Source: Succinivibrionaceae bacterium (GTDB taxonomy: Bacteria > Pseudomonadota > Gammaproteobacteria > Enterobacterales > Succinivibrionaceae). Taken from it: 32,454 bases of DNA. The notes beneath the pieces are model-generated. The model had not been told where the DNA came from. It saw only the letters and a program-made list of their open reading frames with translations, and made no database searches. Made by a program: the position numbers and the translations under genes. The stretch lies in contig JAILEI010000055.1 in assembly GCA_024688225.1 (NCBI GenBank), positions 1-32,454 of the forward strand. The letters are read 5' to 3'. Shown here piece after piece: positions 1-32,454 of the stretch; positions within the stretch are counted from its first letter, which is position 1, and the number at the start of each line of letters is the position of its first letter.

Positions 1-340
1 TGCCTTCTTCGCCGCAGCTTCCTCTGCCGACTTTTTCGCCGCAGCCTCCTCAGCTGCCTTCCTCGCGGCCGCCTCCTCAGCCGCCTTTTTCGCCGCTTCC
101 TCGGCCGCCTTTTTCGCCGCTTCCTCCGGCGCCTTCCTCGCCGCAGCTTCCTCTGCCGCCTTCCTCGCCGCAGCTTCCTCTGCCGCCTTCCTCGCCGCCG
201 CCTCATCAGCCGCCTGCTTCGCCGCAGCCTCCTCGGCCTCCTTCCTCGCCGCAGCTTCCTCGGCCGCCTTCCTCGCCGCCGCCTCCTCAGCCGCCTGCTT
301 CGCCGCCTCCTCGGCCGCCTGGCTTTCTTCAGCCTTCCCG
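1..340. repeat. Degenerate tandem repeat, 21-24 bp period, coding (AEEAAARK)n
   Basis: Repeated gccttcctcgccgcagcttcctctg-like units; minus-strand translation (A-E-E-A-A-A-R/K-K)n. Confidence 0.85.
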
Positions 341-402
341 GCAACCTGCGCCGCTTCGTCTTTCTTTTTGCCTTTCTTGAACAGGAATGAGAATAGTGAC
401 AT
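1..402 (-). CDS. ftsY: FtsY, SRP receptor; N-terminal part only, truncated by window edge
   Basis: Minus-strand open frame from ATG at 402 to the window edge: [58 protein letters not shown]... An FtsY-like basic N-terminus and Ala/Glu/Lys-rich A domain, divergent from rsmD (classic rsmD-ftsY neighbourhood). The NG GTPase domain is outside the window, so a TolA-like protein is not fully excluded. Confidence 0.7.
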
Positions 403-494
403 CTGGCAACCGCCACCTTACAATGGCAGATCCTCTGGTTTTGAAATTGAGTTAAGAACCGCTAATTATACGGCAGACAAGAGGGTTTTTCCCC

Positions 495-1076
495 ATGGCA
501 GGCAGATCTACGGCACTCCCCGACCCCCCGCACCAGGTTCGCATCATTGGCGGCCGCTACCGGGGACGCACCCTCCCCGTGGAAGGGCAGGAAGATCTGC
601 GCCCCACCTTGGATCGGGTGCGGGAGCGGGTGTTTTCCTGGCTGGGGGATCTAGAGGGACTGTCCTGCCTCGATCTCTTTGCCGGCACCGGGGCACTGTC
701 CCTGGAGGCCGTGTCCCGCGGGGCGCAGCGGGCGGTGCTGGTGGAGCAAAACCCCCTTACCGCCCGCAGCCTCAGGGAAACCGCAGGGAAATTCCCGGAG
801 GCCCAGATCGAGGTGGTAAACGCCGATGCCCTCAGTTACCTGGGCACGGTTAGCGAGAAATTTGACCTGGTGTTCTGCGATCCCCCCTACCGCAGCGGCC
901 TTATCGAGCCGGCGCTTAAGGCGCTGTTGCAAGCCAAGGCCCTCGCCCCGGGGGCCCGGATCTATGTGGAGACCGGCGCGGGCCGCCATCCCGCGGTCCC
1001 TGGGTACTCCAGCCTCAGGGAAGGCAGCGCCGGCCTGGTGCGCTATGCCCTGTGGCAGCTCAGCCCACTCTTATAG
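495..1076 (+). CDS. rsmD: 16S rRNA (guanine(966)-N(2))-methyltransferase RsmD
   Basis: VRIIGGRYRGRTLPV, LRPTLDRVRERVFSWL, LDLFAGTGALSLEAVSRGA, FCDPPY motifs. Confidence 0.93.
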   Translation: MAGRSTALPDPPHQVRIIGGRYRGRTLPVEGQEDLRPTLDRVRERVFSWLGDLEGLSCLDLFAGTGALSLEAVSRGAQRAVLVEQNPLTARSLRETAGKFPEAQIEVVNADALSYLGTVSEKFDLVFCDPPYRSGLIEPALKALLQAKALAPGARIYVETGAGRHPAVPGYSSLREGSAGLVRYALWQLSPLL

Positions 1077-1086
1077 TTCCCCAGGG

Positions 1087-1135
1087 ACAGCCTTAAGGCA
1101 GCCTTAGGGTTGCCTGAAGGCTGCCTTAAGGCTGT
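1087..1135. terminator. Perfect 19-bp inverted repeat between convergent rsmD and gyrB; probable bidirectional terminator or structured element
   Basis: acagccttaaggcagcctt (1087-1105) / aaggctgccttaaggctgt (1117-1135), 11-nt loop; no T-tract. Confidence 0.55.
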
Positions 1136-1228
1136 CTCAAGGTTCCCCATCCCCGCCCATTGAAAAGGGCCCAGGCCGCCACGCCAGGGCAACCTGGCGC
1201 CACTGCCTGGACCCTCAGGAGGCGAGCG

Positions 1229-3657
<2,429 letters not shown>

Positions 3658-3661
<4 letters not shown>

Positions 3662-4755
3662 TTTGGCTCCTGTGATCCTTCTGCCCCCACCCTGGCGCCG
3701 CCATGCAATCCCAGCCGCTCCACCTTGTCCGTGGGCAGGTCAAGGTCGTCGGAGATATTGGTGATGAACACCTGGCTTTGGTTGGCGAGCAGCTCGCGCA
3801 AGAGGGTGTGCCGCGAGTCCTGGTCCAGCTCTGAACCAAGATCGTCAATGAGATAGACGCACCGCCGTCCAGTCTGCCGCAGCAGCAACTCGCCCTGGGC
3901 CAGCCTCATGGCGCTCACCAGCAGCTTTTGCTGCCCTCGCGAGAGCGATGCCCCGGCTGCGAGCGCGTTGGACTTGATCCTGAGATCCGCGCGGTGGCAA
4001 CCTTGCAGAGTATAGCCCAAACCCCTGTCCCTATCAAGGTTTGACGCCAGCAGCGACCTCAGGTCCGCCTCCCTGTCCCAGCCTGGGTGCAGGTCAAAGC
4101 TGAGCCTGAAGCCCGGGAGGAACAGCGCGGCCTTCTCGGCCAGCACCGTATTCAGCCCTTGCAGGTATTCCTCTCGCAACTTGTTGATTTTGTTGCCAAG
4201 GTCGGCAAGCGCCTCATCCCAGACCGGGAACTCGCGGGGCGCGGCGCCCGCGCGCAGCAGGGAGTTGCGCTGGGCCAGGGCGCGCCGGTAGTCATGCCAG
4301 AGGCGCCTGAACTCCGGGCAGGAGAAGAACACCCCCCAGTCGATGTAGCCGCGGCGCAGCTCCGGGGGGCCGGAGAGGAGCTCGCTGCCCTGGGGGTGGA
4401 TGATCTGCACGCAGAGGTGGTCGGCCACGTCCTGGAGGCGCTGGTCCCGCTCGCCGTTGATGGCGATGGCCGCGGGATCGCGCCGTGAGTGGGAGATGCC
4501 GATGCGGCAGGGATGGCCACCCCCGTCCTCCCCAACCTCGCAGAAGAGGGTGAAGGACTCGGCTCCGGAGCGGATGAGCACGCTGACCCGGGCATTGCGG
4601 AAGGAGCGCCCCAGGGCCAGGTAGGAAACCGCCTCCAGCAGCGAGGTCTTGCCGCTGCCGTTGGGGCCGTGGATAAGGTTGAGGCCCCGCCCCGGCCGCC
4701 AGGCGAGCGAGGCGAGGTTGCGGAAGTCGCTGACCCCCAGGCGGGTGATGAACAC
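3658..4755 (-). CDS. recF: DNA replication/repair protein RecF
   Basis: Walker A HGPNGSGKTSLLEAVSYLALGRSFR; SRGQQKLL signature; DDLGSELD Walker B; start overlaps next to gyrB start/stop (ATGA). Confidence 0.96.
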
Positions 4756-4774
4756 GCGCTCCGCCCCAGGCGGC

Positions 4775-5917
4775 TCAGACCACCAGGCTGCTGATGCAGT
4801 AGGTGTAGCCGACCCCCTCCTGCGCCTCGCGGGAGGCGCCGCTGATGACCGCCGCCTTGACCGGGTTGGTCAGGCAGAAGACCACCTCCTCCTCGTGGAT
4901 GTGGGAGAGCACTTCCTTGACGTAGTTGAAGTTCAGCGAGACGCTGATCCGCTCGCCGTCATAGTCGGTGGCCACCTTGCTCGAGCCGCGGGCGATGTTG
5001 GAGAAGGACTTGAGCGTGACCTCCCGCTCCTCAAAGAGGAAGCTCACGGCGAGCAGGGTGTTGCCAGCCGCCGCGGTCACGGTCTGGATGGCGTCGCGCA
5101 GGTCGGCGTTGCGCATCTTGATCTCGCAGGCAAAGCGCTCGCGCACCAGTCCCTTGACGTTGGTGGGGTAGGCGCTGATGTTGAGCTTGGCGCTCAGCCG
5201 GTAGTTGCCGCACACCGTGGTCACGGTGCTGTCGGTGAACTCGAGGGACAGGGGATCGTCGCCTGCCGACTTGGCGCAGGTCTTGGCAAGCTCCTGGGCA
5301 AACTTGGGGGTGATGGTGGCCTTGAGCGCCTCGACCTCACCGAGCAGCGGCGCCTCGCACACGCAGAGGATCTGCCCATTGGTGCCGTAGACATTGAGGT
5401 TGGGGCCCTGGGCGTCAAAGCGCACCCCGTTGCTCCACTCCAGCTCCCGGCCGCCCATGCTGGGCATGCAGAACATCACCTTGTCGAGCAGCGTGGCGAG
5501 GGTCCGGGGGGCCAGGCGGAGGCTGCACTTGGCCTCGTCCATCCTGAAGTGCGGGAAGCCCTCGGGGCTGATCACCGCGATGGAGAACTCATTGATGCCG
5601 GAGACAATGGACAGGCTGTTGGCCGCGGCGTCGAGGGTCATGGTCACCATGGGGTTCTGCTCCGGGCGCAGCGAGCGCACGATATTGCACACCATGGGGG
5701 CGTTGACCGCCACCAGGCCCGCCTCGCAGGGCTCGGTGAGGGGCAGCGTGGCCTCCATCTCCACGGAGTAGTCAGTGCCGAGCACGATGAGCTGCTGGTC
5801 CCGCACCTCAAGCAGCAGGTTCTCGGCAATGTCGGACTTGCCAGTCGGCGAGCCGGCGACCGAGGCGACGGACTGCAGGACGGGGGAGAGCTGGTTGGTG
5901 AGGATGGTGAACTTCAT
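4775..5917 (-). CDS. dnaN: DNA polymerase III beta sliding clamp
   Basis: 380 aa beginning MKFTILTNQLSPVLQSVASVAG; position between dnaA and recF. Confidence 0.96.
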   Translation of the reverse strand: MKFTILTNQLSPVLQSVASVAGSPTGKSDIAENLLLEVRDQQLIVLGTDYSVEMEATLPLTEPCEAGLVAVNAPMVCNIVRSLRPEQNPMVTMTLDAAANSLSIVSGINEFSIAVISPEGFPHFRMDEAKCSLRLAPRTLATLLDKVMFCMPSMGGRELEWSNGVRFDAQGPNLNVYGTNGQILCVCEAPLLGEVEALKATITPKFAQELAKTCAKSAGDDPLSLEFTDSTVTTVCGNYRLSAKLNISAYPTNVKGLVRERFACEIKMRNADLRDAIQTVTAAAGNTLLAVSFLFEEREVTLKSFSNIARGSSKVATDYDGERISVSLNFNYVKEVLSHIHEEEVVFCLTNPVKAAVISGASREAQEGVGYTYCISSLVV

Positions 5918-5985
5918 TTCTTTCTTGGCCTTCGTGCGTTAAGTGTTGCTGATGCGGCTCCCGGGGCGGCGGCGCCCGGGCCAGC

Positions 5986-7359
5986 CTAGTCCTTTTTCAG
6001 CGAGAGGAAGAGGCGGTGGTAGCGGGCCTCAAGCTCGGGATCCTCGCTGCGGCGCCTGGAGACACGCTTGATGGCCTCCAGGACCGAGGAGTGATCCTTG
6101 TTGAAGGCCTTGCCGATGTCCGAGGAGGAGAGGCTGGGGATGAGCTCGTTGGCCAGTGACATGGCCACGGAGCGCGCCAGCGACACCATCTTCTTCTTCT
6201 CCGCCGACTCCATGGCGGTGACGGTGACATCGAACTCCTTGGAGACGCGCTCCTTGATGGAGTCCACCGTGACCACCTGGTTGGTGATGTTAATCATGCT
6301 GTTGAGGATGCGCACCGCGTCCTGGTACTCAATCCGCCCCAGGGTGCTCTTCTGGATGTTGAGGGTCTTGATGGCGCCCTCAATCTCGCGCACGTTGGTG
6401 CGGATGTGGTTGCTGATGTACTCGATGATGTCCTCGCCCATCTGCACGTCAAACTCCTCGCACTTGCGCATGATGATGGCGCGGCGGGTGTCGAGCGACG
6501 GCGGGACCACCTCGCAGCACACCCCTGAGCCAAAGCGCGAGGTGAGGCGGGGCGAGAAGCCCTTGCTCTGCAGGTCCCCCGGCGGCTGGTCGGAGGCGAG
6601 GATCAGCTGGCGGCCCGGCTGGTCGAGGAAGTCGGCGATGATGTCGAAGAAGGTGTCACGGGCCCGGTTGCCGCGCACGAAGTTCTGGATGTCGTCGACG
6701 ATGAAGACGTTGTGCTCGGTGTAGCTGTCCTGGAAGTGGACCTGGGAGTCGCTGTACTGGGCCTTGGTGCCGGTGGCCATCGAGGCCACGTAGTTGCGGA
6801 TGAACTCCTCGGCGCGGGTGTAGAGCACCGAGATGGAGGGGTTGGTCTCGCGGATGCGGTTGGCGATGGCAAACAGCAGGTGGGTCTTGCCCAGGCCCGA
6901 GGCCCCATAGATGTAGAAGGGGTTGTAGTTTGACGAGCCCGGGTTCTTGGCCACGGCAAGGGCCGTGGCATAGAGCATCTGGTTGTCCGGGTCGACCACG
7001 TAGTTCTCGAAGGTCTTCTCGGGGTGGATGCTGCTGGCCAGGCGGGCCCGCGCGGGCCCGCCGGCCGCTGCGGCCTGGCCCTGGGGGCCCGGGGCGGGCG
7101 GCGCCGGCTCGCTGATCTCCTCGCTGAACTCGAGGTCGGGGAGATCGGCAATCTGCGAGACCGCGAGCTCGCAGCGCTCGCGGAAGTTCTTGAAGATGTC
7201 AGCTATATAGCCGCTGCGGCAGCGAAAGCGTGCCGTGTTGCCCGTGAGATCGAGCGCAATCTGGGACTTGAACAGCTCAAGGATGGGGCGCTCATTGGCG
7301 TCCTGGGTGCTGTTGACCAGGTAGTCGATGACCTGGTTCCAGAGGGATTGGGATTCCAT
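5986..7359 (-). CDS. dnaA: Chromosomal replication initiator DnaA
   Basis: 457 aa; FENYVVDPDNQ, YGASGLGKTHLLFAIANRI (Walker A), FIVDDIQNF, SPRLTSRF, KDHSSVLEAIKRV (DnaA signature region). Confidence 0.96.
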   Translation of the reverse strand: MESQSLWNQVIDYLVNSTQDANERPILELFKSQIALDLTGNTARFRCRSGYIADIFKNFRERCELAVSQIADLPDLEFSEEISEPAPPAPGPQGQAAAAGGPARARLASSIHPEKTFENYVVDPDNQMLYATALAVAKNPGSSNYNPFYIYGASGLGKTHLLFAIANRIRETNPSISVLYTRAEEFIRNYVASMATGTKAQYSDSQVHFQDSYTEHNVFIVDDIQNFVRGNRARDTFFDIIADFLDQPGRQLILASDQPPGDLQSKGFSPRLTSRFGSGVCCEVVPPSLDTRRAIIMRKCEEFDVQMGEDIIEYISNHIRTNVREIEGAIKTLNIQKSTLGRIEYQDAVRILNSMINITNQVVTVDSIKERVSKEFDVTVTAMESAEKKKMVSLARSVAMSLANELIPSLSSSDIGKAFNKDHSSVLEAIKRVSRRRSEDPELEARYHRLFLSLKKD

Positions 7360-7517
7360 GGATTCCTGCCTTGCTGAGGTGGGGTGGGAAAACAGGGTGC
7401 GATTTTAGCACAACCCCGCCGCGGCGAAACTGTATTTTTAATCCAGTAAATCAAATAATTAACCGCAACGGTTTGATGTTGTTCCGTTTTTTCCCACAGG
7501 CTTAGGGACCTTTTCCC

Positions 7518-7546
7518 GGCCCCCGGGGCGCCCCCGGCGGGGGGCC
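7518..7546. other. GC-only inverted repeat in the dnaA-rpmH intergenic region
   Basis: ggccccc (7518-7524) / gggggcc (7540-7546) within 33 consecutive G/C bases (7515-7547). Confidence 0.6.
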
Positions 7547-7567
7547 CTGGAAAGCTCGCGAAAGCAA

Positions 7568-7596
7568 TTGCACATGGCAAGGTTTGATTGTAGAAT
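7568..7596 (+). promoter_or_regulatory. Sigma70-type promoter for rpmH-rnpA
   Basis: TTGCAC (7568-7573) - 17 bp - TAGAAT (7591-7596), about 60 bp upstream of rpmH. Confidence 0.7.
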
Positions 7597-7656
7597 TCAC
7601 AGTTCGTATGCGCCACGAGTGGCGCCGTTCATCAACACTGAGTCCTGGAGACCATC

Positions 7657-7800
7657 ATGAAACGCACTTTCCAGCCCAACGTCCACCGCCGCAAGAAGAC
7701 CCACGGCTTCCGCGTCCGCATGCGCACCGCCAATGGCCGCAAGGTCCTGTCGCGCCGCCGTGCCAAGGGCCGCAAGAACCTCACCACCGTTAATGTCTGA
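7657..7800 (+). CDS. rpmH: 50S ribosomal protein bL34
   Basis: 47-aa ORF (too short for the supplied track): [47 protein letters not shown]. Confidence 0.97.
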
Positions 7801-8161
7801 TAACGCCTTCCCGCGCACGTCAAGGCTGCTGAGCAGCCGTGACTACGACAAGGTGTTCAAGAAACCGGTCCGGGCCAGCGTCAGGGAGATGCTGATCCTC
7901 GGCTGCCCCAACGGGGGCACAGGCCCGAGGCTCGGATTGGTGGTGCCCAAAAAGGTGCTCAAGCGCGCCGTGGACCGCAACCTCGTGAAGCGGCTGGTGC
8001 GCGAGTCATTCAGAAACTCCCGGCACACGCTGCCCAGCGCTGACCTCGTGTTCATCGCCAAGCAGCACATCGGAGAAAGGAGCAGGCGCGATCTTCGCCT
8101 TGCGCTCGAGAGGCTATGGGAGCAGATTTCCACCCGGCTCAATCCACTGCCATTGGCATGA
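7793..8161 (+). CDS. rnpA: Ribonuclease P protein component
   Basis: [25 protein letters not shown]...[29 protein letters not shown]; likely start at 7793, overlapping the rpmH end. Confidence 0.94.
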
Positions 8162-8385
8162 TCCGCCTCTACCAGCGGCTCATCAGCCCTGCCCTCGGCC
8201 CCTGCTGCCGTTTTTACCCCAGTTGCTCCCAGTACACCCTTGAGGCCATCAAGGAATGGGGACTGGCCCGCGGGATCCTGCTGGGCGCGCGCCGCATCTC
8301 AAGGTGCCACCCCCTGAACCCCGGGGGGCTTGATCCCGTGCCGCGCCGCGGCTCCACCCCCAATGGCCAGCAAGATCCGGAATAG
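8116..8385 (+). CDS. yidD: Membrane protein insertion efficiency factor YidD
   Basis: [34 protein letters not shown]...[14 protein letters not shown]. Start could instead be ATG 8158. Confidence 0.92.
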
Positions 8386-8390
8386 AGAAT

Positions 8391-10040
8391 ATGGAACAGC
8401 AAAGAAACATCCTCCTCGCCATCTTCCTGATCCTGTCCTTGTTCCTCTACTGGAACTGGGAGAGTGACAAGATCCAGGCCGCCAAGCGCGCCAGCGAGGT
8501 GGACAGCACCCCGGCGGCTGCCGAGGCCGCCCTGGCCGAGAGCGTCAGCTCCGGGCAGGTGGTCAAGCTGCGCAGCGACAGCCTCGACCTGGCCATCAGC
8601 CTCACTGGCGGCGACATCGTTGACGCCAAGCTGCTCAAAATCAAGCAGACCCAGGACAAGGACGATCCCTTCCACCTGATGGTCACTGGCAAGAACTTCA
8701 TCTACCAGGTGCAAAGCGGCCTCACCGGCCGCGACGGCCCGGATGCCAAGGCCCGCCCCACCTTCACCGCCCCTGCCACTGAGTTCACCCTCAAGGACGG
8801 GGAAAACGAGGTCAGCGCCGACCTCACCTTCTCGCAGGATGGCGTGACCTACCACAAGATCTTCACCCTCAGGCGCGACTCCTACGTGGTGTCGCTGCGC
8901 TATGAGATCGACAACCAGGGCCCGCGCGACCTTGAGATGTCGCTCTACGGCCAGCTCAAGCAGACCGCTGAGTACCCCCAGGAGGAGATGAACGCCTTCG
9001 GCTTTGTGGCCAGTGCCTACCGCGGCACCGCCTACTCCACCGAGGAGGCCCGCTACGAGAAGGAGACCCTCGACAGCCTCGTGGATCTCGCCCGGGACAA
9101 CAACCGCCTGAACGTCGCCACCAAGGGCGGCTGGGTGTCGATGATCCAGCACTACTTCGTGGGGGCCTGGATTGGCGATCCCAATGGCGACAATGTCATC
9201 TACTCCAATGCCTCGTCCGATCACCGCGACGCCATCATCGGCATGCACACCAAGCCAGTGGGCATCGCCGCCAAGTCCAGTCAGACCCTGTCCGCGCAGC
9301 TGTGGATTGGGCCCAAGGAGCAGGAGGCCATGTCCGCCGTCTCCCCGAACCTTGACCTGACCGTGGACTACGGCTGGCTGTGGTTCATCTCCGTCCCGCT
9401 CTACCACGTGCTGGAGTTCCTCCACAGCTTCATCGGCAACTGGGGCTTCTCCATCATTGCCCTGACCCTCATCGTGCGCGGGCTGATGTTCCCGCTCACC
9501 AAGGCCCAGTACACCTCGATGGCCAAGATGCGCCTGCTCACCCCGAAGATGCAGGAGATCAAGGAGCGCTACAAGGACGACCGGCAGAAGATCGGCCAGG
9601 AGACCATGAAGCTCTACCGCGAGGAGAAGGTCAACCCGATGGGCGGCTGCCTGCCGATCCTCATCCAGATGCCAATCTTCATCGCCCTTTACTGGACGCT
9701 GATGGAGTCCACCGAGCTGCGCCAGGCCCCCTTCATCCTCTGGATCACCGACCTGTCGGTCTATGACCCGTACTTCATCACCCCGATCCTGTACGGCATC
9801 ACCATGTTCGGCATCCAGAAGATGTCGCCCAACCCGATTAGCGACCCGATCCAGCGCAAGATCTTCATGGCGATGCCCTTTGTCTTCACCCTGATGTTCT
9901 GCATGTTCCCCGCCGGACTGACCGTGTACTGGCTGGTGTCCAACTGCTTCACCATCTTCCAGCAGTTCGTCATCTACCGCTCCCTTGAGAAGCGCGGCCT
10001 GTCGATGAAGATCCCGGTCACGCCGCAGAAGAAGCAGTAA
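8391..10040 (+). CDS. yidC: Membrane protein insertase YidC
   Basis: MEQQRNILLAIFLILSLFLYWNWESDK; C-terminal GNWGFSIIALTLIVRGLMFPLTKAQYTSMAKMRLLTPKMQEIKERY. Confidence 0.97.
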   Translation: MEQQRNILLAIFLILSLFLYWNWESDKIQAAKRASEVDSTPAAAEAALAESVSSGQVVKLRSDSLDLAISLTGGDIVDAKLLKIKQTQDKDDPFHLMVTGKNFIYQVQSGLTGRDGPDAKARPTFTAPATEFTLKDGENEVSADLTFSQDGVTYHKIFTLRRDSYVVSLRYEIDNQGPRDLEMSLYGQLKQTAEYPQEEMNAFGFVASAYRGTAYSTEEARYEKETLDSLVDLARDNNRLNVATKGGWVSMIQHYFVGAWIGDPNGDNVIYSNASSDHRDAIIGMHTKPVGIAAKSSQTLSAQLWIGPKEQEAMSAVSPNLDLTVDYGWLWFISVPLYHVLEFLHSFIGNWGFSIIALTLIVRGLMFPLTKAQYTSMAKMRLLTPKMQEIKERYKDDRQKIGQETMKLYREEKVNPMGGCLPILIQMPIFIALYWTLMESTELRQAPFILWITDLSVYDPYFITPILYGITMFGIQKMSPNPISDPIQRKIFMAMPFVFTLMFCMFPAGLTVYWLVSNCFTIFQQFVIYRSLEKRGLSMKIPVTPQKKQ

Positions 10041-11423
10041 ATGGGCCCAGGCGCCTCCCCCGAGGCCGAGACCATCGCCGCCATTGCCACCCCGCCTGGG
10101 CGGGGCGGCATCAGCGTGGTGCGGGTCTCAGGCCCCAGGGCCCGCGAGGCGCTCACCGCGCTCACCGGCATTCCCGATCCCACCCCGCGCCACGCCTACT
10201 ACCGGGAGTTCTCCCAGAAGGGGGAATTGCTGGACCGCGGCATCGCCCTGTTCTTTCCTGCCCCCCACTCCTACACTGGCGAGGATGTCGCCGAGTTCCA
10301 GGGGCATGGGGGCGCGATTGCCCCGCAGCGCACCCTCGCGGCCGTCCTGTCCCTCGGGGTGCGCATGGCCGAGCCCGGGGAGTTCACCCGCCGCGCCTAC
10401 CTCAATGGCCGCATGGACCTCACCGAGGCCGAGGCGGTTGAGGATCTCATCAGTGCCTCCACCAAGAGCGCGGCGCGGGCCGCCATCGCCTCGCTGAGTG
10501 GGGCCTTCGCCAGCCGGGTCAATACCCTGCTCGAGCGCCTCACCGACCTGCGCGCCCGCCTTGAGGCCTGCCTCGACTTCCCGGAGGAGCACGAGGAGTT
10601 CCTGCAAAGTGGGGAGGCTGTCTCCACCCTGGTGGGGCTGGGCGCGGACATGGAGTCCTGCCTGGCCGCGGCCAGGCAGGGCCAGCGGCTGGCGTCTGGG
10701 CTCTCGGTGGTGCTGGTAGGGGCGCCCAATGCCGGCAAGTCCAGCCTCATGAACGCCCTGGCAGGCGAGGAGCGGGCCATCGTCACCGCGGTGCCGGGCA
10801 CCACCCGTGACGTGCTGCGCGTTGACCTTGAGATCAGGGGCTTCCCGGTGCGCATTGCCGACACCGCGGGCCTCAGGCGCCACAGTGAGGACGTCATTGA
10901 GCGGATGGGCATGGAGCGCGCGCGCGCCGAGATAGAGCGCGCGGGACTGGTGCTGCTGGTCATTGATGGATCGTCCCCCTGCCCGGGGGCGCTGGCGCTG
11001 CTTGCCGAGGTGGAGTCCCTGGCCCCCAGCGCCGAGCTGATGGTGGTGCGCTCCAAGTCTGACCTGGGCGCCGACCGCACCACCTCAAGTCTCCTGGTGA
11101 GCGGTCCCTTCGCCCAGCTGGAGGTCATTTCCACCACCACCCGGGCCGAGGATGGGGTGGACGCGCTGCTTGACGCCATCGCCAACCGCCTGGGCACCCT
11201 GCCCGAGGAGGGCGCCTTCAGCGCCCGTGCCCGCCACCTCGAGGCCCTGGGCAAGACCCACGGCAGCCTCCGGCGGGCGCTCATGGAGGTTCAGGAAGGG
11301 GATCTGGTGCTGGCCGCCGAGGAACTGCGCGATGCCCAGGAGACCCTGGGCACCATCACCGGCAAGGTCACCCCTGACGATCTCCTGGGCCGAATCTTCA
11401 ATACCTTCTGCCTGGGCAAGTAA
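10041..11423 (+). CDS. mnmE: tRNA modification GTPase MnmE
   Basis: ETIAAIATPPGRGGISVVRVSG, GAPNAGKSSLMNALAG, C-terminal FNTFCLGK; starts immediately after the yidC stop (TAAATG). Confidence 0.97.
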   Translation: MGPGASPEAETIAAIATPPGRGGISVVRVSGPRAREALTALTGIPDPTPRHAYYREFSQKGELLDRGIALFFPAPHSYTGEDVAEFQGHGGAIAPQRTLAAVLSLGVRMAEPGEFTRRAYLNGRMDLTEAEAVEDLISASTKSAARAAIASLSGAFASRVNTLLERLTDLRARLEACLDFPEEHEEFLQSGEAVSTLVGLGADMESCLAAARQGQRLASGLSVVLVGAPNAGKSSLMNALAGEERAIVTAVPGTTRDVLRVDLEIRGFPVRIADTAGLRRHSEDVIERMGMERARAEIERAGLVLLVIDGSSPCPGALALLAEVESLAPSAELMVVRSKSDLGADRTTSSLLVSGPFAQLEVISTTTRAEDGVDALLDAIANRLGTLPEEGAFSARARHLEALGKTHGSLRRALMEVQEGDLVLAAEELRDAQETLGTITGKVTPDDLLGRIFNTFCLGK

Positions 11424-11426
11424 TCC

Positions 11427-11951
11427 TCACCACAGCTGCCCAATCGCCTCGTCGCACATCCTGGAGAAGCCCTCACGAAGGGTGTCCACCAGCATGGTGT
11501 ATCCCTCCCCCTGCTGGGTGAGTTCCCGGTCCAGGCCCACCGTGCCCCGCTCACGCCCCCTTTTGTCATAGCGGGTGAAGACGGCGCTGATGTAGGCCTG
11601 CCCTGACTCACTGCCCTGGAAGCGTGAGACCACGATGCCCAGCCGGCCGCCCCTGAGGCTGCGCCCACTGCGCCCAAGGGCCTCGGAGCAGAGGATGCGC
11701 AACTGCATCTCAAGCGGCTCCGCCCAGCGGTGGTGCTTGGCGCCGATAAGGCTGTTGCGCGAGACCTGCAGCACTATCCCACCCTCATCGAGCACCGGGC
11801 TGAGCTCCACGCTAACCCCCGCCCCCTGCACCAGGCTGGCGGCCTTGACGCCCTGCACCATGCTATAGCGCTCCGGGTTTATGTCACTGCCGCAGCCCGC
11901 AACCATCAATCCCAGCGCGCAGGCGAGCGCGGACATTTTGCAAGTTCCCAT
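11427..11951 (-). CDS. pqiC: PqiC-like intermembrane transport lipoprotein
   Basis: Lipobox LMVAGC after start ATG 11951 with AGGAGG RBS; last gene of a pqiABC-type cluster. The ORF track extends the start to 11993. Confidence 0.75.
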   Translation of the reverse strand: MGTCKMSALACALGLMVAGCGSDINPERYSMVQGVKAASLVQGAGVSVELSPVLDEGGIVLQVSRNSLIGAKHHRWAEPLEMQLRILCSEALGRSGRSLRGGRLGIVVSRFQGSESGQAYISAVFTRYDKRGRERGTVGLDRELTQQGEGYTMLVDTLREGFSRMCDEAIGQLW

Positions 11952-11964
11952 AAGTTGCCTCCTG

Positions 11965-13596
11965 TTAGCGCCGCTTGCCAGGCACTGGATCATTGCCAGA
12001 TCCGAAAATGATCGATCTCGGGCTTTCTCCCAGATCGCGCACGCCAGGGCTCAGGTCACGCATGGTCTGCTCCAGCTGGTTCATGATATTCAGCAATTTC
12101 TTGTAAACCCTGCCGTTTTGGTCATAACCCTGGGTGGTCTTCTTGAATTGCTGCAACGAGTCGCCGAACTTCTTGAAGGCCTCGGTTACCTCATGGACCA
12201 TGTTCTTTTGCTCCATGGCCTCCAGGGCCTTGCCCATCGAGGCCAGGGTGCGCTGCATCTCAGCCAGGGCCTTTCGCCCCTCCAGGGCAGTATCGTCAAG
12301 CTTCATGCCCTTGATGTCAGCCAGCACATCGTTCAGGGACTCCATGGGGTTGCCACCCCGATCCACAAATGGAATCACTGGCACCCCATTAATCTCTTTC
12401 ACCGGGCACTTGCACTTGCCCTCCCCCTCAAACTCTAGGCTGAGACTGTTCTGTCCGGAGATAAGACTCTCTGAGTAAGGGTGGGCGCAAACCGAATGCT
12501 TGCCGACATACTCAGAGATGATTTCATTGATTTCCCTCTCCTGTTCCAGGGTGTCTGCATATATGGAGATCAGCAGTGGAATCTTCTCACTGGCCGGGAA
12601 GAAGCTTACCTCCCGGTCTGGTGCCCAGATGGGATCGATGATTTGGCCAACCACCTCCCCACGGTAATAGACCCGGCTGCCCTCCCTGAGCCTGCCAGGA
12701 TCACGGTCAAAGAGCACTACCAGGCGCGGCGAGAGCTCCAGGGAATGGGCCTCGGCTGATTCATAGTCCTGGTAAAGCTTCTTCGGCACCGATAGATCCA
12801 TGGGCTCGTCTGCACCCCTGGGACCAATATTGCCAAAGGCAAGTGTGCCCTCAATGACGCTAACCAGGGACTCGACCTTGAACTTGAAGCCCGTGCCATC
12901 GAAGCTGGCGGTGAGGCCGCTCTCCGTCCAGAAGTAGGTGTTCTCCTTAAGCAGCTGGTCGTAAGGCTCGTTGATGAAGACCTTGTAGTTTACCCGCTTG
13001 CCACCCGGATCCAGCTTGATGCTGTAGACCTGGCCAACCTTGATGCCATTGTGGGTGACCAGCGATCCCTCGATGACCCGGTTCTTGCCCTCAGAGTAAA
13101 TGTTGACCGTGGTCCCCCTCTCGTTGTATGGGTTAAGCGGTGGATCCTCAAGGGCGGTAAACTCAGTTTGCTTCTCCTCAGCGCTGCCCGCTGAGATCTG
13201 CAGGTATGCCCCACCCATGATGGTATCAAGTCCGGAGACCGAGGAAGCCTCAAGGCGGGCCTTGACCACCCAGATCTTACTGTCCTTGCGCAGCAGGCCG
13301 TCGGTGTCCGGATCCATGCGCACCCAGGCAATCACCGACTTGAAGTCCTCGGCAAGCTCAATGCGCTCCACCCTGCCCACTGGGAAGGAACGGTACTTTA
13401 TGGCGGTATTGCCGGCCTCAATGCCTTCCGCTGAGTTGAGCGTTACCTTGATGAGGACTCCCTTGTTTATGGTGTTGTCCCACAGCATCAGCAAGGTCGC
13501 CACCAGGGCGAGGACTGGAATAATCCAGGCCAGGGAGAACCTTCTCCTCCTGCCGGTGCGCGCCCCGCTCTCCCTTTTCCCGTCACTGCCTTCCAT
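11965..13596 (-). CDS. pqiB: PqiB-like MCE-domain intermembrane transport protein
   Basis: N-terminal TM then MCE-like repeats (GIEAGNTAIKYRSFPVGRVERIEL; GTTVNIYSEGKNRVIEGSLVTHNGIKVGQVYSIKL; GSRVYYRGEVVGQI). TAATG overlap with the pqiA stop supports ATG 13596; the ORF track starts at 13614. Confidence 0.88.
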   Translation of the reverse strand: MEGSDGKRESGARTGRRRRFSLAWIIPVLALVATLLMLWDNTINKGVLIKVTLNSAEGIEAGNTAIKYRSFPVGRVERIELAEDFKSVIAWVRMDPDTDGLLRKDSKIWVVKARLEASSVSGLDTIMGGAYLQISAGSAEEKQTEFTALEDPPLNPYNERGTTVNIYSEGKNRVIEGSLVTHNGIKVGQVYSIKLDPGGKRVNYKVFINEPYDQLLKENTYFWTESGLTASFDGTGFKFKVESLVSVIEGTLAFGNIGPRGADEPMDLSVPKKLYQDYESAEAHSLELSPRLVVLFDRDPGRLREGSRVYYRGEVVGQIIDPIWAPDREVSFFPASEKIPLLISIYADTLEQEREINEIISEYVGKHSVCAHPYSESLISGQNSLSLEFEGEGKCKCPVKEINGVPVIPFVDRGGNPMESLNDVLADIKGMKLDDTALEGRKALAEMQRTLASMGKALEAMEQKNMVHEVTEAFKKFGDSLQQFKKTTQGYDQNGRVYKKLLNIMNQLEQTMRDLSPGVRDLGESPRSIIFGSGNDPVPGKRR

Positions 13597-14843
13597 TAGT
13601 TTCCATGATCCCAAATCAAGCGCTCATCAAACTGCTCGGCTGAAAGCAGGGTGAGCAGCACCACCGAGCAAAAAACCACAATCGCAAAGCCGGGGTTAAT
13701 GGTAATCAGTCCCCCCATCCTGACCACCGAGGACATGATGATGACCACAAAGACGTCAATCATCGACCACTTGCCGATGAGTTCCACCACATGGTAGATG
13801 CGCGACTGCTCCAGCCGCGACCTGCGGGACTTCCCGGAACTGGCGCAATGCACCAGGTAATATATGCACAGGATCTTGAAGATGGGGATGCAGATGCTGG
13901 CAAAGAGAATGACCATGGCCACGAAGTATGATCCCATTCCCCAGAGGGCCACGACACCATCGATGATGTTTGCCCCACTGCCCTTGCCCAGGAAGACTGT
14001 GAACATCACAGGATAAAGGTTGGATGGCATGTAGAGAATGCTGGCGGCAATCACCAGTGACAGGGACTTCTGCAGGGCGTGAGGGTTGCGCAGGGAGTTG
14101 CGGCACTGGCAGCGCGGGCAGCGCCCGCTCCCATCCTGGCCAGATGGGTACTGGGCCCCACAGGTGCGGCAGACAATCACCCCCTGCTCCATGCCCCTGC
14201 CCCCCGGAACCAGGCCCGGCGCCAGGGATCCCGTGCCCAGGCGATCCCAGAGCCGCGAGGGGCGGTATGCCACCCAGCACCATGACACCAGCAGCGAGAA
14301 GGCCAGCGCGGCAAAGAACCCGCTGTGAAAGCCCACGTCAGCAAGCGAGGTCAGCTTCACCAGGCTGATGATCACCCCCATCATGAACACGTCCACCATG
14401 CAGTAGCGGTGGCACCAGGTGTAGGCCAGGGCCGTGCCCCGGCTGGGCACGTATCCCATGAGCCCTACCATCAGCTGCACGATGAGCACTACCAGTGGCA
14501 GCGCCAGGGTAACCGCCAGGAAAACCCACAGCAACAGTCCCCAGTCCAGGCGCAGGGTGGTAAACACAGTGAAAAGGGACATCCTCACGCTAACCCCGCT
14601 GGCGCTCAGGGACATGAAGGGGTTGCTAAGGGCGCAGGCTAGCATCAGCAGCGCCGAGAGGGCCATCAGCCCGACATTGAGCTCACTGGCGCCGCGCGCC
14701 GGAACCAGCACCGCACCGCAGCGTGGGCAGTGGCATGGCTTTCCATGATCCTGGCTTTCCGGGACCAGGACCACCAGATCGCAGTGATGGCAGACCTCAA
14801 GCCTGCCCCGATCCTGGCCCCCAGTCCCCTCTTGTGCGCTCAT
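13596..14843 (-). CDS. pqiA: PqiA-like integral membrane protein with two zinc ribbons
   Basis: CHHC...CPRC and CRTCG...CPRC zinc ribbons separated by multiple TM segments; adjacent to pqiB. Confidence 0.88.
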   Translation of the reverse strand: MSAQEGTGGQDRGRLEVCHHCDLVVLVPESQDHGKPCHCPRCGAVLVPARGASELNVGLMALSALLMLACALSNPFMSLSASGVSVRMSLFTVFTTLRLDWGLLLWVFLAVTLALPLVVLIVQLMVGLMGYVPSRGTALAYTWCHRYCMVDVFMMGVIISLVKLTSLADVGFHSGFFAALAFSLLVSWCWVAYRPSRLWDRLGTGSLAPGLVPGGRGMEQGVIVCRTCGAQYPSGQDGSGRCPRCQCRNSLRNPHALQKSLSLVIAASILYMPSNLYPVMFTVFLGKGSGANIIDGVVALWGMGSYFVAMVILFASICIPIFKILCIYYLVHCASSGKSRRSRLEQSRIYHVVELIGKWSMIDVFVVIIMSSVVRMGGLITINPGFAIVVFCSVVLLTLLSAEQFDERLIWDHGN

Positions 14844-14970
14844 TAAGGCAAAGGCAACCCTGTGCAGATGGGAAAAGAACCGCTACATTCTATCAGAGTG
14901 AACAAGCGCCGGGAGGCGCGCAATTGCACCAGGCAGGGCGCCATGGCGCATCAGGACGAGGCCAAGGCCG

Positions 14971-15498
14971 CTACCTGAATCCTTCCTTGAGCACCACCTG
15001 CCCAGTGGCAAGCGAGGCAGGCACATCGATGATGCGCTGGTTTGATGATCCCCGGAAATCGAGATCATAGGAATGCTGGGACTCAACGTATGGCCCGTCG
15101 ACCACTACCTCCAGGCACTTGAGGAACTCCAGGCGGGCAGGATCCGACACCAGCTTGTCAAATGTATACCCAGAATATGCCCAGAGTGAGTAACCCTTCT
15201 CGAGGAGAATCCTCGAGAACACGGTGAGTGCCCGGGACTGGATGAAGGGCTCGCCGCCTGAGAAGGTCACCCCGGAGACCAGGGGACTTTGCCTGATCTC
15301 CTCGTAAATGACCTTAAGCGGCACCTCAATCCCGCCATCGAGCGACTGGGCCTGGGGGTTGTGGCAACCCTTGCAGTGGAATGGGCAGCCCTGGGTGAAG
15401 ACTGTGTAGCGAAAGCCCGGGCCGTCCACAAAGGACTCCGGCACGCAGCCGGCAATCCTCAGGTAGGTGCAATCCAGCAGTCCCAGATCCATGGCCAT
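14971..15498 (-). CDS. nrdG: Anaerobic ribonucleoside-triphosphate reductase activating protein (radical SAM)
   Basis: FTQGCPFHCKGCHNPQAQ (CX3CX2C), VSGVTFSGGEPFIQ; likely start MAMDLGLLDCTYLRIAGCVPES at 15498 (the ORF track extends to 15618, overlapping the small upstream ORF). Confidence 0.93.
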   Translation of the reverse strand: MAMDLGLLDCTYLRIAGCVPESFVDGPGFRYTVFTQGCPFHCKGCHNPQAQSLDGGIEVPLKVIYEEIRQSPLVSGVTFSGGEPFIQSRALTVFSRILLEKGYSLWAYSGYTFDKLVSDPARLEFLKCLEVVVDGPYVESQHSYDLDFRGSSNQRIIDVPASLATGQVVLKEGFR

Positions 15499-15508
15499 CA
15501 GCTTTCCC

Positions 15509-15670
15509 CTAGGAGAGGTGCTGGTGCTTGACGCGATCCTGCACTTCGGCGCGCTTGGCGTTGTTAAAGCGATCCAGGGTGCCCACCAGGTAACCGGTGA
15601 CCCTGCGGATCCGCTCAAACTTTACCCCTTCGCCTACCATGCCATTGCGTTCATGCAACCTGACGACCAT
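15509..15670 (-). CDS. Small glycyl-radical domain protein: detached C-terminal glycyl-radical segment of class III RNR (NrdD)
   Basis: 53-aa ORF not in the supplied track: MVVRLHERNGMVGEGVKFERIRRVTGYLVGTLDRFNNAKRAEVQDRVKHQHLS*. Contains RVTGY glycyl-radical motif and RVKH tail typical of NrdD C-termini. Strong RBS AAGGAGAGAAAACA-ATG. Located between nrdD and nrdG, same strand. Confidence 0.88.
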   Translation of the reverse strand: MVVRLHERNGMVGEGVKFERIRRVTGYLVGTLDRFNNAKRAEVQDRVKHQHLS

Positions 15671-15682
15671 TGTTTTCTCTCC

Positions 15683-15738
15683 TTATTTTAAACAAAAAAC
15701 AATAATAATATATTTATTATATTTATTTAGTTATTATG
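15683..15738. other. Extremely AT-rich spacer between nrdD and the small glycyl-radical ORF
   Basis: ttattttaaacaaaaaacaataataatatatttattatatttatttagttattat; only a few G/C in about 55 bp. Perfect TATAAT on the minus strand at 15716-15721. Confidence 0.75.
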
Positions 15739-15751
15739 CTTGCTGTAGTTC

Positions 15752-18016
15752 CTAGCAGGATCCGATGCAGTCCACCCCCAGCTTGCGGAGGCGCTCAATG
15801 GTCACCCCCTCTCCATCGCGGCGCCCGCACTTGGGGCACACGTCATTAATCACGCCCACGTAGTTGCACACCGGGCAGCGATCCACGGGATGGTTGATTG
15901 AGCCATAGTTCACGCCACAGTCGCGCATGTGCAGGATCACCCGCTCGAAGGCATCGATGTTGCGGGTGAGATCGCCATCCATCTCCACGTAGGAGATGGC
16001 CCCGGCGTTGCACATGGCGTGGAAGGGGCCCTCGATGCTGATCTTGTCCGCCACCCCGATGTTGAAATAGACCGGGACATGGAAACTGTTGGTGTAGTAC
16101 TCGCGATCGGTAACCCCCTTGATGGTGCCGTACTTCTCACGGTCAATCTTGACGAAGCGGCCGGAGAGGCCCTCAGCCGGGGTGGAGAACAGGGAGAAGT
16201 TGAGTCCCGTCTCCTCTGACTTGCGATCATTGAGGTCCCGCATGTGCTGGATGATCTCGTAGCCGAGCTTGCGCGCCTCCTCGCTCTCTCCATGGTGCTT
16301 GCCCACCAGGGCCACCAGGCACTCGGCAAGGCCGATGAAGCCGGTGCTCAGTGAGCCATGCTTGATGATGTCGCGGATCTTGTCGTTGGGATCGAGGCGA
16401 TCCGAGTCAATCCAGATCCCCTGCCCCATGAGGAACGGGTAGTTGAAGACCCGCTTCTCGGCAATGATCTCAAAGCGGTCCAGCAACTGGGTGAACACCA
16501 TGTCCTGCATCCGGTCGAGCGACTCGTAGAAGGCGCTGATGGACCCATGGGCCTCAATGCCCAGGCGCGGCAGGTTGATGGTGGTAAAGGACAGGTTGCC
16601 ACGGCCGGTGATAACCTGCTTGGTCTTGTCATAGACATTGCCAAACACCCTGGTGCGGCACCCCATCACCGCCAGCTCAGTCTCCGGCCGGCCCTCAACG
16701 TAGTACTGCATGTTGTACGGGGCGTCGAGGAAGGAGAAATTGGGGAAGAGGCGCTTTGCCGAGACCTCACAGGCGCGGCGGAACAGGTCGTAGTTGGGGT
16801 CGCCCTTCTTGGTGTTGACGCCATCCTTGACCTTGAAAATCTGCACCGGGAAGATCGGGGTCTCGCCCTCACCCAGGCCGGCGTCAGTGGCATCAAGGAT
16901 GTTGCGGATAATCATGCGCTGCTCGGCAGTGGTGCCGGTGCCATAGTTGATCGAGGAGAAGGGCACCTGGGCGCCAGCGCGGCTCTGCATGGAGTTGAGG
17001 TTGTGGATCAACGCCTCCATGGCCTGGTAGGTCTCACGGTCGGTAAGGCGCAGCGCCTCATTGACGGCATAGTCTGCAGCCCCCTCGAGCTCCTCATCGC
17101 GGATATGGCCTTTCATCAGCTTGAGGATCTCGTTCCTAATGAGATCCTGCGAGGTCTGCTTGAGCACTGATCCCTGGGAGTCGTAGAGGTTCTGCACCAG
17201 TCCCACCAGATCCTTGGTCTCGATGGAATCGTCGCGCAGCACAATCTTGATCACCCGGGAGAGGTGCTTCTCATAGGAGAAGACCACATAGGGCTCGAGA
17301 TCGTACTCGAACATGGGGATGGACTGCCCGCCATGCATGTCATTCTGGTTGGACTGGATGACAATGCAGCACAGCGCCGCCGCGGTCAGGATGGATTGCG
17401 GCTCGCGCAGGAAGCCATGCCCGGTGGAGAACCCGCGCTTGAAGAGGTTCTTGAGCGGAATCTGGCAGCAGTTGATGGTGAGCAGGTAAAAGTCGAGATC
17501 ATGGATGTGGATGTCGCCGTTGGTGTGCGCTAGGGAATGCTCCGGGCGCAGCACGTAGCGCTTCACGAAGTCCTTGGCGCCCTCTGATCCAAAGCGCAGC
17601 ATCATGCCCATCGGGGCATTGGCGTCAATGTTCGCGTTCTCACGCTTGAGGTCCATGTCAGCGGTGGACTTGTTGGTGAGATCACGGTAGATGGTGGTCA
17701 GCTCCTCGTTCTGGTTGCGCACGTTGGTGCGCTGCTGGCGGTAGAGGATGAAGTTCTTGGCCTCATCGGCAAGGCCGTTCTTGATGAGCACCTTCTCAAT
17801 GATGTCCTGGGTGTGCTCAACGGTGGGGGTGATGTTGATCTCGCCCTCAATGACGTCAGTCACCTCCGTGGTAAGGCGGGCCGCGGTCTCCTCGTCAAAG
17901 TCGGTGACCCCATCGTCCGGGTGGACCGAGACCAGCGCCTTCTTGATGGCATTGGTGATCTTGTGCTCGTTGAAGGAGACACGCCGTCCATCACGCTTGA
18001 CGATGAACCTAATCAT
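15752..18016 (-). CDS. nrdD: Anaerobic ribonucleoside-triphosphate reductase large chain lacking the C-terminal glycyl-radical loop
   Basis: 754 aa: N-terminal ATP cone (MIRFIVKRDGRRVSFNEHKITNAI), HTNGDIHIHDLD, AVMGCRTRVFGN, GRGNLSFTTINLPRLG, C-terminal CPVC..CPKC ribbon, then ends GEGVTIERLRKLGVDCIGSC*. No RVxGY in the ORF. Confidence 0.95.
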   Translation of the reverse strand: MIRFIVKRDGRRVSFNEHKITNAIKKALVSVHPDDGVTDFDEETAARLTTEVTDVIEGEINITPTVEHTQDIIEKVLIKNGLADEAKNFILYRQQRTNVRNQNEELTTIYRDLTNKSTADMDLKRENANIDANAPMGMMLRFGSEGAKDFVKRYVLRPEHSLAHTNGDIHIHDLDFYLLTINCCQIPLKNLFKRGFSTGHGFLREPQSILTAAALCCIVIQSNQNDMHGGQSIPMFEYDLEPYVVFSYEKHLSRVIKIVLRDDSIETKDLVGLVQNLYDSQGSVLKQTSQDLIRNEILKLMKGHIRDEELEGAADYAVNEALRLTDRETYQAMEALIHNLNSMQSRAGAQVPFSSINYGTGTTAEQRMIIRNILDATDAGLGEGETPIFPVQIFKVKDGVNTKKGDPNYDLFRRACEVSAKRLFPNFSFLDAPYNMQYYVEGRPETELAVMGCRTRVFGNVYDKTKQVITGRGNLSFTTINLPRLGIEAHGSISAFYESLDRMQDMVFTQLLDRFEIIAEKRVFNYPFLMGQGIWIDSDRLDPNDKIRDIIKHGSLSTGFIGLAECLVALVGKHHGESEEARKLGYEIIQHMRDLNDRKSEETGLNFSLFSTPAEGLSGRFVKIDREKYGTIKGVTDREYYTNSFHVPVYFNIGVADKISIEGPFHAMCNAGAISYVEMDGDLTRNIDAFERVILHMRDCGVNYGSINHPVDRCPVCNYVGVINDVCPKCGRRDGEGVTIERLRKLGVDCIGSC

Positions 18017-18063
18017 TGAGACCCTCCTTTTTTAATGTTTGTTATTTGAAAAATAAGAATATT

Positions 18064-18077
18064 TTTATAAAAATCAA
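18064..18077 (-). promoter_or_regulatory. Candidate FNR/ANR-type box upstream of nrdD
   Basis: TTTAT-AAAA-ATCAA on + (minus: TTGAT-TTTT-ATAAA); 9/10 conserved positions of TTGAT-N4-ATCAA. Confidence 0.45.
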
Positions 18078-18092
18078 ACCCTAGGATACTAA

Positions 18093-18116
18093 CCTTGGAA
18101 AAAGGCTTTTTCAAGG
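18093..18116. repeat. Inverted repeat in the nrdD-earP intergenic region
   Basis: ccttg(g)aaaaag / ctttttcaagg. Confidence 0.5.
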
Positions 18117-18152
18117 GACCCAGGAAGGGTGGCACCCTGGGGCCACACCATT

Positions 18153-18184
18153 TTTTTTCATTTAATAACAATCAAATGAAAAAA
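18153..18184. repeat. Perfect 11-bp inverted repeat, candidate operator or hairpin
   Basis: ttttttcattt (18153-18163) N10 aaatgaaaaaa (18174-18184). Confidence 0.6.
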
Positions 18185-18555
18185 GCTAAAAACCTGCTGC
18201 AACCCTTCTTAATCCAAGCACCTTCAAGCAGATATCTCAACTTCGCGCAGCAATGCATGTAAATAGTATCCGCTCCCCAAATATCATCCTGATAATAAAC
18301 ACGTTAAATTTTACCTGAGAAAATTTATGCCCGCGCCAGCATTTACTGGCATGTAACAGAATTTGCAACATGATTCCCTGTCTGCCCCGCGCTGTGGCCA
18401 TGGTCGCTCACCAGCGCGTTACATTTTTAAATAATTTTAATTAATAACAAATAGTAATAATTAAAATGACTGAACCTATGATAAAGGGATGTTTCCTCTG
18501 CAGCTTACCATGGCAGTTTGCTTTCATTTATCCTAGGGGCCTGGAGGGCATGGGC

Positions 18556-19620
18556 ATGATCGACATCTATTGCGAGATCATCGACAACTACGGTGATGCG
18601 GGATTTTGCCTGCGCCTGGGGCGGGAGCTTGCCGCCCTGGGCCAGGAGGCCAGGGTGTTTTGCACCAACATGGGCACCATTTCCGCAATCATGTCCGATG
18701 AGGATCGGCACCGGTCAGGACTCTCCGTCCTCCCCTGGGATCAATTAAGTGACAACTGCCCGCAAGACAGGGTTGCCCAGGTGGTGATTGCCGCCTTCTC
18801 CTGCCACCTGCCCAAGGTGGTGCTGCAAAGGGCACGGGATCAGGGCAGCCTGATCATCAACCTCGAGTACCTCAGTGCCGAGGCCTGGGTGGAGGGCTGC
18901 CATGGGCGCGCCTCGCCTGGCGAGGGCATCACCTCCTACTTTTTCTTCCCTGGATTTACCAAGGCAACCGGGGGACTGCTGGTGGAGCAAGCCTACCGGG
19001 AGGCCTGCCTTGGGCAGCCCCAGATCCAGGGCTCCGCAGGACCCACCCTAGTTTCTTTGTTTTCCTACGCCAACGATCAGGTGCTAGACACCCTGCTCTT
19101 CCTTACCCAGGGGGTCAGCCACGCCCGGGTGCTGGCATTTGAGGGACTGGCGCTCGACAACCTGCGACGACTGCTCGGCCACCCCCTGGCCATCGGAGAT
19201 CACCCAACCATTGAGGGGCGCCTTGAGATCGTGCCCACCAGGATGGTACCCCAGCCTGAGTACGATCGGATCCTGCTCAACTGCGATCTCAACCTGGTGC
19301 GCGGCGAGGACTCCATCGTGCGCGCGATGCTGGCGGGAAAGCCGTTCCTGTGGCACATCTACCCCCAGGAGGGTGACACCCATATCACCAAGCTCAAGTC
19401 CTTCCTCTCAAGGATGCAGGAAAGCGCCCCTCCCCAGCCAGCAGGATTCCTGGACCTGATGCTCCACTACAACGGCCGCGGGGACTTGCCTACGGCCCTT
19501 GACTACCCAGCGCTGCAGCGCCATTGCCAGGCCTTTTCGAGATTCCTGCTGGGGCAGGATCAACTGGCGGTACGGCTCATGTCTTTCATTAATGAGCACT
19601 TAAACCATAAAATGAACTAA
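18556..19620 (+). CDS. earP: EF-P arginine-32 rhamnosyltransferase EarP
   Basis: MIDIYCEIIDNYGDAGFCLRLGRELAALG (EarP N-terminus), RGEDSIVRAMLAGKPFLWHIYPQEGDTHITKL; directly upstream of efp. The ORF track starts at 18466; ATG 18556 has better-spaced GGAGGG. Confidence 0.93.
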   Translation: MIDIYCEIIDNYGDAGFCLRLGRELAALGQEARVFCTNMGTISAIMSDEDRHRSGLSVLPWDQLSDNCPQDRVAQVVIAAFSCHLPKVVLQRARDQGSLIINLEYLSAEAWVEGCHGRASPGEGITSYFFFPGFTKATGGLLVEQAYREACLGQPQIQGSAGPTLVSLFSYANDQVLDTLLFLTQGVSHARVLAFEGLALDNLRRLLGHPLAIGDHPTIEGRLEIVPTRMVPQPEYDRILLNCDLNLVRGEDSIVRAMLAGKPFLWHIYPQEGDTHITKLKSFLSRMQESAPPQPAGFLDLMLHYNGRGDLPTALDYPALQRHCQAFSRFLLGQDQLAVRLMSFINEHLNHKMN

Positions 19621-19636
19621 GTTCTTTAAAAGAGAA

Positions 19637-19668
19637 CACATTTTTGTGACCAAGTGCGCAAAAATGTG
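19637..19668. promoter_or_regulatory. 10-bp perfect dyad just upstream of the efp promoter
   Basis: cacatttttg (19637-19646) N12 caaaaatgtg (19659-19668). Confidence 0.5.
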
Positions 19669-19694
19669 CCATTTCAGGCATTTTTTGATAGAAT
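19666..19694 (+). promoter_or_regulatory. Putative sigma70 promoter for efp
   Basis: GTGCCA (19666-19671) - 17 bp - TAGAAT (19689-19694). Confidence 0.5.
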
Positions 19695-19769
19695 CTTGCG
19701 CCATGTCTCAACATCACTGCCATCTGGCGCATGTGCCGGCAGTGCAACTTGCTTGGTAGGTATTACAAG

Positions 19770-20333
19770 ATGAAACTAGCTCAGGAAGTCCGTGCGGGCA
19801 ACGTGATCATGGTCAATGGCAACCCCATGGTGGTCCAGAAGGCCGAGTACAACAAGTCCGGGCGCAATGCGGCCGTGGTCAAGATGAAGCTCAAGAACCT
19901 TCTCTCCGACGCCGGCACCGAGACCGTCTTCCGCGCCGATGACCGCCTTGAGGATGTCATCCTCGACCACAAGAACTGCACCTACTCCTACTTCAATGAT
20001 CCCCTCTACGTGTTCATGGACGAGGAGTTCAACCAGTACGACGTGGAGAAGGACAACCTTGGCGATGTCATGAACTACCTCGTTGACGGCATGGAGGATG
20101 TCTGCCAGGTTACCTTCTACAATGGCAAGGCCATCAGCGTTGAGCTGCCGATCCTCATCACCCGCGAGGTTGAGTACACCGAGCCCGCGGTGCGTGGCGA
20201 CACCTCCGGCAAGGTGACCAAGCCCGCCCGCCTCGCCGGCACCGGCTATGAGATTCAGGTCCCTGACTTCGTCAACATTGGCGACAAGATCGAGATCGAC
20301 ACCCGTACCAACGAGTTCAGAAAGCGCGTCTAG
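19770..20333 (+). CDS. efp: Elongation factor P (arginine-32 type)
   Basis: [45 protein letters not shown]; Arg at position 32, matching EarP-type EF-P. The ORF track starts upstream at 19731. Confidence 0.97.
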
Positions 20334-20346
20334 CCGCAGCAACATG

Positions 20347-20375
20347 AAAAAAGCAGGCCTGGTCCTGCTTTTTTT
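20347..20375. terminator. Rho-independent terminator after efp
   Basis: aaaaaagcagg-cctggt-cctgctttttttt. Confidence 0.88.
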
Positions 20376-20666
20376 ATGCCCGCAGGTTGCCACCCCAGGG
20401 CTGGTGGGTTGGCAGTGGGATGGAAAATGCCTTGCGGTGGGGAGGCATGGGCTTGCGCACCGCTACTTTTTGTCCGGTTGGCAAACCCATGTTTAGGCAC
20501 ATTTTGCCCACCGTGAAAAGCACTGGATCCAGCAGCGCAACCTTCAAGTTTACTTTATGATAAACAATTAAAAATTGCGCAACTTCAGCTTTTGTCCAGT
20601 CACTAATAATAAAGAAAAAGTAATATATAAATAGATAAACATGATCTCTTCTTCTTCTAGGGGTGG

Positions 20667-22565
20667 ATGTTGGCAACTGATCTAGGACACGGGTATGACG
20701 TCATCGTGGTGGGTGGCGGGCATGCCGGCATTGAGGCAGCAGCGGCCAGCGCGCGCATGGGGGCAAGGACCCTGCTCCTGACCCACAATGTTGAGACCCT
20801 GGGCGAGATGTCCTGCAACCCGGCCTTCGGCGGCATTGGCAAGGGCCATCTCCTGCGGGAGATCGACGCCATGGGCGGGGTGGCCCCGATGGCAATTGAC
20901 CGGGCGGGGATCCAGTTCCGGACCCTGAACTCATCCAAGGGACCGGCTGTGAGGGCCACCAGGGCCCAGACTGACCGCCACCTGTACAAGCAGGTGCTGC
21001 GCGGGATCCTGTTCTCTTATCCCGGCCTGTCCATCTACCAGCAACCGGTAACCGGGATCATCAGGGAGGGCAAGGCGGTCACCGGGGTGAAAACCGCGGC
21101 GGGGATCGCATTCCATGCCCCCTCAGTGGTGGTGTGCGCCGGCACCTTCCTGAACGGGCTCATTCACATCGGGCTGTCTCACTACCAGGGAGGGCGTGCC
21201 GGGGATCCCGCCTCGGTGGGCCTTGCGCAAAGCCTCAGGGAGGCAGGCCTGAGCGTGGGACGGCTCAAGACCGGCACCCCCGCCCGCCTGCTTGGCTCCT
21301 CCATCGACTACTCGCGCCTTGAGCGCCAGGATCCAGAGTTCCCGTCCCCGGTGTTCTCCTTCATGGATGACGCCTCCCTGCACCCCGAGCAGGTGCCATG
21401 TTACATAACCAGGACCAATCCCAGGACCCATGAAATCATCAGGGAGGGACTGGATCGCAGTCCCCTCTACTCCGGGGTGATTCACAGCGTGGGCCCGCGT
21501 TACTGCCCTTCCATTGAGGACAAGGTGGTGCGCTATCCATCCCGTGAGTCCCACCATGTATTCCTCGAGCCTGAGGGGCTGACCTCGCCCCTGGTCTACC
21601 CCAATGGCATCTCCACCTCGCTGCCCTATGACATCCAGGAGCGCTTCATCAGGAGCATAGAGGGCCTGGAGGACGTGGTGATCGTGCGCCCCGGCTATGC
21701 GATTGAGTACGATTTCTATGATCCCCGGGAACTCTTTGTCTCGCTTGCCTCCAAGCGCATTGAGGGGCTGTTCCTTGCCGGGCAGGTCAATGGCACCACC
21801 GGTTACGAGGAGGCCGCGGCGCAGGGATTGCTTGCCGGGGTGAACGCCGCGCTTCACTCCAGGGGTGAAAGTCCCTGGTCACCCTTGCGTAGCGAGTCCT
21901 ACCTCGGGGTGATGGTTGACGATCTCTGCACGCTTGGCACCAAGGAGCCATACCGCATGTTCACCTCGCGCGCGGAGCACCGGCTGCTGCTGCGCGAGGA
22001 CAATGCCGACCTGCGCCTGACCCCCAGGGCCCATGACCTTGGGCTGGTAAGTGATGAGCGCTGGCGGGCATTTGAGGAGAAGCGGGAGAAGATTGAGCAG
22101 GAGAGCCAGCGGTTGCGGGAGACCATCATCCGGCCCTCAACTGAGCTGGGAAAGGCCATCTCCGCCCTGACCCCGCTTGCCAAGGAAGAGAGCCTCTTTG
22201 ACCTGCTGCGCCGGCCGGGGATGGACCTTTCCGACCTGCTCCTGGCATCTGGCCTTTACCCCATCGCGGACACCGAGCAGTCCCGGCAGCAGGTTGAGAT
22301 ACAGGTCAAGTACGATGGCTACCTGCGCCGTGAGCTTGAGGACATCGCCAAGCGCCGGCAAAACGAGCACACCCTGCTGCCCAGGGACTTTGATTACCGC
22401 AGCATCGGGGCGCTGTCCAACGAGGTGGCGCAGAAACTCAATGAGCACCAGCCAGAGACGGTGGGCATGGCCTCGCGGATTTCCGGGGTTACCCCGGCGG
22501 CCATTTCCATCCTGATGGTCCACCTCAAGAAAATGGGGTTGCTGGGCATGAGGGAGGCCAAGTGA
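20667..22565 (+). CDS. mnmG: tRNA uridine-5-carboxymethylaminomethyl modification enzyme MnmG
   Basis: [65 protein letters not shown]. Confidence 0.98.
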
Positions 22566-23233
22566 TGGGCAGGACCTTGTCAAATGTTGAGGTTAGGCCA
22601 GGTGACCTGTTGCCGCGGCTTGTGGATCTCATGGGCCAGTCTGGAATCGAGTGTGAACAGGAGCAACTGCTGAGGCTTTGCACCCTGGTTGCCATGCTCT
22701 GCAAGTGGAACCAGGCGCTCAACTTAACCGCAGTGCGCGATCCCATGCAAATGCTGGTGCTGCATGTCATGGACAGCGCGGTGGTCTCACCCCATCTCAG
22801 GAGCGAGGTGGTGGCGGATGTGGGAACCGGGGCGGGATTCCCCGGCCTGGTGCTGGCCACGCTCAATCCATCCCGCCAGTTCACCCTGGTTGACTCTGTG
22901 GCAAAGAAACTGTCCTTTGTCAGGTCGGCGGTGGTCGAGCTGGGACTTGGCAATGTCACCCTGGCCCAGGGCCGTTGCGAAAGCCTGCGCCCGCCTGAGC
23001 CGTTTGGCGAAATTGTGAGCCGGGCGTTTGCCCCGTTGCGCAGGATCGTGGAATGGTGCCTGCCGCTCCTCGCGGATAATGGCAGGTTCCTGTGCATGAA
23101 GGCGCGACTCGAGGATGACGAGATAAAAGACCTGCCTTTGTCTGTTAAAATTGGCGGAATTGTGCGCCTCGAGGTACCGGATCTTAATGCCGAGCGCAAC
23201 TTAGTGATAATACAAAGAGATACCAAGGAATAA
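22565..23233 (+). CDS. rsmG: 16S rRNA (guanine(527)-N(7))-methyltransferase RsmG
   Basis: KWNQALNLTAVRDP, VADVGTGAGFPGLVLA, VSRAFAPLRRIVEW; overlaps the mnmG stop (GTGATG; the track starts at GTG 22562). Confidence 0.95.
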   Translation: MGRTLSNVEVRPGDLLPRLVDLMGQSGIECEQEQLLRLCTLVAMLCKWNQALNLTAVRDPMQMLVLHVMDSAVVSPHLRSEVVADVGTGAGFPGLVLATLNPSRQFTLVDSVAKKLSFVRSAVVELGLGNVTLAQGRCESLRPPEPFGEIVSRAFAPLRRIVEWCLPLLADNGRFLCMKARLEDDEIKDLPLSVKIGGIVRLEVPDLNAERNLVIIQRDTKE

Positions 23234-23236
23234 GCA

Positions 23237-24028
23237 ATGGGCAAGATTATTGCGATTGCCAACCAGAAGGGTGGGGTCGGCAAGACCACCACCTGTGTCA
23301 ACCTGGCCGCCTCGCTGAGTGCGATGAAGCGCCGGGTACTGGTGGTGGACTGTGATCCCCAGGGCAACGCCACCATGGCCTGTGGCATCAACAAGTTCCA
23401 GCTCAATGACAGCCAGACTGTCAACGCCATGCTGCTTGATGACAAGTCAGACATCAATGACTACATCATTGCCGAGACCAGTGGCGGCTTTCACCTCATT
23501 CCCTCCAATGACACCCTGACCATTGCCGAGGTGAAGCTGCTGGACTTCCTGGCCAGGGAGTTCAGGCTCAAGAACCAGCTTGACAAGGTTCGTGATGACT
23601 ATGACTTCATCTTCATTGACTGCCCGCCCTCACTGAACATCCTCACGGTGAACGCCATGTGCGCCGCCGACCGGGTGCTGGTGCCGCTGCAGTGCGAGTA
23701 CTTTGCGCTGGAGGGATTGACCCAGTTGCTGGGAACCATCCGGCAGTTGCACGACGCGGTGAACCCCAGCCTGGAGATTGAGGGGATCCTGCGCACCATG
23801 TACGACAACCGCAACCGCCTTTCCACCGATGTGTCAAACCAGTTGCAGTCGGTGTTTGGGGATGTGGTGTACCGCACTATCATCCCGCGCAATGTGCGCC
23901 TGGCGGAAGCCCCCAGCTTTGGCCAGCCAGCCATGTACTTTGACAAGACTTCCATTGGCTCGAAAGCGTACCTCTCCCTGGCCGGGGAGATCATTGAAAA
24001 AGAAAAGCAGCTCAAGGCGGAGGACTAA
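23237..24028 (+). CDS. parA: Chromosome partitioning ATPase ParA/Soj
   Basis: MGKIIAIANQKGGVGKTTTCVNLAASL; VLVVDCDPQGNAT; DFIFIDCPPSL. Confidence 0.97.
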   Translation: MGKIIAIANQKGGVGKTTTCVNLAASLSAMKRRVLVVDCDPQGNATMACGINKFQLNDSQTVNAMLLDDKSDINDYIIAETSGGFHLIPSNDTLTIAEVKLLDFLAREFRLKNQLDKVRDDYDFIFIDCPPSLNILTVNAMCAADRVLVPLQCEYFALEGLTQLLGTIRQLHDAVNPSLEIEGILRTMYDNRNRLSTDVSNQLQSVFGDVVYRTIIPRNVRLAEAPSFGQPAMYFDKTSIGSKAYLSLAGEIIEKEKQLKAED

Positions 24029-25281
24029 TGGCCATGCCTAACTCCAGTTCCGAAAAGAAGCACCTGGGCACTGGGCTGGATGCCTTGCTCAGCGCCAGCA
24101 TGAAAAGATACAACACCACTCCCCAGCCTGAGCCGGTGCCGCTTGCCGAGCCCTGCGCTGAGCCGGTGGCGTCCAGCCATGAGGGGACTGCCCCTGGCGT
24201 ACAGGTGGTGATGCTGCCCCTTGGCTCACTCAAGTCCTCCATTTACCAGCCGCGCAAGGACTTTGACGAGGAGCGCATCGACGAGCTGTCACGCTCCATC
24301 AAGGAGCATGGCCTGCTGCAGCCCATCCTGGTCAAGCCTGGCACTGGCGGCACCTATGAGATTATCGGCGGTGAACGGCGCTACCGTGCCTGCCGCAAGG
24401 CGGGGCTTGATCCCATTCCCTGCCTGGTCAAGGACATGGTGGACGGTGATGCCTATGCGCTGGCGCTCATTGAGAACATCCAGCGCGAGAACCTCAACCC
24501 GCTTGAGGAGGCTGAGGCGTACGGGGAGATGATCAAGGCCCTGGGCATCAAGCAGGATGACCTGGCCAGGACCCTGGGCAAGTCACGCAGCGCGATTGCC
24601 AACCTGTTGCGCCTCAACCATCTCCATGATGACGTCAAGAAGATGGTTAGGGAGGGCAGCATTGACCTTGGGCACGCCAAGGTTATCCTCTCTGCCGACA
24701 AGCAGTACCAGCCCAAGATCGCGGCCATTGTCGCGCAGAAGGATCTGAGTGTCCGCCAGACCGAGGACTATGTCCGCAAGCTCAAGGAAGATCCGGAGCC
24801 GGAAAAAAAACCTCCTGAGCGCAAGCCCGGGCACCTTCCGGAGTGGGAGCATGAGCTTTCGGAACGCTTCCACGGGGTTAAGGTCCAGTTTGTCGCCGCA
24901 GGTGACAGCAAGGGCAAAATTACCATCAAGTTCTCAAACGATGAGCAGCTCAAGTCATTGGTGGAGTGCCTGGGCCTTTCCTCTGATTTCAGTGCCGGGG
25001 ATGGTGAGGGAACAGCTGATTCCGCCATGGGTGAAGATCCCTCAGTGCAGCCAGCCGATGATGCCAGGGAAAGCGCTGTAACTGGTTCCGAGTCATCTGA
25101 ATCTGGTACTGGCGAGCTGGTTGCTGGGGAAAATGGCCTTGGCGGGCAGACTGCTGGCGAGACCAGTGAAACCCAGGGCGATGTCCTTGGTGAAGGGTCA
25201 GCTGAGGCTGCAGGGGATGCCACGCCCGGGACTGACCCTGGGATCACTGATGCCCCAGTGGATCAGGTCCAGGGTGCCTAG
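24028..25281 (+). CDS. parB: Chromosome partitioning protein ParB/Spo0J with long acidic C-terminal extension
   Basis: QPRKDFDEERIDELSRSIKEHGLLQPILVK, GERRYRACRKAGL, ALIENIQRENLNPLEEAEAY, HTH; dimerisation domain then a ~95-aa acidic tail. Confidence 0.96.
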   Translation: MAMPNSSSEKKHLGTGLDALLSASMKRYNTTPQPEPVPLAEPCAEPVASSHEGTAPGVQVVMLPLGSLKSSIYQPRKDFDEERIDELSRSIKEHGLLQPILVKPGTGGTYEIIGGERRYRACRKAGLDPIPCLVKDMVDGDAYALALIENIQRENLNPLEEAEAYGEMIKALGIKQDDLARTLGKSRSAIANLLRLNHLHDDVKKMVREGSIDLGHAKVILSADKQYQPKIAAIVAQKDLSVRQTEDYVRKLKEDPEPEKKPPERKPGHLPEWEHELSERFHGVKVQFVAAGDSKGKITIKFSNDEQLKSLVECLGLSSDFSAGDGEGTADSAMGEDPSVQPADDARESAVTGSESSESGTGELVAGENGLGGQTAGETSETQGDVLGEGSAEAAGDATPGTDPGITDAPVDQVQGA

Positions 25282-25314
25282 CGCCCCTGTTTCGCAGCCC
25301 ATGGTGCCTGTCCC

Positions 25315-25689
25315 ATGAACCGAGCCCTGGTTCTTTTCCACTTCCTCGGCGCCCTGGCAATCACGGCGGTTGCCACGGTGGTTGCCTTGCTCACCGGTGC
25401 CGATCACAACCTGTACTTCCTTTCCGCGGCCTCGGGTTGCGCCGCGATGCTGGTGCCGCTGGGTGTCTATGGCCTCTATGCCATCCGCCCCCATCCCTTT
25501 ACCCCCACGGCAAGGCAAATCCTCATGGAGGGGATTATTGCCACGACCATCAAGTACATGCTGATAATTTTTTGCCTGGGTTTTATTTTTAAATTTACCT
25601 CATGCACAAAAATTATAGTTATTTCAGCGTTTGTGGCCATGGCGATCCTGAACGTAATTGCGGTGGTTTGCACTAAAAAAGTGCGGTGA
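25315..25689 (+). CDS. atpI: ATP synthase protein I
   Basis: Four-TM small protein at the head of the atp operon (MNRALVLFHFLGALAITAVATVVALLTG...). Confidence 0.85.
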   Translation: MNRALVLFHFLGALAITAVATVVALLTGADHNLYFLSAASGCAAMLVPLGVYGLYAIRPHPFTPTARQILMEGIIATTIKYMLIIFCLGFIFKFTSCTKIIVISAFVAMAILNVIAVVCTKKVR

Positions 25690-25706
25690 AACAGCAAGCA
25701 AGCAAA

Positions 25707-25728
25707 AAATGTGTTTTGGATCACAAAC
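25707..25728. promoter_or_regulatory. Candidate CRP site between atpI and atpB
   Basis: aaaTGTGTttttggaTCACAaac read as AAATGTGTTTTGGATCACAAAC; 9/10 core positions of TGTGA-N6-TCACA. Confidence 0.5.
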
Positions 25729-25771
25729 TTTTAAACGCAAATTGTGTATTTTTCCAAGGCGACCATTTTGA

Positions 25772-26806
<1,035 letters not shown>

Positions 26807-26846
26807 CCTTAACTTTCGTGTTCGTGTTTGTTTTAGGAGACAATAA

Positions 26847-27089
<243 letters not shown>

Positions 27090-27121
27090 ACCTGGTTTGA
27101 CTGGTAGGAGGGCATTACATC

Positions 27122-27592
27122 TTGGAAATTAATGCTACTTTCCTGGGCCAGGCGGTTGCCTTCGTAATTTTCGTCTTGGTGTGCATGAAGTATGTCTGGC
27201 CGCCATTGATGAATGCCCTTGAGAAAAGGCAGAAGGAGATAGCGACCGGCCTTGCTGATGCCGAGAAGGCCAAGAAGAGTCTGGAGCTCGCCAAGAGCGG
27301 TGCCTCCGAGACCCTGAGGCAGGCTAAGCAGGAAGCCCAGAAGATTATCGATGAGGCCAACAAGCGGCGTTCCCAGATCCTGGACAAGGCCGTTGAGGAG
27401 GCCAACCTCGAGAAGCAGCAGATCCTCACTGCGGCCAAGAACGAGATTGAGTCCGAGCGCAACCGTGCGCGTGAGGAACTCAGGAACGAGGTGGTCGCAC
27501 TTGCCGTGGCTGGCGCTGAGAAGATCCTTGGCAACAAGGTTGACTCCAGCACTGACAAGGCCATGGTCCAGAAGATCATGGAAACGTTGTAG
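27122..27592 (+). CDS. atpF: F0F1 ATP synthase subunit b (TTG start)
   Basis: (TTG)[39 protein letters not shown]. Confidence 0.96.
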
Positions 27593-27607
27593 CACAAGGA
27601 CTTGGGT

Positions 27608-28138
27608 ATGGCTGAAAACCTAACTGTCGCAAGGCCTTATGCTGAGGCGGTCTTCCAGACTGCGCTGGAGGAGAATGACTTCCAGTCCTGGCAGGCAATG
27701 CTTTATGCCATGGCCTTGGTTTGCTCTGACGAGTCAGTGCTTACCAAGCTCAAGGGTATGACCTCCAAGGAAGAGGCTACCAACCAGGTGCTTTCGCTCC
27801 TGGATGGAATCCTTAGCGAGGAAGGCCAGAACTTTGTCAAAATCCTCGGTGAGAACGAGAGGTTTGAGGTCCTGCCCGACATCTACAAGGAGTACCGGAG
27901 ACTTTGGGATCGTCACGAGAAGGTGATGCCCGTTGAGTTGATCAGCGCGCGCCCCATCGCGGATTCCGATGTCAATGAGCTCACTGCCGGCATCGCTGCC
28001 AAGTACCAGTGCAAGGTAAGCCTTAAGAAGACCATTGACGAAAACCTGATTGGTGGCGCGATCCTCAAGATTGGCGACAAGGTCATAGATGCGAGTGTCA
28101 GGACGAGCTTGGATAACCTGGCGTCCACCCTCAAGTAA
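27608..28138 (+). CDS. atpH: F0F1 ATP synthase subunit delta
   Basis: MAENLTVARPYAEAVFQTALEEND...; position between atpF and atpA. Confidence 0.95.
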   Translation: MAENLTVARPYAEAVFQTALEENDFQSWQAMLYAMALVCSDESVLTKLKGMTSKEEATNQVLSLLDGILSEEGQNFVKILGENERFEVLPDIYKEYRRLWDRHEKVMPVELISARPIADSDVNELTAGIAAKYQCKVSLKKTIDENLIGGAILKIGDKVIDASVRTSLDNLASTLK

Positions 28139-28153
28139 GGTAGAGGAAAGATA

Positions 28154-29695
28154 ATGCAATTAAATTCAACCGAAATTGCGGATCTTATCAAGCAAAGGAT
28201 CAAGCAATTCAAGGTCGTGACCGAGTCGCGTGATGAGGGCGTGATCGTTGCCCTCAATGACGGCATCGTCAGGATTCACGGCCTTTCCAGTGTCATGCAG
28301 GGCGAGATGCTCGATTTCGGCGGTGGCCTTTACGGTCTGGCGCTGAACCTGGAGCGCGACAGTGTCGGTGCCATTGTCATGGGTCCTTACTCTCAGCTCT
28401 CTGAGGGCATGAAGGTCCACAGCACCGGGCGTATCCTTGAGGTGCCGGTGGGCAAGAGCCTGCTGGGCCGTGTGGTTAACACCCTGGGTGAGCCGATTGA
28501 CGGCAAGGGCCCGATTGAGACCAATGTCTTCTACCCTGTGGAGAAGATTGCCCCGGGCGTGATTGCCCGCCAGAGTGTTTCCCAGCCGATTCAGACTGGC
28601 TACAAGGCGGTTGACTCCATGATCCCGATTGGCCGTGGCCAGCGTGAGCTAATCATTGGTGACCGCCAGGTGGGCAAGACTGCCCTCGCGATCGACACCA
28701 TCATCAACCAGAAGAACTATGGTGTGCGCTGCATCTATGTGGCGATTGGCCAGAAAGCCTCCACCATTGCTGGCGTGGTGAGAAAGCTTGAGGAAGAGGG
28801 AGCCCTGCAGAACACCATCGTCGTTTCTGCCTCCGCCTCCGATACTGCGGCCTTGCAGTACATTGCCCCTTATGCCGGTTGTGCCATGGGCGAGTACTTC
28901 ATGGACCAGGGTGAGGATGCCCTGATTGTCTATGATGACCTCTCCAAGCACGCGGTCGCGTATCGCCAGATTTCCCTGCTGCTCCGCCGTCCGCCTGGAC
29001 GCGAGGCCTACCCTGGTGACGTCTTCTACCTGCACTCCCGCCTGCTGGAGCGTGCCTCGCGTGTCAACGCTGAGTACCTCGAGCGCAAGACCAATGGCGA
29101 GATTAAGGGGAAGACGGGTTCGCTGACCGCGCTCCCGATTATTGAGACGCAGGCTGGCGACGTCAGTGCCTTCATTCCGACCAATGTCATCTCGATCACT
29201 GACGGGCAGATCTTCCTGACCACCAACCTCTTCAACTCAGGCGTGCGCCCTGCGGTTGACCCGGGCATCTCCGTTTCCCGAGTTGGTGGCTCAGCGCAGA
29301 CCAAGATCATCAAGAAGCTCTCCGGAGGCATTCGTACTGCCCTGGCGCAGTACCGCGAGCTGGCGGCATTCGCCCAGTTCTCCTCTGACCTCGACGAGGC
29401 CACCAGGAAGCAGCTTGACCATGGACAGAAGGTAACTGAGCTCATGAAGCAGCGCCAGTACTCCCCTCTCTCCGTGGCGGAGCAGGCGCTGGTGATCTTC
29501 GCCGCTGAGCGTGGCTACCTTGAGGATATCGACATCCAGAAGGTCCCGGCGTTTGAGCAGGCGCTGCTTGAGCATGCCCGTACCTCTGCTGCGGAGATGC
29601 TCAAGGAGATCAACGATAAGCCCGAGTACAATGACGAGATCGTCAAGAAGCTTGGTGACTTTATCGCTGCCTTCAAGTCCTCCCAGACCTTTTAG
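28154..29695 (+). CDS. atpA: F0F1 ATP synthase subunit alpha
   Basis: [75 protein letters not shown]. Confidence 0.98.
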
Positions 29696-29705
29696 GGGGC
29701 AATGA

Positions 29706-32002
<2,297 letters not shown>

Positions 32003-32014
32003 CGGAGTCCCGAA

Positions 32015-32446
32015 ATGCAAGAAGCCATCTCATTTAAGCTGGATGTTATCAGTGGCGTTGGTCAGATGTATTCTGGCATGGTCAAGGCCATGAGCATCAC
32101 CGGCTCTGAGGGCGAGCTCGGGATCAGGCGTGGTCACGCTCCTTTGTTGACTACGATTAAGGCGGGCATGGTCTCGCTTGTAACGCAGGAAGACAAGGAG
32201 GAGCAGTTCTACCTAGCAGGTGGAGTGCTTGAGGTGCAACCAAGTGGCGTGACCGTGCTGGCCGATACCGCTATGCGTGCTGATGACATTGACGAGGCCA
32301 AAGCCCAGGCGGCGATCAAGGCAGCCAAGGAAGCCATGAGTAAGCATGCTTATGGTGATAAGGACTACTCTGCTGCGTTTGTATCTCTTGCCCAGGCAAT
32401 GGCACAGCTCAAGGTCGTCGAAGTCGCCAGAAAGCGTCATCGTTAA
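32015..32446 (+). CDS. atpC: F0F1 ATP synthase subunit epsilon
   Basis: [46 protein letters not shown]. Confidence 0.96.
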
Positions 32447-32454
32447 GCATAAGA

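Follow-up and report, generated by a model that had tools for sequence, protein, structure and literature searches.

Ribonucleotide reductase (RNR), which makes the building blocks of DNA, is an essential enzyme. Glycyl-radical enzymes are known from the literature as single chains, which O2 destroys by cleavage at the glycine. The class III enzymes (NrdD) of Prevotella copri, phage T4, S. thermophilus and T. maritima consist of an ATP cone, where present, a barrel, an MGCR cysteine, a zinc ribbon and an RxxGY loop, and are accompanied by an adjacent NrdG. In P. copri NrdD the zinc ribbon and the loop form one C-terminal domain, residues 676–739 (PMC11226230). The locus described here has the same parts, but differs from the known class III enzymes in that the radical loop is a separate protein and the main chain ends in a degenerate copy of it.

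Other RNRs are known to be divided. The class I NrdA of phage Aeh1 is split by a mobile element. This fragmented catalytic subunit (PMC3267527) differs from the present case in its class and in that the radical domain is not involved. The split class II enzyme NrdJa/NrdJb of Pseudomonas aeruginosa is, like the locus reported here, an RNR specified by two adjacent genes, and both chains are needed in vivo there; it differs in being of class II and in that the small chain, NrdJb, carries out disulfide exchange and not radical storage. A small free-standing copy of a large enzyme's C-terminal glycyl-radical segment, phage-borne as well as bacterial, is familiar from GrcA/YfiD and T4 Y06I, which are spare parts of pyruvate formate-lyase (PFL). 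Our small protein is of this kind, except that it belongs to NrdD instead of PFL. Spare parts for enzymes other than PFL have been a matter of speculation only (PMC8683613).

The window, that is, the whole stretch of 32,454 nucleotides that was analyzed, carries on its minus strand nrdD, an ORF of 53 codons and nrdG, transcribed in that order. The nrdD body (15752–18016, minus strand) specifies a class III catalytic chain of 754 residues without the glycyl-radical loop. It possesses an ATP cone [PF03477, E 2.3e-18; E values are given in brackets below as well], an NRDD barrel [PF13597 positions 1–532 of 562, 2.6e-181], an MGCRTRV motif and a CPVC...CPKC zinc ribbon, the latter formed by Cys714, Cys717, Cys727 and Cys730 (15827–15877, minus strand) and evident from the translation. 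Cys453 of the MGCR motif (codon 16658–16660, minus strand), the thiyl-radical residue, aligns with Cys416, the catalytic cysteine of P. copri NrdD (PMC11226230). An RxxGY motif is absent from the whole 754-residue body, which stops at a TAG codon. The 53-residue protein (15509–15670, minus strand), for which we use the abbreviation GRD, is a free-standing glycyl-radical subunit and a member of a conserved family; it corresponds to PF13597 positions 532–562 of 562 [4.8e-8], so that the two pieces meet at one position of this model. Much the same division is seen with NCBIfam PRK07111 (746 positions), of which the body covers 1–716 and the small protein 710–744 [2.2e-12], and with the P. copri NrdD chain 8p23, where residues 1–732 of the body are equivalent to residues 5–704 and the small protein to residues 707–738 [1.4e-6]. 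Gly26 in the RVTGY motif of the small protein (codon 15593–15595, minus strand) aligns with the radical Gly711 of P. copri NrdD, the 8p23 chain being offset by 4 residues. NrdG (14971–15498, minus strand; 175 residues) is a radical-SAM activase [TIGR02491, 7.8e-40, above cut-off; PF04055; PF13353].

These matches bear out the earlier note, which had placed the radical loop of a motif-less NrdD in a separate 53-residue ORF: the two proteins are complementary pieces of PF13597, and the small one matches exactly the part of the NrdD C-terminal region that the body lacks. The barrel with its MGCR cysteine, the zinc ribbon and the NrdG activase are those of a class III RNR, and an RxxGY loop is encoded with the enzyme, though not in the same chain. 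Since the loop resides in the adjacent 53-residue protein, we regard the enzyme as a variant class III RNR and not as an ordinary member. Our reading, to which we assign a probability of about 0.93, is a class III RNR whose glycyl-radical domain is a separate, obligatory small subunit.

Two other features of the window were noted. A sub-threshold match to the pan RNA motif (18126–18185, plus strand; 27.6 bits against a gathering score of 36.2) stands upstream of nrdD on the opposite strand and is probably due to chance. The start of a protein built of repeated units (1–402, minus strand) is perhaps a charged repeat preceding a domain which lies beyond the window.

The region between nrdD and the GRD gene (15671–15754, minus strand) contains the TAG stop, three further in-frame TAA codons and the Shine-Dalgarno (SD) sequence TAAGGAG before the ATG, the distance from stop to ATG being 84 nt, in agreement with the ribosome-binding site and independent ORF of the earlier note. 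The two ORFs of the window share a reading frame, and the nrdD gene of T4 holds a group I intron, both of which might favor a single joined protein made by stop readthrough, frameshifting or intron splicing. This is contradicted by the four stops (TAG, TAA, TAA, TAA) that separate the ORFs and by the Rfam search, in which no group I or group II intron family was found in the gap. Among 95 split pairs drawn from the window's family and from other phyla, moreover, the gap ranges from 4 to 1258 nt and the relative frames 0, 1 and 2 occur 38, 36 and 21 times. The chosen GRD starts are all ATG. An SD sequence of 5 nt or more precedes 76% of them, as against 6% of ATGs in general, a difference biased upward because the choice was made partly by SD. 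In two phage contigs, L336 (with overlapping ORFs) and L358, the GRD gene comes before nrdD, an order which readthrough, frameshifting or an intron cannot explain, and orphan copies of the gene occur at unlinked loci. We consider a joined protein highly improbable. The conservation of the pair, together with the varied gaps, the use of all three frames, the gene's own ATG and the upstream GRD genes, argues equally against a sequencing error, which is implausible also in view of the dozens of assemblies with differing frames and spacings, among them that of a single-contig relative, G031.

The window's own genome, that of an anaerobic gut bacterium, is a draft of 2.05 Mb in 208 contigs, 95.8% complete, and contains one NrdD body and two free tails. 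In this draft we found neither a second NrdD nor a class I/II large subunit (PF02867), and hence no NrdJ-type large chain; the split enzyme is the only detectable RNR of the genome. G031, a single contig of 3.47 Mb, likewise has a split NrdD and no other NrdD or class I/II RNR. As neither genome yielded an alternative, the split enzyme must work, though for the window's draft taken alone an RNR in the missing part is conceivable. The obligatory role which the earlier note had given to the small radical subunit is therefore well supported genetically, and the second intact nrdD that would have spoken for pseudogenization did not turn up elsewhere in the draft genome.

A split NrdD occurs in 36 of the 57 genomes of the window's family; in a further genome, G050, a fused NrdD is accompanied by a second, split one. 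PF02867 is absent from 24 of the 36, and 18 of these 24 are at least 90% complete. Two of the entries, G030 and G330, agree in their contigs and coordinates and are apparently one assembly, that of Succinivibrio dextrinosolvens DSM 3072, which suggests that the family is the Succinivibrionaceae. About 15 genomes of the family have an E. coli-type fused NrdD instead, and in the rest of the order every listed NrdD tail lies inside a long fused frame.

That a stop codon precedes the RVTGY motif would also be expected of a decaying NrdD, in which a stop mutation had cut off the tail and the remainder persisted as a surviving fragment. Selection tells otherwise. Within the family the median dN/dS (Nei-Gojobori, unsaturated pairs only) is 0.045 for tails beside nrdD, 0.088 for orphan tails, 0.040 for the zinc ribbon of the body and 0.086 for the last 18 body codons; the adjacent tails are under strong purifying selection. 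Body ends and tails are both conserved within the family, and across 20 diverse sequences the small protein shows 19 invariant positions, including RR, TGY and RFN. With 95 loci and selection of this strength the split pair is not a product of chance. The recurrence of the same architecture in dozens of species, the very low dN/dS of both pieces, the start codon and SD sequence of the small gene, and the position of the enzyme as sole RNR, both here and in G031, leave decay with practically no probability.

A short degenerate copy of the glycyl-radical segment (GEGVTIERLRKLGVDCIGSC), which had escaped the earlier note, forms the C-terminal end of the body. This degenerate start of the domain (RDGEGVTIERLRKLGVDCIGSC; 15755–15820, minus strand) was recognized by register alignment and by profile comparison with shuffled sequences, and has Val at the position of the radical glycine. 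After the zinc ribbon split bodies read (D/E)GEGVxxExL..., which aligns with GEGVKFERIRR of the small protein. One register with GEGVKFERIRRVTGYLVG is found in 89 of 91 split pairs, with a mean z against shuffles of 5.1 in the family and 3.7 in other phyla, and, once two broken fused ends are set aside, the free-tail profile exceeds 5 bits in 20 of 122 body ends versus 4 of 2480 shuffles. In the body and tail alignments (A3 and A5) the bodies were cut at the zinc ribbon, which keeps the degenerate end apart from the real tail. A few split bodies retain a GY in the degenerate segment (L123 KGY, L148 PGY); some of the longer ends have it at the radical position and also resemble the end of the tail, as in L148 (GEGVPLEELRKLPGY...LEEFDKVTHP). 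The most economical explanation is a duplication of the 3' end of nrdD with subsequent decay of the attached copy; alternatively, the small subunit may have arisen by convergent recruitment.

Those few split bodies which keep a GY in the degenerate segment could be taken to mean that the body is self-sufficient, through another radical residue near its C terminus, and that the small protein serves for repair alone. Parts with such a role do apparently exist, since free GRDs are found beside fused NrdDs. In the window and the family, however, the aligned position is Val within GVD or GVG, the conserved C-terminal half of the domain is missing from the bodies, and across the 95 loci the GRD gene adjoins the split body. 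We regard a self-sufficient body as very unlikely, if slightly less so than the joined protein discussed above, and retain the obligatory subunit.

A close cysteine pair (CxC, CC or similar) follows the zinc ribbon in 33 of 35 family bodies, 30 of 55 other bacterial bodies and 0 of 21 viral ones. Such C-terminal pairs are reminiscent of the redox tails of class I and II RNRs.

A survey of relatives for the split, proposed in the earlier note, found it in the family and in other phyla: in Clostridia, Bacilli/Mycoplasmatota, Desulfovibrio and Fibrobacter, as well as in phages. Among the best 80 GTDB matches to the small protein, a sample skewed to free tails by its query, split pairs number 59 and fused enzymes 6, and for the other 15 tails the fetched stretch contains no body; the matches derive from Succinivibrionaceae, Clostridia, Lachnospiraceae, Oscillospiraceae, Mogibacterium, Butyricicoccus, Bacilli, Mycoplasmatota, Desulfovibrio and Fibrobacter succinogenes. 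A less biased draw, of 101 genomes from the phylum to which Massiliimalia belongs, gave 52 matches, some 9 of them free-standing. Among 39 positive genomes of the Massiliimalia order 15 have free-standing tails only, 5 a fused NrdD and a free tail, and 17 fused enzymes only. The 21 positive genomes from the class around a Desulfovibrio have, without exception, free-standing tails only. One locus which reads RRTCGYIG (L190) was not counted as split. On a tree of 125 NrdD cores the split and fused states require 8 changes, of which starred branches force 5 or more, and the split NrdDs of the window's family form one clade; it is a quick tree from which neither root nor direction was inferred.

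A second design is seen in L077 (G050:C57), L230 and L343–L353, in which the NrdD bodies lack the ATP cone or are of another subfamily and the GRD, of some 85–100 residues, has an additional N-terminal segment. It implies more than one origin, or more than one remodelling, of the free GRD. Small plasmids of C. difficile, about 10–14 kb in size (NZ_CP033215.1 and similar; L318), carry a fused nrdD together with nrdG, and the tail of this NrdD is 83% identical to the small protein of the window.

Most split genomes of the family contain 1–3 orphan tails in addition. Their positions are conserved within genera, next to unrelated genes, for instance between a BrnQ-like and an MFS-like one (recognized by eye); in the window's own genome the second tail, of 77 residues, follows a citrate-synthase-like gene (L002). 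Longer matches of orphan GRDs to PF13597 487–562 (G031, G046) proved to be spurious, as they read through stop codons. Two Ruminococcus-like genomes (G337, G338) pair a fused NrdD with an orphan tail of about 98 residues that has its own N-terminal extension. Here the client enzyme has a radical glycine of its own, which the body in the window lacks, and if any GRD is an NrdD spare part as GrcA/YfiD is one for PFL, it is most likely an orphan of this type. The orphan copies thus suggest an NrdD counterpart of the PFL spare part, and the extra copies in split genomes probably act as spares or alternative radical subunits. In the split genomes, where the large enzyme lacks a radical glycine, the small part is obligatory, unlike GrcA/YfiD.

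With GrcA/YfiD as a precedent (PMC8683613), the free GRDs, and the orphans above all, might instead serve another glycyl-radical enzyme such as PFL. In the window's own genome, though, we found no PFL or GrcA: PF01228 (Gly_radical, the PFL C terminus) finds only the NrdD body, below cut-off, so that within this assembly PFL is not available as a client of the orphan. The 53-residue protein gave no match to PF01228 at E≤1; the GRDs match the NrdD tail and occur in genomes with an NrdD. Service to PFL is, like the joined protein, highly improbable, and NrdD is the client that we prefer.

In IMG/VR 403 stretches encode relatives of the tail, some of which may be prophages or host DNA. Nearly all of the best 80 are free-standing, with no NrdD body within 4 kb, and the neighbors of several lone viral GRDs match tail fiber, endolysin and virion protein families. 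When the whole enzyme served as the query, 80 phage NrdD loci included 38 fused and 13 split enzymes, the rest being truncated or of other forms. In the cultured Eggerthella phage EL753P1 a tail-like reading frame follows an NrdD that has no tail. Phage T4 carries the PFL spare part Y06I (PMC8683613), which provides a precedent for phage-borne radical parts.

Examples of lone GRDs among viral contigs L238–L317 are L241:3946–4156 and L310:3805–4138, the latter on a 238-kb contig. In L241 (60–6292) the GRD ORF lies just after reverse transcriptase and tail-fiber-like genes and beside a transposase-like gene, and this may be a diversity-generating retroelement region. In EL753P1 (L319, OP172808.1; 650–4084) the NrdD body shows an apparent intein at MGC/RTR, the frame of the GRD ORF breaks between FERIRRI and TGYLTG, and the tail part is annotated as hypothetical or left unannotated.

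Mechanistically, we picture the body (ATP cone, barrel with Cys453 and zinc ribbon) and the 53-residue subunit as separate translation products of one gene cluster, which also encodes NrdG. Homology with the fused enzyme suggests that the small subunit replaces the covalent tail, its RVTGY loop being inserted into the barrel beside Cys453. NrdG would activate it in trans by taking a hydrogen from Gly26, and in each turnover the radical would pass from Gly26 to Cys453 and back. Subunits damaged by O2 might then be exchanged for fresh ones, an attractive scheme because a chain of 53 residues is replaced instead of one of 85 kDa. Binding and activation in trans are argued here by analogy; the replacement of an O2-cleaved segment, an idea of the earlier note, gains indirect support at most from the orphan copies. 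Two AlphaFold runs were made on the readthrough chain, with stops read as glycine and with 6, then 23, fused relatives in the alignment. The body was predicted with mean pLDDT 82 and 86 and pTM 0.81 and 0.82, and the tail, in both runs, with low confidence (pLDDT about 36–68 in blocks of ten). Fold searches mainly confirmed the NrdD body.

A broader history can be proposed, at about even odds. The free GRD would have begun as a duplicated NrdD spare, a state still present in Ruminococcus-type genomes with a fused NrdD and an orphan GRD. The attached copy would then have decayed and left the spare as the sole functional part, in an ancestral clade that spread between phyla. The lone GRDs of phages of anaerobes would serve, during infection, to sustain a host RNR that is split or damaged by O2, and NrdD would be a glycyl-radical enzyme with a routinely exchangeable radical cartridge.

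The chemistry of the enzyme is that of a class III RNR; the subunit plan departs from it. No description of a split class III enzyme or of an NrdD spare part was found in the literature searched on RNR evolution, the P. copri and S. thermophilus structures, RNRdb and GrcA, which was mainly open literature with few subscription journals, and NCBIfam has no curated model of its own for the free tail. The two-chain class III RNR is apparently widespread and undescribed. It contradicts the statement of 2015 that NrdJab is the only split RNR outside viruses (PMC4520616), and it supplies genome-level evidence on the open question of whether radical spare parts exist beyond PFL (PMC8683613). As the sole RNR of its host, it offers a naturally occurring system for separating radical storage from catalysis, and with separable chains activation by NrdG, radical transfer and O2 repair become testable by mixing proteins. 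Many gut anaerobes and phages carry a probably essential protein of about 50 residues which is easily missed in annotations and metabolic models.

Follow-up and report, generated by a model that had tools for sequence, protein, structure and literature searches.

A predicted two-chain class III ribonucleotide reductase with a detached glycyl-radical peptide in Succinivibrionaceae, other anaerobes and phages

The class III ribonucleotide reductases (RNRs) of Prevotella copri (PDB 8p23), Escherichia coli and phage T4 have an NrdD chain with an ATP-cone, a barrel, two catalytic cysteines, a zinc-ribbon motif and a glycyl loop, and an NrdG activase encoded in the same operon. All these features, including the sequence of the loop, are shared by the locus described here, which differs in that the radical glycine is found on a separate gene product of about 50 residues and the large chain (the body) stops shortly past the zinc ribbon, its tail being a conserved GEGVxIERL.

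Detached glycyl-radical domains are known from YfiD/GrcA and phage T4 Y06I, autonomous glycyl radical cofactors that act as spare parts of PFL after oxygen cleavage (PMC8683613). As in our case, these are small separate proteins that repeat the glycyl-radical end of a parent enzyme and occur in both host and phage; however, the parent here is NrdD and not PFL, the peptide has 53 residues as compared to the 14.3 kDa of YfiD, and it gives no match to PF01228. Validated spare-part proteins concern PFL only, although the 2021 paper on YfiD speculates on other glycyl radical enzymes (PMC8683613). A catalytic chain that derives from two genes is also found in the split class II RNR NrdJa/NrdJb of Pseudomonas aeruginosa (PMC4520616), which belongs to a different class. 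Finally, nrdD coding regions in pieces have been described in phages, with introns in T-even phages, an intein in Clostridium phage c-st and the case of Lactococcus phage 949 (PMC3653736). There, the interruption is due to an intron, an intein, a homing gene or unexplained breakage, whereas in the present case the gap is too short to hold an intervening element, the second piece can be translated from a start of its own, and peptides are also found free of any body. Full-text searches of an open-access library turned up no account of a class III RNR whose radical peptide is detached.

The divided nrdD operon

The window, that is, the whole stretch of 32,454 nucleotides analysed here (contig JAILEI010000055.1 of the Succinivibrionaceae bacterium assembly GCA_024688225.1), carries on its minus strand an operon with the order nrdD body, 53-residue ORF, nrdG (Table 1). 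The body, whose C-terminal end reads CPKCGRRDGEGVTIERLRKLGVDCIGSC before the stop codon, matched Pfam PF13597 (NRDD) with 604.5 bits, against a gathering score of 26.2, over positions 1-532 of the 562 in the model, and the Pfam search placed the ATP-cone PF03477 at residues 4-97. NCBIfam PRK07111 was divided likewise, since the body covers positions 1-716 and the peptide positions 710-744 of 746. Cys453 and Cys183, the predicted catalytic cysteines, are invariant across the alignments of split and fused enzymes. The radical glycine is absent from the 754-residue chain, in which the NRDD match stops at position 532. Among the features that define a class III RNR, the barrel, both catalytic cysteines and a dedicated NrdG (the sole NrdG match in the genome) were found, and a glycyl loop in the same chain was not.

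Table 1. Features of the nrdD operon and its surroundings, in coordinates of the window
Feature	Position	Strand	Basis or remark
nrdD body, class III RNR catalytic chain without glycyl radical loop, 754 aa	15752-18016	-	PF13597, PF03477, PRK07111
Cys183, second catalytic cysteine (predicted)	17468-17470	-	aligns with P. copri Cys171
Cys453, radical-initiator cysteine (predicted)	16658-16660	-	phmmer alignment to 8p23, P. copri Cys416; codon checked
Body copy of junction segment, GEGVTIERLRK	15782-15814	-	24/33 nt identical to peptide copy
Residual tail LGVDCIGSC, Cys750 and Cys754	15755-15781	-	related tails GVDCIC.G in nearly all Succinivibrionaceae split bodies
Stretch from first base of body TAG to base before peptide ATG, 84 nt, 81% A+T	15671-15754	-	sequence
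Ribosome-binding site AAGGAG, 8 nt before peptide ATG	15679-15684	-	sequence
Detached glycyl-radical peptide gene, 53 aa	15509-15670	-	PF13597 32.6 bits, positions 532-562/562
Peptide copy of junction segment, GEGVKFERIRR	15602-15634	-	24/33 nt identical to body copy
Gly26 of peptide, predicted radical glycine	15593-15595	-	aligns with P. copri Gly711
nrdG, predicted radical-SAM activase of NrdD	14971-15498	-	TIGR02491 136 bits, above cut-off
pqiA-like, MCE/PqiB-type and lipoprotein (pqiC-like) candidates downstream of nrdG	11427-14843	-	by eye

The small ORF translates as MVVRLHERNGMVGEGVKFERIRRVTGYLVGTLDRFNNAKRAEVQDRVKHQHLS and aligns with the C-terminal end of P. copri NrdD, the structure of which is solved. 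Considering that its Gly26 falls on the radical glycine of that enzyme and that the body keeps the catalytic cysteines, the ORF is predicted to encode the glycyl-radical peptide of a class III RNR. No model for the peptide alone exists in Pfam, NCBIfam or PHROGs, and the Pfam search gave no PF01228 (Gly_radical) match either for this peptide or for three peptides of a longer type described below.

We consider it highly probable that the locus encodes a two-chain class III RNR made of a body and a docked, NrdG-activated peptide, in which the overlap at the junction derives from a fused ancestor and extra copies of the peptide would serve as cartridges. The 754-residue chain would supply the ATP-cone, the barrel, the catalytic cysteines and the zinc ribbon, whereas the 53-residue peptide would supply the C-terminal glycyl-radical loop, dock in the barrel like the fused C-terminus of an ordinary NrdD and be activated by NrdG at Gly26. 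The conserved GEGVxIERL with which the body ends and the GEGVxFERIRR at the start of the peptide would be overlapping descendants of the junction segment of the fused ancestor, the body copy probably being retained for the docking surface. Oxygen cuts glycyl radical enzymes at the radical glycine. With the radical part on a separate chain, cleavage at its glycine would spoil only a cheap and replaceable piece, and the additional chromosomal and phage copies would provide the same body with alternative or spare radical cartridges. That the two chains form a complex, that the radical is transferred, that the peptide is replaced once oxygen has damaged it and that phages benefit are steps that we infer.

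The linked read-through chain, modelled with AlphaFold, had a pTM of 0.79, and the best PDB match of the model was chain B of 8p23, a structure with ATP/CTP bound and with the radical domain ordered in one of the monomers. The input alignment used in-frame read-through rows; otherwise, MAFFT put the fused junction on the body tail. The pLDDT was about 76 around residues 791-800, in the peptide region, and below 50 at the glycine loop. Given this middling confidence for the peptide, the proposed docking rests on homology. A two-chain enzyme of this kind would permit the radical peptide to be mutated, labelled and swapped independently of the rest of the enzyme.

The junction segment and the tail of the body

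The original prediction had noticed that the body, at its end, shares an 11-codon segment with the small ORF, with about 24 of 33 nucleotides identical. The recount gave exactly this value, which none of 3000 codon shuffles reached; at the protein level the two copies have a BLOSUM62 score of 41, and none of 3000 shuffles was as good. The comparison with fused homologues that had been suggested as a check was carried out on about 24 sampled sequences, and the segment, as [D/E]GVxFERIRR or a close variant, was found once in each, directly before ITGYLVG. In those from Bacillota and Coriobacteria it follows the CPxCGR zinc motif, and the distance from the zinc motif to TGYL in fused homologues is 13-15 residues. 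In the two peptide alignments, a variant of this segment opens the conserved part of almost every peptide. At the level of sequence, the junction is indeed duplicated, with an overlap that nearly all split NrdDs have in common; being found so generally, the overlap is a property of the split rather than a local event.

The tails that follow the zinc motif in 77 split bodies have E at position 4 in 73 cases, V at position 6 in 67 and E at position 9 in 66, and the GE[GAP]VxIE[RK]L part is kept in most of them. This conservation favours a docking role, and the GEGVxIERL tail is probably kept by function. For the residual tail and its two extra cysteines, a redox role had been proposed together with docking. 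A cysteine pair (DCIC or similar) is present in 20 of 21 Succinivibrionaceae split bodies, where 0.45 bodies with at least two cysteines would be expected. In other lineages at least two tail cysteines were counted in 24 of 56 split bodies, as compared to about 2 expected. Among all 77 bodies, 44 have two or more and 24 have none; Desulfovibrio, phage and several Clostridia bodies are among those with a cysteine-free tail. In the sampled set of 24 fused enzymes, none has a cysteine after the loop. A redox role is not general, considering the 24 bodies without tail cysteines; the pair is recurrent and not required, and may serve in redox chemistry or metal binding.

Separate genes, probably acting in trans

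The stretch between the two ORFs is, as had been reported, a multiple of three with four in-frame stops (TAG, TAA, TAA, TAA), and the count of 84 nucleotides was exact. To our knowledge, it is too short for any known intron or intein. The shared frame had been taken as a clue to the origin of the split. If the stops were read as residues, the two ORFs would give a chain of 835 residues, and programmed read-through or recoding into a fused NrdD has this in its favour. However, four stops would have to be passed, and a ribosome-binding site lies before the ATG of the peptide, which makes this ORF translatable by itself. Moreover, across 74 split loci the frame offset from body to peptide is 0, 1 and 2 in 32, 24 and 18 cases, respectively (p=0.08), and the distance from the stop to the glycine motif ranges from 62 to 356 nucleotides; neither spacer length nor frame is conserved, and the common frame in the window is a matter of chance. 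In one phage-like locus an endolysin gene stands between body and peptide (L038), and in a Desulfovibrio genome the two lie on different contigs (G427). The variable frame, the ribosome-binding site and the unlinked genes led us to reject a fused chain made by read-through or frameshift, which we regard as very improbable. Separate translation of the peptide ORF is the simplest reading of these sequences.

The L038 locus (G035:C57, 4323-8761), on a MAG contig which is phage-like by its endolysin, has the order body, endolysin, peptide, nrdG, MazG-like gene; its body has 612 residues and lacks the ATP-cone, and its peptide, of 86 residues, is of the long type. The MAG of Desulfovibrio RUI265 (G427) contains two different loop-less bodies, one of them directly before nrdG, and two peptides on other contigs, none being present in the fetched flanks of the bodies (loci L246, L247, L253 and L254). 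The peptide of L254 lies beside terminase and endolysin genes.

The content of the window genome (95.8% complete, 208 contigs) points in the same direction. It contains one NrdD body, two peptides, the second one on G000:C81 beside a citrate synthase-like gene, and one NrdG, and profile searches of it found neither PF02867 (class I/II RNR) nor PFL. Since the body lacks the radical glycine and the genome has no class I/II RNR and no PFL, body and peptide must act in trans. PF02867 was also absent from all four split-body genomes sampled, namely Succinivibrio dextrinosolvens DSM 3072, Massiliimalia timonensis, a Desulfovibrio and a Mailhella MAG. Among 35 Succinivibrionaceae genomes, a split body together with a peptide was found in 21, and the other 14 have only a fused NrdD and no peptide (Fisher p=4e-10, kinship uncorrected).

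The fragmentation of the assembly into 208 contigs might suggest that the split is an assembly error, or else that nrdD is a decaying pseudogene. However, many independent assemblies show the same organisation, those of S. dextrinosolvens DSM 3072 and M. timonensis among them, and decay is at odds with strong purifying selection and with no other RNR large subunit having been found, so that we regard both possibilities as extremely improbable. In fact, the median pN/pS was 0.10 for peptides adjacent to a body, 0.18 for distal and 0.17 for viral ones, and the two peptides of the window genome differ with a pS of 0.53 and a pN of 0.06; all three classes are under purifying selection. The sequences themselves thus establish the split, the residues retained and missing, the organisation in trans, the selection and, within the searches made, the lack of another RNR large subunit.

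Because the body of this genome has no radical loop of its own, the peptide would be obligatory and not a spare, unlike YfiD/GrcA. A partner with its own radical domain, as expected for a spare part, is missing in the window genome and present in Ruminococcus-like genomes. We would place the system among the class III RNRs, in a two-chain variant which would work like YfiD/GrcA but is not a member of that family.

Distribution, origin and extra copies

The split architecture was found in about 20 Succinivibrionaceae genomes, in many Bacillota/Mycoplasmatota and in Desulfovibrio-like bacteria, the genomes surveyed being mostly MAGs. Most split bodies are directly followed by the peptide gene, often with nrdG next. 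In the remaining Gammaproteobacteria, no detached peptide was found in 369 sampled genomes of the class (E<=1e-6); the single match outside the family was a fused enzyme, and a match in INPHARED (MT837933) also proved fused on inspection. In the NrdD tree, which was built with a quick method on a sample biased to peptide-like hits and in which the meeting of long branches was flagged, the Succinivibrionaceae split bodies form one supported clade among mostly Bacillota-type NrdDs, and the NrdD in other genera of this family is fused and of the E. coli type. This indicates horizontal acquisition. Two fused NrdDs (L179 and L212) are nested among split NrdDs of Bacilli and might represent a re-fusion of body and peptide.

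These data bear on the origin that had been proposed for the split, a short tandem duplication with insertion of a spacer. The overlapping duplication stands, as shown above, whereas a local event in this lineage does not, the split being old and widespread and its spacer varying freely in length and frame. A tandem duplication of the nrdD 3' end with spacer insertion in the ancestor of the split forms would account for the junction segment in both halves and for the position of most bodies directly before the peptide gene, and often nrdG. Against it, free peptides unlinked to a body exist beside fused NrdDs and in phages, the tree needs several changes between the split and fused states, at least four of them forced by its starred branches, and the same overlap would result if a body had lost its own loop once a free peptide existed. 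We hold such a duplication to be possible, though doubtful. Both routes, duplication with loss of the upstream radical loop and shortening of a body that already had a free peptide beside it, fit the sequences at hand, and genomes with a fused NrdD and a separate peptide, such as that of Ruminococcus flavefaciens FD-1, show that the second could be taken.

Fifteen of the 20 split-type Succinivibrionaceae, including the window genome, contain one to three further unlinked peptides; some of these lie at loci conserved across genera, others next to integrases or further genes of mobile elements. Ruminococcus-like genomes, including R. flavefaciens FD-1, have a fused NrdD and a detached longer peptide of about 87-99 residues. 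In phages or fused-NrdD genomes, long peptides of 87-106 residues carry an extra N-terminal domain of about 45 residues (loci L170, L172, L191, L214, L225, L235, L255, L147, L148 and L156), for which none of three tested sequences matched a Pfam family. NrdR-type boxes were found before nrdD in 40% of cases vs. 3% in shuffles; the same scan gave no enrichment before distal or viral peptides, and FNR-like sites were present at 2 of 31 distal peptides, no clear excess over the roughly 2% seen in shuffles.

Two scans of IMG/VR, in which the best matches were kept, gave 158 loci, consisting of 148 free-standing peptides, 7 fused enzymes and 3 unclassed; these counts refer to best matches, some contigs occur in both scans, and the first scan alone gave 447 relatives. 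The fetched flanks contain no NrdD body for 141 of the free-standing peptides, and 7 peptides have a split body nearby. Several viral peptides have endolysin, holin, integrase or terminase genes as neighbours, and free peptides of phage loci are found in lysis or tail cassettes. Of 70 viral peptides, 14 have the motif RVTGYL...KHxH, typical of Succinivibrionaceae, which did not occur among the 59 peptides counted in the second bacterial set; the remaining viral type has RITGYL, otherwise seen in other bacteria. The correspondence of the two viral types with bacterial types fits host matching.

Distal and phage peptides might instead sit in the docking groove as decoys or regulators, tuning the RNR or blocking it. 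The placement of phage peptides in late lysis/tail cassettes, mostly without a nearby NrdD body, would agree with this, as would the distinct cysteine-bearing N-terminus of distal peptides (14 of 20 vs. 1 of 19 adjacent ones). We consider this role unlikely, as the glycine loop and its flanks are intact under purifying selection in all classes, as expected for a radical that is used. The N-terminal cysteine of the distal peptides (L054-L072) often lies about ten residues before the junction segment, within FICRL, YCRL or FCRL.

Beyond the two-chain enzyme itself, the extra copies may constitute a mobile pool of interchangeable radical cartridges, in which hosts keep isoforms for different oxygen conditions and phages bring versions that re-arm the host enzyme while they infect, a proposal that we put forward tentatively, with nearly even confidence. 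If true, it would extend the spare-part principle of PFL to DNA-precursor synthesis, obligatorily in some lineages, and would offer a possible reason for the extra copies in oxygen-exposed anaerobes and their phages. The natural set of such RNRs is large and includes the cultured S. dextrinosolvens DSM 3072, M. timonensis and R. flavefaciens FD-1, which makes the proposal testable, and the analysis reveals many genes of 40-100 residues that have no stand-alone family model in Pfam, NCBIfam or PHROGs.

A related arrangement was observed in the cultured Eggerthella phage EL753P1 (OP172808, 2870-3200; locus L237), where a loop-less NrdD body is followed by a peptide ORF with a frameshift between RIRRI and TGYLTG. 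The frameshift may be a sequencing error or a real inactivation, and the first half of the ORF is annotated as a hypothetical protein of 42 residues.
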